NCBI RefSeq assembly: GCF_900103505.1 | Contig: NZ_FNIA01000010.1 | Location: 1-64,000 of the forward strand | DNA length: 64,000 nucleotides | DNA from: Haloarchaeobius iranensis | GTDB lineage: Archaea > Halobacteriota > Halobacteria > Halobacteriales > Natrialbaceae | Direction: 5' to 3' | Shown here: positions 1 to 64,000 of the stretch, one piece after another | Numbering within the stretch: the stretch's first letter is position 1 | Layout: each line of letters opens with the position of its first letter | The notes under the pieces: model-generated | Seen by the model: only the letters and a program-made list of their open reading frames with translations | Database searches by the model: none | Told to the model about the DNA's origin: nothing | Program-made: the position numbers and the translations under genes

Positions 1-254
1 CAGAGCGCGGATGGGCCGGGGAACTCGCCGCGCTCGAGAACGAGCGCGGCTCGTACCCGCTCCATCTCCTCGGCCCAGTCGAGGACTTCTTGGAGCGTTG
101 CGTCCATGTGAAGCCGGAGAAAGTGCAGGACGGCGTGCTTCCAGCCGGCAACCCCGTTGCCGGCTGGATGGCTGATCTGCATTAGCGCAGCATCAGTAAG
201 TTTTCGTGCTATCGAGACAGCTTGTTTAACGAAGCGGAAGAGGACCTTTTGCAC
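1..254 (-). CDS. IS5-type transposase, N-terminal part cut by window edge
   Basis: The minus strand reads about 84 residues from a GTG at 254 off the left edge of the window. It begins VQKVLFRFVKQAVSIARKL and continues through GWKHAVLHFLRLHMDATLQE and EVLDWAEEMERVRAAL to GEFPGPSAL. This is the N-terminal layout I associate with haloarchaeal IS5-family transposases, where an LRxxM(D/G)xT(L/Y)xEVxDWAxEM block precedes a (P/A)PSxLyksF block; the DDE catalytic domain would lie outside the window. The reading frame is open throughout what is visible, so the copy may be intact. Terminal inverted repeats and target duplication cannot be judged here. Family inferred from memory. Confidence 0.75.
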   Translation of the reverse strand, partial: MQKVLFRFVKQAVSIARKLTDAALMQISHPAGNGVAGWKHAVLHFLRLHMDATLQEVLDWAEEMERVRAALVLERGEFPGPSAL

Positions 255-299
255 AACTGTACTCTCCCGCTTCACTTCCAACGTTCTGACGGCTCGTCC

Positions 300-1367
300 C
301 TACGCCGTCCGTGGATTCAATAGAGCCGTTTCATCTGGAACTCCAACAGCGCTGGGGATTAATGATTCGGTTTCGAGCTTGGAATTATCCTCGCTCATTA
401 GGTCATTTGCCAATTGGCGCGCGACGCGACCGAGTGAATGTGGAGTCGGAGTGCCACCGTAAATGTCTAAATCGTGCTCGTCCGGGTCAAGATCCATCCG
501 CATCGCGATGCGTTCTTTCCAAAGCGAGAAAGTCAACTCAGACTCTCCCTCAATAACGGTCAGAGAGGCGCTGTCGAACTTTTGTTGTTCGATACTGCCG
601 TAATCAAAGTCGTCCACATCGTTACTCCGGACAAGACCCTTGACAAATTCTCGGAAAGAATCTTCATTGCCTTTAGGACTCATGGTCTGTTCAACACTAA
701 CCTCCAGCTGACCACTAAGATCTTGATTCGTCCTCTCCACGTCTTGACGATCGGCGTACTTATCTCGGGCAGGGATTGTACTGTTCCCACGAAAACTAAC
801 TCGGCCGATTGAGTCCGCTTCTTCTATCTTTTTGATGACCTCGTCGGAATAATGAGGCTCAATAGTCATGTATGCGTCACCAGTATCTATATCACGACCA
901 TTGGTATTGAAAAGCCCAGAAAATAGAGTTTTGACGCCTTTGCGTTTGTACTTACTCAGAATAAGTAACGCCTGATCTGAATCGATATCCGGAATGTGGA
1001 ACAAGAAATAATATGAGATCTCTTCCGCATGGTTCTCTTCTCTTGCATCGACTATCCTCTCATGTTCGTCGATATCCCAGAAGTCCGCATTTCTACCCCA
1101 TTCGCCTGACTTTATTCTCCCTTCGATTGTATTTCCTTCTCTCCTGACCGGTTCTTCAATGGTGAATGTCTTCTCGTTCTCCTCATCTTTATGAACTTCT
1201 TCAAGATACTCCTCGATGAAGGATTGGAAATAATCGGCCAAGTTATCGTGCGGGAACTTCGGTTCGTTCGCGTGAATATTGGTCTGGTCCCAACGCGTTT
1301 GTGGCTCCTCAACTTCTCGAACTCTAATCCAATATGGAATTAGTTTATGTACACCCATATCACTCAT
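300..1367 (-). CDS. Unknown 355-residue protein, second gene of a two-gene unit
   Basis: I do not recognise this gene with certainty. The protein is 355 residues, soluble, with no signal peptide or membrane segment. Visible features are a GRIKSGEWG segment near residues 83-91 and a hydrophobic strand pair at about 118-148 (YYFLFHIP followed by QALLILSKYKRKGVKTLF). That strand pattern reminds me weakly of DUF4747/DUF6731-type proteins found near phage-defence genes, but this is only an impression. It lies 78 bases downstream of the small membrane protein at 1446-1931 on the same strand, so the two probably share a transcript. The composition is AT-richer than the core genes. The stop is only about 45 bases from the transposase start, so the C-terminal tail may have been altered by the insertion. 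Confidence 0.8.
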   Translation of the reverse strand: MSDMGVHKLIPYWIRVREVEEPQTRWDQTNIHANEPKFPHDNLADYFQSFIEEYLEEVHKDEENEKTFTIEEPVRREGNTIEGRIKSGEWGRNADFWDIDEHERIVDAREENHAEEISYYFLFHIPDIDSDQALLILSKYKRKGVKTLFSGLFNTNGRDIDTGDAYMTIEPHYSDEVIKKIEEADSIGRVSFRGNSTIPARDKYADRQDVERTNQDLSGQLEVSVEQTMSPKGNEDSFREFVKGLVRSNDVDDFDYGSIEQQKFDSASLTVIEGESELTFSLWKERIAMRMDLDPDEHDLDIYGGTPTPHSLGRVARQLANDLMSEDNSKLETESLIPSAVGVPDETALLNPRTA

Positions 1368-1445
1368 CCCGAACTACAGAATAAAAAGAATTGTTGCGAA
1401 AGTCCACTAATCTGAATCCTCAGTTCGACCGGGATAATCGAGAGC

Positions 1446-1931
1446 CTACGAATCTGCACTAGAGTTAGTTACAAAATGGAGAACTAGAAGTGACCAGTAA
1501 ACACGGGCGAGTATTTTTTCATAAGAATCGATTGTTGTGTCTTGAGCGATCAGGGGGAAGATTACATTTGCGACCAGTATGGTGATCATGAAACGTGTTC
1601 CTTCAGAGGCAATCAACTCTTCAGCAAGAATTGACAAAGCCTTCCCTGTGAATAAGAGCCTCTGTGGAGCAGAAAGTGTGGTTGAAGTAGATCCGCCAGA
1701 AATAGCAGCGTCGGGTGGCGCCTCAAGTTTTTGTGATTCAACTGAACTAAATTCTGATTCAATGATTTTGAAATTCTCTTGCTCGTAGCCGTTTACAAGA
1801 ATTTCAGTATATCTATTAAGAACATCCCCCGACAGATCGCGAACTTCTGCTTGGACCTCAAAATTGTCAGCCTGAAGTTCCTGAATATGCTCGTCCAGTT
1901 CTTCCATTGAATCTCCAGGAGATGGACCCAT
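1446..1931 (-). CDS. Small protein with two C-terminal membrane helices
   Basis: The protein is 161 residues. The N-terminal ~60 residues are acidic and likely helical, a Ser/Thr-rich linker spans about 72-88, and two hydrophobic helices follow at about 113-129 (RFMITILVANVIFPLIAQ) and 141-155 (ARVYWSLLVLHFV), leaving a short polar tail. I do not recognise the family. Being first in a probable two-gene unit with the soluble 355-residue protein, it has the architecture of a membrane effector paired with a sensor, as in some defence systems; that is inference. The start could be the Met at 1931 or the one at 1907 (MEELDEHI). An AT-rich stretch at about 1960-1975 could hold the promoter. Confidence 0.75.
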   Translation of the reverse strand: MGPSPGDSMEELDEHIQELQADNFEVQAEVRDLSGDVLNRYTEILVNGYEQENFKIIESEFSSVESQKLEAPPDAAISGGSTSTTLSAPQRLLFTGKALSILAEELIASEGTRFMITILVANVIFPLIAQDTTIDSYEKILARVYWSLLVLHFVTNSSADS

Positions 1932-2142
1932 ATCAACTGTCTATTTGAGCACAGTCATAAAATACCTCGATTTATTTGCTCTACTAGGGTTCCTACAGCC
2001 GCGATGCGGACTGCTTAGATTTTTCAAACGGTGTAAATGGTCCCGATTTCACTAGAACCACCTTCTCAAACTCTGAATCGCTTGACGACCAGCAAAACAA
2101 CTATCAGTATCGATGGACAATAGCTTGATGTTGATATGACAG

Positions 2143-2829
2143 GTGAAGGAGTTCAATCGGCTTACGGATTCTGTTGAGATAATTGAGCGTGAGGAGTCGG
2201 TTCTACTCCGAATAAACGATAGTACTCTAGGAGTCAACTTCTCCACCGACGGGTTTGTATTGACACCGGATTGGAACAGCCGGCATTTCACCCTCGCGAT
2301 AACGGATGAGTCTGTCCTTTACCACATGGTTCGGGAAGATGAAGATGACCGAACTGGCGGTGAGGGTGACCTACAGCCTGAGGGATTCGTTGCGGACATG
2401 TACACGGCTATCAGGGCGCTCACACCTTTAGAACCCGTTTCAGAGACAGGTATCCAGCAGGTTGGGAGAATCAACGTTGACGAGGCAGAAGGCTGGCTAC
2501 GTGACCAGGCAGTAATCGAAGGTGAAGGGAGAGACTTCACAATCGACAATGAGAGGAAAAACGAGCTTGAGTTTGAATATAACAATGTGACGAGCGTTCG
2601 TAGAGACTTCGCAACCCGTTTTCTCGAAGTGATTCCCCTAGAAGATGCTATAGAATCTGGGGAAATCGTATTTGGAGCAGTTGATGAAGACTACTACCTA
2701 TACTTCGTATTCTTGTTTCCAGATCGGTATATAGGCATAGTACGTCCTAACAAGCTGCTAAATATCATGTCTCATTTGAGGGGGTCAAGTGTATTCCACT
2801 ATCTTCAGCGCTCAATGACTGACGAGTAG
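2143..2829 (+). CDS. Unknown 228-residue protein of the accessory block
   Basis: The frame opens at a GTG at 2143 immediately after an in-frame TGA at 2137, so no longer form is possible. The product is 228 residues, acidic, without signal peptide or clear membrane helix; a hydrophobic strand pair (YYLYFVFLFPDRYIGIV) sits near residues 184-200. I do not recognise a family. It is transcribed away from the 1446-1931 gene with about 210 bases between them, a spacing that could hold divergent promoters, so co-regulation with the pair on the other strand is possible. Base composition is lower in GC than the core genes, in line with acquired DNA. Confidence 0.7.
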   Translation: MKEFNRLTDSVEIIEREESVLLRINDSTLGVNFSTDGFVLTPDWNSRHFTLAITDESVLYHMVREDEDDRTGGEGDLQPEGFVADMYTAIRALTPLEPVSETGIQQVGRINVDEAEGWLRDQAVIEGEGRDFTIDNERKNELEFEYNNVTSVRRDFATRFLEVIPLEDAIESGEIVFGAVDEDYYLYFVFLFPDRYIGIVRPNKLLNIMSHLRGSSVFHYLQRSMTDE

Positions 2830-2841
2830 TATTGAGGATAA

Positions 2842-2928
2842 TTACGTAATCCACTGATGGACGGCGAAGGGGAGTAACAACCCGGCACAAACAAGTGCAA
2901 TCACTAGAATCGTAATTGGTTGAATCAT
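2842..2928 (-). CDS. Possible 28-residue single-helix membrane peptide
   Basis: The minus strand reads M-I-Q-P, then a hydrophobic run TILVIALVCAGLLLPFAV, then HQWIT and a TAA stop. An in-frame GTG two codons upstream of the ATG offers an alternative start. It lies tail-to-tail with the 2143-2829 gene, 12 bases from its stop. Its size, one-helix design and short polar ends fit toxin-like or regulatory membrane peptides, but a frame this short can arise by chance. There is no homology evidence. Confidence 0.3.
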   Translation of the reverse strand: MIQPITILVIALVCAGLLLPFAVHQWIT

Positions 2929-3006
2929 ATCCACAATAACAATCTCTTCAAGAAAATACTTTGTACGCTAGCGGCTTCCGGGTGTTGAAAATCCTCGTGT
3001 TCGAGG

Positions 3007-3264
3007 TTACTTCCCCGTATCAGATGCAATTTCTTCGTGTACGTTGAAACTTACTGCCCGTGTCGAGAGTGTTTCTGCGATCTCGCGCTTCTGCTGCATG
3101 GTCAGGTCATCGCGTTCGAGCACGGCCTCAGCCGCGCGGACGAGCTGGGGCACGTCCTCGCAGGCGGAGACGACGGCCGTCGTCTTGTTGCAGTCATAGA
3201 ACCGGCTCGCTTTCTCGATGGCGTCTCGTCGATACACTTTGTCACCGTCGGTTCGGATTCGCAT
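3007..3264 (-). CDS. DUF7692-like small haloarchaeal protein
   Basis: The likely start is the Met at 3264 (MRIRTDGDKVYRRDAIEKA), giving 85 residues; an in-frame Met at 3279 adds five. The sequence, with FYDCNKTTAVVSACED and EIAETLSTRAVSF, matches what I remember of DUF7692, a small haloarchaeal family of unknown role common on plasmids and islands. The first two-thirds could form a ribbon-helix-helix-like or helical DNA-binding fold; this is inference. Upstream on the same strand is a short hairpin (3317-3332) that would fall in or near its leader. It is a single gene. Confidence 0.75.
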   Translation of the reverse strand: MRIRTDGDKVYRRDAIEKASRFYDCNKTTAVVSACEDVPQLVRAAEAVLERDDLTMQQKREIAETLSTRAVSFNVHEEIASDTGK

Positions 3265-3606
3265 GGTCGTCTCGTACACACGAACCCCAGAATCCTAGTT
3301 TTTTCGAGTGACTGGAACCCCTATTTCGGGGTGAATCGCCCGGTTCGTGTCGCCCAGTCGAATAGAGAGGCGGGTCCAGGCGACGATGGTCGGGGCTGTG
3401 TGCACACGCTGATCTCCAGCTCGTGTGCATATTCGGGAAACCGGATCTCTCGACGTGGGACCCCTGGGGGAAGTGAGTAGAGAGAAGACATATCTTGTAC
3501 GTATAGGGTCAAAATGTATCGGTCAATAAAATGAAGTAGGGAAGTAACCAATTTCAGCCCAACATGATAACTCAGCCAGTGGATATTCTTCGATGGGTGT
3601 CCCAGT
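3265..3606. other. Intergenic region of the accessory block
   Basis: About 340 bases lie between the divergent DUF7692-like gene and the membrane-protein gene at 3607. The part near 3280-3335 holds the hairpin described separately. The part from about 3480 to 3606 is AT-rich and should carry the promoter of the 3607 gene. I see no convincing short gene here. Confidence 0.5.
3317..3332 (-). promoter_or_regulatory. Short hairpin upstream of the DUF7692-like gene
   Basis: ACCCC and GGGGT arms of five bases enclose a six-base loop (TATTTC on the plus strand). It lies about 53 bases upstream of the start at 3264 and could be a leader hairpin or an operator. Its right part (3320-3332) recurs in inverted orientation at 4688-4700. 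Confidence 0.35.
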
Positions 3607-4479
3607 ATGAATGACTTCTGGAATTTGGTACGAGATGGACCTCTGCGTATTAGATTAGTCGTTGTTTTTGGCTCTGCGGCACTATTGTTCATAACAATCG
3701 GTATCGCTGGAGCAGTGGGACTCGGATATACGATTGTAGGACAGGGACCGCAATTTATTTCGCTATTAATTAGTGCACTTGGTGCCTTCTCAACCGTTCT
3801 TCTTGTCGGAGTGACCTCGATTACTTTCCTTGAAAACCGCATGATAGAATACGCCGAGCGTCAGCGTCCGCTTGTGAGGGAAGAAATCAACAAAATAGTA
3901 CGACCAGCGATTACCCGTCTTTTCTCAAACCGCGATAGGATTGAGAGAGGATTAGTGAAATGGAGACACTTAGATTTTGAAGAGGCCATCAGCACAGTCG
4001 GTGGAAATGAGAATATAGAGCTGTTGTCTGACTCATTTGATAGAACGATATATGATCGATTCGGAGAACGAAAGCCCGGGGTAAAAAATCAGATTCGAGC
4101 TCACGATAATGAGCTTAAGAAACTGTCTAGATTTGCAGATACTCTAATTGACGAACTAGCGGAACCACTAGAACAATATGTTCAACACTCAGATAGTGTT
4201 GGTCAATCGATAAGGGACCCCGACGGAGAAATACTTGCTTCTATAGTTCTGAACAACCCTCCGGGGCTAGGTAACAACCATAGTTATGCAAAATTATGGG
4301 AAGAATATAACACTAACCTCCGAAGGGTTGCATACGCTGAAGTTGGAGACGAGCTTACAGATTTTTATGAAGGTAAGTCAGATTATAAATATACCACTAA
4401 CAGTTTATCGAATACTCTCGTTCAAACTCGGGATAGTATGCAAAGGGACTATCATGTATCTTTAGAGGAGTCAGTATAA
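3607..4479 (+). CDS. Two-helix membrane protein with long cytoplasmic domain
   Basis: The product is 290 residues. Two hydrophobic segments lie at about 17-43 (RLVVVFGSAALLFITIGIAG) and 50-75 (ISLLISALGAFSTVLLVGV), followed by a charged, largely helical region of about 210 residues starting ENRMIEYAERQRP. The long charged domain may form coiled coils. I do not recognise the family. It stands alone on the plus strand and is markedly AT-rich relative to the core genes. The start ATG at 3607 is supported by the conserved-looking hydrophobic N-terminus that follows directly. A hairpin about 80 bases past the stop may end its transcript. Confidence 0.75.
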   Translation: MNDFWNLVRDGPLRIRLVVVFGSAALLFITIGIAGAVGLGYTIVGQGPQFISLLISALGAFSTVLLVGVTSITFLENRMIEYAERQRPLVREEINKIVRPAITRLFSNRDRIERGLVKWRHLDFEEAISTVGGNENIELLSDSFDRTIYDRFGERKPGVKNQIRAHDNELKKLSRFADTLIDELAEPLEQYVQHSDSVGQSIRDPDGEILASIVLNNPPGLGNNHSYAKLWEEYNTNLRRVAYAEVGDELTDFYEGKSDYKYTTNSLSNTLVQTRDSMQRDYHVSLEESV

Positions 4480-4560
4480 CGCGTTCTAAAGCACCCCCCT
4501 GTCGAGAATGTCGGGTTGAACCTACGAAAACTCGGGCGGGGGCTGAGTATTTTTCTGCTT

Positions 4561-4576
4561 TGTGCCCTTGGGCACA
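4561..4576 (+). terminator. Hairpin downstream of the 3607-4479 gene
   Basis: The sequence TGTGCCCTTGGGCACA is a perfect seven-base stem with a two-base loop, sitting 82 bases after the preceding stop and just after a T-rich run at 4549-4560. It could act as a transcription end for the plus-strand gene or, being palindromic, as a protein-binding site. Confidence 0.35.
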
Positions 4577-4757
4577 CTCTCCAAGGGGATGTTCCCGCTA
4601 CGCAGGAACGACCCGCACGGTCGCCGCCCCGATCTCGAGCTCGACGAGCCACCCCATGACCAGATGACCAACCAAAATTGACCGAAAACCCCGAAATAGG
4701 CAACTCAGGTAGGGTAAACAACAGTGCGAGACAGTGATGCCTCTACTCGGGGCCGCG

Positions 4758-6374
4758 CTACCCGGCGAGCGCGGCGAACACGCCCCGTTCGCGCTCTCCG
4801 TCGATCTTCGCGACGACCTCCGCACCCGTCAGGTCGACCACGTCATAGCCGCTCTTGTGCCACGCCGTCCGGCCCTCCGCCAGCACGTCTTGGATGCGCG
4901 GCTTCGCCGTCGCTTTCAGCTTCGACAGCATCGTGTCGATACGCACCGTCTCCACGCTCCCGTCGTCCGCGACTGTGACCTCCGCCCCATACTTGTTCAG
5001 CCAGAGCTGGAACGCCGACGAGGCGGCCTGACGAGCATCCATCCCGAGAATCTTCGCCGCGCGGTCGGCCGCGTTCTTCACCTGGTGCTCGGTGCTCTCG
5101 ATGATGCCCTTCAGCTCGTCGTGGAACTTCCGCGACGCGAAGCTCACCGTCCCGTTGTCGTTGTCGAGCACCGCGCCCAGACGCTTCAGCGCCCGGTAGA
5201 TGGTGCTCACCCCGCGGCCGGTCTTCTCGGCTATCTCCTCGTAGTGCTGGCCGTCGCCGTCCTGGATGAGCTGGTCGAGAATGTCCACGTCCGCGTCCGT
5301 CATCTCGCGCAACGAAGTGACCAGGAGATGTTCCTGTTCGGCCTCGATCTGTGGCGTCGGGTCGTCGTACATCGCCACCGTCTCCTCACGAGCCGCCGGG
5401 CGGAAATGGTCATCCTCGATGTACGTAGTCGGGTCTGGTTCCGTCGGTACGTCGCCCCACTCCAGAAAGTTCAGTAGCGTCTCCTCGATCTCGCGCTCGG
5501 CGTCGTCCAGGTCGCGCCACACGATGGGCTCCCCGCCGTTGCGCTGCTGGTTCACCAGCACGCCCAGCTTCGGGTGATATAGCGGGTCCTCGGGGTCGCT
5601 GTGGACGTGTTTCGGGTGGTAGTGCTTGAACTGGAACCCGTAGCGATGACCCGGAATCAGCTTCTGCGCGCTCTCCGGGCCGACCCACAGCCGGTGCATG
5701 TAGCCCACGATATCCTCGTTGTCGGCCTTGTACTCGAACTTCGAACCCTTCTCGTCGGCCAGCAGGTGCATCGCCTGCATCATCGTCCCGCTCGCGAGCA
5801 GCTTCGACGCCATCGACCGACGCACACGCACGTACCGCTCGTACGCTGTGACCCGCGAGTGCGCCGGGCTCGGCTCGTCCGTGAAGTACCGCGAGTTCAT
5901 CGACAGGCCCGCGTGCGTCGCGACCGCGTCGATGACCTCGTGCATCAGCTTCGGCACCTCCTCGGGCTCGACGTTACTCGCTTTCAGCTCGACGTCGACA
6001 CCCTCGGTCCCGAACCGCTTCCACCAGCGTTTCCCGAACCCGAGTTCTTCGCCGGTCTCGCGATGACGCATGTTCTGGAACCGGGGCTCGATTATCGGCG
6101 AGAACTTTCGTCGGCCTTCACCCGTGCAGGTGATATCCCACGAGTACAGCGCGTCTCCCCCGACGTTGTCGCTCGGACGGGGCGCGATACCCGTCTCGGA
6201 GTAGTTGCACTGAATCTGCCAGCGTTCCCCGTCTATCTCCGTTTCGAACTCGGCGTACCCGTCGAACCGACCGACGATGGCCTTCGCGAGCAGCTGGTAC
6301 GGACCCAGCCCGTACTGTGGGTACTTCAGGTACGCCTCCAGCTCGTGCGGGCTCGTCACCGTCTGCCCCGTCAC
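4758..6374 (-). CDS. Large winged-helix protein of integrated elements (DUF7845-like)
   Basis: The product is 538 residues, soluble. The N-terminal ~330 residues have no motif I can name. A helix-turn-helix block follows at about 350-400 (DADVDILDQLIQDGDGQHYE, then EIAEKTGRGVSTIYRALKRL), which looks like a MarR/IclR-type winged helix, and the last ~120 residues are helical. I recall similar proteins, labelled DUF7845, in haloarchaeal integrated elements, with no proven role. It is the last gene of a three-gene operon: its GTG start at 6374 overlaps the stop of the 32-residue gene by four bases. GC content is high, unlike the neighbouring AT-rich genes, so the block is a mosaic. Confidence 0.75.
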   Translation of the reverse strand: MTGQTVTSPHELEAYLKYPQYGLGPYQLLAKAIVGRFDGYAEFETEIDGERWQIQCNYSETGIAPRPSDNVGGDALYSWDITCTGEGRRKFSPIIEPRFQNMRHRETGEELGFGKRWWKRFGTEGVDVELKASNVEPEEVPKLMHEVIDAVATHAGLSMNSRYFTDEPSPAHSRVTAYERYVRVRRSMASKLLASGTMMQAMHLLADEKGSKFEYKADNEDIVGYMHRLWVGPESAQKLIPGHRYGFQFKHYHPKHVHSDPEDPLYHPKLGVLVNQQRNGGEPIVWRDLDDAEREIEETLLNFLEWGDVPTEPDPTTYIEDDHFRPAAREETVAMYDDPTPQIEAEQEHLLVTSLREMTDADVDILDQLIQDGDGQHYEEIAEKTGRGVSTIYRALKRLGAVLDNDNGTVSFASRKFHDELKGIIESTEHQVKNAADRAAKILGMDARQAASSAFQLWLNKYGAEVTVADDGSVETVRIDTMLSKLKATAKPRIQDVLAEGRTAWHKSGYDVVDLTGAEVVAKIDGERERGVFAALAG

Positions 6375-6469
6375 TGTGGACTCTCCGACTCGTCAGGGTG
6401 GGGCCAGTTCCAGCGCGTCGTCTCGCCGCTCTCCGCGTCGTACAGTCGGGACGCACGGACGAACGTCAC
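6371..6469 (-). CDS. 32-residue protein inside the winged-helix operon
   Basis: A GTG start at 6469 overlaps the TGA of the upstream zinc-ribbon gene by four bases, and its own TGA overlaps the GTG start of the winged-helix gene by four bases. The peptide begins VTFVRASRLYDAESGETT and ends PHPDESESPQ. Double coupling of this kind is good evidence for translation even though the frame is very short. Role unknown; it may mainly couple translation of its neighbours. Confidence 0.6.
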   Translation of the reverse strand: MTFVRASRLYDAESGETTRWNWPHPDESESPQ

Positions 6470-6705
6470 TCGCCGTCACCTCGGTCAAGGTCATCCAGCG
6501 ACGGGCACACGCGCTCGTCACCGGTTCGCTGGAGCCGGCGGGAACAGTCGTAACGGTGGCCAGCCTCACCACCCTCGGTCAGCCGCGTGCAGCGCGCGCC
6601 GCACTCGTCGCATCGGAACTCGCGCGACGTGGTCGGTCCGGGGTTCGACTGCTCGCGGGCGCGGAGCTCGTCGAGCGAGATACCGAGCAGCTGCTCGGCA
6701 CTCAT
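6466..6705 (-). CDS. Small zinc-ribbon protein, first gene of the winged-helix operon
   Basis: The product is 79 residues and begins MSAEQLLGISLDELRAREQ. It has a CDECGARC motif at about 31-38 and a later H...C pair (GHRYDC, near 49-54), which together could bind one zinc ion. It leads an operon of three overlapping genes (6705 to 4758). I do not know a function; a DNA- or protein-binding accessory to the winged-helix protein is a reasonable guess. Confidence 0.7.
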   Translation of the reverse strand: MSAEQLLGISLDELRAREQSNPGPTTSREFRCDECGARCTRLTEGGEAGHRYDCSRRLQRTGDERVCPSLDDLDRGDGE

Positions 6706-6786
6706 GCGGCCGTCACCTCGATTTGTGAAACCGCCAGACAGCGAAGGAGGCCGTTTAGCAGCTTGTTGGGCTCCAGTATTTCGAGC

Positions 6787-6839
6787 GCGTTTCTGAAACG
6801 CTCAAACGCCGATACCAGGCCATAGAAGTGGCTATAACC
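6787..6839 (-). promoter_or_regulatory. Candidate promoter and operator of the 6705-4758 operon
   Basis: On the minus strand a TATA-like GGTTATAG lies at about 6832-6839, and about 30 bases downstream is a palindrome (GCGTTTC, one base, GAAACGC at 6787-6801) where the transcript would start. A further AAACGC at 6804-6809 repeats one palindrome arm. A palindrome over the start site suggests a repressor site, possibly autoregulation by a protein of this operon. Spacing rests on general haloarchaeal promoter rules. Confidence 0.45.
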
Positions 6840-6876
6840 CCGGTTTACGAGAATCCAGAATCGTGCAGGAAGTGTA

Positions 6877-6989
6877 TGGGCCCTGACGGATTCGAACCAT
6901 CGACCACTCGGTGTCCCACGACCGGACCCGGTACGAGTCGACGGTCGATATGAGCCGAGCGCTCTAACCAGGCTGAGCTAAGGGCCCTC
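6877..6989 (-). tRNA. tRNA with CAT anticodon and a 38-nt intron (elongator tRNA-Met, possibly tRNA-Ile2)
   Basis: The minus strand folds as a full cloverleaf: acceptor GGGCCCT/AGGGCCC with discriminator A at 6877, D arm GCTC...GAGC, anticodon stem CTCGG/CCGAG, loop CTCATAA, T arm GATGG-TTCGAAT-CCGTC. The anticodon half is interrupted after position 37 by an intron at about 6913-6950. Elongator tRNA-Met carries an intron in haloarchaea, which favours that identity, but the G1 and A73 acceptor end also resembles AUA-reading tRNA-Ile. A TATA element CTATTATGCC lies at 7013-7022, 24-33 bases upstream. Its 3' end abuts the accessory block, the usual place for integration. Confidence 0.9.
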
Positions 6990-7349
6990 TCGGTCGGTAG
7001 TTCCGCACCAGGCATAATAGACGTGTCGAAAATGCCGGCCGGGAGGAGTTCCGGCCGGGCGTTCGTGGTGCCATCGGAAACGCGCGGCCGCTCGAAGGCG
7101 ACGCTCATCGTGGTGTGAGACGTCGAAAAGCGCCGTCACCAGGGCTCGAACTCGCCGAGACGTTCCTGCTCGCTCGGCTCCACGGCTCGCTGGCGCTCAC
7201 CGTTCCGCTGTGGAGACGCTCCCTTGCGGTCACGTCTCCCTCTCGCTGCGCGGGCTGGGACTCGTCTGCTCGACCCCTGGTGTGTCTCGCTTCTGGCGAT
7301 TCAGGCGTTGCTCGGAGATGGAACTCCTCGAGTACTGAATCGCCAGAAG
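6990..7349. other. Spacer between tRNA-Met and tRNA-Asn with integration-like repeats
   Basis: This 360-base spacer has no convincing gene. It holds the tRNA-Met promoter near 7013-7022, a GC-rich hairpin-prone stretch near 7037-7062, a 23-bp copy of the tRNA-Asn 3' end at 7129-7151, and the 16-bp inverted repeat next to tRNA-Asn. The stretch 7152-7290 is rich in CTCGCT-type motifs seen also in the dispersed repeats at 19124 and 56021. Confidence 0.6.
7129..7151 (-). repeat. Copy of the tRNA-Asn 3' end (att-like)
   Basis: Bases 7129-7151 are identical to 7348-7370, which is the 3' end of tRNA-Asn plus two flanking bases. The copy stops inside the T arm. A direct repeat of a tRNA 3' end at this distance is the classic scar of site-specific integration, here with only about 200 bases left between the copies. 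Confidence 0.75.
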
Positions 7350-7350
7350 C
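7289..7350. repeat. 16-bp perfect inverted repeat at the 3' end of tRNA-Asn
   Basis: GCTTCTGGCGATTCAG (7289-7304) and its exact reverse complement (7335-7350) are separated by 30 bases; the right arm ends on the last base of tRNA-Asn. On the tRNA strand this makes a strong stem-loop starting at the tRNA 3' terminus. It may be a transcription end, a processing aid or the remains of a mobile sequence. Confidence 0.7.
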
Positions 7351-7422
7351 GCCGTCACCAGGGCTCGAACCTGGGACCACCACGTTAACAGCGTGGTGCT
7401 CTACCAACTGAGCTATGACGGC
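7350..7422 (-). tRNA. tRNA-Asn (GTT)
   Basis: Cloverleaf on the minus strand: acceptor GCCGTCA/TGACGGC, discriminator G, D arm GCTCAGTTGGTAGAGC, anticodon stem CCACG/CGTGG with loop CTGTTAA, T arm CCAGG-TTCGAGC-CCTGG. Anticodon GTT reads Asn codons. A clear TATA element (CTTTATATCC, 7449-7458) lies 27-36 bases upstream. CCA is not encoded and must be added; the CCA-adding enzyme gene starts 119 bases away on the other strand. Confidence 0.97.
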
Positions 7423-7540
7423 TCGTCGCGTTCTCAGGTAGGCCTGCCGGATATAAAGAGACTTTCGCTTTACCGCGGCCGGGTGCCGTGTCACCATCTC
7501 ATCGACATCCGTTTACGCGACCGCCGAGTATCCCGCGAGC

Positions 7541-8908
7541 ATGAGCGAGGACGCCTTCGAGGCGACGGTCGCGGCGGTCCGCGAGCGGGTCGACCCGTCG
7601 TCGTCGGAGCGAGAGCGGCTCCGGGCGGTCGCAGACGAACTGGTCGAGCGGGCCGAGGACGCAGCCACGGAGCGCGTCGCGGACGCCGACGTGGTCCAGG
7701 TCGGGAGCACCGCCCGAGGCACCTGGACGGCGGGCGACCGGGACATCGACGTGTTCGTGCGGTTCCCGACGGACATCGACCGGGAGACGCTGGAGCAGTA
7801 CGGCTTGGAGGTCGGCCGCGAGGTGCTCCCGGACGGCCACGAGGAGTACGCCGAGCATCCGTACGTGAAAGGCGAGTACGAGGGGTTCGACGTCGACCTC
7901 GTGCCGTGTTTCCGGGTCGACGCGGCCACCGGGATCAGGTCCGCGGTCGACCGGACGCCGTTCCACAACGCCTACCTCCGCGAGCGACTCGACGACGAGC
8001 TCGCGGGGGACGTGCGCGTCGCGAAGGCCTTCTGCAAGGGGATCGGCGTCTACGGGAGCGACCTGCGCACGCAGGGGTTCTCGGGGTATCTGGTCGAACT
8101 CCTGGTGCTCGAGTACGGGGGGTTCCGCGAGCTCGTCACGGCGGCGGCGGAGTGGCACCCGCAGGTCGAGCGCGACCCGGAGAGCCACGGCACGCGGTCG
8201 TTCGAGGACCCACTCGTCGTCGTCGACCCGACGGACCCCGAGCGCAACGTCGCGGCCGTGGTCTCGCCGGCGAACGTCGCGCGGCTCCAGCACCACGCGC
8301 GGGCGCTGCTCGCGGACCCGGACCCGGAGCGGTTCGAGCCCCGCGAGCCCGACCCGCTCTCGCCCGCCGAGGTGCGGGCGCAGCTGGCGGCGCGCGGGAC
8401 GACACCGGTCGCGGTGCGCTTCGACCCGCCGGATGTTGTCGCGGACCAGCTCTGGCCGCAGCTCCGGAAGTCGCTCGACGGCGTCACGGACGCGCTCGAC
8501 CGGCGCGGCTTCGACACGTTCCGGGCGACCGCGCTCGCGGACGGGACGGCGGCGCTGTTCGTCGAACTCGCCGTCGCGGAGCGGCCGGCTGTCGAACGCC
8601 ACGACGGGCCGCCGGTGCACGTCCGCGAGCACGCGACGGGCTTCTACGAGAAGTACGCCGCGATGGCGGAGACGCCGCCATACGGCCCGTTCGTCGACGG
8701 CGACGACCGGTACGTGGTCGAGCGGGCGCGTGAGTTCACGACCGCGGCCGCGTTCCTCCGGAGCGACGCGCTGTTCGACGTGGCACTCGGGTCGGGTGTC
8801 GAGCGCGCCCTGGCGGACGACTACGAGGTGCTGGTCGGTGACGAGGTCGCGACGCTGGCAACGGCGTTCGGGACCGAGCTGGCGGCCTACTTCTCGCCAC
8901 GGCCCTGA
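7541..8908 (+). CDS. cca: CCA-adding enzyme (class I tRNA nucleotidyltransferase)
   Basis: The enzyme adds or repairs the CCA end of tRNAs using CTP and ATP. The 455-residue product has the archaeal class I plan: nucleotidyltransferase motif GSTARGT at 55-61, catalytic DID at 68-70, the third aspartate in FDVDLVPCF near 119, then the tRNA-binding domains (KAFCKGIGVYGSDLRTQGFS near 157-175). Length and motif order are normal for archaeal Cca. The ATG at 7541 gives the standard short acidic leader MSEDAFEATVAAV. It is divergent from tRNA-Asn and convergent with the deacetylase gene. Confidence 0.97.
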   Translation: MSEDAFEATVAAVRERVDPSSSERERLRAVADELVERAEDAATERVADADVVQVGSTARGTWTAGDRDIDVFVRFPTDIDRETLEQYGLEVGREVLPDGHEEYAEHPYVKGEYEGFDVDLVPCFRVDAATGIRSAVDRTPFHNAYLRERLDDELAGDVRVAKAFCKGIGVYGSDLRTQGFSGYLVELLVLEYGGFRELVTAAAEWHPQVERDPESHGTRSFEDPLVVVDPTDPERNVAAVVSPANVARLQHHARALLADPDPERFEPREPDPLSPAEVRAQLAARGTTPVAVRFDPPDVVADQLWPQLRKSLDGVTDALDRRGFDTFRATALADGTAALFVELAVAERPAVERHDGPPVHVREHATGFYEKYAAMAETPPYGPFVDGDDRYVVERAREFTTAAAFLRSDALFDVALGSGVERALADDYEVLVGDEVATLATAFGTELAAYFSPRP

Positions 8909-8938
8909 CGACGGCTGTCGGCCCGCGGGACGGCCCAG

Positions 8939-9946
8939 TCAGTCGAGGTCGTGGGCCGCGCGGACCTCGTCGAGCAGGTCGGCGACGTCCGCCGAAACCT
9001 CGTCGTCGGGCTCGATGGGGTCGCGTCCGTCGAACGTCTCGTGGACCATCGCGACCCCGTCCGCGAGCACGTCCAGGCCGTACCCTCCCTCGAGGATGAA
9101 CGCGATGGGGGCGTCGACGCGCTCGCAGAGCCCCCGGAGCCGGTCGGTGAGGACGGCGTAGCCCTCGGTCGAGAGCCGCATCCGCGAGATTGGGTCGTGG
9201 CGGTGGGCGTCGAAGCCCGCGCTGACGAGCAGGAGTCCGGGGTCGAACCGCTCGACGGCGGGCTCGACCGCGCGCTCGAAGACGGCTGCGTAGTCGCTCG
9301 TGTCCGCGCCGGCCGGCAGTGGGACGTTCAGCGTGGTGCCGTCACCGGCTCCCTCACCGGTCTCCTCGACCTCGCCGGTCCCGGGGTAGAGGCCGTCCTC
9401 GTGGAGCGACGCGAAGAACACGTCCTCGCGGTCGTAGAAGATGTCCTGGGTGCCGTTTCCGTGGTGGACGTCCCAGTCGACGATGGCGACGCGGTCGACG
9501 TCGCGCTCGTCGATGGCAGTCTGGGCGGCGACGCCGACGTTGTTGACGAAACAGAAGCCCATCGCGTCGTCGTAGACGGCGTGGTGCCCCGGCGGCCGAC
9601 CGAGGGAGAACGGCGTGTTCCGTCCCTGCTCGCCGTCGAGCGCGCTGGTCGCGGCCCACTGTGCGCTCCCCGCGCTCTTCAGCATGGCGTCCCAGGACTC
9701 CTCGACGGCGGTCGTGTCGGGGTCCCAGTCGCCGCCGCCATCCGCGCAGAACTCGCGGACCTCCTCGATGTAGTCGCGCTCGTGGACGGTCGCCACGGCG
9801 TCGACCGTCGCCGCGTCGGGGTCGACGTACTCGACGCCGTGCTTGCGCTTCAGCCCCTCCCGGATGGCCCGCAGGCGGTCCGGCGTCTCCGGGTGCCGTG
9901 GGCCGGTGTCGTGTTCGAGGCAACGGGGGCTGTATCCGAACTTCAT
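8939..9946 (-). CDS. Histone deacetylase family protein (class I/II fold)
   Basis: The 335-residue product hydrolyses acetyl-lysine or related acetylamides with a zinc ion. Visible motifs are HPETPDRL at 18-25, the active-site RPPGHHA with the tandem His at 121-122, DWDVHHGNGTQ with zinc ligands Asp159 and His161, SAGFDAH with Asp246, and the ILEGGYGL loop with the catalytic Tyr. The start at 9946 (MKFGYSPRCLEHDTGPRHP) is chosen because the family begins there; the open frame upstream is antisense to the histone gene. It follows the histone gene by one base, so both should be on one message. I recall the same adjacency in Haloferax. Substrate unknown. Confidence 0.93.
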   Translation of the reverse strand: MKFGYSPRCLEHDTGPRHPETPDRLRAIREGLKRKHGVEYVDPDAATVDAVATVHERDYIEEVREFCADGGGDWDPDTTAVEESWDAMLKSAGSAQWAATSALDGEQGRNTPFSLGRPPGHHAVYDDAMGFCFVNNVGVAAQTAIDERDVDRVAIVDWDVHHGNGTQDIFYDREDVFFASLHEDGLYPGTGEVEETGEGAGDGTTLNVPLPAGADTSDYAAVFERAVEPAVERFDPGLLLVSAGFDAHRHDPISRMRLSTEGYAVLTDRLRGLCERVDAPIAFILEGGYGLDVLADGVAMVHETFDGRDPIEPDDEVSADVADLLDEVRAAHDLD

Positions 9947-9947
9947 C

Positions 9948-10379
9948 TCACTCGAAGAGGGCGAAGTACGTCTCGATGTCTTCGGCCTTGATGGTGCGTC
10001 TGTCTGCGTGGCGCGCGAGCGTCGCGGCGGCGGCCGCGACGTTGTCCGCGTAGTCCTCCAGGATGTCCGCGAGTGCGATCCGGGCGTCCATCGCGACCCT
10101 GTACGAGTCGTCGATGTCGAGGCGGGCGATGCGGTCGACCGGGGCGACCGGGAGCTCCAGTTCGTCCTTGTCGATGGTCGCCTCGACGCCGAAATCACTC
10201 GCCATCAGCGTCTTCCGCCCGTCCGCCGTGGCGACTTCGGCCGCGTCCTCGGCCAGGTCGGCACCGTGGAGCTGGATGCGTCGCGCCAGCTCCTCTGCGG
10301 CACCGGCGCTGACCCGAAGGTCGCCTGCGTTCCGTCGGATGATGGAGTCCACCGGGGCGAACGGTAGCTCAACGCTCAT
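9948..10379 (-). CDS. Archaeal histone, fused doublet of two histone folds
   Basis: The 143-residue product carries two histone folds in tandem. The first begins ELPFAPVDSIIRRNAG and ends with DFGVEATI; the second begins ELPVAPVDRIARLD and ends IKAEDIETYFALFE. Doublets of this length are the normal haloarchaeal form and would mimic a dimer. The protein is strongly acidic and I count only three lysines, unlike the basic histones of methanogens, so its DNA-packing role may differ. It is first in a two-gene operon with the deacetylase gene one base downstream. About 270 bases of upstream spacer are shared with the divergent haemoglobin gene. Confidence 0.95.
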   Translation of the reverse strand: MSVELPFAPVDSIIRRNAGDLRVSAGAAEELARRIQLHGADLAEDAAEVATADGRKTLMASDFGVEATIDKDELELPVAPVDRIARLDIDDSYRVAMDARIALADILEDYADNVAAAAATLARHADRRTIKAEDIETYFALFE

Positions 10380-10653
10380 ACCGTGAACCGAGTCCGCCCG
10401 TCCCTTTGTAGTTTTCCGTCACGCCAGCATCGGCCGCGAAACGGCGACCGGAACCGCGGTTCGGGCCATGTCGGTCCCGGCAGCGTGTCAGCGCCCCCGA
10501 CTGCAGTCGTGGGCTACCGACAGGGACCGCCGTACGTGCAGCGGTTCGGGACCGGGGCAGCGCACTGGCGCGGGAGAGAGCGACTGCTCCGCATCGAGCC
10601 CCGCGTCCGTCGTTCCACAACATACATCCGTGGTTCACTCGCGCGTACAACAC

Positions 10654-11034
10654 ATGCCAGAGCGAACGCTGTACGAACGGCTGGGGGGCCGAGAAGCGAT
10701 ACGCGCCGTGGTCGATGACTTCTACGACAGGCTCATCGCTGACGACGAGCTGGGGCCGTTCTTCGAGACGGCGAATATGGAGCGACTCAGGCGGACACAG
10801 ACGGACTTCCTGTGCGAGGCGGCGGGCGGTCCGGAGACGTACGACGCCGAACCCGTCCGTGAGGCTCACCTGCACGTTCCGTTCACCCCGTCCCACATCC
10901 AGCGGGCCGTCGAGCTGCTGTACGAGAGTCTGGACGCCTTCGACGTTCCCGAGGAAGACGCGGACGCCGTTGTCCAGGCGGTCGCCGCGTACGAAGAAGA
11001 CCTGCTGGCGAGACCGGAAGACCAGGGGGAGTAG
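10654..11034 (+). CDS. Truncated haemoglobin (2-on-2 globin)
   Basis: The product is 126 residues, the usual size of truncated globins. It starts MPERTLYERLGGREAIRAVV, has a Tyr in the FYDRL motif (B10 position, residue 24), and a REAHLHVPFTPSHIQ segment in which His72 would be the proximal haem ligand (F8). Such proteins bind oxygen or NO and often detoxify NO or handle peroxides; the specific role here is unknown. It is a single gene, divergent from the histone operon. An open frame continues upstream but the globin fold starts at this ATG. Confidence 0.93.
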   Translation: MPERTLYERLGGREAIRAVVDDFYDRLIADDELGPFFETANMERLRRTQTDFLCEAAGGPETYDAEPVREAHLHVPFTPSHIQRAVELLYESLDAFDVPEEDADAVVQAVAAYEEDLLARPEDQGE

Positions 11035-11191
11035 CTGCCACACCGTTCCGGTGACCGCCCCGGGACCGGCCACCGATGCGCTCCCCCGCCTCTGCTGTAG
11101 AAGGCGCGTCCTGTTTCCAGCAGGGTCGCTGCGACGCATCGCACGTCGACGGTACCATACGGTCGCGGTTCCCGGTCGCGGGTGACCGCGT

Positions 11192-12646
11192 TCAGAACAC
11201 GTCGTCGGCGTCGAGGGTGCCGTCGGAGACCGTTCCGCGGACCGTGACCTCCTGTCCGAGGTGGACGTCGGCGTCCGTCTCGACGCTCATCGTCTCCTCA
11301 CCGTCGTCGAGGATGACCGGCGAGCCCGCCTGCACGACGGTGCCGGTGAACTCGACGGCTTCGCCCTGGAGCGACGCAGTCGCGGAGCCACCCGAGCCCC
11401 CCGAGTCGGCGACCGCAGCGCTTGCGTCGTCGCCGTCGGCCGCCTCGACCGCGTCGGCACCGTCCCCGTCCGCGAACGCGTCGAGACCGGTCGCCTGCTC
11501 GTTGGCCCCGTCGCCCTCGTCGCCGCCGGGGGCATCGCCCGCCCCGTCGAGGACCGTCACGCTCGACCGCCAGCCGGCGGACGCCTCGAGGTCGTCCTGC
11601 CAGCCGTCCTGAACTTCCACGTCCGCGAAGGCGACGCGGTCGCCGGGCCCGATGTCGTAGTCGGCCTTGTCGCCCCAGAGCGCGACGCGGATGTCGCCGG
11701 TCTCGTCCTGGACGCGGACGTTCCGGACCTGTCCCTCGGAGCCGTCGTCCCGGTCGAACGTCCGCTTCGGGTCCGCCGACCGGACGACCCCCGCGATGTC
11801 GACGGTGTCGCCCATCTCGAGCGCGTCGATGGCCGTGCTCTCGGGCTCGTACTGTATCTCCTCGTCCAGCTCCTCGATGGCGCCGCGCTCGCCGACGTGG
11901 AGCTCCAGACTGCCGTCGCGCTCCCGGACGTAGCCGTCGACGACCTCGACGCTGGTCCCCGCGGCGAGCGCCTCGACGGTGTCGGCCTGGCCGTCCCACA
12001 TCGTCACGCGGATGCGCCCGGTCGGGTCACCCAGGGTGAGGTTCGCGACCTTGCCCTCGGAGCCGTCGTCCCGGTCGAACGTCCGGATGGACTCCGTATC
12101 GAGGATGCGCCCCTTCGTGTTCACGTCCGAGAGCCCCAGCGAGAGGTCCTCGACACGGTAGGAGTCACGGATCTGCACGTCGATCTCGGCGTCCTCGTCG
12201 ACCTCGACCTCGTCGACGTTCACCTCGATGCCGTTGTAGCCCTCCTTCGGGCGGCCCTTCACGCGGAGAACCTGGCCGACCTCCAGTTCGTTCTCGGCCG
12301 CGTCGGCCTTCTCGTCCCAGAAGGCGAGCCGGAGCGAGCCCGTCTCGTCGGCCACGTCGACGTTGACGACGCGACCGTCCTCGGCGTCGTCGCCGTCGCG
12401 CTCGAACGTCCGCACGTCGCCGACGGCGGTCACCTTCGCGAGGAACTTCACCTCGTCCATCCCCGGTGCCACGTCGGCGATACCGTTGACCTCCTCGTCG
12501 CGCAGCTCGTGCGCGATGAGCATCGCCGCGGTCTCCTCGTCGGCCAGTCCCCCCATCTGCTCGACCTTGGCCTCGACGGCCTCCTCGAACTCCTCGAAGG
12601 AGACGTCGGCCTCGAGGTCCTCGTAGACGTCCTCAATCGCGCCCAT
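11192..12646 (-). CDS. rpa2: Single-stranded DNA-binding protein, RPA with OB folds
   Basis: The 484-residue protein binds single-stranded DNA during replication and repair. After an N-terminal helical part (1-60) come OB folds at about 66-148, 172-262 and 285-372, each with the repeated RTFDRDDGSEG-type loop and a VxLxDxTGxIRxxxW core, then an acidic Ser/Ala-rich linker and a fourth small OB fold at about 428-484. No zinc finger is visible, and there is no rpap gene alongside, which fits the stand-alone Rpa2 type. A CTTAAG element near 12677 lies about 31 bases upstream of the start and could be the TATA box of a near-leaderless message. Confidence 0.93.
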   Translation of the reverse strand: MGAIEDVYEDLEADVSFEEFEEAVEAKVEQMGGLADEETAAMLIAHELRDEEVNGIADVAPGMDEVKFLAKVTAVGDVRTFERDGDDAEDGRVVNVDVADETGSLRLAFWDEKADAAENELEVGQVLRVKGRPKEGYNGIEVNVDEVEVDEDAEIDVQIRDSYRVEDLSLGLSDVNTKGRILDTESIRTFDRDDGSEGKVANLTLGDPTGRIRVTMWDGQADTVEALAAGTSVEVVDGYVRERDGSLELHVGERGAIEELDEEIQYEPESTAIDALEMGDTVDIAGVVRSADPKRTFDRDDGSEGQVRNVRVQDETGDIRVALWGDKADYDIGPGDRVAFADVEVQDGWQDDLEASAGWRSSVTVLDGAGDAPGGDEGDGANEQATGLDAFADGDGADAVEAADGDDASAAVADSGGSGGSATASLQGEAVEFTGTVVQAGSPVILDDGEETMSVETDADVHLGQEVTVRGTVSDGTLDADDVF

Positions 12647-12799
12647 TATTCTAGAATTTCGCAGGGTTGGGCGTCGCTTAAGCGTTGTCCTTGCAGTAGG
12701 AGGTCGCCTCCTGCGGGTGGTTTCCTCGCCGGTGAGCGCGTGTGCATAGCCGACGCTTGAGGCGGTATCCTACAAGAACTCCGTGCCGTGCGACACCGG

Positions 12800-13444
12800 T
12801 CAGTGCGGCTGGACCCGGCGCGACTCGGTCGTCACCGTCGTCGTCCCGTCCTGGCTCGCGTGCCGGACCTCGACGGTGGTCGGGAGCGCGTCGGCGAACG
12901 CGAAGCGGGCCTCGTACTGGACCTCCCCGAGACACTGCTGGCACGCGTCGGCGTCGTCCGCTTCCACATCGACGACGACCGTGAGCGCGCCGTCGGACAC
13001 CGCGGCGCGCTCGACCGTCGCGACGTGGCAGGGGTCCGACGCCATGATGGAGCCGTCGACGCTCACCGTGGACGAGCCGCCGTCGAACGCCACGACGGCC
13101 TCGTTGGCCGACCCGCAGCCGGTGTCGGTCGTGGTGATGTTCCGTGACTGCACGCTAGCGCTGCTCGATCCGCCGTCCTCCGAGATATCCGAACTCGCCG
13201 AGTCGTCGTCGGTCGTGCCGTCGCTGCCGGAGTCGTCGCCGTCGGTCGTGCTGTCACTCCCTGAGCTGTCGCCGTCGGAGCCGCCACCGTCGCCGTTGGC
13301 CCCGCCTGACCCGTCGGTCGGCGTGCTCGTGTCCTCGCCCCCGCCGCCGGGCGAGTCCTCGGTCTCCAGAGAACCGATACAGCCCGCTATCGACCCGATA
13401 GCCGCCACTGTCCCCGCCTTGGTGAGTAGCTCTCGTCGCTTCAT
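12800..13444 (-). CDS. Secreted lipoprotein with Ser/Asp/Gly-rich stalk
   Basis: The start at 13444 gives MKRRELLTKAGTVAAIGSIAGC: a twin-basic N-terminus, hydrophobic core and lipobox ending at Cys22, so the protein is probably Tat-exported and lipid-anchored. Residues 23 to about 100 are a low-complexity stalk of Ser, Asp, Gly and Thr, and the C-terminal ~110 residues form a compact domain with four spaced cysteines (DTGCGSANEA, DPCHVATV and ADACQQCLGEVQY). I do not recognise a functional family. It is a single gene between the RPA promoter and the tRNA-Arg region. Confidence 0.85.
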   Translation of the reverse strand: MKRRELLTKAGTVAAIGSIAGCIGSLETEDSPGGGGEDTSTPTDGSGGANGDGGGSDGDSSGSDSTTDGDDSGSDGTTDDDSASSDISEDGGSSSASVQSRNITTTDTGCGSANEAVVAFDGGSSTVSVDGSIMASDPCHVATVERAAVSDGALTVVVDVEADDADACQQCLGEVQYEARFAFADALPTTVEVRHASQDGTTTVTTESRRVQPH

Positions 13445-13601
13445 ACCTGGGCAGACGGTTCCTAATTTCAAAGCCCTTTCCCACGGTGAAAATGCCCTTT
13501 CAGCTTGGCCGCCCGTGCGAACGTCGTGCCAGGTGCACCCACACGCCGCAGGCCCATGACATCGTAACCCTCTTATCCCTCTCCGCGGAAGGTGTAGTTG
13601 A

Positions 13602-13674
13602 GTCCGGGTAGGGTAGTGGACTATCCTCTTGGCTTGCGGAGCCAGGGACCGGAGTTCAAATCTCCGTCCGGACG
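13602..13674 (+). tRNA. tRNA-Arg (GCG)
   Basis: Cloverleaf on the plus strand: acceptor GTCCGGG/TCCGGAC with discriminator G, short D arm, anticodon stem TTGGC/GCCAG with loop TTGCGGA, T arm CGGAG-TTCAAAT-CTCCG. Anticodon GCG reads Arg CGC/CGU codons. A CTTATCC element at 13572-13578 fits the TATA position. Its 3' end is repeated twice downstream (see repeats), marking it as an integration target. Confidence 0.95.
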
Positions 13675-13741
13675 TTTCTCTCGACGCAACGACGACGAGC
13701 GCAGCGAGGAGTCTGCGTCGAGGAAACTCCGCGCGGAGATT
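13662..13741 (+). repeat. 80-bp direct repeat, copy 1, starting inside tRNA-Arg
   Basis: This stretch begins with the last 13 bases of tRNA-Arg and continues into its 3' flank. It matches 13925-14004 with one mismatch over 80 bases. It contains a long hairpin (TCGACGCA at 13681-13688 with TGCGTCGA at 13714-13721) and the 12-base palindrome CTCCGCGCGGAG at 13727-13738. Confidence 0.9.
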
Positions 13742-13772
13742 TGAGCAGGGAGCAAATCTCTGATTTGCGACC

Positions 13773-13797
13773 GAGTTCAAATCTCCGTCCGGACGTT
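13773..13797 (+). repeat. 25-bp copy of the tRNA-Arg 3' end
   Basis: Identical to 13652-13676, that is, the T arm, acceptor strand and two flanking bases of tRNA-Arg, 121 bases downstream. It includes the full T loop, so it is long enough to act as an attachment site. Confidence 0.88.
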
Positions 13798-13924
13798 CCT
13801 TCGTTCCTTCACTTCGTTCAGTCACTACGTCACGTCCGGCCTGCCCCCGCTCGCCCTGCTCGCGGGGACCCCGACCGACCGCGAGCGGTCAGTCGTGCTC
13901 TACGCTCACTGCGTTCGCGTAGAA

Positions 13925-14004
13925 CTCCGTCCGGACGTTTCTCTCGACGCAACGACGACGAGCGCAGCGAGGAGTCTGTGTCGAGGAAACTCCGCGCGGA
14001 GATT
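13925..14004 (+). repeat. 80-bp direct repeat, copy 2
   Basis: Second copy of 13662-13741 with one mismatch (G for A-type change at the hairpin arm, giving TGTGTCGA). It starts with the last 13 bases of the tRNA-Arg sequence and thus is a third, shorter tRNA-end copy. Confidence 0.9.
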
Positions 14005-14094
14005 CGACCAGGGCAGACGGCCGCAGGGAGCGAGTACTGCTGGGTGCGACGACCCGCACGACATTTCACGCCTCGCGCTCGTACATCGACACGA

Positions 14095-14712
14095 ATGCGC
14101 GAGCATCTCCGAGCGGGCATCGCCGTCTTCAACGCGGGCGACTTCCACGACGCCCACGACGCGTGGGAGGAGCACTGGCTCGACCTCGAATCGGGCACCG
14201 ACGACGAGCAGTTGCTCCACGGGCTCATCCAGTTCACCGCCGCGGTCCACCACGGCTACCGCCGCAACTGGACGGGCTGTGTGGGGCTGGCGGAGAGCGC
14301 CGAGGAGTACCTCGCCGGGCTTCCCGACGAGTACCGCGGCGTCGACGTGGCGCGCGTGCGGCGCATCCTCGCCGGGGTCGGACGGGACCCCGAGGTGCTG
14401 TACCGGCGCGGCGCGCCGCGGCTGACCCACGGGGGCGAGCACGTCCTGCTCGCGGACCTGGCGTTCGAGAGTGCGGCCGTCGCCGCGGGGGTCTACGCCG
14501 GGCGCGGGGGCTACGACGCGGCGACCATCGACCGCGGGGTCGCCTACGCACACGAGGACCTCGAGGACGGGAAGGAGAACAGCCGGTTCGTCCACCTCGT
14601 GCGGGACTTCGCCGCCGACCCCGCCGATCGGGGAATCATCCATCAGCGGCTCGCCGGTCACGTCGAACAGCGGCGGCACCGCGAGCGGGACGTAGAGGGG
14701 CTGTTCGACTGA
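14095..14712 (+). CDS. DUF309 family protein
   Basis: The 205-residue product starts MREHLRAGIAVFNAGDFHDA and contains the DUF309 signature FxxGxFHDAHDAWEExW followed by LLHGLIQFTAAVHHGYRRNW. The family is all-helical with conserved His, Glu and Trp residues that suggest a metal or ligand pocket; function unknown. Length is typical when a C-terminal helical region is present. It is a single gene; its stop lies six bases from the stop of the convergent lipid kinase gene. Confidence 0.85.
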   Translation: MREHLRAGIAVFNAGDFHDAHDAWEEHWLDLESGTDDEQLLHGLIQFTAAVHHGYRRNWTGCVGLAESAEEYLAGLPDEYRGVDVARVRRILAGVGRDPEVLYRRGAPRLTHGGEHVLLADLAFESAAVAAGVYAGRGGYDAATIDRGVAYAHEDLEDGKENSRFVHLVRDFAADPADRGIIHQRLAGHVEQRRHRERDVEGLFD

Positions 14713-14718
14713 CCGGCA

Positions 14719-15624
14719 CTACTCGGGGGTCGGCGTGTAGCCGGCACCCACCCGGAGGTCGAGCGCTCCCGCCGACACGTCGAGCGCGAGGTGTTCGTGC
14801 TCGCTCAGCTCGCCGTCGCGGCTGAAGGTGATGGGTTCGCCGTCGGTGTCGCTGACGGCCACCCTGTTGGCCTGGAAGTGCGTGACGTTCTCGCTGCCGG
14901 AGCCGAGCAGCCGGTGCTGGACGGCCTCGGCGACGAGGTTGCTCGTCGGCATCTGCTCGACGACCGCCACGTCGAACAGCCCGTCCTCGAGGTCGGCCTG
15001 CCCGCCCTGCTCGACGAACTTCCGGGCGTTGCCGACGAGCACGCAGAGCGCCTCGCCGGACCAGCGCTCGTCGCCGTCGTCGGTCGCCACCTCCATCTCG
15101 ATCGAGAGCGGCTCGAACTCCAGCGCCTCCTGTGCGCCCGTGACGAGGAACGCGAGCGTCCCGAACCGTGCCTTCAGGTCGCTCGACGCCGCGACGCTCG
15201 CCTCGGCCGGGAAGCCGGCGATACAGGAGACGGCGAACGGCTGGCCGTCCGCCATCCCCACGTCGATAGTCCGCACGTCGCCCGTGTCGGCGATCTCGAC
15301 GGCCTGCGCCAGGCTCTCGATGCCGATCTTCTCGGCCAGGATGTTGGCGGTGCCCGCCGGAACGACCGAGAGCGTCGTCTCGCCGAGGTGGTCTGCCGCG
15401 GAGAGCCCGCGCAGCACCTCGTTCACCGTGCCGTCGCCGCCCACGACGGCCAGCTCGGAGACGCCGTCGCGGCCGGCCTCCAGCGCGAGCTCGACGCCGT
15501 CCTCCGGCCCCTCGGTCTCGTGGACCGCGAAGCCCCGGGCTTCGAGCAGTCGTCGCGCGTAGTCCGCGTGCCCACCGCCGCCGCTGATGGGGTTCACGAT
15601 GGCACGCCGGGACCCGACCTGCAT
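14719..15624 (-). CDS. YegS/DAG-kinase family lipid kinase
   Basis: The 301-residue protein has the diacylglycerol-kinase catalytic fold: IVNPISGGG at 9-17 for nucleotide, AVVGGDGTVNEVLRGL at about 59-74 with the GGDGT motif, and VPAGTANILA at about 87-96. It likely phosphorylates a lipid alcohol at the membrane; the true substrate in archaeal lipids is not known. Length is normal for the family. Confidence 0.9.
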   Translation of the reverse strand: MQVGSRRAIVNPISGGGGHADYARRLLEARGFAVHETEGPEDGVELALEAGRDGVSELAVVGGDGTVNEVLRGLSAADHLGETTLSVVPAGTANILAEKIGIESLAQAVEIADTGDVRTIDVGMADGQPFAVSCIAGFPAEASVAASSDLKARFGTLAFLVTGAQEALEFEPLSIEMEVATDDGDERWSGEALCVLVGNARKFVEQGGQADLEDGLFDVAVVEQMPTSNLVAEAVQHRLLGSGSENVTHFQANRVAVSDTDGEPITFSRDGELSEHEHLALDVSAGALDLRVGAGYTPTPE

Positions 15625-15684
15625 ACCGGGACGGAGGGCCGCCTGCTATTTAAGCACGGGCGGTCGGCGGTGTCGGCCGGTGCG

Positions 15685-16350
15685 TCAGTGTGTCCCGTCG
15701 ACGCCCGCCTCGCGCTCGAACCGGTCGAAGAACGTCTCGACGAACTGCCAGCGTTCCCGCCCGAGCCGACGGCCGGGGTCGGTGTGGAGGGCGTCCAGCC
15801 GCTCCCGCGTCCAGTGGCGGAGGAGCGAGACGTCGCGGCCGTCTTCGGGGGCCATCCTCGCCTCCGACGCGTCGTCGATGACGGCGTGCCGTTCGCCGGC
15901 CCGCCCCGAGCGCTCGCCGACGATGCAGGCGAGCCGGACGATGCCCCGCGCACCGGCGGCGTCCAGCTTGTCCGCGTCGAACAGCAGTTCGGCCTCGACG
16001 GTCGCTGGCTCGGGCGAGCTGGCCCGGATGCTGTGCGCTCGGATGCAGTGCTCGACGGCGTCGACGGTGGCCGTCGGCACGCCCTCGGAGTCGAGCAGGT
16101 CGACGGCCTCTATCGCGCCCCACACGTCGTGGTCGTCGATGTCGCCGGTGCGCTCCAGTGGCCGGCCGATGTCGTGGAGCCACGCGGCGGCGGCGAGGAC
16201 GTCCCTGTCGACGGGTCGGTCGCAGTCGTCGGCCAGCCGGAGCGCCACGTCGCGGACGCGCTCGGCGTGATAGCGGTCGTGTGCCGGGAGGGCTGCGTCG
16301 TAGTACGGGAGCGATAGCTCTCGTGCGAGGGGACCGAGGTCGGTCGTCAT
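15685..16350 (-). CDS. HD domain hydrolase
   Basis: The start at 16350 gives 221 residues. HD-family metal ligands are visible: HDRYHAERV near 24-32, AWLHDIGRP near 56-64, a HDVW near 74 and FDADKLDAAG near 125-134. These proteins are metal-dependent phosphohydrolases, often acting on nucleotides. The substrate cannot be read from the sequence. The start was chosen because the frame upstream is a poor extension through the azf remnant. Single gene. Confidence 0.87.
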   Translation of the reverse strand: MTTDLGPLARELSLPYYDAALPAHDRYHAERVRDVALRLADDCDRPVDRDVLAAAAWLHDIGRPLERTGDIDDHDVWGAIEAVDLLDSEGVPTATVDAVEHCIRAHSIRASSPEPATVEAELLFDADKLDAAGARGIVRLACIVGERSGRAGERHAVIDDASEARMAPEDGRDVSLLRHWTRERLDALHTDPGRRLGRERWQFVETFFDRFEREAGVDGTH

Positions 16351-16399
16351 GGAGGGGCGCGGAAGTCGCTCCGGTGGCAGTATAGTGGTTGTGGAGTCG

Positions 16400-16500
16400 T
16401 CACTCGTCGGTCCAGTCCGTCGAGTCGTCCAGCGGCTCGTAGCCGAGGACCTCCTTCGCGTTCTCCAGCGAGTAGTACCTGGGGCCGTCGTCGGACGTAC
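16400..16500 (-). pseudogene. Remnant of the 3' end of an azf-like gene
   Basis: The minus strand encodes RYYSLENAKEVLGYEPLDDS and TDWTDE, closely matching the end of the intact azf gene 500 bases away (KYYSLENAKEVLGYEPLDNS, ADWNEE). Only about 28 codons remain; upstream the similarity stops near 16500 and AT-rich DNA with the small membrane gene begins. The two copies differ at many third positions, so the duplication is old or came from a related strain. Confidence 0.85.
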
Positions 16501-16535
16501 GCGAATTCGTGAATCGATACGTACAGAGAGTAGGC

Positions 16536-16772
16536 TTAACGATATTGGCGATTGGGAATTGGCCCACCCTGACCTGGATTCCGCTTTTGAAGGTACAGCA
16601 TACCAACGATTACTGCACCGACAATTGGTGGAATAAACATCCCAACGAAGAACCCAACAGCCCACATATCCGCAGTCTCGATATTTCGTTTTCGGCCATC
16701 AAGAAATATCCAGACTGCACCAAGAACACCAAGAAATACTGCTAAAATTCCTGGTATTTCGATTCCGACCAT
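16536..16772 (-). CDS. Small protein with two or three membrane helices between azf copies
   Basis: The 78-residue product has hydrophobic segments at about 4-24 (GIEIPGILAVFLGVLGAVWI) and 36-62 (MWAVGFFVGMFIPPIVGAVI), linked by FLDGRKRN, and a basic tail. I cannot name a family. The DNA is AT-rich compared with azf and the HD gene on each side, and the gene sits exactly where the azf remnant is cut off, so it probably arrived with the rearrangement. Confidence 0.65.
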   Translation of the reverse strand: MVGIEIPGILAVFLGVLGAVWIFLDGRKRNIETADMWAVGFFVGMFIPPIVGAVIVGMLYLQKRNPGQGGPIPNRQYR

Positions 16773-16911
16773 GAATTATTGCTGTTCTCCTGAGTGATAT
16801 TTTTTGGGTGTGTCGAACGCTAACGTTAGATAAGTACACCTACGTACCGGACGTTTCAGCCCGGACTGGTGTCGTAGCAACGACTCTCGATTGCGCCACC
16901 GAAACACACTC

Positions 16912-17664
16912 TCACTCCTCGTTCCAGTCGGCCGAGTTATCGAGCGGCTCGTACCCCAGCACCTCCTTCGCGTTCTCCAGCGAGTAGTACTTGCGGTCGT
17001 TGTCGGAGATGCCGTAGACGATCTCGTAGTCGTAGTCCGCCGTGAGACAGCAGTCGAACAGGTGCGCACAGTCCCGGTACGAGAGCCACATCGCCTGCCC
17101 ACGCTCGTAGTCCTTCGGCGGGTGGTCCTTCGTGAGGTTGCCGATGCGGACCGCGACGAAGGAGAGGTCGTGCTCGTCGTGGTAGTACCGGCCCAGCAGT
17201 TCGCCGCTGGCCTTGGAGACGCCGTAGAGGTTGCCCGGTCGCGGCAGTTCGCTCCCGTCGAGCCGGAAGTCGTCGTGGGTGCGGTAGAGGTCGGGCTTGC
17301 GCTCGGTCTCGTAGTGCTTGACGGCGTGGTTCGAGGAGGCGAAGACGACGCGTTCGACGCCCGCGTCGATGGCGGCCGAGAGCACGTTCTGCGTGCCGTC
17401 GATGTTGTTGGCGAGGACGCTGTCCCAGGGCGCGGTCTTCCGTGGGTCGCCGGCGAGGTGGACGACGGCGCCACAGCCCTCGACGGCGTCGCGGATGGCG
17501 TCCTCGTCGGTCACGTTGGCGACGACGAACTCGCCGGGGTAGTCGTCGGGGTCCGTCGGCGGGTCGCGGTCGAGGCACCGCCACTCGTAGTCGCCGGCCA
17601 GCTCGTCGAGGATGGCGGTGCCGACGTGGCCGGACGCGCCGGTGAGGAGGACGGGGTCGTCCAT
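16912..17664 (-). CDS. azf: NAD-dependent epimerase/dehydratase fold glucose-6-phosphate dehydrogenase
   Basis: The 250-residue protein has a short-chain (extended SDR) fold: TGASGHVG at 8-15, VVHLAGDPR near 67-75, and the YGVSKASGE active site with Tyr and Lys near 146-154. It resembles Azf of haloarchaea, an NAD-dependent glucose-6-phosphate dehydrogenase of the oxidative pentose phosphate route. Family members ending in YYSLENAKEVLGYEPLD are typical. The neighbourhood (rpa2, histone and deacetylase within 8 kb) also matches what I recall around azf in Haloferax. The identification of the substrate is by family only. Confidence 0.85.
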   Translation of the reverse strand: MDDPVLLTGASGHVGTAILDELAGDYEWRCLDRDPPTDPDDYPGEFVVANVTDEDAIRDAVEGCGAVVHLAGDPRKTAPWDSVLANNIDGTQNVLSAAIDAGVERVVFASSNHAVKHYETERKPDLYRTHDDFRLDGSELPRPGNLYGVSKASGELLGRYYHDEHDLSFVAVRIGNLTKDHPPKDYERGQAMWLSYRDCAHLFDCCLTADYDYEIVYGISDNDRKYYSLENAKEVLGYEPLDNSADWNEE

Positions 17665-17718
17665 TCGGTCGGAGGAACGACGGGCGACAGTAAGTAGGAT
17701 GTGGTTTCGGCCGGCGGC

Positions 17719-18030
17719 TCAGTCGCCGGTGGTCCAGACGCTCGCGGCGCGCTCGACGGCCGCGGCGTAATCACTGATGATGCGGGCCGGGGCGGCGGCG
17801 AGAGTCGCGATGGCGTCGCGGTCGCCGGCGTCGTCGCCGGGGCCGTAGGACCGGCGGACGGTGAGGGTGTGCTCGCAGTCGGGGCAGACCAGGGCGGTGC
17901 CCCCGGCGCGGTCGGCACGGAGCCAGTCGCCGTCGACCGGGCTCTCGTGGTCGCAGGCCCCACAGAACAGCGTGGCCTTGCGACGTGTGCGTGTGCCGTC
18001 GCCGGGTGCGTCGACACGGATATCGCTCAT
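17719..18030 (-). CDS. Small haloarchaeal zinc-ribbon protein
   Basis: With the start at 18030 (MSDIRVDAPGDGTRTRRKAT) the product is 103 residues. It has a CGAC and a later CPDC pair (LFCGACDHES and LVCPDCEHTL), forming a zinc ribbon, followed by a helical tail. Many such short zinc-ribbon proteins occur in haloarchaea and their roles are unknown. An upstream Met extension is possible but the zinc-ribbon proteins usually start near here. Confidence 0.78.
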   Translation of the reverse strand: MSDIRVDAPGDGTRTRRKATLFCGACDHESPVDGDWLRADRAGGTALVCPDCEHTLTVRRSYGPGDDAGDRDAIATLAAAPARIISDYAAAVERAASVWTTGD

Positions 18031-18125
18031 ACTCCGGATAAGGGTTTCCAGGCGTATAAGCCTCTCTTGCGTGTGTGTACCGATAGCAACGGAGCCGTTC
18101 ACATCGCTCGTGAGGGTGGTGTCTC

Positions 18126-18968
18126 TCACCCGAGTGCGACGTCCAGCGAGAGCATCACGAGCACGCCGACCATCGTCCCGAGGGTGGCGACCCGTTCGTT
18201 CCCGCGGGCGTGGGTCTCCGGGACGATCTCGTCGCTGATGACGAACAGCATCCCGCCCGCGGCGAAGCCCATCGCGTACGGGAGGATGGGCGCGGCGACG
18301 CTCACAGCGAGCGCGCCGAACAGCGCGAGCGGAATCTCCACCAGCCCCGCCCGGATGCCCGCGAACGCGGCGTAGAACCGCTTGCCCAGTCCGGCGTTGA
18401 CCGCGGCGACCGACACCGCGAACCCCTCGGGGATGTTCTGGATGCCGATGGCGAACATCAGCGAGATGGCGTTCCCGAGTGCGGACTGCCCGTCGACGGT
18501 CGCAGTCGGGTCCAGCGCCGCCGAGCCGAGGCCGACACCGACCGCCAGTCCCTCCGGCATGTTGTGGAGCGTGATGGCGACGATGAACAGCAGGACGGAG
18601 GCGACCCGGGCGTCGTCGCCCCGGCCCTCCTCACGCGTCCGTCCCGTGACGAACACGTGGACGTGTGGCACCCACTCGTCGGCCTGGTCGAGCAGGAGCA
18701 CGCCGAGCCCGAAGCCGACGACGACCGGGACGAGGCTCCCCCCTGCGAGCTCGATACCGGGCAGGATGAGGCTCGTGTAGCTCGCCGACAGCATCACGCC
18801 CGCCGCGAAGCCCAGCAGCCCGTCGAGCTCGGGCTCCGAGGGGTCGGGCCAGACGAACACCAGGCACGCGCCGAGGAGGTTCATGCCCGCGATGACGAGC
18901 CCCCCGACCAGCCCCCAGACCAGCGCGTTCGTCCCGAACAGGTCGACGAACTGGGATTCGAGGCTCAC
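18126..18968 (-). CDS. ZIP family metal transporter
   Basis: The 280-residue protein has about eight membrane helices. Helix 4 carries HNMPEG (LHNMPEGLAVGV) and helix 5 carries QNIPEG, the pair of ZIP metal-binding motifs; the Gln instead of His is the GufA-type form. A short His-rich cytoplasmic loop (HVHVF) follows the third helix. It should move zinc, iron or similar divalent cations into the cytoplasm. Length is normal. Its stop overlaps no other gene; the next gene upstream is transcribed in the same direction. Confidence 0.92.
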   Translation of the reverse strand: MSLESQFVDLFGTNALVWGLVGGLVIAGMNLLGACLVFVWPDPSEPELDGLLGFAAGVMLSASYTSLILPGIELAGGSLVPVVVGFGLGVLLLDQADEWVPHVHVFVTGRTREEGRGDDARVASVLLFIVAITLHNMPEGLAVGVGLGSAALDPTATVDGQSALGNAISLMFAIGIQNIPEGFAVSVAAVNAGLGKRFYAAFAGIRAGLVEIPLALFGALAVSVAAPILPYAMGFAAGGMLFVISDEIVPETHARGNERVATLGTMVGVLVMLSLDVALG

Positions 18969-19382
18969 GCCGCCCGGCCTCCGGGTTGCATTACGCGGAC
19001 GGTTCTCCGTGCGGGCGTTTCAGTGTTGTCCCCCAGTATCACCTGCCGGCATCGTTGCGACAGGGGGCCGACGGCGAGAACAGCCCGAAAGCCTCGTCTG
19101 TCGTGGGACTCTCTGGGAGCAAGAACAGCCAGAAAGCCCCGACCCTTTCAGTCCCGCCCGCAACAGCACCGCACCTCAGGCCTCCCCAGCCGACTGCGAT
19201 GCTCGCTGCGCTTCTCATCCCTCGCGCGGATGGCTCACGGTCTCGCTGGCGCTCACGGGTCGCAAGCTCCCCGTTCGCAGTCGCGGTTCTCGCTCGCTAG
19301 CGCTCACTTCGAACCGCGCACCGCTCGACACGCTCGCCAGCCGCGCGCCGGGAGCGAAACTGTGGGAATCGGAGCCGGGCCG
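18969..19382. other. Intergenic spacer with dispersed repeat
   Basis: About 414 bases between the ZIP and aldo/keto reductase genes. No gene is visible. Most of it (19124-19349) is the dispersed repeat described below; the left part holds the ZIP promoter. Confidence 0.6.
19124..19349. repeat. Dispersed haloarchaeal intergenic repeat, copy 1
   Basis: It begins AACAGCCAGAAAGCCCC, contains CCTTTCAGTCCCG, then CACCGCACCTCA, GCCTCCCCA and CTCATCCCTCGC, and ends ACGCTCGCCAGCCGCGCGCC. The same ordered blocks recur at 56021-56318. Nothing in it looks coding. Confidence 0.8.
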
Positions 19383-20246
19383 TTACTCCTCGCCGACCGC
19401 GTCCAGTTGGGCCATCTCGTCGTCGGTCAGTTCGAGCGCCGAGGCGGCGACGTTCTCCTCGAGGTGGCCGACGCTGCCGGTGCCGGGGATGGGGAGGGTC
19501 ACGTCGGAGTGGCCGAGCAGCCACGCGATGGCGACCTGTTGCTGCGAGGCGTCGTGGGCGTCGGCCACCTCGTCGACGGCTGCGGCCACGTCGTCGTTCA
19601 GCTCGCTCGCGCCGAGGGGGTACCACGGGATGAAGCCGACGCCGTGGTCCTCGCAGGCCGCGAGCACGTCTGCCTCCTCGCGGTAGCCGACGTTGAACCG
19701 GTTCTGGACGGTGGCGACGTCGACGATGTCGAGTGCGGTCTCGAGCTGGTCGACGCTGACGTTGCTCACGCCGACGTGGTCGACGACGCCGTCGTCCTTG
19801 AGTTCGGCCAGCGCGTGGATGGAGTCCTCGAACGGGGTGTCGGGGTCGGGCCGGTGGTACTGGTAGAGGTCGATGCTGTCGACGCCGAGGCGGTCGCGGC
19901 TGCAGAGCACGGCGTTCCTGAGGTAGTCCGGGTCGCCGTGGGGGAGCCACTCGCCGTCGCGGTTCCGCAGCAGGCCGCCCTTCGTCGCCACCACGAGGTC
20001 GTCGCGGGTGCAGTCGAGCGCCTCGCTGAGGATGCGCTCGGAGACGCCGGGGCCGTAGGAGTCGGCGGTGTCGACGAAATCCACGTCGAGTTCGACCGCG
20101 CGCTGGGCCACGCGTCGGGCCTCCGCCTCGTCTGCCGGCGGCCCGATGATGTCCTCGCCGGTGAGCCGCATCGCGCCGAAGCCGAGGCGGTTGACCGTCG
20201 TCTCGCCGTCGAGGTCGAACGTCTCGGACTGGTTCTGTGTCGCCAT
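19383..20246 (-). CDS. Aldo/keto reductase
   Basis: The start at 20246 gives 287 residues. The family catalytic set is present: Asp59 and Tyr64 in DTADSYGPG, Lys89 in VVATKGG, and His131 in YQYHRPD. The NADPH-binding end IPGTGSVGHLEEN is also clear. It reduces an aldehyde or ketone with NAD(P)H; the substrate is unknown. A longer open frame upstream is not needed because the beta-barrel starts at about residue 10. Confidence 0.93.
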   Translation of the reverse strand: MATQNQSETFDLDGETTVNRLGFGAMRLTGEDIIGPPADEAEARRVAQRAVELDVDFVDTADSYGPGVSERILSEALDCTRDDLVVATKGGLLRNRDGEWLPHGDPDYLRNAVLCSRDRLGVDSIDLYQYHRPDPDTPFEDSIHALAELKDDGVVDHVGVSNVSVDQLETALDIVDVATVQNRFNVGYREEADVLAACEDHGVGFIPWYPLGASELNDDVAAAVDEVADAHDASQQQVAIAWLLGHSDVTLPIPGTGSVGHLEENVAASALELTDDEMAQLDAVGEE

Positions 20247-20348
20247 GGAGTGACGTGCGACCGCCTCCCTCAAGAGTGTCGGTGTCCCGGCCACAGCCAC
20301 CGTCTCTCCGGGGCGAGCCAGGGCAGTTGGCCGTCGTCGCTGGCCGCG

Positions 20349-22391
20349 TCAGCGGTGCGGTCCAGCCGGCCACTCCGCGTCGACGGGCCGGACCGGCTCG
20401 TCGGGGCCGGCCGGGCGCGGTTCGGGGGCAACGGGCTCTTCGACGGCCTCCGCGGTCACGCGGTCGAACGGGAGCTCGGAGACCGGCTCCCACGTCTCCT
20501 CGTCGACGACGGTCAGCCCGTCGTTCGAGAACACGTAGAGGTAGTCACCGACGTACGCCGCGCGGGTCGCCGGCTCGTCCGTCTCGACGAACGCCTGCTG
20601 GTTCAGCTCCGTGTCGAACACGTAGCCGCCCCGGTCGGTCGGCAGGAAGAACACCTCGTGGCGCTGGTCGTAGAGGAACGCGTGGTGCGTCTGCGCGACG
20701 GCGGACCAGCGCGCGTCGAGGATGCGCGACTCCGCGACGGTCGGGTTCTGCGGGTCCGACACGTCGAACACCGTCGCCTTCACCCGCCCGTCCTCCTCGC
20801 CGATGCCGAGGACGCGGTCGCCGGACAGCGGGTGGAGGTACCGCGAGAAACCGGGGAGCTTCAGCTCGCCCTGTATCTCGGGGTTCGCCGGGTCGGAGAG
20901 GTCGAGCGTGTAGAACGGGTCTATCTGCCGGAAGGTGACGACGTACGCGGTGTCGCCCTCGAAACGGACCGAGTAGATCTCCTCCGTCTCGCCCATGTTC
21001 CGGGCCGAGCCCTGGACCTCGAGCGAGCCGTCCAGCGTGTAGACGTCGTTGACCGAGGTCGCGCCCATCGGGTCGACGGTCGTCGCGATGCGCAGCGTGC
21101 CCTCGTGCTCGTCGAGCGCCCACTGGTTCAGCGGGCGGCCGGGTACCTCGCCGGTCTCGGCGACCGAGAGGGAGTCGCCGTCGCGGTCGATGCGGACGAT
21201 GCCCGACCGCAGCAGGTCGCGCTTGCGCTCGTCGACGTACTCCTCGTAGCCGGACCGGAGGTCCGAGCGGAGCTGGTCGCGCTCCTCGGCGGGCTGACGG
21301 GCGAGCCAGTCCTGGACGACCGCGCGGAGCTCGGTCATCCGCGCGTTCGCCGTGAGGTCGTACGTCGCCAGCTCGTCGAGGCGGTCGTGCGCCTGCTCGT
21401 CGAGTAGCTCGCTGCCCTGCAGGTACGCCTGGTACGTCTCCGCGTAGGGCGTGCGCTGCGTGTAGGTGAGGTACACCGAGTCGTTCGTGACGTACGTCGC
21501 GGAGTGCTGACGCGTCCCGAGGAACGTCACGCGGTCGTGCTCGTCGCCGGTGTGCGGGTCCATCGAGACGACGGTGTAGGTGACGGAGGCGTCGGCGTCC
21601 GCACCGGGGTGGTACACGTCGGTGCAGGCCGTCCCCGGCCGGTCGGTGAACGGCTCGACGGGACACGGGTCGTCGAGCGTGACGCCCTGCTGGAGCACGA
21701 GGACGAGCCGGCCCTCGGTCATGCGGGCGGTCTGGATGCGCGCGTTCAGCCCGACCGACCACACCTGCTCGGGGCTCGCCCGGTCGGCGACGTCGTAGCC
21801 CGTGACGCGGTCGTTCGAGAGGACGACGAGCGTGTCGTTCACGAGCAGGAGCTGGCCCGAGTCGTCGATACCGCCGACGAGTTCGGGCGCGGCGGGGTCG
21901 CTCGCGTCGAGTATCCTGGTCCGACCGTGGCCGTCCTCGCGGACGTAGCCGCCGCCCCAGTACCGCCCGTCGGCGTAGTACAGCGTCTGTTGGCCGGTCT
22001 GGAGCCGGTCCGGTTCGGCGACACCCCGGACCTGGACGTTCGTGTCGGAGATGCGGGTCTCGCCGCCGCCACCGCCGCTGCCGCCCGCACGCTGTCCGTT
22101 CGTCGCGGCGTCGGCGGTCTCGACAGCGACATCGACATCGCCCTGGAAGGTGACCCCGCCGCCGCCGAGGGAGACACGGCTGTCGCGCTGTGCCGCGGCG
22201 ACGTACGCCTCGAACGCCGCCTCGGAGTCGAACTGTTCGACCGACGCGTCGTCACCCACGGTCGGCGGGTCCGTCGCCGAAGGGTCGGTCGTGTCGTCGG
22301 GACTGTCCGTCACGAGTGCGAATGCACCCACGCCGACCGCCACCGTCGCGATGGCGGCCAGTAACACCACTACCTGGAGGGAACGTCGCAT
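20349..22391 (-). CDS. Secreted beta-propeller protein
   Basis: The 680-residue protein begins with a signal or membrane anchor (RRSLQVVVLLAAIATVAVGV), then an acidic stalk. The remaining ~600 residues show repeated blocks of the sort LVNDTLVVLSND, LYYADGRYW, AYVVTFR, LYVFSNDGLTVVDEETW, the strand pattern of the archaeal/bacterial beta-propeller family (PF09826-type) that resembles surface-exposed, protease-inhibitor-like or adhesion proteins. It lies outside the cell or on its surface; ligand unknown. Single gene, convergent with nothing, divergent from the stress-protein gene. Confidence 0.83.
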   Translation of the reverse strand: MRRSLQVVVLLAAIATVAVGVGAFALVTDSPDDTTDPSATDPPTVGDDASVEQFDSEAAFEAYVAAAQRDSRVSLGGGGVTFQGDVDVAVETADAATNGQRAGGSGGGGGETRISDTNVQVRGVAEPDRLQTGQQTLYYADGRYWGGGYVREDGHGRTRILDASDPAAPELVGGIDDSGQLLLVNDTLVVLSNDRVTGYDVADRASPEQVWSVGLNARIQTARMTEGRLVLVLQQGVTLDDPCPVEPFTDRPGTACTDVYHPGADADASVTYTVVSMDPHTGDEHDRVTFLGTRQHSATYVTNDSVYLTYTQRTPYAETYQAYLQGSELLDEQAHDRLDELATYDLTANARMTELRAVVQDWLARQPAEERDQLRSDLRSGYEEYVDERKRDLLRSGIVRIDRDGDSLSVAETGEVPGRPLNQWALDEHEGTLRIATTVDPMGATSVNDVYTLDGSLEVQGSARNMGETEEIYSVRFEGDTAYVVTFRQIDPFYTLDLSDPANPEIQGELKLPGFSRYLHPLSGDRVLGIGEEDGRVKATVFDVSDPQNPTVAESRILDARWSAVAQTHHAFLYDQRHEVFFLPTDRGGYVFDTELNQQAFVETDEPATRAAYVGDYLYVFSNDGLTVVDEETWEPVSELPFDRVTAEAVEEPVAPEPRPAGPDEPVRPVDAEWPAGPHR

Positions 22392-22495
22392 ACACGGAGC
22401 AACGACAGCGTGGATAAAGGCCGTATCGCTGGCTGAAACGCCGGTTTCAGCTTACGAGGGTAATCGTTTTCACGGTTCGGGCGGAGTGAGTGGAT

Positions 22496-22864
22496 ATGAA
22501 GGTGCTGCTGGGAATCGACGGGAGCGACGAGTCGATGAAGACGTTGCGCAAGACCATCGACCGTGCCCGGGAAGCCGGCGACGACCTGACGGTCGTCGTC
22601 GTCCCGAAGGAGGAAGCCAAGCGCTCGCAGGACGAGATGGCGGCTGCGGCCCGCGACCTCGTCACCGAGGCCGGCCTCGATGTCGACGTCCGCGTCGTCG
22701 CCGGCGACCCCGGGAGCACGCTCGTCGACATCGCGGAGCGCGAATCGTTCGACCAGCTCGCCATCGGGGGCGGCACGGAGAGCCCGATGGGGAAGATACG
22801 GCTCGGGCCGATCACCGAGTTCGTCCTGCTCAACGCGAACGTCACCGTGAGGCTCGTCCGATGA
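22496..22864 (+). CDS. Universal stress protein family, first of two-gene unit
   Basis: The product starts MKVLLGIDGSDESMKTLRKT (an in-frame GTG two codons upstream is an alternative) and ends near ITEFVLLNANVTVRLVR. It is 122 residues with the alpha/beta core and the GxxGSxxD-type nucleotide loop (AGDPGSTLVDIAE) and GGTESPMGKIRLG. Its stop overlaps the ATG of the acetyltransferase gene by four bases (ATGA), so the two are translated together. The family protects cells under stress, usually by an unknown mechanism. Confidence 0.88.
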   Translation: MKVLLGIDGSDESMKTLRKTIDRAREAGDDLTVVVVPKEEAKRSQDEMAAAARDLVTEAGLDVDVRVVAGDPGSTLVDIAERESFDQLAIGGGTESPMGKIRLGPITEFVLLNANVTVRLVR

Positions 22865-23409
22865 CCCGCGAGCGAGTCTACCCCGAGGAGCCCGCCGGCC
22901 CGTTCCCCGAGCCGCCACAGTCGTTCGCGGACAGGGAGGACCGGGAGATATCGATCGTGACCGCCGACGAGGCGGACGTCGACGCCGTCACCGACATGTA
23001 CTGCGACTTCGACCCCGCCGACCGTGCCCAGGGCATCCCTCCGACCGGCGAGACGCGCATCCGCGAGTGGCTCGACACCATCTTCGACGAGGGGATCAAC
23101 GTCGTGGCGCTCGACGACGACACCGTCGTCGGCCACGCCACGCTCGTGCCCGACACCGCCAACGGCGAGGGCGACGAGTGCGCCTACGAACTCGCCATCT
23201 TCGTCCTCCAGTCCCACCAGCGCGCCGGCATCGGCCGCCAGCTGCTCACCACGCTGCTCGGCTACGGGAAACGCGAGGGTATCGAGCGCGTCTGGCTCAC
23301 CGTCGAACGCTGGAACCGCGCGGCCGTCGAACTCTACCGCGACGTCGGCTTCGAGACCTGCGGCTCGGAGAGCTTCGAGCTGGAGATGTCGCTGCGGTTG
23401 AGCGGCTGA
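22861..23409 (+). CDS. GNAT family N-acetyltransferase
   Basis: The 182-residue protein has an N-terminal 50-residue extension followed by a GNAT fold; the acetyl-CoA loop is QRAGIGRQLLTTLL near 120-133, with WNRAAVELYRDVGF near the end as the usual fourth motif. It transfers an acetyl group to an amine; the target is unknown. It overlaps the stress-protein gene by four bases, so the pair may act together. Confidence 0.9.
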   Translation: MTRERVYPEEPAGPFPEPPQSFADREDREISIVTADEADVDAVTDMYCDFDPADRAQGIPPTGETRIREWLDTIFDEGINVVALDDDTVVGHATLVPDTANGEGDECAYELAIFVLQSHQRAGIGRQLLTTLLGYGKREGIERVWLTVERWNRAAVELYRDVGFETCGSESFELEMSLRLSG

Positions 23410-23483
23410 CGGGTCCGGCGCCGACTCCGGCAGTATCGCCCGGACCGGCGAGATTTTTACTCCGGGAGGACCTCGCACGGGGT

Positions 23484-23807
23484 ATGGCAGTGCACAGCGA
23501 GCCGACAAGCGGCGACGGCGGTCCGCAGCTCCCCCCGGCAGTGCCGTTCACGCTCCAGCACCTCTCCCGGCTGAGCTGGGAGCTCGGTTCCCGGGTCGTG
23601 GACGACGGCGCGGCGACACGCGAGGGCGTCTGGGAGCGAGCCGACGGGGGCTGGCGACTGTCGGTGTACCGGGTGACGAGCGCGACCGACGTCCTCTGCG
23701 TGCGGTCCCCGACCGGCCGCGAGCGCTTCTACGGGACGCCGCGGTCGTCGCTCGAGACGGCACGCCGGCGGCTGGCGGCGTCGGCCGACTGGCGACGGAG
23801 CCGGTAG
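23484..23807 (+). CDS. Small haloarchaeal protein of unknown function
   Basis: The ATG at 23484 gives 107 residues. The middle reads VPFTLQHLSRLSWELGSRVV and WRLSVYRVTSATDVLCVR, ending GRERFYGTPRSSLETAR and a basic tail. It is soluble, with no motif I can name. Its promoter should lie in the 70-base gap after the acetyltransferase gene. Confidence 0.7.
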   Translation: MAVHSEPTSGDGGPQLPPAVPFTLQHLSRLSWELGSRVVDDGAATREGVWERADGGWRLSVYRVTSATDVLCVRSPTGRERFYGTPRSSLETARRRLAASADWRRSR

Positions 23808-23832
23808 TCGCCGGGCGAGAAGCGGGTCGCTG

Positions 23833-24285
23833 CTACACCGACAGCAGCGGCTGACTCGCGTACAGCAGCACGTACTCGGCGGCCTTCGCGAGCACGTCGC
23901 CGGCGTCGTCCGCCATCGACTCGCGCGGGACGACGATGAAGTCCGCGCCGACCTCCTCGGCCGTGTCGAGCACGACGCTGCCGGGATGCTGTGTCTTCCG
24001 GTGCGTCGAGAAGCCGTAGGCCGTCGAGGTCGACAGGTCGACGTCCTCGTCGGCCGCCACCGACACGGTGTCGTCGACGAACGACTGGGCCTCCGCCGCG
24101 ACCTCCTCCTCGTCGACGGCACCCTCCTCGATGGCCCGCGAGACGTCCTGTCCGACGACGTACACCGCGTGCACCCTCGCGTCGTAGCTGCCCGCAATCG
24201 CCACCGCGTACTCGACCGCCGTGACGGATTCGTCGCTCCCGTCGACCGGCACGAGTACGAGGTCTACGTCGAGCGCCTCGGTCAT
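23833..24285 (-). CDS. Universal stress protein family
   Basis: With the start at 24285 the product is 150 residues. It begins MTEALDVDLVLVPVDGSDES and ends with VVPRESMADDAGDVLAKAAE, the family layout of an alpha/beta fold, although the usual glycine-rich ATP loop at the end is replaced. It belongs to the non-ATP-binding or divergent branch. It is convergent with the preceding small gene. Confidence 0.88.
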   Translation of the reverse strand: MTEALDVDLVLVPVDGSDESVTAVEYAVAIAGSYDARVHAVYVVGQDVSRAIEEGAVDEEEVAAEAQSFVDDTVSVAADEDVDLSTSTAYGFSTHRKTQHPGSVVLDTAEEVGADFIVVPRESMADDAGDVLAKAAEYVLLYASQPLLSV

Positions 24286-24519
24286 GTGCGGGAGTGCGTC
24301 GGCACGCACCAAAAACGTGCCCCCTCGCGAGTCGGTGGGCTCGGGTCCCGGTGCTCCACGGCGCAGGAGTGCACGTCTGGTGTGAACTCCACGCGTGAGG
24401 GGACCGCTCTCGAACCGAGGAGGAGTGACGCCCGGCGGCGTGACGCTACGAGGCCACTCCGGGCCGGATGGGACACGGGTCCGACCAGGCAGTTCCCTGC
24501 ACTCCGTCCCGGGAGTGCG
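24286..24519. other. Spacer upstream of the 24285 stress-protein gene
   Basis: A 234-base stretch between two minus-strand genes. It should carry the promoter of the 24285 gene. I see nothing else convincing. Confidence 0.4.
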
Positions 24520-24837
24520 TCAATCCTGCGTGACGACAGGCTGGCTACGGTCGGTGGCCCGTGTTGCGGTAACCGCATCGGGGAGCCACGTTTCGGCGGG
24601 TGGTCGCCATTCTGCCGTCGGGAGCCGGTCGAAGTTGGCCTCCGAGACGATGACCTCCTCCGCCTCGGCGACGACCTCGTGCTTCCGCAACGCGGCCTTG
24701 CTCTCGTCGAGGGAGTGACCGGCCAGATGCGCCTTCGCCTTCGTCCGCAGTTCCTCCTTCGAGTGGTTGTCGATGGTTCCGGCGAGCGCGACGGCCGAGC
24801 CACACATCGGGCAGGAGAGTATTACAGCGCGAGACAT
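24520..24837 (-). CDS. Small zinc-finger protein
   Basis: The 105-residue product starts MSRAVILSCPMCGSAVAL with one CxxC pair; His27... and later HLAGHSLDES may complete a C2H2-like zinc site. Haloarchaeal proteins with this MSRxVxxxCPxCG start are common and have no assigned role. It has its own AT-rich promoter in the 24838-25071 spacer. Confidence 0.75.
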   Translation of the reverse strand: MSRAVILSCPMCGSAVALAGTIDNHSKEELRTKAKAHLAGHSLDESKAALRKHEVVAEAEEVIVSEANFDRLPTAEWRPPAETWLPDAVTATRATDRSQPVVTQD

Positions 24838-25071
24838 GCGCAGTAATCCGCAAGGGCGGTACAAGGCTTCTACTAGTAGCCCTATAGCGTAATAAATAAT
24901 CAATATAGATTTCCTGCGTCCGTGCAGTAGACCGATGAGAGAGCGGTCCCGGCCCCGGAGCGGTCCCACGGCCCCCGATACAGCGTCGGTCGATCGGACT
25001 GCGTCCGGCGGATCGGACCGTCCGAACACAGACGAGGAAGGTATTTACCCACGACCCGCTAGCCGACGGAC

Positions 25072-26154
25072 ATGTACGACTTCGTCGTCGTCGGTGCCGG
25101 ACCCGCCGGCTCCCGATTCGCCCGCCGTGCCAGCGAGGCGGGCCACGACGTGCTCGCGCTGGAGCAGGGCCGCGTCGGCGAGCCGCTGGCGTGTTCGGGC
25201 CACGTGAGCACGGACATCTGGGAGTTCACCGGGCCCGCGGCGCGCGACGAACTGCTGCAGAACGAGGTGTACGGCGCGCGATTCCACGTCGGCGGACCGG
25301 GCTCGGGTGCCCACGAGTTCTACAAGCGCGAGGTGGTCTCGAACGTCATCGACCGCGTCGGGCTGGACCGCCACCTCGCAGAGCTCGCACGCGAGGCGGG
25401 CGCGGACCTCCGCGAGGAACACACCGTCACGGCGGTCGACGAATCGCGTGACGCGGTCGCCGTCACGGCCCGCGGCCCGGACGGCGTGGAGACGCACACG
25501 GCGAAGATGGTCGTCGGCGCCGACGGCCCCACGTCGCGGGTCCGGAAGGCGCTCAACCTGCCCGAGCCGGGCGAGCTGCTCCACGGCGTGCTCGGCTTCG
25601 ACCCCGACGCCGACCCGCAGGACTTCGTCGACGTCCACCTCACCGCGCCGCGCTTCTTCGCGTGGCGCATCCCGCGGGCCGACGCCGGGGTGGAGTACGG
25701 GCTGGCCTGCCCCCCGGGCGAGCAGGTGAACGAGCTGTTCGACGAGCTGGTCGCGGGCTACGGCGCCGACATCGAGAAGCGCTGCTCGGGGCTCATCCCG
25801 GTCGGCCCGCCGGACGTGGTGACCACGCGCCGGGGGCTGCTGCTCGGGGACGCCGCCGCGCAGACGAAGCCGTTCACCGGCGGGGGTATCCTCTACGGGA
25901 TGACCGCAGCCGACCACGCCGTGCGCACGGTCGACCCGGACGACCCGCGCACGCTGGCGGACTACGAGGCGGCGTGGCGCGACGACCTCTCGACGGAGAT
26001 CCGGCTGGGCCATCTCATCCGGAAGGCGTACTCCCTGCCGGAGCCGGTCCAGACGCTCGGGCTGGCGTCCGTCTCGGGCGAGATCGGCGTCCACATGGAC
26101 CGCCCGACCAGCGTCTTCTCGCTCGACCACCTGAAGAAGATGCTCCGCCCCTGA
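25072..26154 (+). CDS. FAD-dependent geranylgeranyl reductase family
   Basis: The 360-residue protein starts with the FAD-binding VVGAGPAGSRFARRASEAGH and has the PLACSGHVS motif at about 39-47, VGADGPTSRVRK near 147-158 and GDAAAQTKPFTGGGI near 263-277, the hallmark set of geranylgeranyl reductases. Such enzymes hydrogenate the isoprenoid chains of archaeal lipids or quinones. Length is slightly below some family members. It is followed by the phosphatase gene after about 38 bases, possibly an operon. The 25,000 upstream spacer holds a strong AT-rich promoter region. Confidence 0.9.
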   Translation: MYDFVVVGAGPAGSRFARRASEAGHDVLALEQGRVGEPLACSGHVSTDIWEFTGPAARDELLQNEVYGARFHVGGPGSGAHEFYKREVVSNVIDRVGLDRHLAELAREAGADLREEHTVTAVDESRDAVAVTARGPDGVETHTAKMVVGADGPTSRVRKALNLPEPGELLHGVLGFDPDADPQDFVDVHLTAPRFFAWRIPRADAGVEYGLACPPGEQVNELFDELVAGYGADIEKRCSGLIPVGPPDVVTTRRGLLLGDAAAQTKPFTGGGILYGMTAADHAVRTVDPDDPRTLADYEAAWRDDLSTEIRLGHLIRKAYSLPEPVQTLGLASVSGEIGVHMDRPTSVFSLDHLKKMLRP

Positions 26155-26192
26155 GCAGGGCGCTTTTGTCGGATGGCGAGCAAGGCCAGGAT

Positions 26193-27092
26193 ATGAGCGA
26201 CGAGCACGACGACCCGACCCGCCGCGACTCGGTCGCCGCCCTCCCCGGAACCCCGACCATCGTCAGCCTCAGCGACGTGCACGGCCACCTGGACCGGTTC
26301 CGCAGCGCACTCCTGACGCTCTCGGACCACGCCGGGGTCGACCCGGTCGTCGAGGAGCGCGCGGACGGACTGTTGCACTGGGCCGGCAACGACTACGTGC
26401 TCGTGTTCAACGGCGACGCGGTCGACCGCGGCCCCGACTCGGCGGGCTGTCTCGCGCTGCTCGAACGTCTGCGCGCCGAGGCGCCCGAGGGTCGCGTCCG
26501 GTACCACCTCGGCAACCACGAGTGGTTCTGCCTGCTCCCGAACGACCCGGACGGCGGCCGCTGGTTCTGCGACGAGGTGTCCGACCAGCGCCGTCGGGAG
26601 CTGTACGACGACATCGTCGCGGGCGACCTCGCCGTCGCCTACGAGGGCTACGGCTACACCTACAGCCACGCCGGACAGCAGGACGGCGTCGACCCGGCCG
26701 CGGTCAACGACGAGGCAGCCAGGGCGGCCGAGCGTCTGGGCCCGATGGTCGGCGACGAGGACGAGCACACCGACGCCGTCCTCGACATCTACCACGGCTA
26801 TCCCATGTTCGACGCCGGTATCGACCTCCGCGGCGGCGAGGGCGACGTGAAGGGCCCCGACGCTGGCCCGCTCTGGCTCGGCTTCGACAACCTGCCGGCC
26901 GACGCCCCGCCGCAGATCGTCGGCCACAGCCGCCACGAGGAACCGACGAGAACGGGCACCGTCGTCTGCCAGGACGTGGTGTTGAAGAACAGGGAGTCGC
27001 CCGGCGGCGAGGCCGTGCTGGTCGAGACGCCCGACTCGCTGCGGGCGCTGGTCAGGCAGGGAGACGGCGATGTCGAACTGCGGGAGGTGTAG
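26193..27092 (+). CDS. Metallophosphatase (calcineurin-like)
   Basis: The ATG at 26193 gives 299 residues. The metallophosphoesterase ligands are in order: SDVHGHLDRF (Asp, His), FNGDAVDRGP (Asp), GNHEWF (Asn, His), YSHAG (His) and GHSRHEE (His). It should hydrolyse phosphate esters, with a PPP-type motif set suggesting a protein phosphatase-like activity. It follows the reductase gene closely, so co-transcription is likely. Confidence 0.92.
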   Translation: MSDEHDDPTRRDSVAALPGTPTIVSLSDVHGHLDRFRSALLTLSDHAGVDPVVEERADGLLHWAGNDYVLVFNGDAVDRGPDSAGCLALLERLRAEAPEGRVRYHLGNHEWFCLLPNDPDGGRWFCDEVSDQRRRELYDDIVAGDLAVAYEGYGYTYSHAGQQDGVDPAAVNDEAARAAERLGPMVGDEDEHTDAVLDIYHGYPMFDAGIDLRGGEGDVKGPDAGPLWLGFDNLPADAPPQIVGHSRHEEPTRTGTVVCQDVVLKNRESPGGEAVLVETPDSLRALVRQGDGDVELREV

Positions 27093-27113
27093 GCGAGCCG
27101 ACAGTGCCGGCGC

Positions 27114-28205
27114 TCAGTCCTCGGGGTACGTCGGCAGCCGCGCCGAGCGGTCGGTCCCGTCGACGAACGGCAGGTCGACCACGTCGGCCGCGACCTCGTC
27201 GCCCTCGTAGCGGACGGTCAGGTCGTCGGCCACCGCGTCCCACTCGACGTAGGCCAGCGCGATTGCGCGTTCGAGCATCGGGCTCTCGACGGCCCGCGTG
27301 ACCTCGCCGACGGCGGCGTCGCCCGCGAACACGGCCGCACCGGACTCGGGCACCACGTCGGGTTCGAGCCCGACCAGCCGCTTGCTCGGCCGGCCGCGGT
27401 TCTCGACCCGGGAGACGACCTCCTGGCCGACGTAGCAGCCCTTCTCGAAGTCGAGCGCGTTCCGGATGCCCGCGACGTTCGGGATGCGCCCCTCGAGTTC
27501 GGTGTCGAACGTGGGCGTCCCGGCTTCGAGCGTCAGGGCGTCCCACGTCCGGTAGCCGAAAGGTGCGGCGTTCAGCCCGTGGTTGACGAGCGTGTCGAAG
27601 ACGCTGGCGGCGGCGTCGGCGCTGCAGACGACTTCATAGCCCTCGTCGCCGGTGGGGGCGTCGCTGGCGATGACGGTCACGCCGTCGTCGCCCATCGAGC
27701 CGCGGTCGAAGTGGAGGTGGCCCTCCGGGCTGCCCGGGCCGTTCAGCACGCTGGCTATCTTCTCGGTGGACTTCGGGCCGTGGACGCCGAACGTGGCGAA
27801 CTCGTCCGTGGCGACGCGGATCTCGACGTCCTGGATGAACACCTTCTCCGACCAGTCCGCGACGAGCGGGTCGGCGCGCTGGGGCGGCGTGAACAGCAGG
27901 AGGCGCTCCCCAGCGTTGTAGACGTACATGTCCGTCTCGATGCCGCCCTGCGGGTCCAGCAGGAGCGCGTAACAGCCCTGGCCGTCGGTCTCGGGGACGT
28001 CGTTGGAGACCGCGTTGTCGACGAACTCGACGCGGTCGTCGCCGCCGACGACGACCACCCCGTAGCCGAGTTCGAGGACGCCGACGACCCGGCGAACCGC
28101 CTTGTGGACCCGCTCCGGGCGGCCGTAGTGGTCGACGACCCGACGGCCGCCGCGCTCGGTGAAGGTGGCTCCGTGGTCCGCGTGGACCGACTCGATGACC
28201 GTCAT
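27114..28205 (-). CDS. YgfZ/GcvT-like folate-binding protein
   Basis: The 363-residue protein has the aminomethyltransferase-type fold and the KGCYVGQEVVSRVENRGR motif near 255-272, the mark of YgfZ and related proteins that bind tetrahydrofolate and support iron-sulphur cluster enzymes. The NDV and FGVHGPKS regions also fit. True glycine-cleavage T proteins lack that motif, so I prefer the YgfZ call. It is convergent with the phosphatase gene (22 bases). Confidence 0.85.
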   Translation of the reverse strand: MTVIESVHADHGATFTERGGRRVVDHYGRPERVHKAVRRVVGVLELGYGVVVVGGDDRVEFVDNAVSNDVPETDGQGCYALLLDPQGGIETDMYVYNAGERLLLFTPPQRADPLVADWSEKVFIQDVEIRVATDEFATFGVHGPKSTEKIASVLNGPGSPEGHLHFDRGSMGDDGVTVIASDAPTGDEGYEVVCSADAAASVFDTLVNHGLNAAPFGYRTWDALTLEAGTPTFDTELEGRIPNVAGIRNALDFEKGCYVGQEVVSRVENRGRPSKRLVGLEPDVVPESGAAVFAGDAAVGEVTRAVESPMLERAIALAYVEWDAVADDLTVRYEGDEVAADVVDLPFVDGTDRSARLPTYPED

Positions 28206-28311
28206 TCCTGACCCGTGTTTCGGGTCGTTCGCGGGTAAAGCCTGCCATTCCGGCCGGCCGGCACGCTGGTCGGTGCAGGCCGGAACGGGGAGCGCGGCGG
28301 CGAGAAGGCGT

Positions 28312-28701
28312 CTACGCGTCGACGTCGTGGTCGGGGTCGTCCTCGACCGCGCGCTTCATCGACTTGCGGCGGGACTTCGCGTCGCGGCCGGTCGCCTCGA
28401 GGAGGAAGTCGTTCTTCTTGTCGACGGCGTCGCCCGCGGCCTCCAGCTCGTCCGGGCCGAGGTCGGCGACGTCGCGCTCGTGGAACTCGACGGCCAGTTT
28501 GTCCTTCTTGCCGGAGTAGGCGACGGCGCCGGCGACGACGCGCTCGAAGACGGGGTTGTCGGGCTCCGCGATGACGAACAGGTCGCTTCCCTTGTACTCC
28601 TCCGTGCCCGTGATTGGGCCGAAGTACTCCTCGACGGTCGATTCGAGGTCCGGGATTCGTTCCTCGAGGTACTCGCCGCGTCGCATCTTGTACTCCTTCA
28701 T
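28312..28701 (-). CDS. DUF5611-like small haloarchaeal protein
   Basis: The start at 28701 gives MKEYKMRRGEYLEERIPDLE and 129 residues. The fold is alpha/beta with GKKDKLAVEFHERDV and a basic C-terminus (RRKSMKRAV). It matches what I recall of DUF5611, conserved across haloarchaea with no known function. It follows the acidic zinc-ribbon gene by about 37 bases on the same strand, so they may share a message. Confidence 0.8.
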   Translation of the reverse strand: MKEYKMRRGEYLEERIPDLESTVEEYFGPITGTEEYKGSDLFVIAEPDNPVFERVVAGAVAYSGKKDKLAVEFHERDVADLGPDELEAAGDAVDKKNDFLLEATGRDAKSRRKSMKRAVEDDPDHDVDA

Positions 28702-28738
28702 GGGTGGGTCAACGACAGGGGACCGTTTACTTGTTTCG

Positions 28739-29863
28739 TCACTCGTCGGCCTCCGCCAGGTAGCCCCGTTTGCACTCGGGGCAGATGTCGCCGGCGCGCA
28801 GCGACGTGCGCGACCGGCTCTCGGCGTTGCCACAGGCCGGACAGGCCAGCTGGGCGTCGGGGCTCGTGCTCGTACCCTCCGAGGGCGCGGTGACCTCGCT
28901 CGCGCTGGTGATGCCGGTGACGCTCTCGCCGTCAGTCGGACGGCTCGACTGCTGTTCGGTCCGTTCCTGCTCGGGGGCGCGTCCGACGGCGTTGTCGACG
29001 AACTCGGCGTCGTGGCCCGCCTCGGCGTCGACGGTCTCGCCCTCGGCGTCCGCGTCAGCGCCGGTCTCCGGGGCGAGCCCGCCACCGAACTCCACGTCGG
29101 CTGCCTCGTCGTCCGGGACCTGTGCGTCGTAGCCGCCGTCGTCGCCCTCGTGTTCGGGCCAGGCCTTCGACTCGCTCGGGGCCTGGGCACCCGCCTGCTC
29201 GTGTTCGGGCCACTCGCCGTGGCCGCGCTCGTCCGCCTCGGACGACGGCGCTCCCTCCCCCGGGAGGATGACGCCGTCGTCCGTCTCGGCGTCCTCGTGG
29301 GGGTCGCCCGGCTCAGCCGCAGCATCGGCGGTGGTCTCGGGTGTGTCAGCAGCGGTCTCCGGTGCGCCGGCGTCGCCCGGCTCGTCGTCCGTCATCACCA
29401 CCGCGTCCTCGTCGGCGGGGTCGACGGCTCCCGACCCTGCGTCCGCCGGCTCCGCGGGCGGCTCCGGGGCTCCGTCGTCGTCCCCGGTCGCTCCGTCGTC
29501 GGTACCGTCCTCGGCGTCGACGATGATGGCGGCGTCGTCGCCCTCGACGGCCGCGTCCTCGGCCCCGGAAGCTTCGACGGCATCGTCGACCGGGTCGTCG
29601 GCGGACTCGGCCGCGGGTGCTGCCGGCTCCTCGGCGGTCTCCTCCGGCTCGTCGTCGCTCTCCGCGTCGTCGCTCGTCCCGTCCCCGGTGCCCGCGACCG
29701 TCGTTACCTCCGTGTTCTCGCTGACGAGGTTCCGCGAGTCACAGCGCGAACAGACCTCGTACTCCCGGACCGTCAGCACGACCTCGTTCCCGCGCTCGTC
29801 GCGCTCGTCCTCCAGTTCCCTCTCGCTCCAGTCGTGACCGCGGAGCGAACACATGAGACCCAT
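28739..29863 (-). CDS. Zinc-ribbon protein with long acidic disordered middle
   Basis: The 374-residue product starts MGLMCSLRGHDWSERELEDE with a first pair of cysteines (VCSRCDSRN near 39-46) and ends with a second zinc ribbon (CPACGN...CPECKRGY near 340-370). The region between, about 55-330, is very rich in Asp, Glu, Ala and Pro and surely disordered. Haloarchaeal proteins with an N-terminal zinc ribbon and such acidic linkers are known as DUF7093. Function unknown; the shape suggests a scaffold or RNA-linked role. Confidence 0.8.
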   Translation of the reverse strand: MGLMCSLRGHDWSERELEDERDERGNEVVLTVREYEVCSRCDSRNLVSENTEVTTVAGTGDGTSDDAESDDEPEETAEEPAAPAAESADDPVDDAVEASGAEDAAVEGDDAAIIVDAEDGTDDGATGDDDGAPEPPAEPADAGSGAVDPADEDAVVMTDDEPGDAGAPETAADTPETTADAAAEPGDPHEDAETDDGVILPGEGAPSSEADERGHGEWPEHEQAGAQAPSESKAWPEHEGDDGGYDAQVPDDEAADVEFGGGLAPETGADADAEGETVDAEAGHDAEFVDNAVGRAPEQERTEQQSSRPTDGESVTGITSASEVTAPSEGTSTSPDAQLACPACGNAESRSRTSLRAGDICPECKRGYLAEADE

Positions 29864-29989
29864 TGTGACCGCCTACCCTGCCCGTGCCTAAAAGGCTACT
29901 GCCGCGCCACTCGGCGTCTGACACGCGTCCGACGGGGGCCCGCCACGCAGGGACAAACATCAAATCGTATCCACGCTAACTGTGAGGTG

Positions 29990-30289
29990 ATGAAGGCAAA
30001 GCGGGAGTACCGGGACCGGGACGAGATCGACGTTTCGGTGCTCGACGCCCTCGTCGACCGCCAGCACGACGGCATGACGGTCTTCGAACTACGGTCGCAC
30101 GTCGAAGTCGAGATCGACGCACTGGAGGACGCGCTGGCAGGGCTGAAGGAGGACGACCTCATCGTCGTCGAACAGCCGTCGCGCTCGCGGACCGTCATCA
30201 AGCCGGCCGACCGGGTCGTGCCCGACCCCGAAGACCTGGCGGACGACCCCTCGCTCGTCGAGGAGCTCCGCCGCCGGCTGCCGTTCTAG
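29990..30289 (+). CDS. Small winged-helix-like haloarchaeal protein (DUF6432-like)
   Basis: The ATG at 29990 gives 99 residues: MKAKREYRDRDEIDVSVLDA, then DGMTVFELRSHVEVEIDALE, ALAGLKEDDLIVVEQ and RTVIKPADRVV. The order helix, helix, recognition helix and beta-wing indicates a winged-helix DNA-binding or regulatory domain. Its stop overlaps the FAU-1 gene tail-to-tail by four bases. Confidence 0.8.
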   Translation: MKAKREYRDRDEIDVSVLDALVDRQHDGMTVFELRSHVEVEIDALEDALAGLKEDDLIVVEQPSRSRTVIKPADRVVPDPEDLADDPSLVEELRRRLPF

Positions 30290-31719
30290 TCGAGCGCCCG
30301 CTCGACGGCGGTGGCGACCTGCCGTGCCCGTTCGGCCAGCGGTTCGGGGACGTGGCCGGCCGCGACCGCGTCGTCGAGCTCGTCGTCGTCCACCCGTTCG
30401 ACCGTCCCGTCCCCGTGTTTCACCACGTCCACGTGCAGGTCGACGTACCGGGCCGCGTCGGGGAACAGCTCGACCGGCGTGCAGATGTTGACGTACGTGC
30501 CCTTCGACTCGCCGTCGGCGTCGCGGTACACCGTCGGGTACCACCAGCGGCCCTCCTTCAGCTTCGTGACCGCGATGTCACCCGACTCCCGTTTCGTGCC
30601 GAGCGCGTCGTAGGTGCCCCCGCCGGTCATCGAACGCTCGACGGTGAGCGTGCCCGCGTCGGGGTCGCACTCGGTGACCTCGCCGCGGCCGAGCGTGAAC
30701 GCGCGGCCCTCCGGCTTGCCGTGGTGGATGCCGAGCCTGTCGCCCAGCCGCGGGCCGAACCCCTCGCTGACGGCGCGGAACGGGAACTCGCCGTCGCCGG
30801 GGTCGTCGCAGACGGCCTCGACGAAGTCGACCGCCGTGTTGGCCGACCGCGCCGCCGCCTTCACGCGGTGGTGGCCGTGCATCGTGGATTCGACCTCGCG
30901 CCGGGCCTCGTCCAGCCCGAACCGGCTCTCGCGGCCGAACCAGACCCAGACCGTCGACTCGCCCGCGGCGACGACCAGGTCGTCGCTCCCCAGGTTGTCC
31001 TCGATGGGCGGCGCGTCGGCGACCGCCGCGTCGACGGCCTCGGCGCGCTCGACGGCCTCCGCGAGCGCGTCGCCCAGTGCACCCATCTCGGCGTCTTCGG
31101 CGGCGCGCTGCCAGCGGAGCCCCCAGCCGTCGGGCACGTCGGCCGAGAGCAGCTCGACCGTCCGCACCAGCTCGGTGGCGCGGTCGCCGGGCACGTTCGC
31201 CGACGCGCCCGAGCGGCCGCGAGAGAGCTCGACGAGCCCGGTCTGGACGGTCAGCTCGGTCGTCAGCTCGGCGCGGTCGTCGCCCCAGGGCGGCGTGGGG
31301 TCGACCACCTGCACGCGGAGCGCGTCGCCGTCCTCGACGTAACCGTCCGTCACCCCGAACGGGAGGAACCCCTCGAAGTCGCCGCAGTCCACGACCGCGC
31401 CGGAGCCAAGCGTCTCGGTGACCACGCCGTCGACGACCGCGCCGCGGCCAGCGGGGTCGGTCCACGCGAGCGCGTCGCGCCCGACACCGGTACAGACCTC
31501 GCGGACGGCGGCCACGGTGTCGTCGTCACCGTGGATGCCGACCCCCTGTCTGTCGTCGGTCGTCGCGACCGCCGCGGCGTCGGGGACGGCGGCGAGGTCG
31601 GCGTCGTGGTCGGCGAAACGACGCCGGATGGGCGGTGACGCCTGCACCACGTCGAGACCCGCGTCGAGCAGGCGCTTGGTGAGCGCGGTCGTGTAGATGC
31701 CCCTGACTCTGACCGTCAT
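30286..31719 (-). CDS. fau-1: FAU-1 family RNA-binding protein (RNase E/G-like plus DUF402)
   Basis: The 477-residue product has an N-terminal S1-like and RNase E/G-like part (FEGFLPFGVTDGYVEDGDAL near 110-130) and a C-terminal DUF402 domain with GGGTYDALGTKRESGDIAV, GRWWYPTVYRDADG and GTYVNICTPVE near 350-420. This is the FAU-1 arrangement; the protein binds AU-rich RNA and acts in rRNA maturation in archaea. The stop overlaps the previous plus-strand gene. Its start overlaps the stop of the next upstream gene by four bases (ATGA). Confidence 0.9.
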   Translation of the reverse strand: MTVRVRGIYTTALTKRLLDAGLDVVQASPPIRRRFADHDADLAAVPDAAAVATTDDRQGVGIHGDDDTVAAVREVCTGVGRDALAWTDPAGRGAVVDGVVTETLGSGAVVDCGDFEGFLPFGVTDGYVEDGDALRVQVVDPTPPWGDDRAELTTELTVQTGLVELSRGRSGASANVPGDRATELVRTVELLSADVPDGWGLRWQRAAEDAEMGALGDALAEAVERAEAVDAAVADAPPIEDNLGSDDLVVAAGESTVWVWFGRESRFGLDEARREVESTMHGHHRVKAAARSANTAVDFVEAVCDDPGDGEFPFRAVSEGFGPRLGDRLGIHHGKPEGRAFTLGRGEVTECDPDAGTLTVERSMTGGGTYDALGTKRESGDIAVTKLKEGRWWYPTVYRDADGESKGTYVNICTPVELFPDAARYVDLHVDVVKHGDGTVERVDDDELDDAVAAGHVPEPLAERARQVATAVERALD

Positions 31720-32090
31720 AGCGCGTCGCGGGTCGGCGCGAACCGCACCCGGTCGTTCACACTCGGGCCCAGCGTCAGCTCGACGGTGCCGTCGTCCAGC
31801 ACGCGGCCGTCCTCGACGTAGACGCCCCAGGTCGAGAAGCGGAGCCAGCCGCGCATCTCGGCAGCGTGCGTCGTCAGGTCGCAGTACTCGACGGTGTGTT
31901 CGGGGAACTCGGCCGTCGAGTGCGCCTGGTCCATGTCCGAGTACACCACGTCGTTCGTCTCGAAGAACTCCTCGAGCGCGGCCGCGCTCTCGGCGACGCG
32001 CTCGACGACGCCCTCCGAGGCCGCCTGTAGCTCCTCGGTCGTCAGCCCCACGTCGCGCAGGGCGGCCTGTGTCCGCTGGTCGAAATGCAT
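31716..32090 (-). CDS. Small haloarchaeal protein in operon with FAU-1 (DUF7532-like)
   Basis: The 124-residue product starts MHFDQRTQAALRDVGLTTEE and ends GPSVNDRVRFAPTRDAL. The middle contains EFPEHTVEYCDLTTHAAEMR. No known function; the family, as I recall, is DUF7532. It overlaps the FAU-1 start by four bases, so translational coupling ties it to rRNA maturation. Confidence 0.8.
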   Translation of the reverse strand: MHFDQRTQAALRDVGLTTEELQAASEGVVERVAESAAALEEFFETNDVVYSDMDQAHSTAEFPEHTVEYCDLTTHAAEMRGWLRFSTWGVYVEDGRVLDDGTVELTLGPSVNDRVRFAPTRDAL

Positions 32091-32143
32091 ACCCGCCGGT
32101 ACTCGCAGCAGCGTCTTGAACCTGGCTTCCGCTGGCCGGTCAG

Positions 32144-32217
32144 TCGTCGGCGGGCGTGCCGCTCCAGGCTGGTGAGTCAGTCGTCGGCGGGCGTGCCGCT
32201 CCAGGCTGGTGAGTCAG
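32144..32217. repeat. Tandem duplication of a 37-bp unit
   Basis: Two adjacent, identical 37-base units (32144-32180 and 32181-32217). The boundary falls within the stop region of the minus-strand gene starting at 32395, so the duplication copied the last codons and the stop together. Confidence 0.9.
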
Positions 32218-32395
32218 TCGAAGTCGGGCGAGAAGTAGGGGGGTCGGCGGTCGGGACGTCGGTCGGTGCGTCGGCGGCCGATGGGTTCGGGTCGTCACTG
32301 AACCCTTTTAGTGTCGGTACTGGTGTTCGAAACCCGTCGTCCTCCGCTGTGGGGAGGGGGGTGTAGAGCATTCCTCGGCTGTTCTGGTCTGCCAT
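32177..32395 (-). CDS. Short unknown haloarchaeal protein
   Basis: The start at 32395 gives 72 residues: MADQNSRGMLYTPLPTAEDD, then a proline-, threonine- and serine-rich tail ending SPAWSGTPADD. There is no signal peptide. The frame ends at the junction of the 37-base tandem duplication, and the second unit simply repeats the last codons and the stop, so the protein is unchanged. An AT-rich stretch at 32420-32460 could hold a promoter. Function unknown. Confidence 0.55.
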   Translation of the reverse strand: MADQNSRGMLYTPLPTAEDDGFRTPVPTLKGFSDDPNPSAADAPTDVPTADPPTSRPTSTDSPAWSGTPADD

Positions 32396-32546
32396 TGGAA
32401 CGTACACAGGGTTTCTCGTTGATAAACTATCCCTAATACGGATACTGTGAATCAATGTCATACTAAGATGTACCGCGAGTCCTTAAGGACAGCGTCGAGA
32501 GTCCCAGGGGGAACCATTACGGGGCCGTTCCCCCAAGCCGGAGCCA

Positions 32547-33584
32547 ATGAGTCCACGACGGGACCCGATAGAGCGGGCCGCCGAACGGGGGCGTGACCTG
32601 TACGAGGTCGCCACCTGGGACCAGCGCAGCGAGTTCGACGGCATCGCCGTCGCGGTCTACGAGGGGCTTCGTCCGGCCGCACGCTGGGTCGTCATCGGCG
32701 TCGCGACGATAATCACGGTCGCGCTGTTCGCCTTCGGCGGACTCGCAACGATCTCGAACCCCATCGTCGGGACGTTCGTCCTCCTCTCGCTCGTGCCCGC
32801 ACTGTTGCTCGCCGGCTACGTCTACAGCAGCGACGTGACCACGCGCGAGCCCCTGCCGATGCTCGCCGGCACGTTCCTGCTCGCCATCGTGTTCTCGACG
32901 TTCGCGAGCATCGTCAACACGTTCACGAGCTCCGTCTTCACCGGTGTCGGCCTCCCCACGCAGGGGTTCATCGGTGGGGTGCTGTTCTTCGTGTTCATCG
33001 TCGGCCCCGGCGAGGAGTTCGTGAAGTGGCTCGCGGTGCGCATCTACGCCTTCCGACGCGCCGAGTTCGACGCGGTCATCGACGGCGCGGTGTACGGTGC
33101 CGTCGCCGGGCTCGGCTTCGCCACCATCGAGAACGCCTTCTACATCACCCGGTTCATCGAGGCGACCGGTACCACCGTCTCCATCGTCGAGGCGGGCTCG
33201 AACATCGCCGCCCTGCGCGCGCTCGCCGGGCCCGGCCACGTCATCTACTCGAGCATCGCCGGCTTCTATCTGGGCCTCGCGAAGTTCAACCGCGAGCACT
33301 ACGGCCCCATCGTCGTCAAGGGGCTGTTGCTCGCCGCGCTGTTCCACGCCACCTACAACATCACCGTGGGCTACGTCCCCGGCATCATCTCGCTCGTCTC
33401 GCCGCTGGACGACTTCGCAGCGAGCATCGTCTACATCGTCGCCTACGACACCCTCATCGGGCTGTTCCTCTACCGGAAGCTCCGGAACTACAAGCGCGCC
33501 TACCGCGACGCGGGGGTGCTCGAACACCGCAACCGGCCGAACAACCCCGAGCTCACCGAGTTCGACGGCCCGCCGCGGCCCTGA
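32547..33584 (+). CDS. PrsW-type membrane protease
   Basis: The 345-residue protein has about eight to nine membrane helices. PrsW motifs are visible: GPGEEFVKWLAVR near 152-164 (two Glu), ATIENAFYITR near 192-202 (Glu and Asn) and LFHATYN near 268-274 (His, Asn). PrsW proteases cut anti-sigma factors in bacteria; in archaea the target is unknown. It is expressed alone, convergent with riboflavin synthase by two bases. Confidence 0.9.
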   Translation: MSPRRDPIERAAERGRDLYEVATWDQRSEFDGIAVAVYEGLRPAARWVVIGVATIITVALFAFGGLATISNPIVGTFVLLSLVPALLLAGYVYSSDVTTREPLPMLAGTFLLAIVFSTFASIVNTFTSSVFTGVGLPTQGFIGGVLFFVFIVGPGEEFVKWLAVRIYAFRRAEFDAVIDGAVYGAVAGLGFATIENAFYITRFIEATGTTVSIVEAGSNIAALRALAGPGHVIYSSIAGFYLGLAKFNREHYGPIVVKGLLLAALFHATYNITVGYVPGIISLVSPLDDFAASIVYIVAYDTLIGLFLYRKLRNYKRAYRDAGVLEHRNRPNNPELTEFDGPPRP

Positions 33585-33585
33585 C

Positions 33586-34179
33586 TCAGGCCCGCTCGCC
33601 CAGCATGTTCTCGACGTACTTCGCGATGACGTCGACCTCCAGGTGGACCGGGTCGCCCGGCTCCTTCGCCGAGAGGTTCGTCAGCTCGTACGTCGTCGGC
33701 ACGATGGCCACCGCGAACCCGTCCTCGTCCCGCTCCGCGACGGTGAGGCTGATGCCGTCGAGCGTCACCGACCCCTTCTCGACGACGTACCGCCCGTAGC
33801 CCGCGGGCAGGTCGAACGCGAACCGCCAGTCCTCACCCACCGACTCCACCGAGCGAACCGTCGCCGTCGTGTCGACGTGGCCCTGCACCACGTGCCCGTC
33901 GAACCGCCCGTCGGCCGGCATCGCCCGTTCGAGGTTGACGGGGTCGCCGACCGCCACGTCGCCGAGGTACGTCTTCGCGACGGTCTCCTCGGCCAGGAAC
34001 ACCTCGAACGTCTCCTCGTCGTACGCCTCGACGGTCAGGCAGACGCCGCTGACGCTGATGCTCGCGCCGTGGCCCACGTCCGAGAGCACCTGCTCGCCCG
34101 CGATACGGAGGCGACGACCGTCGTCGGTGTCGGTGACCCCGACGATCTCGCCCGTCTCCTCGACGATTCCCGTGAACAT
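33586..34179 (-). CDS. ribE: Riboflavin synthase, alpha-type two-barrel
   Basis: The start at 34179 gives 197 residues. Two similar barrels are visible: MFTGIVEETGEIV with SVSGVCLTV in the first, and GHVVQGHVDTTATV with DGISLTVAE in the second. It condenses two 6,7-dimethyl-8-ribityllumazines into riboflavin. Haloarchaea use this bacterial-like enzyme. Single gene. Confidence 0.92.
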   Translation of the reverse strand: MFTGIVEETGEIVGVTDTDDGRRLRIAGEQVLSDVGHGASISVSGVCLTVEAYDEETFEVFLAEETVAKTYLGDVAVGDPVNLERAMPADGRFDGHVVQGHVDTTATVRSVESVGEDWRFAFDLPAGYGRYVVEKGSVTLDGISLTVAERDEDGFAVAIVPTTYELTNLSAKEPGDPVHLEVDVIAKYVENMLGERA

Positions 34180-34277
34180 GGCCGGTGCTTGGGTTCGGGG
34201 ACGCAAAACGCTCCCGTTCCTGGCGGCACTCCCGGCACAGACCGACTCGCCACCCACGCCCGGGACCGCGCTCGAAA

Positions 34278-34868
34278 CTACACCCCGGCGTCCAGCTCCT
34301 CGTAGCGCTCCCGGAACCGGGCCTCGCAGGAGCCACAGCAGAACTGGTAGACGTCGTCGCCGATGCGGGCCGAGGTGCCCTCGCTGGTCACGGTGTTGTC
34401 GCACTCGGCACAGGAGAGCGCGAAGTCGACGCCGCCGACGCTGGGGGACCACTCGGAGTTCGCGACCAGCTCCACGTCGACGTCCCGCACCAGCGACGAG
34501 TCGACGACGCTGTCGAGCCAGCGGTGGACCGCGTCGTCGGGCACGCGGGCGTGGACAGTCACGTCGCCGTCGGCGGTCGTGAACACGTGCTCGACGGCCT
34601 CGGCGGCCCGGAGCGCGCCCGCGACCTCGTCGCTGGCACCGGGTTCGAGGTCGAGGCGGGCGAGGACGGGCGTGCCCTCGCGGAGCTGCGAGCGGTCGAC
34701 GTCGACGGTGAACCGGCGGACGACGCCGACCGCCTCCAGCCGGGAGACGCGGTCGGAGACGGCGGGGCCGGAGAGCCCGACCTCCTCGCCGATGCTGGCG
34801 AAGGAGCGGCGGGCGTCGGCGGCGAGCAGGCGGAGGATCTCGATGTCGGTGTCGTCGAGGTCGCGCAT
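34278..34868 (-). CDS. Lrp/AsnC regulator with TRASH domain
   Basis: The 196-residue protein has an Lrp-type winged helix (MRDLDDTDIEILRLLAADAR, GLSGPAVSDRVSRLEAVG), an RAM-like middle (LDLEPGASDEV), and a C-terminal TRASH domain with CAECDNT and CCGSCEARF. TRASH domains bind heavy-metal ions; haloarchaeal proteins of this type control copper export. No copper ATPase is in view. A CopD-like membrane gene follows after about 95 bases. Confidence 0.9.
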   Translation of the reverse strand: MRDLDDTDIEILRLLAADARRSFASIGEEVGLSGPAVSDRVSRLEAVGVVRRFTVDVDRSQLREGTPVLARLDLEPGASDEVAGALRAAEAVEHVFTTADGDVTVHARVPDDAVHRWLDSVVDSSLVRDVDVELVANSEWSPSVGGVDFALSCAECDNTVTSEGTSARIGDDVYQFCCGSCEARFRERYEELDAGV

Positions 34869-34963
34869 ACCGGGAGAGACGAGCCGGGTATCGAAAACTT
34901 TTGTGCGGTTTCGGCCTTGGAATCGAATGCGGAACGTGGTTCGACCCGCGTACTCGAACGTGG

Positions 34964-35428
34964 TCAGTAGACGATGCCGCCGCCGTAGACGATGAGCGTC
35001 GCGTCGACGAGCAGGAGCACGGCGACGACGCTCGCGGCGTAGAGGAACGGCTTCGCCTCGCGGGCGGGCGAGCGGACCTTCTGCTCGTCGAAGCCGCGGT
35101 CGAGCTTCCCGCCCGCGACCTCCACGAGACCGGTGAGGACGAACCAGAGCGCGAGCATCGTGAGGACGAGGTGGCCGCGGCCGCTACCGGTGAGCGAGTC
35201 GACGGTGTAGAGGGTACCGGCGAGGTGGCCGCCGGTGAAAAAGAGCAGTGCGGAGCAGCCACGCGAGAGCCAGCGGAGCCGCGAGACGATGGCCTGGGAG
35301 GGGCTGGCGTTGAGCGAACCGTCGAGCGCGGACGGGAGCACCCCGAACGCGACGAACAGGACGCTCCCGACCCAGACGGCCGAGGTGATGCTGTGGACCA
35401 TCCGGACGACGACGTCGATGGTGGACAT
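34964..35428 (-). CDS. CopD-like four-helix membrane protein
   Basis: The start at 35428 gives 154 residues, with membrane helices at about 7-27, 40-67, 83-103 and 132-150. HSITSAVWVGSVLFVAFGVL and HLAGTLYTVDS contain the His residues placed as in the CopD/DUF2269-type copper proteins. Membership is tentative. It lies next to the TRASH regulator gene (gap 95 bases, same strand), which supports a metal role. Confidence 0.65.
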   Translation of the reverse strand: MSTIDVVVRMVHSITSAVWVGSVLFVAFGVLPSALDGSLNASPSQAIVSRLRWLSRGCSALLFFTGGHLAGTLYTVDSLTGSGRGHLVLTMLALWFVLTGLVEVAGGKLDRGFDEQKVRSPAREAKPFLYAASVVAVLLLVDATLIVYGGGIVY

Positions 35429-35506
35429 GCTCGTCGGTGACGGAGCAGGGGACAAAAGGGTTGCCGAAGTCGGCAGGGCGGCGGAAGCGGCCCGGTCGTT
35501 GCCCCC

Positions 35507-36046
35507 TCAGCTCGGCGGGGTGGGCGCGGCGACGCGCTCGGGGTGTCGCCACGCCGTGACGGCCGGGTCGACGTCGGTGCCGACGAGCAGAATCCCGACG
35601 ATGCCAACGAACGTCGCCAGCGCGCTCCCCGTGGCGAGCCCGACCGCGGCGGGAAGGAGCCCCAGCAGCAGCGTCGGCGCGGCGAGGCAGAGCCAGTACG
35701 CGGTGCGGCGGACCGGCCGCGTCGGGTGGACCGAGTGGTGGACGGGGTCGAGGCCCTCGCCGAACTCGATGCCGGCCTCGACCCGTATCTCGTCCCACGA
35801 GCAGCGCCCGACCGTCGCGTAGGCGGCGGCGTGGACCGCCTCGTGGGCGACGAACACGGCCGCGATGACCGCGAACTGGAGGAGCTCACCGGCGGGGAGC
35901 GCATCCGTGTAAGTGAGGTACTGCGCGAAGCCGTGGGTCGCGACGTAGGCCCCGCCGACGGCGAGGGCGGCGGTCGCACCGACGGCGGTCGACCGCGCCG
36001 CACCCCAGCCGTCCTCCCGGCACTCGGGGTCGGGATCGACGTACAT
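35507..36046 (-). CDS. DUF3267 membrane metalloprotease-like protein
   Basis: The 179-residue protein has three to four membrane helices and a HEAVH (HExxH, His68, Glu69, His72) motif inside VFVAHEAVHAAAYATVG. The family DUF3267 is a group of putative zinc site proteases with the same helix and motif order. Target unknown. Single gene. Confidence 0.8.
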   Translation of the reverse strand: MYVDPDPECREDGWGAARSTAVGATAALAVGGAYVATHGFAQYLTYTDALPAGELLQFAVIAAVFVAHEAVHAAAYATVGRCSWDEIRVEAGIEFGEGLDPVHHSVHPTRPVRRTAYWLCLAAPTLLLGLLPAAVGLATGSALATFVGIVGILLVGTDVDPAVTAWRHPERVAAPTPPS

Positions 36047-36106
36047 ACGTGGCGGATCGTGTGACGGATTGCGTGGCGAGGGTCGTAAGCGCTCGGGCGT
36101 GGCGGG

Positions 36107-36388
36107 CTACGCGTCGACCTCGCAACGTCGGCGTGGCTCGCTGCCTCGGCGCCTGCGGTAGTACGCCAGCGCGAGGAGCTGGGCGTACAGCAGCGCCAGC
36201 GCGATGGGGAACAGGGCCAGCGCGTCGACTGTCTGCGACGCGTAGCCCCCCGACACGAGTAGCTCGGCGAGTTCGTTCGCCACGACGACCGTGACGGCAC
36301 CGACGTACAGCAGCGGGGAGGCGGCCATGGCACGCGCCGACCGGTACAGCGAACGGAGACCGTGGTCTGACTGTCCGTTCTGCGTCAT
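36107..36388 (-). CDS. Small membrane protein
   Basis: The start at 36388 gives MTQNGQSDHGLRSLYRSARA and 93 residues, with membrane helices at about 24-41 (ASPLLYVGAVTVVVANEL) and 52-72 (VDALALFPIALALLYAQLLA) and a basic tail. I do not recognise it. It is followed in the same direction by the DUF3267 gene on its right; the spacing does not suggest tight coupling. Confidence 0.7.
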   Translation of the reverse strand: MTQNGQSDHGLRSLYRSARAMAASPLLYVGAVTVVVANELAELLVSGGYASQTVDALALFPIALALLYAQLLALAYYRRRRGSEPRRRCEVDA

Positions 36389-36452
36389 CGACTCACCGTA
36401 CGATGGCCGGCCACTTGGGCGCTCGGCGAACGGATTTTCTATCCAGAATCCG

Positions 36453-37364
36453 TCAGTTCTCCGCGACCGCGACGACGCGTCCGTCGGCGTCGAGCGTGGC
36501 GGTGAGGCTGTCGTCGTCGATGGCGACGGTGACGACGAGTTCGCCACCGTCTGCGGTCGTGCAGCCGTCAGCGGCGTCTGTCGCACTCTCGGCGTCCCGG
36601 GCGTCGACGGCCTCGACGCTCGCGTCGTCGCCGACGAACGGGAACTCCCAGACGTGGTCCTCGCGGAGCGTGTAGCCGTGTGCGCGGCACCAGCCAGCCA
36701 CGTCGGGGTCGACGAGCAGGGGGAAGGTGATGGGGCCGACGAGCCTGGCGGGGCAGGTGTCACAGGCCGCGCGGAAGCCCGGCTCCGACGGGTCGCCGAC
36801 GGTCGTCTCGACGCTGTCGTAGCACTGCGTACAGACGCCGGCGAGCGCCTGCTCGATGGCCTGGAACGCGAGCAGCTCCGCGAGGTCGACCACCTCGGCC
36901 AGCGTGGCGTCGGTGGTCGCGTTGGCCGGCACGTGCCACGAGAACAGCGGGTGGTCCTCCGCACAGGAGACGACGCACTGGCCCTCGCGGACCGTCGCGA
37001 CCGCGGGGGTGCCACAGAACGGGCACGTGCTGTCGAGCTCGGCCGGCCCGAGCGAGACCGACTCGGTGTAGGTGCCCGCGAGGATGGCACCGGCGACCCG
37101 CGCGCCCGTGGCGGTCAGCCGGTAGCCGTCGTCGGTCCGCTCGACGAACCGGGCGCGGAGCTGGTTGAGGTGGTAGCGAAAGCGGCCCGAATCTCGGACG
37201 CCGACGCGACGCCGCAACGCCGCGAAGCCGATGGGGTCGTGCCCCTCGTCCCGGTGGTGCTCGGTGAGCGCGTCGAGGATGTCGAGCCTGACCGGGTCGC
37301 TCAGCGCCGCGAACGCGTCGGCGGGCGCGGGCTCGTCGTCGGTGTCGGTCTCTGGGTCGGGCAT
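36453..37364 (-). CDS. Winged-helix protein with zinc ribbons (DUF7351-like)
   Basis: The start at 37364 gives 303 residues. An ArsR-like winged helix covers about 15-90 (FAALSDPVRLDILDALTEHH, then LRRRVGVRDSGRFRYHLNQL). Zinc-type pairs follow: CPFCGTP, then CTQCYDS and CDTCPAR. Similar proteins are haloarchaeal transcriptional regulators of unknown target. The start upstream of this one is not supported. The stop of the next gene (37375) lies 10 bases upstream, so both may be in one unit. Confidence 0.85.
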   Translation of the reverse strand: MPDPETDTDDEPAPADAFAALSDPVRLDILDALTEHHRDEGHDPIGFAALRRRVGVRDSGRFRYHLNQLRARFVERTDDGYRLTATGARVAGAILAGTYTESVSLGPAELDSTCPFCGTPAVATVREGQCVVSCAEDHPLFSWHVPANATTDATLAEVVDLAELLAFQAIEQALAGVCTQCYDSVETTVGDPSEPGFRAACDTCPARLVGPITFPLLVDPDVAGWCRAHGYTLREDHVWEFPFVGDDASVEAVDARDAESATDAADGCTTADGGELVVTVAIDDDSLTATLDADGRVVAVAEN

Positions 37365-37374
37365 CGGCCGCGGA

Positions 37375-38181
37375 TCACTCCGCGTCGGCGGCACAGCCAG
37401 CACAGAGCAGCTCGATGGTCGCCGTCTTCGAGCCGATGACGGTCTCGAGGTCGTTGACGGGGTGGCTGTCGCCACAGCGCTCGCAGTCCGCCGTCGGCTG
37501 GGACACCTCGCCGAGGAGGTTCTCCACGTCGAAGGCGTCTTCGCCGAGGTCCTCGCTGCGCTCGTCGGCCGTCCCGCCGCGCAGGAGGGCGTCCTCGGCG
37601 GGCTCGCCGTCGGGGTCGGGCTCGTCGGGGTCCTCGTCCACGACCGACCGCATCGCCTCACCGAAGAACTCGCCAGCGAGGTCGTCCGGCAGGCCGGCGT
37701 TCCCGTACAGCGTCGAGACGAGGTCGGTCCGGAGGTCCTCAGGCGAGACACCCTCGCGGCGGGCGACAGCCGCGACGGCGTCTGCCTCGCGCTCGTCGTG
37801 ACCGGCGTACTCGTTCGGGTTGTGAACGTAGCGGTCGACGACCGCGTGCAGCCGTCTGCGGACGGTCGGGTCCGCGTCCCACCGGGCCGGGAACGCCTCG
37901 TCGATACGCTCGACGAGGTCGCTCCGCGGCCCCGGCGGGCTCTCGGGCTGGCCCGTGGCCTCGGCGGTCCGCCCGTCGTCCGCGGTTGCGCGCCCGTCGG
38001 CGTCGGCCGGTGCCGGGTCGAGTCGCCCCTCGGCCAGGTCACAGAGCACGCTCAGACTCTCCTGGGCCGACGCGGGCTCGTAGCCTCGGCAGTCCACGAA
38101 GATGCGCTCGATGCGGTCGGCCACCGCCGCCGGTATCTCGACCTCGACGGCGTCGCCGTCGAGGTCGTCCCGCTGTTCCAT
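37375..38181 (-). CDS. Zinc-ribbon protein, haloarchaeal
   Basis: The 268-residue product is acidic. It has helical segments (RSDLVERIDEAFPARWD, HAVVDRYVHNPNEYAG) in the middle and a C-terminal zinc ribbon (CERCGDSHPVNDL with CAGCAAD). No function is known. It is likely co-transcribed with the winged-helix gene 10 bases downstream. Confidence 0.8.
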   Translation of the reverse strand: MEQRDDLDGDAVEVEIPAAVADRIERIFVDCRGYEPASAQESLSVLCDLAEGRLDPAPADADGRATADDGRTAEATGQPESPPGPRSDLVERIDEAFPARWDADPTVRRRLHAVVDRYVHNPNEYAGHDEREADAVAAVARREGVSPEDLRTDLVSTLYGNAGLPDDLAGEFFGEAMRSVVDEDPDEPDPDGEPAEDALLRGGTADERSEDLGEDAFDVENLLGEVSQPTADCERCGDSHPVNDLETVIGSKTATIELLCAGCAADAE

Positions 38182-38338
38182 CGTCCATTGTGTTGCCCCC
38201 GAGACGTATAAATTCCACTGAACGAAGCCGTGGGGATTGGGTGACGGGAGTTCCGAACGGTTATTGGCTGTGGTGCCCGGGCGTTAGACGGGTAGTGTTA
38301 TCACCCGCGGTCCACTAGGGGAATGCAACAGCTGAGCC

Positions 38339-39541
38339 ATGTGGACTCGCAACCGGGTACTCGTGCTGGTGTTCGCGGTAGCCATCCTGCTGCTCGGCAC
38401 CACGTTCGTCTCGCCCTCGGTCCAGACGCCGCCGGACGACCCCGAAGACGACGACGCGGCGCTGGTCGAACTCGGGAACACCGAGACGGACGTCTGGCCG
38501 TACGTCAGCAGCCGCGAGGCGTTCCGGGGGCGCGCCAGCGCGCTCAACCTGCTCGTCCGTGGCAACCCCGAACAGGTGAAGGCGCGGCTCCAGGCCGGCG
38601 GCGACGGCTGGAACGAGACGGAACCGGTGTTCACGGAGGAGGCGGACGAGAACCCGCAGTTCGGCAACGACGTCCGCATCGTCTGGGCCGACGCCGCGGG
38701 GGCGAAGCGCTACGTCTACTCCGAGCACGAGGAGGGCCAGGGCGAGTGGACGCCCCAGTCCTACCAGCTCCACCGTGGCGACTACTTCGGCGGCCAGTCA
38801 CACATGCGGGCGTACGAGATCGAGACCGAGAGCGGTAACTGGACGGCCGTGCAGGCCCACGCGGAGCACTTCGACTGGTTCACGCTGACCCACACCGTCG
38901 ACAGCCTGGAGGAGGCCCGGACCGACATCGAACGCGACTTCATCGACTCCACCTCGCCGGGCGACGTCCAGCGGGTGTACCACGACAACGGCGACACCCA
39001 CGACCACGACGGCTGGACCACCGTCGTCTACCTGCTCGCCCTCCCGCTGCTGGGTAGCGTCTCCCTCGGCTCGGCGCGGACGACCGCTCGGTCCATCTTC
39101 GACGGCGTCTGGACCTACCGGACCAGGCTCCGGGTCGCGGTGTTCGTCGGGCCGGCAGCCGTCGTGCTGGGAGTGCGCCTGGCCGGCATCGCCATCGAGA
39201 ACGCGATGGCGGTCGACCCCAACACGATCGTCGCCACGCTCTACCCCGTCCTCGTCTTCGGGACCCCCGCCGCGGCCTACGTCGCCGGCCGGAACCTCGA
39301 CCCCGTCGACGGCTTCATCTTCGGCACGCTCGGGTTCGGCACCGGCGTCGTCCTCGACTACGGGCTCATCGGCGTCCGCGTGCTCCCCATCGAACTCGTG
39401 CTCCACCGGGTCGGCCTCGCGGTCGGCATCGGGCTCGTCGCCGCCGGCGCGAGCGCGTTCCACGACTTCGAGCTGCGCCGGTCGCTCGTCGCCGGCGGCC
39501 TGCTCTGGTACGGGCTCGTCGTCGCCGCGCACTACGTCTGA
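38339..39541 (+). CDS. Membrane protein with extracellular N-terminal domain
   Basis: The 400-residue protein starts MWTRNRVLVLVFAVAILLLG, a signal anchor, then has a soluble domain of about 200 residues outside the cell (VWPYVSSREAFRGRASALN, GDYFGGQSHMRAYE) and about five membrane helices from residue 230 on. I do not recognise the family; it is of the haloarchaeal membrane protein kind. It is followed by the permease-like gene at 39667 after 125 bases. Confidence 0.78.
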   Translation: MWTRNRVLVLVFAVAILLLGTTFVSPSVQTPPDDPEDDDAALVELGNTETDVWPYVSSREAFRGRASALNLLVRGNPEQVKARLQAGGDGWNETEPVFTEEADENPQFGNDVRIVWADAAGAKRYVYSEHEEGQGEWTPQSYQLHRGDYFGGQSHMRAYEIETESGNWTAVQAHAEHFDWFTLTHTVDSLEEARTDIERDFIDSTSPGDVQRVYHDNGDTHDHDGWTTVVYLLALPLLGSVSLGSARTTARSIFDGVWTYRTRLRVAVFVGPAAVVLGVRLAGIAIENAMAVDPNTIVATLYPVLVFGTPAAAYVAGRNLDPVDGFIFGTLGFGTGVVLDYGLIGVRVLPIELVLHRVGLAVGIGLVAAGASAFHDFELRRSLVAGGLLWYGLVVAAHYV

Positions 39542-39666
39542 GCGACCGGCTCCCCGCCGTCGAACCGGGATTTTCCGAGCCAGCAGCCATCGGAGCGATT
39601 TAACTGGGTCGCGGGCCACGCTCCGGGTATGCAACAGTCTCCCCGCCCCGCGAGACGGCCCGCGCC

Positions 39667-41352
39667 GTGGTGGTCCCGGTGAGAGTGGCCCCCAGGCACG
39701 TCCGTCGCATCGCCCGGACGGAGTTCAGGCGGACCCGCCGCAAGCTCGGCGACAGCACCGTCCAGGTCGTCGCGCTCGCCGTCGCCGGGCTGTTCTTCAG
39801 TGCCATCTCGTTCGGGGCCGCCTCCCTGTTCGCCATCCTCGGCCGCGAGCTCCGCACCGGGGAGCTCGCCGACTTCCCGATATCCGGAGGCGTCGTCGTC
39901 GGCCTCCGCGGTGCCATCGGCCTCGCGGCCGTCGGGCTCCTCGCGCTGGCGACGTTCCGGACCATCGCCCAGCGTGGTAGCGTCGACGAGCCCGAGACGC
40001 TCCTGCTTGCCGCCCGCGTCCGCGACGTCGTCCCCGGCATCCTCGTCGCCGAGACGGTGGGCTACCTCGCGTGGCTGGCCGTCCCGGTCGTACTCGCGGT
40101 CGGCGGCTTCACCTACGGCGCCCGCGCGCCGCTGGTCCTCCTCGTGCTCCCCGTCGTGCTCCTCGGCGTGCTCCTGCCCGCCATCTGGCTGGGCTTCTGC
40201 CTGGGGCTCGTCGGCCGCCACCTCGTCACCCGGTACGAGCCCATCGCCCGCAACCGGACCGCCATCGGGCTCGTCGCCTTCCTCGTCTACATGGGGCTCG
40301 TCTTCGGCAACGGCTTCGCCGTCCTCACCGAGCTGCTGTTCGAGCCGCTGCAGTCGACGCCGCTCTCTGGCTACGCGGACCTCCTGTTGCTCGGCGCGCC
40401 GAACGTCGATACCTCACCCCTGCGGGCGGGTGGGGCGGTCGCGACCACCGTCGGCCTCGTCGCCGTCGGCCACGTCGTCTCGGTGCGGCTGGCGAACTAC
40501 CACTGGTTCTCCGACCCCGCGACGGAGACCGAACACGAGCGCGTCGAGGGCGAGTCGGGGGTCGCGGTCGGGGACCGGCTGCTCCGCATCGTCGACCGGC
40601 CCACCCGGAGCGTCGTCCGCGTCGTCTGGACCCGGACTCGCCGCGCACCCATCAAGCTCGTCTACGCCCTCTACCCGCTGTTCTTCCTCGTCTCGGACGT
40701 CCAGACCATCGTCCGGACCGGGGCCATCCCCTCGCACCTGCCCTGGGTGCTCGGGCTCTACGTCGCCTGGGGCGTCGCGCTCGCGTTCGCGCTCAACCCG
40801 CTCGGCGACGACGGGCCCGCGCTCGAGGCGACGCTCACCGCGCCAGTCTCCGGCCGGCAGTACGTCGTCGGGCACGTCCTCGCCGGGGCCGCCGTCGGCA
40901 TCCCCGCCGCGGTCCTCGTCGTCGCGCCGGTCGCGTTCCTCAGCCCGCTCCCGGCCGCCGAGGCCGCGGCGGCCATCGGCGTCGCGGTGCTCGGCACCCT
41001 GCTCGCGCCGCTGCTGGCCATCGGCGTCGGCATGACCTTCCCGCGCTTCGGCAGCGTGCAGGTCGCCGGCAACAAGCAGGCGGTCGTCCCGAGCAAGACC
41101 GCACTCGCCGCCTTCTCCCTCGCGCTCGTCACCATCGCCGGGAACGTCGCGCTCGCGACCGACGCCGGGACCCGTCAGCTGCTGGCCGCGCTCGCCAACG
41201 GCCTCGTCGGGTTCCTCACGCCGTGGACGCTCGGGCTCGACCCCGCGTGGCTCCTCCCCGTCAGCGCCGTGGTCGTCGCGGCCGGAATCGTCGCGCCGCT
41301 CCTGTCGTACGTCTACGCTGTCCAGCGGTTCGAGCGGTTCACGCTCCCCTGA
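39667..41352 (+). CDS. Multi-helix permease-like protein (ABC-2-like)
   Basis: The 561-residue protein has about twelve membrane helices arranged as two halves, each with a short helix after the first long loop, resembling ABC-2-type permeases of haloarchaea. The start is a GTG at 39667 (MVVPVRVAPRHVRRIARTEF). A short ATG frame at 39629-39682 overlaps it in another frame and may be a regulatory leader or simply chance. No ATP-binding partner gene lies next to it, which is unusual for an ABC-2 permease. Function uncertain. Confidence 0.75.
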   Translation: MVVPVRVAPRHVRRIARTEFRRTRRKLGDSTVQVVALAVAGLFFSAISFGAASLFAILGRELRTGELADFPISGGVVVGLRGAIGLAAVGLLALATFRTIAQRGSVDEPETLLLAARVRDVVPGILVAETVGYLAWLAVPVVLAVGGFTYGARAPLVLLVLPVVLLGVLLPAIWLGFCLGLVGRHLVTRYEPIARNRTAIGLVAFLVYMGLVFGNGFAVLTELLFEPLQSTPLSGYADLLLLGAPNVDTSPLRAGGAVATTVGLVAVGHVVSVRLANYHWFSDPATETEHERVEGESGVAVGDRLLRIVDRPTRSVVRVVWTRTRRAPIKLVYALYPLFFLVSDVQTIVRTGAIPSHLPWVLGLYVAWGVALAFALNPLGDDGPALEATLTAPVSGRQYVVGHVLAGAAVGIPAAVLVVAPVAFLSPLPAAEAAAAIGVAVLGTLLAPLLAIGVGMTFPRFGSVQVAGNKQAVVPSKTALAAFSLALVTIAGNVALATDAGTRQLLAALANGLVGFLTPWTLGLDPAWLLPVSAVVVAAGIVAPLLSYVYAVQRFERFTLP

Positions 41353-41907
41353 CTACCGGAACCGCTCCGGCGTGATATCGGGCAGGCGCTTCCGGATCAC
41401 CGTGTACGCCAGCGAGATAACCAGCCCCGCCAGCGCGGCCTGTTCGACCCAGCCGTCGAACACGGCCAGCCCCGGGAGCGCGAACGCCGCCCCCACGAGG
41501 AAGTCCTCGGGTGCGCCGTCGTACCTGACCACCCGTCTCGGCCGGAGCCAGCGCCGCTTCGGGTGGACGTACACCGCCTTCTCGCCCGTCGCCTCCCACG
41601 GGCGCAGTTCGAGTCCCCCGCCGAGCACGTCGCTCGCGGAGTGGACCGCCGCCGCGACGAGGAAGAGCGCCACGGCGACGGTGGCGGTCGTCGGGTTCAG
41701 CAGGGCGAGAAGTCCGGCGGGGACGGCGGCGGCGCTGTAGTACACCGGGAAGTGCAGCGTCTTCCGGTGCGCGGCGGCGAGGTCCAAGTCCGGGAAGACG
41801 CCCCCGGCGAGCGCGCCGGTGGCCGCGGCGACGCCGAACTCGGGGGCGACCAGCGCCACGGGCGCCGCCAGGGCGAGTCCGACGAACGCGTGCGTCGTCG
41901 CCATCAT
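41353..41907 (-). CDS. Membrane-bound metal-dependent hydrolase family (DUF457-like)
   Basis: The start at 41907 gives MMATTHAFVGLALAAPVALV, 184 residues with about five membrane helices. The N-terminal THAFVGL, FPDLDLAAAHRKTLHF and AAVHSASDVLGGGLELRPW contain the conserved His and Asp residues of the DUF457/YdjM family. It overlaps nothing; it is convergent with the permease-like gene by one base. Confidence 0.82.
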   Translation of the reverse strand: MMATTHAFVGLALAAPVALVAPEFGVAAATGALAGGVFPDLDLAAAHRKTLHFPVYYSAAAVPAGLLALLNPTTATVAVALFLVAAAVHSASDVLGGGLELRPWEATGEKAVYVHPKRRWLRPRRVVRYDGAPEDFLVGAAFALPGLAVFDGWVEQAALAGLVISLAYTVIRKRLPDITPERFR

Positions 41908-42058
41908 CGTTGCTTCGTGAATGGGTCCTCGTTCCGTATGAGGTTGTCGTCGGGTGGGTCTCCGAGAGCGTCCACTCTCGACGTGCGATGCGGCGGCAGA
42001 CGGTCGTCCCACCCGACGCGGCGGTGCCACCAAGTCCCTCCGCGACCAACCCGGGACC

Positions 42059-42301
42059 ATGAGCCTGACACTGTACCAGCTCGACGGCTGCCCGTGGTGC
42101 GAGACGGTCGCGGACGAGCTCGACGAGATGGGGCTCGACTATGAGAGCGTCTGGGTCGAGGCGCTGCACTCGGAGCGGGACGAGGTCAAGCGCGTCTCGG
42201 GCCAGCGCGCGGTGCCGGTCCTGGTCGACGACGAGCACGGCGTGACGATGAACGAGTCCGCGAACATCGTCGAGTACCTGGAGACGACGTACGGCGGCTG
42301 A
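42059..42301 (+). CDS. Glutaredoxin family protein
   Basis: The 80-residue product starts MSLTLYQLDGCPWCETVADE, a CPWC redox motif, with the TVP(VP)V cis-proline segment VPVLVDDE and a C-terminal helix. It is a thiol-disulfide protein using either glutathione-like gamma-glutamylcysteine thiols or a thioredoxin reductase in haloarchaea. The stop abuts the convergent MutS-like gene. Confidence 0.92.
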   Translation: MSLTLYQLDGCPWCETVADELDEMGLDYESVWVEALHSERDEVKRVSGQRAVPVLVDDEHGVTMNESANIVEYLETTYGG

Positions 42302-44044
42302 CTACTCGGTCCACTCGGCGTCCGCGAGCGTCTTCTGGACCGTCTCCTCGCCGACGGCGGCCGCGAGCGTCTCGAAGCCGGCGCGCTCGACGCGGTCGTC
42401 CGCGTCGGCGACCAGCCGGGAGACGATGAACTCCGGCGTGGAGCGTCCGAGCTGATCGAACCGTGGCTGGTAGTCGACCTCGAGCGCCAGGTCGGGCGTG
42501 AGCCCCTCGGCGAAGATGCCGTCGACCCGGGCCGCCTCGGGCAGCGGTTCGAGGTCGTCCGCGAGGTGCGTGACGAACGCGCCGACGGCGTCGCGGTCGA
42601 CGGTCAGCGTGACGAGCCCGTGGAGCAGGTCCGCGGCGCTGCCGGGCTCGGTGATTGCCTCGAACTCGTCGACGAGCATGAGCGTGCGGCCCTCGCCGGT
42701 GAGCGGCGGGACGACCGACTTCAGCGTGGATTCGAGCACGCCGGCGTTGAACGAGGCGTGGCGGCGGTGGAACACGACATCGTCGAACAGCGTGAGTTCG
42801 GCCGATTCGGCGGGGACGGGCAGGCCCATGTGCGCGAGGACGACGATCTGGCACACCGTCTCCAGCAGCGTCGTCTTCCCGCCGGAGTTCGCCCCGGTGA
42901 GGACGGCCACGCGCTCGTCGCCCGGCGGCGGCGTGAGGCCGTGTTCGCCCAGCGCGTAGCGAACCGGCTGGACGTCCGCGTCGCCCGCGAGCAGGTCCAG
43001 GTTCCTGGCCCCTTCGACGGCGACGGTGGCGTCGCCCTCGCGGAAGGACGGGGGGGTGAGGTCGTACGCGGCGGCGAACCGCGCCAGCGAGAGGTCGAGC
43101 GCGATGTCGTCGACGGCCGAGACCGCGCGGTCGATGTCCTCGCGGGCGTCGCTGATGGCGTGCTGGAGGTCCACCCGGACCTCGCGCTCGCGCTCGTCGA
43201 CGGCGCTGGCGAGCTCCTGGGTCAGCGCGCGCAGCGCGGAGCCCACGAAGTCGGTGGCGTCGCGTGCGTCCGTCGGCACCGCGTCGCGGATGCGCTCGGC
43301 GTCGACCGTGGCCTCGCCGCGGACGTAGTCGACGAACGCGCTGCGGAACTCGTCGGGCGAGCGCGCGCCGGCGTCCCGCACCGCCTCGATGACGTCCACC
43401 GCGTTGGCGTCCATCGTCTCCACGGCGGCGCGGGCGTCCCGCAGCCGGTCGAGGCGGTCGTCCGCGCCGGACGCGACCCGCCCGTCGGAGAGCGCGCCGA
43501 GCGCGTCCGCGGCGTCGGCCAGCCCCTCGCGGTCGAGGGTGCCGAGCGGGCCGAACGTCCCCTCGGTCAGCTCCAGGTCGAGCAGTGTGAGCGCGGTCTC
43601 GACGGCCGCGAGCTCGTCGCCGCCGGCCTCGTCGTAGTCGGCGAACGCGTCGAGGATGGCCTCGCGGTCGTCCTCGGCGAGTGCCTCCCAGGACTCCCGT
43701 GCCGTGGTCACGTCGTCGAGTCGCTCCGCCATCGCCTCGCGGTGCGCCAGCGGCGTCAGCACGCGGATGCTGTCGGCGGCGTCCTGCGTGACGGCGTGGC
43801 GGCGCGCGAGCTCGATGCACTGCTTGTACACCGAGCGCGTGTCGCCGGTCGCGAGGATACCCATGCCCTCGCCGCCGCCGGCCCGACGGAGGATCCGTGT
43901 CGCCCGGCCGCGCGAGAGCCCCGCCTCGGCCAGCGTCCGCACGTCCGCCGACTCGATGGCGTCGACGCTCCGCTCGACGCCGAGCTCCCCGACGAGCAGC
44001 TCCCGGGTCTTCGGCCCGACGCCCCAGTAGTCTTCGAGTCGCAT
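42302..44044 (-). CDS. MutS-like ATPase, archaeal MutS5 type
   Basis: The start at 44044 gives 580 residues. An N-terminal helix-hairpin-helix (MRLEDYWGVGPKTRELLVGE) precedes a long helical core, and the C-terminal ATPase has Walker A TGANSGGKTTLLET, HRRHASFNAGVLESTL, Walker B LMLVDEFEAI and FVTHLADDL. The mismatch-recognition domain is absent, so the likely role is DNA structure handling rather than mismatch repair. Haloarchaea carry this type widely. It is convergent with the glutaredoxin gene with zero gap. Confidence 0.9.
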   Translation of the reverse strand: MRLEDYWGVGPKTRELLVGELGVERSVDAIESADVRTLAEAGLSRGRATRILRRAGGGEGMGILATGDTRSVYKQCIELARRHAVTQDAADSIRVLTPLAHREAMAERLDDVTTARESWEALAEDDREAILDAFADYDEAGGDELAAVETALTLLDLELTEGTFGPLGTLDREGLADAADALGALSDGRVASGADDRLDRLRDARAAVETMDANAVDVIEAVRDAGARSPDEFRSAFVDYVRGEATVDAERIRDAVPTDARDATDFVGSALRALTQELASAVDEREREVRVDLQHAISDAREDIDRAVSAVDDIALDLSLARFAAAYDLTPPSFREGDATVAVEGARNLDLLAGDADVQPVRYALGEHGLTPPPGDERVAVLTGANSGGKTTLLETVCQIVVLAHMGLPVPAESAELTLFDDVVFHRRHASFNAGVLESTLKSVVPPLTGEGRTLMLVDEFEAITEPGSAADLLHGLVTLTVDRDAVGAFVTHLADDLEPLPEAARVDGIFAEGLTPDLALEVDYQPRFDQLGRSTPEFIVSRLVADADDRVERAGFETLAAAVGEETVQKTLADAEWTE

Positions 44045-44311
44045 ACTCGCCGGCAGGGCCCCCGCCCCCAAGAGCCTATCCGAAGCGGCCGGGGGCGAAC
44101 GCCGTCGTCTCGTCCCGCGGCGGGACCATCGTCCGGGGAGAGCAAGCCCGACGGGAGCGAGGACCGTGAACTCTCGGCCCGGAGACCGGGATAAGTTAAA
44201 ATTTCGATGAACTAGACGCAAATCTGCCGAAGAAAGTGTCCTCGTGCCCGACTTTCAGAGCCTGAAACTCTGTCGGTTCATTTATTTGTTTTCCAGTCAG
44301 ACGTTCGATGT

Positions 44312-46267
44312 ATGCAGGACAGTCCCCGCAGACAGGTCCTCCGCAGTATCGGTACAGCCCTCTCCATCGCCACCCTCGGCTCCGTCTCCGCGGCCGCGAG
44401 CGACGGCCGTCCCGTCCGGTCGACCGTTCTCGACCGCACGTGGGCCGACGCCGCCGAGTTCGGCGAGCTCTTCGACTACGTTCCGGCGTCGGCCGCCGAG
44501 GACGAGTTCGTCTTCGGTGGCATCGACTACGCGGCGATGCGCGAGTCGAACCGCCAGGGGTCGACCTCGGTCCCCGTCACGGGCCTCGACGTCGACACCG
44601 ACGCGCTCTCGAAGGGTGCCGTGCTCCAGAACGGCCAGAGCGGCGCCTCGGTCGACCTGCTGGTGCTGACCGGCGACGTGTCCCTCGACGGCGAGGGCGA
44701 GGTCGTCGAGGGGCCGAGCGGCACGGAGTACGAACGCTACGAACGCGGCGAGAACGTGGTCGCGGCCGTCGACGACCGGCTCGTCGTGGCCGCCTCGACC
44801 GACCTGCTGACCGACGCGCTCGCGGCGAAGGCCGGCGATACCGAGCGCCTGCTCGATGCCAACGAGGCTGTCTCGGAGGGTATCGAGGCATTCGGCGACG
44901 CCGACACCCGCGCCGTCATGGTCGGCGACGAGTTCGGGTACGGCCAGTCGGTCGACGCCGAGGTCCGCTACTCGGGCTACGCGACGACCGTCCGTGACCC
45001 CGACACGCTGGAACGCACGTTGCTGTTCGGCCTGGCGGACGAGTCCGACACCGAACAGGTCGCCGAGACGCTCCGGGCGGACGGGCTCTACGGCGACGGC
45101 GAGAACACCACCGTCGAGACCGACGGTGCGGTGGTCACCGTGACGACGGTGATCGACCTCGCCGCCCGTCGGCGTGCTCGCGAGCACGACAGTCCGGGCG
45201 GCCTCCGGGTCGACCGCGAGAACCTCCGGAGCAACGACGAGTACGTCACGGTCGAGGTGACCGACGGCGACCCGACTCCGGTCGACGAGCTCACCCTCGA
45301 GGTCGGCGGCGAGACGTACGACCGGTCCGTCTGGGCCGGCGACCAGGAGACCATCGCCGAGGGCGACACCATCCGCTTCCGGGCGGCCGACGTCGAGCCG
45401 AACCTCGAGGTCACCATCACCCACGAACGGGAGTACGGCACGCGTTCGAGCACCACCTACGTGCTCGGGTCGCTCGAGTTCGACTTCGACTACGCGTTCG
45501 ACAGCCGGACGCTCGACCTCGAGTACCGCGACACGTTCGCGGTCGACGGCGACGAGCTCTCCGTCGTCGTCTTCGAGGGCCGACAGTGGTGGCGCCGCGA
45601 CGACGACGACGAGACACGGACGGAGACGCCGTGGGCCGACGAGACCGTCACCGAGGGCGACGCCGCCTCGCTCGACGAGGTCGACCCGGGCGAGACCGTC
45701 GTCGTCACCTACGGCGGCACCGAACCCCAGGACGGCATCGCCTACTTCAGGCCGGAGCCCCCGGGCCAGGCGAGCCTCGAGTACGACTTCGCCGAGCGCA
45801 CGGTGACGGCGACGCTCAGCCTCGACGAGCCCCGGCCCGCCACCGAGTACGAGGTCCGCGTGGACGACGAGCCCGCGGACACGCAGTGGGCAGACGCCGG
45901 CGACACCGTCGCGGATGGTGACAGCCTGACGGTCGAGGACGTGCCGGTCGGCACGAGCGTGGCCGTGGTCTGGGGCGAGCATGACGCCAGGCTCGCGGTC
46001 GAGCGCACCGTCCCCACCATCGAGCTCGACCTGGCCTTCGGCGACGAGGTCTCGCTCGAACACGTCGAGGGCGACGCGGTGCCGGCCTCGAAGCTCACCG
46101 CACACGTCTGGAACGACGACCGGACGCTCGTCGACGTCGGCGACGAGATCGACGGCGAGTTCGCCCCGGGCGACAGCGTCCCGCTCGGCGTCGAGACCCT
46201 CGAGCACGTCTCGCTGCTGTACGACGACGAGTACTACGTGGGCTACGCGTCGGCCCGGGACCGCTGA
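44312..46267 (+). CDS. Tat-exported protein with four tandem beta-rich repeats
   Basis: The 651-residue protein starts MQDSPRRQVLRSIGTALSIA, a twin-arginine signal. After an alpha/beta domain of about 280 residues come four units at roughly 305-390, 392-470, 475-545 and 550-630. Each starts LEFDFDYAFDSRTL-type, continues with a DEL(T/S)V(x)V motif, then W(A)D, DTVxxGD and a final VVVxYGG or equivalent. This D-(E/A)-L-T-V motif with W and GD resembles the beta-sandwich of archaeal type IV pilins. I infer tandem pilin-like Ig domains. No function is known. Confidence 0.75.
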   Translation: MQDSPRRQVLRSIGTALSIATLGSVSAAASDGRPVRSTVLDRTWADAAEFGELFDYVPASAAEDEFVFGGIDYAAMRESNRQGSTSVPVTGLDVDTDALSKGAVLQNGQSGASVDLLVLTGDVSLDGEGEVVEGPSGTEYERYERGENVVAAVDDRLVVAASTDLLTDALAAKAGDTERLLDANEAVSEGIEAFGDADTRAVMVGDEFGYGQSVDAEVRYSGYATTVRDPDTLERTLLFGLADESDTEQVAETLRADGLYGDGENTTVETDGAVVTVTTVIDLAARRRAREHDSPGGLRVDRENLRSNDEYVTVEVTDGDPTPVDELTLEVGGETYDRSVWAGDQETIAEGDTIRFRAADVEPNLEVTITHEREYGTRSSTTYVLGSLEFDFDYAFDSRTLDLEYRDTFAVDGDELSVVVFEGRQWWRRDDDDETRTETPWADETVTEGDAASLDEVDPGETVVVTYGGTEPQDGIAYFRPEPPGQASLEYDFAERTVTATLSLDEPRPATEYEVRVDDEPADTQWADAGDTVADGDSLTVEDVPVGTSVAVVWGEHDARLAVERTVPTIELDLAFGDEVSLEHVEGDAVPASKLTAHVWNDDRTLVDVGDEIDGEFAPGDSVPLGVETLEHVSLLYDDEYYVGYASARDR

Positions 46268-46342
46268 CCGTCGGGGTCCGCCGAGCTGCAGGCAACCCTC
46301 AACGCCGGTACGGTTTTTTCCACGCCCCGCGTACTCCGGGGC

Positions 46343-47239
46343 ATGACGGATGCCTTCGACGGTGCCGACCGCATCGACACCGACGCCCGGTCGTACCGCT
46401 ACTACCGCAACGCGGTCGAACGTCACTGGGACCCCACCGACGTCGACCTCCAGCAGGACCGCGTGCGCGTCGCGGCCCTCGACGACGACACGTTCGACCA
46501 GCTCCGGGGGACGCTCGCGCTGTTCGGCGCGGGCGAGGAGGCAGTCACCGAGGACCTCGCGCCCCTCGGGGTCGTCCTCTCCGACCTGAACGACCAGCTG
46601 TTCGTCACCACGCAGCTCTACGAGGAGGCCAAACATGCCGACTTCTTCCAGCGCTACTGGTCGACCGTCATCGCGCGGGAGGAGGACAGCCGCGGACAGA
46701 CCCGCACGAACCCCCGCGACCCGAAGTGGTACTCCGACGCCTACGTCGAGCTGTTCGAGCGCACCGAGGCCGCCATGCACCGGCTCCTGACCGAGGACAC
46801 CCCACAGACCCGTGCGGAGGCGTACTGCCACTACCACCTCACCATCGAGGGCATCCTCGCACAGACCGGCTACTACGGCATCCAGACCTCGTTCGACGGC
46901 AGCGTCCCGGGCGTGCCCGAGCTTCCCGGGCTCGTCGAGGGATTCGGGAACATCCGCGCCGACGAGGGTCGCCACGTCGGCTTCGGCATGGCCAAGCTGG
47001 AGGAGCTCGTCGAGTCCGGCGCCGTCGAGGCCGAGGCGCTCCACGAGCTGACGGCCGAGCTCGCTATGCTCACCCAGGAGGCCGTATCCGAGGCCGCGAC
47101 CGACGGCCAGACCGGCGTCGATCCCGACGAGCTCGCGGAGTACGCCGCGACGAAACACGCCGAACGCATGACCCAGATCACCGACGACGACGTCGAGATT
47201 CCCGACGTCGAGGAGCTCGTGGACATCGGGACCGACTGA
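46343..47239 (+). CDS. R2-like ligand-binding oxidase (R2lox)
   Basis: The 298-residue protein has the ferritin-like fold of ribonucleotide reductase small subunits. The six metal ligands are present: Glu65, Glu95 and His98 (EEAKHADFF), Glu169 (TIEGILAQTGYY), Glu208 and His211 (DEGRHVGFG). Val68 and Tyr164 fall at the same spacing from the first and fourth ligands as the residues forming the ether cross-link of R2lox (Glu+3 and Glu-5 in the mycobacterial protein). No large ribonucleotide reductase subunit is near. I therefore call it R2lox, a Mn/Fe oxidase of unknown substrate, rather than NrdB. Confidence 0.88.
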   Translation: MTDAFDGADRIDTDARSYRYYRNAVERHWDPTDVDLQQDRVRVAALDDDTFDQLRGTLALFGAGEEAVTEDLAPLGVVLSDLNDQLFVTTQLYEEAKHADFFQRYWSTVIAREEDSRGQTRTNPRDPKWYSDAYVELFERTEAAMHRLLTEDTPQTRAEAYCHYHLTIEGILAQTGYYGIQTSFDGSVPGVPELPGLVEGFGNIRADEGRHVGFGMAKLEELVESGAVEAEALHELTAELAMLTQEAVSEAATDGQTGVDPDELAEYAATKHAERMTQITDDDVEIPDVEELVDIGTD

Positions 47240-47410
47240 CGGCGGGAGGTCCTCGATTCTTCAGCCGGGGGCGCGCGGCCGACGGGAGAGCCGGACGCGG
47301 GACAGCGGCCCTGCGAGGGAGTCCGCGTGCCGTCGAACAGCGCACCGCTTCCACACCCCGCCTCGTTCCGGGACCACAACGAACTTCGCCCGCCCACACC
47401 ACCCCCGAGT

Positions 47411-47755
47411 ATGGACGCGACGGAGTCGGAGACAGCCTGCTTCGAGGCGGGCATCAAGTTCGGGACGCTCTACCACCAGTTCGCGGGGACACCGGTCTCC
47501 CCCGAGTCGGCGGCCAGCCTGGAGACGGCGATGGCCGACGCCATCGAGAACCAGCCGCACTGCGTCGACGTGACGGTGGACGTGCTGGAGGACGCCATCG
47601 CCGATGCCCTCGCCGAGCAGTCGGCGGACTATCTGGAGCTGACGGGGCGGTTCATGGAGGTCGAGATGGTCGTCGAGTACGAGGGCACCCGCGTCGAGAC
47701 GAGCATGTCGATGGCGGGTGACTACCCGATGATGCGGGTCGACAGCGTCGAATGA
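47411..47755 (+). CDS. mptD: Archaeal dihydroneopterin aldolase MptD family
   Basis: The 114-residue protein starts MDATESETACFEAGIKFGTL and contains YHQFAGTPVSPESAASLETA and ELTGRFMEVEMVVEYEG, the pattern of the archaeal dihydroneopterin aldolase family (PF04038). It works in tetrahydromethanopterin- or folate-type pterin synthesis. It overlaps the next gene by four bases (ATGA), so the two are translated together. Confidence 0.9.
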   Translation: MDATESETACFEAGIKFGTLYHQFAGTPVSPESAASLETAMADAIENQPHCVDVTVDVLEDAIADALAEQSADYLELTGRFMEVEMVVEYEGTRVETSMSMAGDYPMMRVDSVE

Positions 47756-48198
47756 GGTACTTCGAGGACCTCGAAGCGGGCGAGTCCCACGACCTGGGGA
47801 CGGTCTCGCTCTCCGCCGACGAGATCCGGGAGTTCGGCGAGCAGTACGACCCGATGCCGATGCACGTCGACCCCGAGGTGACGGAGCCGTTCGGCGGACT
47901 CGTGGCGAGCGGCTACCACACGCTGGCGGCGGTGAACCGTGTCGTCGTCGACGAGTTCCGGTCCGGCGTCGCCGGCATCGCGGGCATGAGCATCGAGAAC
48001 CACCGGTGGCACGCGCCGGTCTACCCGGACGAGGAGCTGACGGTGACACTGGAGCTCGCCGAGCGACGCCCGTCTGCGGGGCGGCCGGGGACGGGCATCG
48101 TCCGCGAGTGCGTCACGGTCACGCGCGACGGGGACGACGGCCCGGAACCCGTCCTGACGTACGACAGCGTCGGGCTGGTCCGCCGGCGCGAGGACTGA
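47752..48198 (+). CDS. MaoC-like dehydratase
   Basis: The 148-residue protein begins MRYFEDLEAGESHDLGTVSL and has EFGEQYDPMPMHVDPEV near 27-43, the hydratase-type hot-dog motif with Asp and His, and ASGYHTLA. It should hydrate or dehydrate a thioester. Being coupled to MptD by a four-base overlap is unusual; its role in pterin work is unknown. Confidence 0.9.
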   Translation: MRYFEDLEAGESHDLGTVSLSADEIREFGEQYDPMPMHVDPEVTEPFGGLVASGYHTLAAVNRVVVDEFRSGVAGIAGMSIENHRWHAPVYPDEELTVTLELAERRPSAGRPGTGIVRECVTVTRDGDDGPEPVLTYDSVGLVRRRED

Positions 48199-48330
48199 CA
48201 CCGGGCCGACACGTCGGGGCCGGGCGTTCCGGTTCGGCTGAGCTACCCGGGCGCGAGGGCGCCCAGGGCAGCCGATTTCACTTTCACTTTCAGGCAGGTA
48301 CTTAACCACCTCCCGCTCGAACCGTGAGCC

Positions 48331-48741
48331 ATGAGCCAGTCCACCCTGAACGACGACGAACTGTTCGGCGAGGCGGCCAGCGAGATGCGCGAGGACGTCG
48401 AGGACTCCCTCGCGGAGGCGTGGGACGAGCTCCCCGACCCGGACGATGTCTGGGAGACCGACGCCGACAACGTGCTGGGCGTGCTCAACGGCCTCCGCTC
48501 GGCGTTCGATGTCGGCGACGCGGAGGAGCACCTGCGGGACGCGAAGAAGTGGTTCACGATGGGCCAGCGCGCCGACGCCTTCGACGACGCCGACGACCTC
48601 GAGGCGGAGCTCGCGGAGCTCGAGGGCGTCATCGAGGATATCTCGTCCGCCGGCGAGCAGGTCGGCGAGCTCACCTCCACGGTTCCGGGCCTCCGGAGCA
48701 CGCTGGAGGAGGCGGCGGGCGACGAGGACGACGACGAGTAG
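48331..48741 (+). CDS. Small acidic haloarchaeal protein (DUF5790-like)
   Basis: The 136-residue product starts MSQSTLNDDELFGEAASEMR and is rich in Asp, Glu and helices (LGVLNGLRSAFDVGDAEEHL). I recall it as DUF5790, conserved in haloarchaea without known role. A TACTTAAC TATA-like element 25-35 bases upstream (48299-48306) fits a leaderless message. Confidence 0.82.
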   Translation: MSQSTLNDDELFGEAASEMREDVEDSLAEAWDELPDPDDVWETDADNVLGVLNGLRSAFDVGDAEEHLRDAKKWFTMGQRADAFDDADDLEAELAELEGVIEDISSAGEQVGELTSTVPGLRSTLEEAAGDEDDDE

Positions 48742-48746
48742 CGCGC

Positions 48747-49469
48747 CTACCGCGACCGCTCCCTGAGCCCGTCGACCAGCGCCAGCAGTTTCTCCGCCGC
48801 GTCGTCGAGCACGGCCTCGCCGCGCTCTGGGCTCGCCGCGCTCGGGTCGCCGACGTTGCCGCCCTCCGCGAACTCGCTGAAGTCGTAGGCGACGTTCACA
48901 CCCGCGACCCAGTCGCCGAAGCCGTCGCCAGCGCCGGCTGCGGCCGCGTCGTACCGGTCCGGGTGGACGAGGCCGCTGTCGATGGCTGCGACGACGCTCG
49001 TCTCGACGGGACCGCCGTGGCCCAGCCCGTCGAGCAGGTCGCCGTCGACGGTGTCGAACCAGGTGAACGGGACGGCGTCCGTGGTGCCGTCGCGGGTGAC
49101 ACGGGCGCAGACCTCCCGCACCGCGGCGGTGTTGCCGCCGTGCCCGTTGACGACGACGACGTAGTCGACCCCGTGGTGTGCGAGACTCTCGACGGTCTCG
49201 CGGACGTACGCCCGGAACGTGTCCTCGCTGACCCAGAGCGTGCCGTCGAACTGCCGGTGCTCCTCGGCGATGCCGACCGGGACGACCGGCGCGACGAGCG
49301 GGTCGAAGTCGGCTGCCGCGGCCGCCCGTGCGGCGATCTCGGCGGCGCTCATCGCGTCGGTGCCCAGCGGCGCGTGCGGGCCGTGCTGTTCCGTGCTGCC
49401 GACGGGGAGGAAGGCGACGTCGGCGTCGGCGTCGCGCACGTCCGTCCACGCAACGTCTGTGAGCTGCAT
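48747..49469 (-). CDS. Creatininase family amidohydrolase (candidate ArfB)
   Basis: The 240-residue protein has GSTEQHGPHAPLGTDAMSA (Glu27, His29, Asp38), EEHRQFDGTL and VNGHGGNTAAVR, the creatininase metal set. In archaea this family includes ArfB, the formamide hydrolase in riboflavin and F420 synthesis. ArfB is plausible here given the riboflavin synthase and MptD genes in the window, but the family also has other members. Convergent with the DUF5790 gene. Confidence 0.8.
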   Translation of the reverse strand: MQLTDVAWTDVRDADADVAFLPVGSTEQHGPHAPLGTDAMSAAEIAARAAAAADFDPLVAPVVPVGIAEEHRQFDGTLWVSEDTFRAYVRETVESLAHHGVDYVVVVNGHGGNTAAVREVCARVTRDGTTDAVPFTWFDTVDGDLLDGLGHGGPVETSVVAAIDSGLVHPDRYDAAAAGAGDGFGDWVAGVNVAYDFSEFAEGGNVGDPSAASPERGEAVLDDAAEKLLALVDGLRERSR

Positions 49470-49552
49470 ACCGGAACCGACGGCCGGTCGGCTCTTGTAT
49501 CCGCCGTCTCGGTGTGGTCACACCGGGCGCGGGGTGGAACGGTCAGTTGGGG

Positions 49553-50203
49553 TCACTTCGAGGGCACCCGGCGAAGGTAGAGTGCAACGCCGACGAACCA
49601 GAGGCCGACAGCACCGAACACGAGCAGCACGAGCTCGAACCGTTCGGAGACGGCCGCCGATGCGACGACCAGCGCGACGAGGAGCACGAGGAGCACCATC
49701 CGGAGGAATCCGAGGGTCTTCACGACCTCACGGACCGTCCCGGGGTCGACCTGGACATCGTCGTCGCCGCGCGTCCGCGGACGGACGACGAAGGCGAAGT
49801 CCCGGAGTCCGAGCCGCGGTGCCGAGAACTTCCGCTGTCTGACTCGCCAGCCGTCCTGGAACCGCGGCGGGAGCTCGTGGAGGTACACCAGCAGGTAGTT
49901 GTAGCGGTCGCTCTGGGCGGGCAGGCGGTGGTCGAATCGTCGCATCCGCCCCCGGTTGAAGTCCGTCACGAAACGGATGCCGATCGCGCCGTTGACCACG
50001 ATCTCGCACCCACCGGACTGGGTGCCGAGGGCGACGACGTCCTCCTCCCACGGCGTCTCGGCCTCGGCGTTCAGGTCCCGCTCGAGCTTCTCCTGGAGCC
50101 GTCTGACCGGGTCGCCGTCCGGGGAGCTGTCGCGGTTGGCCCACGACCGGACGCTCTCGACGACCGACTCGAACGTCGCCGGGCCCTCACCCTCCGGGGG
50201 CAT
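49553..50203 (-). CDS. Unknown protein with two C-terminal membrane helices
   Basis: Starting at the Met at 50203 (MPPEGEGPATFESVVESVRS) gives 216 residues; an in-frame Met at 50254 adds 17. A soluble alpha/beta part (GCEIVVNGAIGIRFVTDFNR, NYLLVYLHELPPRFQDGW) is followed by two membrane helices near 170-190 and 194-211 (LRMVLLVLLVALVVASAAV, LVLLVFGAVGLWFVGVALYL). No known family. Confidence 0.75.
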   Translation of the reverse strand: MPPEGEGPATFESVVESVRSWANRDSSPDGDPVRRLQEKLERDLNAEAETPWEEDVVALGTQSGGCEIVVNGAIGIRFVTDFNRGRMRRFDHRLPAQSDRYNYLLVYLHELPPRFQDGWRVRQRKFSAPRLGLRDFAFVVRPRTRGDDDVQVDPGTVREVVKTLGFLRMVLLVLLVALVVASAAVSERFELVLLVFGAVGLWFVGVALYLRRVPSK

Positions 50204-50409
50204 GGTGGGCGAGGGACGCGCCTGCGCCGCACTCGTCGTGGAAGGTGCCGACACAGCGCCGGTGACCGGGCGCGGGAATCGCGTCGCTCGACCGCCCCTG
50301 CCTCACGAATATGAGAAGCATCACGGCATAGGTGAACGATACAAGAGAATAAGAGTTGTCCCAAACCGCTTTGGCGGCCGCCACTCGACGAGGCCACCCC
50401 GCGACCGGC

Positions 50410-50586
50410 TCAGGCCCCGCCGAAGTCGTCGGTGAGGTGGAAGCGCCAGGCGTCGAACCCGGAGCTGCACTCGGGGCTGGTCTTCAGGTGGTCCATGAAG
50501 CCCGCCCCCGGATTGGGGAGCGTGGCGTCACAGAAGGGGCAGGTGTTCTCGTCGGTCCAGTTCGCGGTGGGCGTGCCGACTGACAT
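50410..50586 (-). CDS. 58-residue zinc-finger microprotein (DUF7501-like)
   Basis: The frame from 50586 reads MSVGTPTANWTDENTCPFCD, then ATLPNPGAGFMDHLKTSPEC and SSGFDAWRFHLTDDFGGA. It has the C-P-F-C pair, a His and a fourth Cys (DHLKTSPEC), giving a likely zinc site of the CPxCG-type microprotein class of haloarchaea. The composition and codon use match core genes. Function unknown; such proteins often regulate or bridge other proteins. Confidence 0.8.
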   Translation of the reverse strand: MSVGTPTANWTDENTCPFCDATLPNPGAGFMDHLKTSPECSSGFDAWRFHLTDDFGGA

Positions 50587-50663
50587 ACACGGGAGTTCCC
50601 GCGCTTCACGTATGAATCCTGCCTACAAAGTAATAGGATACACTAGTGGTGGTTAAACACGTT

Positions 50664-52373
50664 TTAATAATCTTCGGCGACCGGGGACCCGACCGGGGTG
50701 TCCCCCGTGGCGTCGGCGAGCTGGAGTTCGACGACGAACACGGCACCGCCCTGCTCGGCGTCCTCGACCCAGACATCGCCACCGAACGCGTCGGTGAGCG
50801 TGTCGACGAGGTAGAGCCCGACCCCGGTCCCCTCGCTCTCGATGCCCTTCTCGCCGCGACCGAAGATCTCCTCGCGCTGGCCCGGCGGGACGCCGGGGCC
50901 GTCGTCGGTGATCCGGACCCGCGCAACCCAATCCGCGACCGTGCAGTCCACCCGGACCTCGGGCTCCGCGTCGTCGTTGTGGACCACCGCGTTGTTCAGC
51001 AGGTTCGTGAAGACCGAGGCGAGCATCTCGTTGCCGTCGACGCGAACCGACGGGATGTCGCCGAGGTGGAAGCTCGCGTGCGGGAAGTTCGAGCGTGCCT
51101 TCTCGACCTCCGTCGTGAGGAGGTTGCCGAGCGCGACCGGCTTGAGCGTGAGCGTGCCGTCGCTGGTGATCGTCTCCATCAGCTCGCGCACCGTCTCGGT
51201 GATCTCGATGACGTGCTCCGCGCTCTCCATGACGAGCCGGTAGTCGTCTTCGCCCGCGGGGTCGACGTGGGGCTCGAGCAGCTGGCCGCGCCCGTGGAGC
51301 ACGTTCATCTCGTTGCGGATGTCGTGGCGGACGATGCGGTTCAGGATGGTTATCTCCTCCTCGCGGTTCCGGCGCTCGCTGATGTCGTGGAACACCGCCA
51401 CCGCCCCCGTTCCGTCGGGGAACCGCGAGAGCTTCAGGTCGTAGTAGCGTCGCTCGCCGTCGCGCTCGAGAGTCACCTCGCGGTCCGCGATGCGCTCGCC
51501 GTCCGCATCGTTCCCCGCCTCGACGAGCGCGTCGGCGACCGGCACGCCGAGCACGTCGTCGATACTCTCGTGGGTGACGTGACGGCCGCCGACGAGCGCC
51601 TCCGCGGTGGGGTTCACGTCGACGATATGGCCGGTGTCGGTGAGCACGAACACCGCCGCCTCCATGTTGTTGAAGACGGTCGCCCGGGCGACCGGGAGCG
51701 TGTCGAGCAGCTGGAGGCGCTCGACCGCGAGGTAGAACGCGAGCACCTTGACGGCGCTCGTGAGCGCGAGCGTGTCCAGCGGGACGGCCCGGAGCCACCA
51801 GAACACCACGCCGCCCATCACCAGCGTGATGGTGCCGACGAGCACGCCCGTCTGGAGGGCAAAGCCCCGTCGCGACCGGAACAGGCCGAGCAGCAGCCCG
51901 ACGCCGACGACGATGCAACCGACCATGAACGTCGCGTACGCCCAGTAGAGCGGCCCGAACGCGGGGACGAGCAGGCCGTTCTGGAGTTCGCCGGCGGTGT
52001 AGAACAGGCCGTCGGTGCCGTTGGTCCAGACCACGACCTGCACGGCCGCGACGACCGCGACGAGGCCCGCGACCACGCGACGCGTGAGCACGTGCTCGTT
52101 GTCGGTGTACTGGATCGCCATCAGCATGTAGCCGATCGACATGAACGACACCGCGAGGAACCGCCAGTTCCACCAGAACAGCTTCGTCGCTGGGTCAGTC
52201 GCGCTCACCTTCAGCGCGACGACCGCCGACAGGAGGACGACCCCGGTCACGTCGAGCAGGAAGCCCTTCGCCGCGCGCCGCTCGCGGTGTCGCCACAGTA
52301 GCACCCAGAGTCCTGCGGTGAGGACGAACGCGGCGACGTAGGGGAGGGCGAGGGATGTCAGCTCGTAGGGCAC
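50664..52373 (-). CDS. 7TM histidine kinase with PAS domain
   Basis: The 569-residue protein has seven membrane helices in the first ~220 residues (histKA_7TM type), a PAS domain (NMEAAVFVLTDTGHIVDVNP near 240-260), the phosphorylated-His motif RHDIRNEMNVLHGR, and an ATPase with NLLNNAVVH, DDGPGVP and GTGVGLYLV. It should sense a membrane or cytoplasmic signal and phosphorylate a partner. No response regulator sits next to it, so the partner is elsewhere. Single gene. Confidence 0.92.
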   Translation of the reverse strand: MPYELTSLALPYVAAFVLTAGLWVLLWRHRERRAAKGFLLDVTGVVLLSAVVALKVSATDPATKLFWWNWRFLAVSFMSIGYMLMAIQYTDNEHVLTRRVVAGLVAVVAAVQVVVWTNGTDGLFYTAGELQNGLLVPAFGPLYWAYATFMVGCIVVGVGLLLGLFRSRRGFALQTGVLVGTITLVMGGVVFWWLRAVPLDTLALTSAVKVLAFYLAVERLQLLDTLPVARATVFNNMEAAVFVLTDTGHIVDVNPTAEALVGGRHVTHESIDDVLGVPVADALVEAGNDADGERIADREVTLERDGERRYYDLKLSRFPDGTGAVAVFHDISERRNREEEITILNRIVRHDIRNEMNVLHGRGQLLEPHVDPAGEDDYRLVMESAEHVIEITETVRELMETITSDGTLTLKPVALGNLLTTEVEKARSNFPHASFHLGDIPSVRVDGNEMLASVFTNLLNNAVVHNDDAEPEVRVDCTVADWVARVRITDDGPGVPPGQREEIFGRGEKGIESEGTGVGLYLVDTLTDAFGGDVWVEDAEQGGAVFVVELQLADATGDTPVGSPVAEDY

Positions 52374-52436
52374 AGCGGAACACCGACGTGTGTCGTCCGG
52401 ACGAACGGGCGACAGCGACTTTAGCCTACGGGCTGG

Positions 52437-54380
52437 TCAGTCGTCGTTCTGCGCCTCGACGCGGTTCTCGCGCTCCCTGGCCCGCTCGATGAACTCCTCG
52501 GGGAGCTCGTCGATCTCGCCGGCCTGCACGCCCCAGAGGTGCGCGTAGAGGTCGTCGTTGCCGAGCAGCTCCTCGTGGGTGCCGCGCTCGGCGACCCGAC
52601 CGTCCTCGAGGACGAGGATCTGGTCGGCGTCCTTGATGGTCGAGAGGCGGTGTGCGATGGCGAACGTGGTGCGGTCCTCGGCCAGCTCGTCGATGGAGCG
52701 CTGGATGAGCATCTCCGTCTCCGTGTCGACGTCGGAGGTCGCCTCGTCGAGCACGAGGATGTCGGGGTCCTTGAGGATGGCTCGCGCGATGGAGATGCGC
52801 TGGCGCTGCCCACCCGAGAGCTTGACGCCGCGCTCGCCGACCTCGGTTTCGTAGCCGTCCGGGAGGTTCTGGATGAACTCGTGGGCCTCGGCCATCTTCG
52901 CGGCCTCGACGACGTCCTCGCGGTCGGCGTCGAAGGTGCCGTAGGTGATGTTCTCCTCGACGGTGCCGTAGAACAGGAACGTGTCCTGGCTGACGTAGCC
53001 GATGTGCCGGCGCAGGCTCGGGATGGTCACGTCCCGCAGGTCCTGCCCGTCGATCTCGATGGCACCCTCGTTCACGTCGTACATCCGGAGCAGCAGCTTG
53101 AGCACCGTCGACTTCCCGGCTCCTGTCGGGCCGACCAGCGCGAGCGTCTCGCCGCCCGAGATGTCGAAGCTGATGTCCTCGACGATGGTCTCCTCCTCGT
53201 CGTAGCCGAAGCTCACGTCGTCGTAGGTCACGTCACCGTCCGTGACGACGAGGTCGTCGGCGTCGGGGTCCTCGGCGATGCGCGAGGGCTCGTCCATCAG
53301 CCCGAAGATGCGCTCGCTGGAGGCACGGGCGCGCTGGTACATGTTGATTATCTGCCCGAACTGCGCCATCGGCCAGATGAACCGCTGGCTGAGGAGGATG
53401 AACGCGACGAACTCCCCGGGCGAGAGTGTGCCCGTGAAGAACCACGGTGCGGGCTCGCCGTTCAGCGTGTTGAACACCCAGACGCCGCCGACGAAGAACG
53501 TGACGACGAAACCGACGCCCGCGAGCACGCGCAGCGCGGGGAAGAACTTGATGCGGGTGTTGATGGCGTCCCAGTTCGCGTCGTAGTAGTCCTGTGAGAC
53601 GTCGTCGACGCGCTCGGACTCGAAGTCCTCGGTGTTGTACGTCTTGATGACCTGCACGCCGCCGAGGTTGTTCTCCAGCCGGGAGTTGAGCTGGCCGACG
53701 GAGGAGCGCACGTCGGCGTACTTCGGCTGGATGATGTTGACGAACTTGTAGGTGGTGTAGCCGATGAGCGGGACGACGACGAGCGTGACGAACGCGAGCT
53801 GCCAGTTGTAGTAGAAGAGGATACCGGCGATGCCGAGCACCATCACGCTCAGGCGGAACGCCGAGTTCATCCCGTCGTTGAGGAACCGTTCGAGGCGGTT
53901 CACGTCGTTCGAGAGGATGGACATCATCTCGCCTGTCTGCTTGTCGGCGAAGAAGTCCATGTTGAGCCGCTGCATCTTGTCGTACGTGTCGGTGCGCACC
54001 TCGTGCTGGATGTGCTGGGCGAAGGAGTTCCAGCCCCAGTTCCGCGTCCAGTGGAACGCCGCACCGCCGAAGAAGGCGGCGGCGATGATCCCCGCCGAGA
54101 TGAGGAGCTGTTCCTGTGGGTCCGTCGGGAGCCACGACTGGGGGACCATCCAGAGCGAGAACTGCTGCTCACCGTTCGGGTTGAAGGTCGTGTCCAGCGC
54201 CATCGCGAGGATGACCGGCGGGAGGAGGTCCAGCAGGCGGGCGACGATGCTGGAGAGCAGGCCCACCACGAAGGCGAGCTTGTTGTCTGACCCGTACTCG
54301 AGGAACAGCCGCTTCATCGGGTTCTCCGCCTGTTCCCGTTGTTCCTCGAACGGGTCGTCGTCGTCAGCGTCGATGCTCAT
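52437..54380 (-). CDS. ABC exporter, permease and ATPase fused
   Basis: The 647-residue half-transporter has six membrane helices in residues ~35-360 and an ATPase with Walker A VGPTGAGKSTVLKLLLRM, signature KLSGGQRQRISIARA, Walker B ILVLDEATS and the H-loop AIAHRLSTI. It is the MsbA/MDR-like exporter type and should work as a homodimer. The substrate is unknown. It is single and is not clearly linked to the neighbouring genes. Confidence 0.93.
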   Translation of the reverse strand: MSIDADDDDPFEEQREQAENPMKRLFLEYGSDNKLAFVVGLLSSIVARLLDLLPPVILAMALDTTFNPNGEQQFSLWMVPQSWLPTDPQEQLLISAGIIAAAFFGGAAFHWTRNWGWNSFAQHIQHEVRTDTYDKMQRLNMDFFADKQTGEMMSILSNDVNRLERFLNDGMNSAFRLSVMVLGIAGILFYYNWQLAFVTLVVVPLIGYTTYKFVNIIQPKYADVRSSVGQLNSRLENNLGGVQVIKTYNTEDFESERVDDVSQDYYDANWDAINTRIKFFPALRVLAGVGFVVTFFVGGVWVFNTLNGEPAPWFFTGTLSPGEFVAFILLSQRFIWPMAQFGQIINMYQRARASSERIFGLMDEPSRIAEDPDADDLVVTDGDVTYDDVSFGYDEEETIVEDISFDISGGETLALVGPTGAGKSTVLKLLLRMYDVNEGAIEIDGQDLRDVTIPSLRRHIGYVSQDTFLFYGTVEENITYGTFDADREDVVEAAKMAEAHEFIQNLPDGYETEVGERGVKLSGGQRQRISIARAILKDPDILVLDEATSDVDTETEMLIQRSIDELAEDRTTFAIAHRLSTIKDADQILVLEDGRVAERGTHEELLGNDDLYAHLWGVQAGEIDELPEEFIERARERENRVEAQNDD

Positions 54381-54490
54381 TGTGTGAGGTGTGGTGTTTC
54401 GAACTCAAAAGAGTTGTTACGTTTCGAAACAGTTGCCGGGACCGACGAAACCAGCTTTTAATACCCCGGTTCGAAAGAAGAATTTTAAAC

Positions 54491-55066
54491 ATGAATCGGA
54501 GGGGATTCGTCGCAGCCGTGGGTATTCCAGCAGTGACACTGCTAGCAGGTTGTACATCTTCACTACCATCTCCGGATAGTTCGTCGGAAAGCAGACGGTT
54601 GGGAGCGCTGGGGGTCCGGAACGAGGACGATACGGTTCACCGGGTGCGTCTCAGCATCTACCGCGACGGTGAGCAGGTTCTATCCGATACGGTCGAACTC
54701 CGTCCACGTGGCGAACCCGGGTTCTCGGCAGCCCTAGAGCACCGATTGGACCGGCGTACAGGTCGTTTCGAGATCCAGGCGACACTCGAAGACGACGGAA
54801 GCTACATCCGGTACGACGCGACTGGGAGCACCCACGGGTCGTGCTACGGGGCCGAGATATTCGTCACCGAGGACGGTGAACTGGCGGTCCTGCAGACCAA
54901 CAACGCCGGTTGTGAGTCCGAACTATACTCGCCGGGAATCAGAGTTCTCGCCGCTCGACCGCGGGGTCGATACCGGCCGCCTGCAGGTCCTCGCGGATGC
55001 GCGCCCGCAGCGGGTCGGGGACGGTGCTCCGGCCAACGGGGACCGCGGTCTCGCCGTCGCCCTTGA
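54491..55066 (+). CDS. Lipoprotein with an abnormal C-terminal end
   Basis: The ATG at 54491 gives MNRRGFVAAVGIPAVTLLAGC, a Tat/lipobox signal with Cys21, then a beta-rich domain (LGALGVRNEDDTVHRVRLSI). The AT-richer sequence and an upstream CTTTTAAT TATA element indicate a real leaderless gene. After residue ~150 (ELYSPGIR) the frame runs on through basic residues that are antisense to the opposite-strand gene at 54939-55208; related lipoproteins end near this point, so the natural stop seems lost. Confidence 0.65.
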   Translation: MNRRGFVAAVGIPAVTLLAGCTSSLPSPDSSSESRRLGALGVRNEDDTVHRVRLSIYRDGEQVLSDTVELRPRGEPGFSAALEHRLDRRTGRFEIQATLEDDGSYIRYDATGSTHGSCYGAEIFVTEDGELAVLQTNNAGCESELYSPGIRVLAARPRGRYRPPAGPRGCAPAAGRGRCSGQRGPRSRRRP

Positions 55067-55208
55067 CCTTCCAGTAGAGCACGCAGTCGCTCGGCGCGTA
55101 GAACTCGATGCTGTAGCGGTCGCCCGCCCCCTCGTAGTGGACCCGGGCAGCGAACCCTTCCGCGCGCCAGCCGTCGCGGTCGGCCAGCGCGGCAACGGCG
55201 TCGGTCAT
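54939..55208 (-). CDS. Small haloarchaeal protein (DUF7538-like)
   Basis: The start at 55208 gives 89 residues (MTDAVAALADRDGWRAEGFA); an in-frame Met nine bases upstream is an alternative. It is an alpha/beta protein (RYSIEFYAPSDCVLYWKVKG) without known role. Its 3' half overlaps the last 128 bases of the lipoprotein gene on the other strand, an unusual amount of coding overlap that suggests one of the two ends is misread. This protein looks more normal. Confidence 0.75.
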   Translation of the reverse strand: MTDAVAALADRDGWRAEGFAARVHYEGAGDRYSIEFYAPSDCVLYWKVKGDGETAVPVGRSTVPDPLRARIREDLQAAGIDPAVERREL

Positions 55209-55253
55209 GGGGAGCACTGGGACCGGGGGTGGGGTAGGCGTTGCGGTCGCGGC

Positions 55254-55763
55254 TCAGGCCGAGCCGTTGTAGCGCGGTTCGACGTAGTCCCCGACCTCCA
55301 TCCCGGTCTCGTTGGCGTAGCCACGGGGGACCTCCAGCACGTACTGGCCGGTGCCGGTCGCGGTGATCTCGTTGCCGTCCTCGTTCGGGCGGGGGGCGCG
55401 TCGGTGGTGGATGCTGTTGATGCGGCCGTCCGCGCCGACGAAGATGATGTCGAGCGGGAACTCCATCCGGCGCATCACGTACGTGTGCTGGCTCTCGCCG
55501 TCGTAGACGAACCACATCCCCTCGCCGTCCGCGAGCGTCTCGTGGTCGCTCAGTCCGGTGAACCGCTCCTGACGGGTGTCCGCGACCTCGACCTCGATGA
55601 CCGCCTTCTCGGTGCCGTTCTCGTCGGACACCACGACCGTCGCGGGGCCGCTGTACTGGTCCTCGCCCGGGAGCTCGACGACCCCCAGGTACCAGAACAT
55701 GGCGACGATGAGGAGGGCGGCAGCTCCGACCAGGGCGACCTGGAAGAGGCGTTTCCGATTCAC
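55254..55763 (-). CDS. DUF192 family exported protein
   Basis: The 169-residue protein has an N-terminal membrane anchor (RLFQVALVGAAALLIVAMFW) and a DUF192 domain: EVEVADTRQERFTGLSDHE, GMWFVYDGESQHTYVMRRM, EFPLDIIFVGADGRINSI and YVLEVPRGYANETGM. The family is extracellular and of unknown role. Length is typical. Confidence 0.9.
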   Translation of the reverse strand: MNRKRLFQVALVGAAALLIVAMFWYLGVVELPGEDQYSGPATVVVSDENGTEKAVIEVEVADTRQERFTGLSDHETLADGEGMWFVYDGESQHTYVMRRMEFPLDIIFVGADGRINSIHHRRAPRPNEDGNEITATGTGQYVLEVPRGYANETGMEVGDYVEPRYNGSA

Positions 55764-55830
55764 GGTCGCCCTTCGGACCCCCAGGAAAAAAGGGAAGCGT
55801 TATTCCGACGGGTCGGCTACGGCCGATTGC

Positions 55831-55904
55831 GGGGTGGTGGTCTAGCCGGTTATGACATCTCCCTTACAAGGAGAAGGTCGCCAGTTCGAACCTGGCCCAC
55901 CCCA
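55831..55904 (+). tRNA. tRNA-Val (TAC)
   Basis: Cloverleaf: acceptor GGGGTGG/CCACCCC with discriminator A at 55904, D arm GTCTAGCCGGTTATGAC, anticodon stem TCTCC/GGAGA with loop CTTACAA, T arm GCCAG-TTCGAAC-CTGGC. TAC reads GTA. A GTTATTCC element near 55797-55805 fits the promoter. No copy of its 3' end is seen in the flank, unlike the other two tRNA genes. Confidence 0.95.
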
Positions 55905-56388
55905 CTGACTGTTTTCGTGAGGCTGTGTGACGGTCCGTGCTGAGCTGTGTCTGTCCTCGTCGCGATTGCGAGCATCTCGAAAGCTCCCTGCTCGCCCTTC
56001 GGCAGCGACTCGGTGGCCTCGAACAGCCGGAAAGCCCCTGCTCGCTCTTTCACACCCGAATAACTGGACTCCAACACCCAGAAAGCCCCTGCTCGCTCGA
56101 CTCCCGGGACCGCGACTGCGCTCCTCACTCCGTTGCGGTGCTTGTCGGGTCCGGGTTCGTCGAGCGAGCAGCCCCTTTCAGTCCCGGCCGACCGCAACCG
56201 CACCGCACCTCACGCCTCCCCAACCTCTTGCGCTCCTCGCTTCGCTCCGGTGCTCATCCCTCGCACGAGCGTCTGCGAGCGGCCTCGCAGGGCTCGGCAC
56301 GCTCGCCAGCCGCGCGCCATCCCGTTGACGGGTATCGTCACGCCAATCCGTCACACACTTTACCCCCCGCCAAGTAGTGACGGCGACG
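55905..56388. other. Spacer with dispersed repeat before the 44-residue gene
   Basis: About 480 bases with no gene. It starts just after tRNA-Val and holds GAAAGCCCC-type blocks near 56030 and 56080 and the dispersed repeat to 56318. The last ~60 bases carry an ACTTTACC-like AT-rich element that would serve the gene at 56389. Confidence 0.6.
56021..56318. repeat. Dispersed haloarchaeal intergenic repeat, copy 2
   Basis: It shares ordered blocks with 19124-19349: GAACAGCCGGAAAGCCCC at the start (also repeated internally as CAGAAAGCCCCTGCTCGC), CCTTTCAGTCCCG, CCGCACCTCACGCCTCCCC, GCTCATCCCTCGC, and ACGCTCGCCAGCCGCGCGCC at the end. Copy 2 is about 70 bases longer, with an additional GAAAGCCCCTGCTCGCTC block. 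Confidence 0.8.
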
Positions 56389-56523
56389 ATGGCAGAGTAC
56401 TACGTCGTGGTGGACGGGCACGAGTTCGAAGGGCCGTTCGACGACCGGAAGTCGGCGAAGAAGCGGGCGGACGAGCTGAACACCAACGAGGTCGGCGGGC
56501 GCTACCGGGTCACGTCGAAGTAG
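56389..56523 (+). CDS. 44-residue acidic-basic haloarchaeal microprotein
   Basis: The frame reads MAEYYVVVDGHEFEGPFDDR, then KSAKKRADELNTNEVGGRYR and VTSK with a TAG. It is too short for a usual gene but has strong codon use and a regular beta-hairpin/helix pattern (YYVVVDGHEF..., KSAKKRADEL). It lies directly before the aminopeptidase gene with a gap of about 55 bases. Function unknown. Confidence 0.7.
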   Translation: MAEYYVVVDGHEFEGPFDDRKSAKKRADELNTNEVGGRYRVTSK

Positions 56524-56578
56524 CGGCCGGATGACCGACTCCGCGGCAGTTTTGTGTCGGTGGGTCGTCCGCTCGACC

Positions 56579-57673
56579 ATGGACGAACGCATCCGCGAGC
56601 ACGCCGCAGTGCTCGTGAACTGGAGCGCCCGCGTCGAGGCCGGAGACAACGTCGTCGTCAGCGTCGACGAGGGGGCGCACGACCTCGCCGTCGCGGTCGC
56701 CGAGGAGCTCGGCGACGTCGGTGCGAACATGTCGGTGCAGTACGGCTCCGACGAGGTCGGCCGCGCGTACACGAAGGCCCACGACGGCGAGTTCGAGGAG
56801 AGCACGCACGAGCTGGCGCTGTACGAGGAGAGCGACGTGGTGCTCCGCCTCGGCGGCGGGCGCAACACCAGCGCGGACGCGGACGTGCCCCCGGAGAAGC
56901 GACAGGCCGCCGCGCAGGCGAGCCAGGGCATCCGCGAGGCGCTGATGGACACCGACTGGGTGTCGACGGTCCACCCGACGCGGTCGCTCGCCCAGCAGGC
57001 CGGCATGGCCTTCGAGGAGTACCAGGAGTTCGTCTACGACGCCGTCCTCCGCGACTGGGAGACCCTCGCCGACGAGATGGCGGAGATGAAGCGTATCCTC
57101 GACGCGGGCAGCGAGGTCCGACTCGTCAAGGCCGACACGGACATCACGATGTCCATCGAGGGGCGCACGGCGGTCAACTCCGCCGCGAGCGTCGCCTACG
57201 ACAGCCACAACCTCCCCAGCGGCGAGGTGTTCACCGCCCCCTACGACGTCGAGGGCGAGGTGTTCTTCGACGTGCCGATGACGCTCCGTGGCACCCGGGT
57301 CCAGAACGTCCACCTCACGTTCGAGGACGGCGAGGTCGTCGACTACAGCGCCGACCAGGGCGAGGCCGTCCTCGGCGAGATTCTGGACACGGACGCGGGC
57401 GCACGCCGGCTCGGCGAGCTCGGCATCGGCATGAACCGCGGCATCGACCGCTTCACCGACAGCATCCTCTTCGACGAGAAGATGGGCGACACCGTCCACA
57501 TGGCCGTCGGCCGGGCCTACGACGCGAACCTGCCCGAGGGCGAAGCGGGGAACGACTCCGCGGTCCACGTGGACATGATAACCGACGTGAGCGCGGACTC
57601 GCGCATGGAGGTCGACGGCGAGGTCGTGCAGCGTAACGGCGTCTTCCGGTGGGAGGACGGGTTCGAGGAGTAG
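56579..57673 (+). CDS. M29-like aminopeptidase (leucyl aminopeptidase family)
   Basis: The ATG at 56579 gives 364 residues, MDERIREHAAVLVNWSARVE. Family motifs include GRTAVNSAASVAYDSHNLPS, GEVFTAPYDVEGEVFFDVPM, ELGIGMNRGIDRFTDSILFD and HMAVGRAYD near the end, matching the thermophilic metalloaminopeptidase family M29. A metal-dependent release of N-terminal amino acids in the cytoplasm is expected. It may be coupled with the 44-residue gene upstream. Confidence 0.9.
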   Translation: MDERIREHAAVLVNWSARVEAGDNVVVSVDEGAHDLAVAVAEELGDVGANMSVQYGSDEVGRAYTKAHDGEFEESTHELALYEESDVVLRLGGGRNTSADADVPPEKRQAAAQASQGIREALMDTDWVSTVHPTRSLAQQAGMAFEEYQEFVYDAVLRDWETLADEMAEMKRILDAGSEVRLVKADTDITMSIEGRTAVNSAASVAYDSHNLPSGEVFTAPYDVEGEVFFDVPMTLRGTRVQNVHLTFEDGEVVDYSADQGEAVLGEILDTDAGARRLGELGIGMNRGIDRFTDSILFDEKMGDTVHMAVGRAYDANLPEGEAGNDSAVHVDMITDVSADSRMEVDGEVVQRNGVFRWEDGFEE

Positions 57674-57747
57674 GGCGAATCGAGCCGGGTCACAGCGAGA
57701 GCCTCCGAAATGCGAGCGAGCCGGCGGCTCGCTCGACGAAAGGTGGT

Positions 57748-58171
57748 GGTTGAGAGGAGTAAGCCCCCTTCTGTTCGTCCCGGCATTCGGCTGAGCGTCC
57801 GTCGCCTCGTCCGGACTACCTAGCGGCGCGGACTTGCACCGGTGGGGATTCGCCGTTCCATCCGTTCTCGCCCGTCGACACGCGGCTGCGCCGCGTGCCC
57901 GGGCGTGGTCGCGGATGCGACCACACGCGCTCGGCGGGTCAGCTTCCTTCCCTTGCGGGTCGGTTCGCGCGCTCGCGGCTCACGCCGTTCGCGCCGGGCG
58001 GTGACTCGCGTCACCGTCCGCGCCTCATCGCTCGGGGCGAGGGGTCTCGTTTCTGTTCCAGAGCCAGCGGTCTCCCGCTCCGGACTTGCGTCCGGCCACC
58101 TGTCCGGACGGTGGGGGGACTTTCCTCACGTCGTGGCAGGGCCACGTCGCGGCGGCCGGGCTCTCTCTACC
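57748..58171 (-). ncRNA. rnpB: RNase P RNA
   Basis: The minus strand has the universal conserved blocks of archaeal RNase P RNA in order: GAGGAAAGTCC near 58114, a distal GACGGTGACGCGAGTC stem, then GGTGCAAG/CCGC region and ACAGAA followed by GGGGGCTTAC near 57760-57775. The ends pair as P1 (GGTAGAGAGAG with CTCCTCTCAACC, one mismatch), which fixes the ends at about 57748 and 58171. The RNA cuts 5' leaders from tRNA precursors together with several proteins. A TTTAAAC-type TATA element lies at 58195-58202. Confidence 0.96.
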
Positions 58172-58194
58172 GTCAGAACGTAGCCCCGTTCCGC

Positions 58195-58202
58195 GTTTAA
58201 AC
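58195..58202 (-). promoter_or_regulatory. TATA element of RNase P RNA
   Basis: GTTTAAAC lies 24-31 bases upstream of the P1 5' end at 58171 on the minus strand, the expected archaeal distance. The same region must also serve the plus-strand AMMECR1 gene at 58290. Confidence 0.7.
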
Positions 58203-58289
58203 CTCTCGGTCGGAGCGACGGTAGGAGCGTCCTACCACCGTCGAATCGAAACGAAAGCGTTCAAGAGCGTGTCCCACGATATACGTTCT

Positions 58290-58898
58290 ATGTCGCAGGC
58301 AAAAGGCGTCCAGTTGACGTACGATGACGGGGCGCGTGCCGTCGAACTTGCGCGAGAAGCGGTCGAGGGCTTCGTCGTGAACGGTCGACGTGAGCAGCCC
58401 GGCAGCATGATCGACGCCTTCTACAACCGAACCGGAGCGTTCGTCCGGCTCGAATCGACCCGGGGTCGTGGGAGCCTCCGGGGCTGTGCCGGTGGCTACG
58501 AGTCCGACGACCAGCTCGGTCACGTCATCGTCGACGCCGCCATCGAGGCCGCCAGCGAGGACTCCTGTGGCTCCGAGGTGACGCCGACCGAGCTCTCGAG
58601 TCTCACCGTCTCGGTCTGCTGTGTCTGTAACCTCGTCCTCACCGACGACCCGGTCGCCGACATGGAGCTCGGTACACACGGCGTCGCCATCGACACCGGC
58701 AGCGAGCGCGGCTGGCTCTACCCGACCGTTCCGGTCGAGCACGGCTGGTCGAAGAAGGAGTACCTCGGCCGTGTCTGCCGGAAGGCCGGCCTCCCGCCGA
58801 TGGCGTGGCAGCAGGAGGACGTGATGGTGACGCTGTTCGAGGGCCAGATCTTCCGCGAGCGCGACCCCGAAGGCAGTATCGAAGAGCTGACCGGCTAG
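58290..58898 (+). CDS. AMMECR1 family protein
   Basis: The ATG at 58290 gives 202 residues. The fold has the RGRGSLRGCAGGYES motif near 62-76 and VSVCCVCNLVLTDDPVAD, the latter as in AMMECR1 proteins of archaea. Its function is unknown; a link to radical SAM (AmmeMemoRadiSam) chemistry is known for related genes. Its stop overlaps the nicotinate gene by four bases tail-to-tail. Confidence 0.88.
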   Translation: MSQAKGVQLTYDDGARAVELAREAVEGFVVNGRREQPGSMIDAFYNRTGAFVRLESTRGRGSLRGCAGGYESDDQLGHVIVDAAIEAASEDSCGSEVTPTELSSLTVSVCCVCNLVLTDDPVADMELGTHGVAIDTGSERGWLYPTVPVEHGWSKKEYLGRVCRKAGLPPMAWQQEDVMVTLFEGQIFRERDPEGSIEELTG

Positions 58899-60040
58899 CA
58901 GTCGACCAGCTCGGCGTCGCGGACCGCCCGTGCTGCTGCCGCGTCGATGTCGAACTCGCCGACGATCTCTCCATCCCGTAGCACCGGCTCCAGCAGCGGC
59001 TCCGCGTCGGCGGGCCCCTCGCGGTCGGCCAGCCCGACCGCGTGTGCGCCGTCTGCGGTCCGGTACACCTGCTTCGTCCCGGAGAGCTTCCCGCGCTTGG
59101 CCGCCGGCTCGCCGTCCACGGTCACGATGTCGAGCGCGAAGTCCACCGGGTCCGCGTTGGTGACGTGGCTCCCGACGCCGAAGCCGTCGGCGAGGTCGCG
59201 CAGCTCGCGGATGCGGTCGGGCGTGAGCCCGCCGCTGACGAAGATGCCCACGTCCTCGTGTCCCCGGACGTCGAGCTCCCAGCGCACCTCGCGGACGATG
59301 TGTTCGAAGTCCCCCCGTCGCGAGCCCGTCGTATCGAGGCGCACGCCGTCGAGGTCGTCGCCGAGCTCGTCGACCGCCCGCAGCACCTCGTCCACCTCGT
59401 CGCTGTAGGTGTCACAGAGCGCGATGCGGGGCACCTCGGGCGGGGCGGCCTCGTGGAAGGCCCGCCACGCGTCCTCCTGTTTCCCGCGCCCCATGCAGAT
59501 GACGAGCGCGTGCGGCATCGTCCCGCCGGCCGCCCGGCCGAGCAACTCGCCCGCGGCCACGTGCGAGAAGCCGTCCAGTCCGCCGACCAGTGCGCTCCGC
59601 TCGACGACGGCGGCGATGGCGGGGTGGACGTGGCGCGCGCCGAAGGAGAGCACCTGCGACTCCGGTGCGGCCCGTTTGGCCTCCAGCGCGGCCGTCGCGA
59701 AGCCCGATGCCTGCGAGAGGAAGCCCAGAATCGAGGTCTCCTGACTGGCGAAGTCGAGATAGCGCCCCTCGATGCGCATCACCGGGCCACCGTCGAACAG
59801 CCGCCCCTCGGGTATCGCCTGCACGTCGACCGGACGACCCTCCAGCAGTCGTGCCACGCTCTCGACGCCGGCCAGTACCTCGAACTCGCCGGACGGGAAC
59901 TGGTCGGCCGTCACCTCCACGACCACGCGGGGATTCACGCCGGCGTGTTCGAGCGCCTCCTCGGTCCGCTCGAAGTAGGCGTCCGTCGCGGTGCCGTCAC
60001 GTATCGCCTCGGTGGGAATCACGTCGAACGAATCGTCCAT
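58895..60040 (-). CDS. Nicotinate phosphoribosyltransferase
   Basis: The 381-residue protein contains LSFGARHVHPA, GTMPHALVICMGR, ALCDTYSDEVDEVLRAV, GVRLDTTGSRRGD and VFSGGLTPDRI-type IFVSGGLTPD, GVGSHVT and KLSGTKQVYR, the motifs of nicotinate/nicotinamide phosphoribosyltransferases. It joins nicotinate to PRPP for NAD recycling. The nicotinamidase-like gene 3 kb away suggests the two work in one salvage route. Confidence 0.9.
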   Translation of the reverse strand: MDDSFDVIPTEAIRDGTATDAYFERTEEALEHAGVNPRVVVEVTADQFPSGEFEVLAGVESVARLLEGRPVDVQAIPEGRLFDGGPVMRIEGRYLDFASQETSILGFLSQASGFATAALEAKRAAPESQVLSFGARHVHPAIAAVVERSALVGGLDGFSHVAAGELLGRAAGGTMPHALVICMGRGKQEDAWRAFHEAAPPEVPRIALCDTYSDEVDEVLRAVDELGDDLDGVRLDTTGSRRGDFEHIVREVRWELDVRGHEDVGIFVSGGLTPDRIRELRDLADGFGVGSHVTNADPVDFALDIVTVDGEPAAKRGKLSGTKQVYRTADGAHAVGLADREGPADAEPLLEPVLRDGEIVGEFDIDAAAARAVRDAELVDC

Positions 60041-60070
60041 ACCGGGCGCTTCTCGTCCCCGGGCAAAAGT

Positions 60071-61504
60071 CTAGGCGGTGCCGGCTCGGTGCGCTGTCGT
60101 CGCGCCCGCGAGCGACGACGGTGCCCGTCCGGCTTCCGCGTCGGCGAGTGCGACGGGGGCGTGCACGTCGTCGAGGTCGTCAACGGTCGGCGCGTTCACG
60201 ACGAGCACCGTGTCCCCGTCGCGGACCACGCGGAACGCGTCGGCGAAGCCGCCGTCGGGGACGACGTACACCCCGTCGCCCCGGGATTCGGCCCCGTTGG
60301 CGGCGAGCAGCTCGCGGTAGGCGTCTGCGAACTCGCGGGCCTCGTCGACCGACTCCCACTGCGACCGCCAGACGTACGCGCCCTGCTCCCCGTCCGTGTA
60401 GAACACCAACCGGTCGCCGGCCCAGCCGGTCGAGTACGGGTGGTCGTACCTGTACCGGTTCACGCCCTCCCCGCTGGTGTAATGCTCGCGGGGGAGCGTC
60501 TCGCCGTACCAGAACATCGAGTAGATGTGAGCCTCGCCGGCCGTTTCGAGGACGGACTCGCCGCCGACCGCGATCCGCCGCCAGCTATCGTCCGACCGGT
60601 CCGGAACCGTCACCGTGGCGGGTCGCTCGTCCGGGTACCGCTCGGGGTGGACCAGCTGTTCGGTGCTGACCGGACGGGTCTCGAACGCTGCGTCGACGGC
60701 ACCCCAGCCACCACGCTCGTACAGCGCCGCGACGAACCGCTCCCCGGCCGCATAGGGCGTGTACGTCGCCACGGAGAGCCCGGCGTTCACGTCCCTGCTC
60801 CCGGCACCGCCCTCCGCCTGTGGCACCTCGACGCAGTCCCAGGTACCCGCCGCACAGCGCTGCTCGTACAGCCCTTCGACGTAGTTCGCGTCACCCTCCA
60901 CGACGCCGGTCGCGGCCAGCCGGCCGTCCCGAGTCGGCGTGCTCGCGCCGAGCCCGAACTGCTGATCCTGCAGCGCGTGTTGGAGTTCGTGCACGAGCGT
61001 CCCCCGGGAGAGCCGGAGCTGTTCCGAGCCGTCGCTCACGATGACGATGTCGCCCGACGAGTAGTAGCCGAGCACCGACGAGCCGTACAGCTCGCCGAAC
61101 GCCTCGTCCACCGTCGTGTCCTCGTCGACGACGAACAGCGCCTCCCAGAACTGCTCGCGCCACTCGGGCGAGGAGCCACCGCCCCCGCGTTGCTCGCGGT
61201 AGGTCTCCCGCGAGATAATCTCGACCGAGACCGACTCCTCGAACTCGTGCCCGCGGATGCGTTCGATGCGGGCCATCGCTCTGGCGGTGACCGCCTCTAT
61301 CTCGGGCTTGCTCAGGCCGTCTTCGGCCGCGACGGGGAACGAGTCGTTCCACCAGTAGCCGTCCTCCCAGCCGCGGACGTCGGTGTCCGGGTCCGGACGG
61401 TTCGACTCCGGTTCGGCGAGGCGCGTCTCGCCGAACCCCAGCCCGAGACAGCCCGCCAGGAGGACCAGGGCGAGGAGACAGGTGACCGGGAGGATGCGTC
61501 TCAT
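60071..61504 (-). CDS. Hvo_1808-like surface lipoprotein with HExxH
   Basis: The 477-residue protein has a lipobox (LLAGC, Cys19), then a domain starting GWEDGYWWNDSFP. It carries VHELQHALQD with His172, Glu173 and His176, plus EGDANYVEG (Glu203), which together give a gluzincin-like zinc site, so a peptidase is plausible. The C-terminal half is the Hvo_1808 type (YERGGWGAVDAAFETRPVST, EGVNRYRYDHPYSTGWAGDR). It lies next to a paralogue 43 bases away on the same strand, so the two may be co-transcribed. Confidence 0.85.
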   Translation of the reverse strand: MRRILPVTCLLALVLLAGCLGLGFGETRLAEPESNRPDPDTDVRGWEDGYWWNDSFPVAAEDGLSKPEIEAVTARAMARIERIRGHEFEESVSVEIISRETYREQRGGGGSSPEWREQFWEALFVVDEDTTVDEAFGELYGSSVLGYYSSGDIVIVSDGSEQLRLSRGTLVHELQHALQDQQFGLGASTPTRDGRLAATGVVEGDANYVEGLYEQRCAAGTWDCVEVPQAEGGAGSRDVNAGLSVATYTPYAAGERFVAALYERGGWGAVDAAFETRPVSTEQLVHPERYPDERPATVTVPDRSDDSWRRIAVGGESVLETAGEAHIYSMFWYGETLPREHYTSGEGVNRYRYDHPYSTGWAGDRLVFYTDGEQGAYVWRSQWESVDEAREFADAYRELLAANGAESRGDGVYVVPDGGFADAFRVVRDGDTVLVVNAPTVDDLDDVHAPVALADAEAGRAPSSLAGATTAHRAGTA

Positions 61505-61546
61505 GGCGGGTGGTTCGGCGCCGCCGACAAAGGAGTTTGGCCTCCC

Positions 61547-63079
61547 TCAAGCCGCGACGATGCTCGCGTTCGTCGTGCCCGCACCGCTGCGGACGCCGCT
61601 CAGGTCGTCGACGGTCGGCGCGTTGACGACGACCACCGACGTCCCCTGCTGGACAACGTAGTACGCGTCGCCGTACGCCGCGCTGTCGTCGATGCGATAC
61701 GTGTTCGGTCGGTCGCTCACCGCCTGTGCGTCGTGGTGCTCGAGCAGGTCGCGGTAGGCGTCGGCGAACTCGCTGGCGTCGCTCTCGCTGTCCCACTCGG
61801 TCTGCCAGACGTACCCCGTCTCGTTCGTGCGCATCGAGTCGTCGGTGACGTAGGGGAGGAGCCGGTCACCGGCCCACCCGTCGGTGATGGGGTGGTCGTA
61901 GTTGAACGGGTCCGTCTGGTTGAGCTGCTGGCCGTCGTAGTTCAGGTGGTTCCGGTACGGGATGACGACGTCAGTCAGCTGGCCGGTCGCCTGCGTCGTC
62001 TCGTACGACGGGTACCAGAACATCACGTACAGGCCGGCCTCGCCGAAGGACGCGTGGTCGACGCCGCCCTCGATGTCGAGCACCTGCCAGTCGTCGTTGC
62101 TCCGGTCCTCGATGGTCGGGTAGTCGGGCGCCTCGTCGGGGTAGCGGTCGGGGTGGATGGTCTGCTCGGTGCTCGCCGGCGGGGTCTCGTACACGGCGTT
62201 CACAGCGTCCCAGCCACCCCGGTCGTAGAGCTGCTGGACGAAGAGCACGCCGTCGCTGTAGGGCTGGAACGACACCTGGTACAGTCCAAGATGGATGTCG
62301 CTCGAGCCACCCCCGCCCTGCTGTCCCTGGGGCATCAGGCAGTCCCAGTCGGACTCACAGCGTTCCTGGTACAGCTGGTCGACGAAGTTGCCGTCGCCCT
62401 CGATGATGCCGTCCCGTGCGTTGTGGAGTTCTTGGGTGGACTGGTCGAAGGAGCTGATGTCGAACCGCTGGTCCTGCAGCCCGTGGAACAGCTCCTGCGA
62501 GAGCGTGATCTCGTTCATCTCCGGCGTCTCGGAGTCGGAGATGATGACGATCTGCTCCTCGCTCGGGGAGTAGTAGCCGCCGACGCTGCCCCCGAAGTTC
62601 CGGTTCTGGACGGCGACCGCGTCGGTCGACTCGTCGACCATCAGCATCGCCTCCCACTTGACGTTCTGGTGGAGCCGGCTCGTGGCGGTCGTGTTGCCGG
62701 CCGCGACCTGCTCGCGGTACTCCTCACGCGAGATTATCTCGACCGGGACGCGGGTCTCGAACTCGAGGCCACGGACCCGCTCGACGCGAGCCATCGACCG
62801 GGAGACGACCCTGTCGAGTTCGGTGTCGTTCAGCCCGTCGCTCCGGTCGACGGTGATGCTCTCGTTGTACCAGTAGCCGTCTTCCCAGCCGAGGACGTCC
62901 TCCTCGGGGTCGGACGGGGCGGCGGAGCCGTCGCCGCTTGTCGTCGTCGGTTCTGCCGTCGTCTGCATCGTCTCCGTCGGTGCCGTGGTCTCGGCGTCGG
63001 GCGCACTCGAGCCAGTGAGCGCGCTACAGCCCGCGAGGACCACCAGCAGGGCGACGAGGACACTCGCCGTTGCTCGCAT
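61547..63079 (-). CDS. Hvo_1808-like surface lipoprotein with altered metal site
   Basis: The 510-residue paralogue of the 60071 gene has a lipobox (VLAGC, Cys18), a Thr/Ser/Pro-rich stalk, and the same domain (GWEDGYWYNESI). The metal motif is SQELFHGLQD: the first His has become Gln195 while Glu196 and His199 remain, and the EGDG (IIEGDGNFVD) segment is kept. A loss of zinc binding and catalysis is likely. The C-terminal part is highly similar to its partner (YDRGGWDAVNAVYETPPAST). Confidence 0.85.
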   Translation of the reverse strand: MRATASVLVALLVVLAGCSALTGSSAPDAETTAPTETMQTTAEPTTTSGDGSAAPSDPEEDVLGWEDGYWYNESITVDRSDGLNDTELDRVVSRSMARVERVRGLEFETRVPVEIISREEYREQVAAGNTTATSRLHQNVKWEAMLMVDESTDAVAVQNRNFGGSVGGYYSPSEEQIVIISDSETPEMNEITLSQELFHGLQDQRFDISSFDQSTQELHNARDGIIEGDGNFVDQLYQERCESDWDCLMPQGQQGGGGSSDIHLGLYQVSFQPYSDGVLFVQQLYDRGGWDAVNAVYETPPASTEQTIHPDRYPDEAPDYPTIEDRSNDDWQVLDIEGGVDHASFGEAGLYVMFWYPSYETTQATGQLTDVVIPYRNHLNYDGQQLNQTDPFNYDHPITDGWAGDRLLPYVTDDSMRTNETGYVWQTEWDSESDASEFADAYRDLLEHHDAQAVSDRPNTYRIDDSAAYGDAYYVVQQGTSVVVVNAPTVDDLSGVRSGAGTTNASIVAA

Positions 63080-63163
63080 ACTGCACGCGACGGACTGCGC
63101 GGAAATAAACTGCGTGGTGCGACTGTCGCAACCGACTTTGGGCTACCACACGAAGGGGCCGCT

Positions 63164-63745
63164 ATGGAGTTCGACCCGACCGACACCGCACTGGTGGTCG
63201 TGGACATGCAGAACGGCTTCTGCAAACCCGATGGAAGCCTCTACGCGCCCGGGAGCGAGGCGGTCGTCGACCCGGTCGCGTCGCTGGTCGACCGGGCACA
63301 CGACGCCGGCAGCCGCGTCGTCTTCACGCGCGACGTGCACCCGCCGGAGCAGTTCGACGGCGCGCACTACTACGACGAGTTCGAGCAGTGGGGCGAGCAC
63401 GTCCTCGAGGGGTCGTGGGAGGCAGATCTGGTCGCGGAGCTGGACGTACGCGAGGACGACCACGTCGTCGAGAAGCACACGTACGACGCGTTCCACGAGA
63501 CGGAGCTGGACGGCTGGCTCACGGCCCGTGGCATCGACGACCTCGTCATCTGCGGGACGCTCGCGAACGTCTGCGTGCTCCACACGGCCGGGAGCGCCGG
63601 GCTGCGGGACTACAGACCGGTGCTCGTGGAGGACTGCATCGGGGCCATCGAGGCGGACCACCGGGAGTACGCGCTGGACCACGCGGACTGGCTGTTCGGC
63701 GAGGTGACCCGGGCCGAGGACGTGACGTTCGTGAGCGGGGCGTAG
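63164..63745 (+). CDS. Isochorismatase-fold hydrolase, nicotinamidase-like
   Basis: The ATG at 63164 gives 193 residues. It has DMQNGFC at 14-20 (catalytic Asp14), VEKHTYDAF (catalytic Lys) and GTLANVCVLHTA with the nucleophilic Cys. RDVHPPEQF is the segment that often binds the nicotinamide metal. It should deaminate nicotinamide to nicotinate, feeding the phosphoribosyltransferase nearby. Divergent from the Hvo_1808-like pair. Confidence 0.87.
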   Translation: MEFDPTDTALVVVDMQNGFCKPDGSLYAPGSEAVVDPVASLVDRAHDAGSRVVFTRDVHPPEQFDGAHYYDEFEQWGEHVLEGSWEADLVAELDVREDDHVVEKHTYDAFHETELDGWLTARGIDDLVICGTLANVCVLHTAGSAGLRDYRPVLVEDCIGAIEADHREYALDHADWLFGEVTRAEDVTFVSGA

Positions 63746-63922
63746 CGGCCGCAGCGAGTCCCGGCGACGCTGTCGCTGGCGTGGCTGTGGCGGACAGGCG
63801 ACGCGGAGCTGCTCGGCCGACGGGGCGTCGCGCACCCGCGGAACCGACGGCCGACGGTGTGTCAGCGCACGCCGTCGCTGGCCGCGGCATCGTAGTTGAA
63901 TCCCCGGAGCGGCCGCGCCGGA

Positions 63923-64000
63923 CTACGTCGGGTCGACGGCGACCGTGACCGAGTCACCGACAGCGAACTCGCGGTCTGGACAGACCAGCTTCGCGCCGAA
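63923..64000 (-). CDS. C-terminal fragment of a protein cut by the window edge
   Basis: The minus strand ends FGAKLVCPDREFAVGDSVTV and AVDPT followed by TAG. The last 25 residues form a beta-hairpin typical of small OB/TOBE-type or nucleic-acid domains, but the family cannot be told from this length. It runs off the right edge. Confidence 0.5.
   Translation of the reverse strand, partial: FGAKLVCPDREFAVGDSVTVAVDPT

What the first reader, a model, noticed from the sequence alone, without database searches (positions are those of the whole stretch)
13602..14004. Array of tRNA-Arg 3'-end copies with 80-base repeat
Seen: the tRNA-Arg 3' end occurs three times, as 25 bases at 13773-13797 and inside an 80-base repeat (13662-13741 and 13925-14004, one mismatch). 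The repeat also carries the same hairpin and palindrome. Inference: repeated insertions at one tRNA or a tandem expansion of the attachment site.
Basis: partly seen in the sequence, partly recalled or inferred. Interest (0 to 1): 0.52.

Follow-up and report, generated by a model that had tools for sequence, protein, structure and literature searches.

The report
Haloarchaeal tRNA-tail palindrome cassettes
Behind a third to a half of the tRNA genes examined in salt-loving archaea sit short non-coding DNA units, each built from copies of that very tRNA's own tail arranged forward, backward and forward around hairpins; I found no description of them, and how they keep matching their tRNA gene is an open, testable puzzle.

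Summary
After tRNA-Arg(GCG) come a hairpin (H1), an inverted copy of the tRNA's own T-arm (I), a second hairpin (H2), a direct copy of its 3' end (D2), then a second unit type and a truncated repeat of the first. The same D-H1-I-H2-D plan, with arms specific to each tRNA, follows many other tRNA genes: direct copy 17 of 44, inverted copy 17 of 44, 0 of 44 upstream; 17 of 30 in another family, against 3 of 29 with either and 0 of 29 with both copies in non-haloarchaea. A model of H2 hits 56 of 60 haloarchaeal genomes and 0 of 235 others of the phylum. Units are present or absent exactly, tandem or permuted between congeners. Their arms follow their tRNA's sequence (64 against 4) and H1 covaries. 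Integrases use the same sites: 28 of 30 elements join the tRNA, 2 join a D2 copy. Simple insertion scars do not explain this. I favour a tRNA-templated palindromic repeat spread by template switching and recombination; an RNA-trailer role is the main rival.

The parts
13602..13674 (+). tRNA-Arg(GCG) gene; its 3' end is D1
   Evidence: ARAGORN, Rfam RF00005 47.8 bits
13675..13727 (+). H1 hairpin of cassette C1; stem TTTC.TCTCGACGCA / TGCGTCGAGGAAAC, inner loop CGACGAGCGCAGCGAGGAG (tandem G.A mismatches around a GNA triloop, my reading)
   Evidence: fold; 9 of 13 pairs with two-sided changes in 17 genomes
13728..13744 (+). I: imperfect inverted copy of the tRNA T-loop, T-stem and part of the acceptor strand
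   Evidence: inverted score 12 against 5 upstream
13745..13772 (+). H2 core, GCAGGGAG...CGACC type, which closes a hairpin between I and D2
   Evidence: folds; covariance-model hit at 13733-13789, E 1.4e-7
13773..13795 (+). D2: direct copy of the tRNA 3' end (identity runs on to 13797)
   Evidence: exact 25-base match
13796..13924 (+). cassette C2: palindromes with an inverted acceptor-end copy CGTCCGG (13833-13839); GNA-type hairpins on the minus strand
   Evidence: same plan with CAGG-type ends in other genera
13925..13937 (+). D3: 13-nt direct copy of the acceptor end
13938..14013 (+). second, truncated copy of H1 and I, without a closing direct copy
   Evidence: 97% identical over 89 nt

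Best explanation
These are haloarchaeal tRNA-tail cassettes: non-coding units of roughly 100-130 bp with the fixed plan D1 (the tRNA 3' end) - hairpin H1 - I (inverted copy of that 3' end) - hairpin H2 - D2 (direct copy). SHOWN: the plan, its dependence on the tRNA it follows, its spread in haloarchaea, exact presence or absence, tandem and permuted arrays, arms that change with the tRNA, and shared H2 core types behind different tRNAs. INFERRED: the cassettes are non-autonomous repeats, shaped like tiny inverted triplications, kept and multiplied by replication template switching at stable hairpins beside highly transcribed tRNA genes. Switching inside the palindrome rewrites the I arm (and one side of H1) from the other arm; recombination between direct D copies adds, removes and reorders whole units. 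tRNA-targeting integrases use the same 3' ends and occasionally a D2 copy, but did not build the units.
For: Plan at other tRNAs. Own-specific arms: the direct copy is 88% identical to the own tRNA beyond the searched T-loop, 41.5% to other tRNAs; the inverted copy 57% against 36% (72 of 77 rows). Arms track the tRNA: acceptor variant 64 concordant against 4; in tRNA-Lys(TTT), where G000 differs from G001 and G003, the tail copies carry the local version. H1 covariation score 0.594 against 0.271 +/- 0.029 shuffled and at most 0.128 slid. Exact one-cassette presence/absence at tRNA-Leu(CAA), G001 against G003. Permuted order at Arg(GCG) and Asp. Tandem exact repeats. Core type 1 at 14 tRNA species; 11 of 25 species carry more than one type. 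Template switching is reported to extend arm identity of quasi-palindromes in highly transcribed DNA (PMC3820800, abstract), and inverted triplications to form at short interrupted inverted repeats (PMC4689423, passages).
Against: No transposition or template-switch event was observed; only one genome per species was available. The H2 sequence motif is conserved across haloarchaea and the Arg(GCG) unit across many genera, which looks like selection. Cores at different tRNAs of one genus are only slightly more alike than background (0.32 against 0.21; 9% against 2% at 0.8 or more). I know no reason why template switching alone would keep to tRNA genes or be absent outside haloarchaea. The source of the non-templated hairpin cores is not explained.
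Confidence: 0.42

Rival explanations
1. Host-selected RNA trailer: the unit is transcribed behind the tRNA; H1 and H2 end transcription or guide 3' maturation, and D2 pairs with I so that I cannot invade the tRNA's own T-arm. Units vary in number because they are redundant.
For: H1 covariation and a conserved H2 motif with conserved mismatches. GNA-type hairpins lie mostly on the tRNA-sense strand: 17 sense against 4 antisense in G000 tails, 46 against 3 in the wider set. tRNAs without a module have longer T runs in the first 30 nt (mean 2.73 against 2.16, p 0.004). RNA folds z -6.6 and -7.65. Hairpins upstream of 503 termination sites and a tested hairpin with 59% termination in Haloferax volcanii (PMC7237163, passages).
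Against: Many tRNA genes of the same genomes lack any unit (26 of 44 in G000 by the rule) and whole units come and go between congeners. C2 hairpins face the other strand. Integrated elements often separate tRNA and units (28 of 30 elements join the tRNA directly). A terminator needs no copy of the tRNA's own end. No RNA data were examined.
Confidence: 0.3
2. Integrase-mobilised mini-elements: non-autonomous cassettes with the tRNA 3' end as core site, moved in trans by tyrosine integrases of viruses and plasmids.
For: Direct repeats of the tRNA end flank each unit; exact presence/absence; integrases of this family sit beside tRNAs in 30 of 30 loci read; elements can join a D2 copy (G000 Glu(CTC) L368, G038 L385; G036).
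Against: The strict H2 pattern has 0 matches in viral contigs; 33 relaxed matches showed no T-loop arms. The HF2 and HSTV-2 attP regions read have the tRNA end but no cassette. 16 of 18 model hits in G000 stand directly beside tRNAs and the other 2 behind tRNA 3'-end copies, none at an unrelated site. The inverted copy and H1 covariation are not needed for this.
Confidence: 0.15
3. Attachment-site scars: each unit is the residue of an integrated virus or plasmid that decayed.
For: The tRNA is an active integration site (G033, G036) and tRNA 3'-end copies mark element ends.
Against: Uniform plan, own inverted copies and conserved cores behind many tRNAs and genera; units lie outside element ends.
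Confidence: 0.06
4. Decoy landing sites: extra copies of the tRNA end kept to draw integrases away from the tRNA gene.
For: Three loci where an element or its remnant joins D2.
Against: 28 of 30 integrase loci join the tRNA itself; integration restores the tRNA anyway (PMC8371274, passages). A cassette gained after the element is not excluded in the three cases.
Confidence: 0.05

Closest known systems
tRNA attachment sites of archaeal tyrosine integrases (SNJ2, HF2/HSTV-2 type)
   Same: tRNA 3' end duplicated as direct copies; the same tRNA genes are targets; elements join D1 or, in 3 loci seen, D2
   Different: no integrase in the unit; own inverted copy and two hairpins; resident on the chromosomal side; not in the two viral attP regions read
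Inverted triplications (ODIRA, tandem inversion duplications)
   Same: direct-inverted-direct order with palindromic junctions (PMC4689423, passages)
   Different: about 20-nt arms instead of kilobases, conserved junction families, tied to tRNA 3' ends across haloarchaea
REP/MITE/PATE palindromic repeats
   Same: short, non-coding, palindromic, many copies per genome
   Different: arms are not a family sequence but a copy of the adjacent tRNA; no known transposase ends; place restricted to tRNA tails (REP and MITE properties recalled)
Structure-assisted transcription terminators of Haloferax volcanii
   Same: hairpins downstream of genes (PMC7237163, passages)
   Different: in the passages read those are not described as carrying tRNA 3'-end copies; these units do
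Entamoeba tRNA gene arrays with spacer repeats
   Same: tandem repeats beside tRNA genes (PMC2652664, search listing only)
   Different: those arrays repeat whole tRNA genes; no own-arm direct-inverted-direct plan seen in the listing

Membership tests
tRNA-targeting integrative element or its remnant | tyrosine integrase gene in or next to the unit | tested here: not met
   no integrase hit in the window, best E 0.065 and far from the array
tRNA-targeting integrative element or its remnant | bounded by direct copies of the tRNA 3' end | tested here: met
tRNA-targeting integrative element or its remnant | same sequence found as attP in viruses or plasmids | tested here: not met
   0 strict matches, 33 relaxed matches without arms, HF2 and HSTV-2 attP without the unit; plasmids not scanned for the unit
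REP/MITE palindromic repeat | one conserved terminal inverted repeat shared by all copies | tested here: not met
   arms follow the local tRNA
REP/MITE palindromic repeat | scattered over intergenic sites | tested here: not met
   77 of 83 pattern matches behind a tRNA; 16 of 18 model hits in G000
Inverted triplication from snap-back replication | direct-inverted-direct order with palindromic junctions | tested here: met
Inverted triplication from snap-back replication | arises de novo by template switching | not testable with these tools
   no mutation-accumulation or strain data
Structured RNA (trailer/terminator) | covarying helix | tested here: met
   arm-to-arm template switching could give the same pattern
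Structured RNA (trailer/terminator) | unit is transcribed and processed | not tested
Known Rfam family | match to a curated covariance model | tested here: not met
   only tRNA over its cut-off, plus one hit far below cut-off

The most novel reading that the evidence does not exclude
A new kind of mobile palindromic DNA whose recognition arms are not fixed but are rewritten from the host gene beside it: one set of hairpin cores spreads among different tRNA genes of a genome, and each copy acquires the direct and inverted 3' end of its new tRNA, so the element targets by copying its target.
Probability: 0.28. Interest if true: 0.88.

Novelty: categorically new. Interest (0 to 1): 0.73.

Why it matters
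tRNA genes are the classic landing sites of viruses and plasmids, yet here a haloarchaea-wide layer of non-coding palindromes sits on exactly that spot and stays matched to each tRNA. It gives a natural record of arm-to-arm template switching (or of RNA selection) replicated over many tRNA genes and dozens of genomes, and it will confuse attachment-site and tRNA annotation. Haloferax species carry such units (four named species), so the question can be tested genetically.

Tried and rejected
Rejected: (1) chance repeat: no own copies upstream of tRNAs (0 of 44) and fold z-scores. (2) A known RNA: Rfam gave only tRNA over its cut-off. (3) Insertion scars: see rivals. (4) Viral origin: strict pattern 0 hits; relaxed pattern 33 hits, none with hairpin arms. 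A search of viral contigs with the G033 integrase found no relative, so that collection may hold few such haloarchaeal elements and its silence is weak evidence; the phage collection does hold relatives (49 records), of which two attP regions were read. (5) A kink-turn or splicing motif in H2: looked at by eye, not convincing, not claimed. (6) Spread of cores between tRNAs judged by core similarity: only a weak signal, so I rely on discrete types, whose classes I defined by hand after seeing sequences; 12 of 58 units stayed unclassified.

Literature: ten answered searches, nine on haloarchaea with tRNA genes, repeats, trailers or integration and one on inversion duplications. No title or abstract shown described the units. 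The library is open-access only, so an earlier description elsewhere is possible.

Limits: one genome per species, so no strain-level copy number; no RNA data; Haloferax volcanii itself was not examined. Module counts differ with the rule used: G000 direct 17 of 44 and inverted 17 of 44 by local alignment; either copy 18 of 44 by mismatch counting, which misses tRNA-Thr(TGT), whose H2 is visible. In one search, 5 of 77 rows were dropped (T-loop not TTCAAATC, or the unit too far out). In one search only items with a genus that I assigned from record titles were used (96 items). One search used the 30 loci returned per search, not all tRNAs of those genomes. The G001 region L289, a tRNA cluster that also holds two ordinary tRNA loci, is included in the G001 total and left out.

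Full report
WHAT WAS CHECKED. The window is haloarchaeal DNA (own genome G000, contig C50). The reported repeats exist as stated: exact 25 bases at 13773-13797 and an 80-mer at 13662-13741 and 13925-14004 with one mismatch. The array sits between a 214-aa ORF without a Pfam match and a DUF309 gene.

ANATOMY. Read from the tRNA: D1 (tRNA 3' end) - H1 hairpin - I, an inverted copy of T-loop, T-stem and part of the acceptor - H2 core - D2, a direct copy. This is cassette C1. Then comes C2, built the same way around the acceptor end only (inverted CGTCCGG at 13833-13839, direct 13-mer at 13925-13937), then a truncated C1. As RNA, C1 folds with z -6.6. Folded together with the tRNA (z -7.65), the predicted minimum pairs the tRNA's 5' acceptor strand with the distal D2 copy, so D1 and D2 compete. 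The H1 inner loop reads as tandem G.A mismatches around a GNA triloop; that such loops are very stable is recalled, not from a call.

THE SAME PLAN BEHIND OTHER tRNA GENES. Printing the tails of the 44 tRNAs of G000 shows it by eye. Scored by local alignment of each tRNA's last 25 nt, 17 of 44 have a direct copy and 17 of 44 an inverted copy within 300 nt downstream, against 0 of 44 and 0 of 44 upstream. In G111, of another family, 16 of 30 have the direct, 16 of 30 the inverted and 15 of 30 both, upstream 0; among 29 tRNAs from three non-haloarchaeal genomes of the phylum, 2 have a direct copy, 1 an inverted, 0 both. One of the two direct cases is a neighbouring tandem tRNA gene; the other is a longer duplication.

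TAXONOMIC RANGE. Of 83 matches in them, 77 lie less than 600 nt behind a tRNA on the same strand, at 24 tRNA species; the other 6 lie at contig ends, beside Ns, behind a tRNA-like 3' end without a detected gene, or on the strand opposite a tRNA. A covariance model of H2 (34 sequences) hits 56 of 60 genomes of the order and 0 of 235 other genomes of the phylum. In G000 it gives 18 hits: 16 beside tRNAs (positions compared), 1 behind an element 14.4 kb from tRNA-Val(CAC), and 1 behind a partial tRNA-Arg(CCG) end.

ARMS FOLLOW THE tRNA. Beyond the T-loop letters fixed by the pattern, the direct copy is 88% identical to the own tRNA and 41.5% to others; the inverted copy 57% against 36% over six positions, falling from 94% at the first to 25% at the sixth (72 of 77 rows). 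At tRNA-Arg(GCG) two acceptor variants exist; tail copies, direct and inverted, agree with their own tRNA in 64 of 68 cases. At tRNA-Lys(TTT), where G000 differs from G001 and G003, the tails carry the local form. The H1 stem keeps pairing in 92.3% of cells, with 47 two-sided changes against 17.9 +/- 3.8 shuffled, and no slid version comes near. Relatedness inflates such counts, and arm-to-arm copying could produce them without selection; the number of pairs with two-sided changes (9) is itself not beyond the shuffles (7.1 +/- 1.3).

TURNOVER. Order and number differ in the genus. At tRNA-Leu(CAA) one whole cassette is present in G001 and exactly absent in G003, with matching flank beyond. Tandem identical copies occur, for example two in L092 and three in L152, and four model hits at 111-bp spacing in G264. 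H2 cores fall into discrete types: type 1 behind 14 tRNA species and type 2 behind 7; 11 of 25 species carry more than one type; 12 of 58 units unclassified.

RELATION TO INTEGRASES. The tyrosine integrase of the G033 insert at tRNA-Arg(GCG) (PF00589) has relatives in 88 of 195 genomes of the order and in haloviruses. In all 30 loci read, the integrase lies beside a tRNA; in 28 the element joins the tRNA directly, in 2 it joins the D2 of an intervening cassette. A third D2 junction, with an integrase remnant, is in G036. For G000 Glu(CTC), G001 and G003 carry an H2-bearing cassette without the element, which suits later integration at D2, although H1 differs and a later cassette gain is not excluded. 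The HF2 and HSTV-2 attP regions have the tRNA end without a cassette.

INTERPRETATION. Two models remain strong. In the first, the units are small direct-inverted-direct palindromes kept by template switching and recombination; such switching is known to extend arm identity of quasi-palindromes in highly transcribed yeast DNA (PMC3820800, abstract), and inverted triplications form at short inverted repeats (PMC4689423, passages). In the second, they are RNA trailers under selection; sense-strand bias of the hairpins, the shorter T runs where a module is present, the conserved H2 motif and known hairpin termination in H. volcanii (PMC7237163, passages) speak for it. I hold the first at 0.42 and the second at 0.30; they can both be partly true. 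Not explained by either: where the non-tRNA hairpin cores come from, and why only haloarchaea have them.

NOVELTY. No paper seen in the searches describes these units. The Haloquadratum genome paper, in the passages read, reports partial tRNA copies only as element ends (PMC3119063), and the review of archaeal tyrosine recombinases treats tRNA 3' ends as attachment sites (PMC8371274, passages). I rate the unit as a new kind because it fails a defining feature of the integrative-element and REP/MITE families it resembles, while saying plainly that its function is not established and that subscription literature was not searched.

Noticed in passing
L289 (G001:C2, about 921-926 kb): A dense minus-strand cluster of about a dozen tRNA-like genes in G001, none with a direct tail copy by the rule; it looks like a mobile tRNA array.
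   Followed up: no
L230 (G000:C62:31381-45950): A 14.4-kb island between tRNA-Val(CAC) and a displaced cassette; the sequence after the cassette's D2 resembles the island's own start, suggesting a repeated or tandem insertion.
   Followed up: partly
L040, L052, L230, L232 (G000): A small reading frame starting GTGAGTGCCGAGAGCCAGTTCGG lies just behind tRNA-Ala(CGC) and tRNA-Val(CAC); similar starts are visible behind Met, Arg(TCG) and Tyr tRNAs without cassettes.
   Followed up: no
L365-L394, between tRNA and integrase: Repeated short motifs such as CGCCGTCTTGCGATT between tRNA and integrase in many elements and in haloviruses HF2 and HSTV-2; possibly integrase arm sites.
   Followed up: no
window 62091-62522: Weak similarity (21% over 149 aa, E 0.065) to the HF2 integrase on the minus strand; probably chance.
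   Followed up: no
L297 (G001 tRNA-Thr(TGT) tail): A repeat of about 78 bp spanning H2 and unique flank, different from the whole-cassette repeats and perhaps a recent slip event.
   Followed up: no
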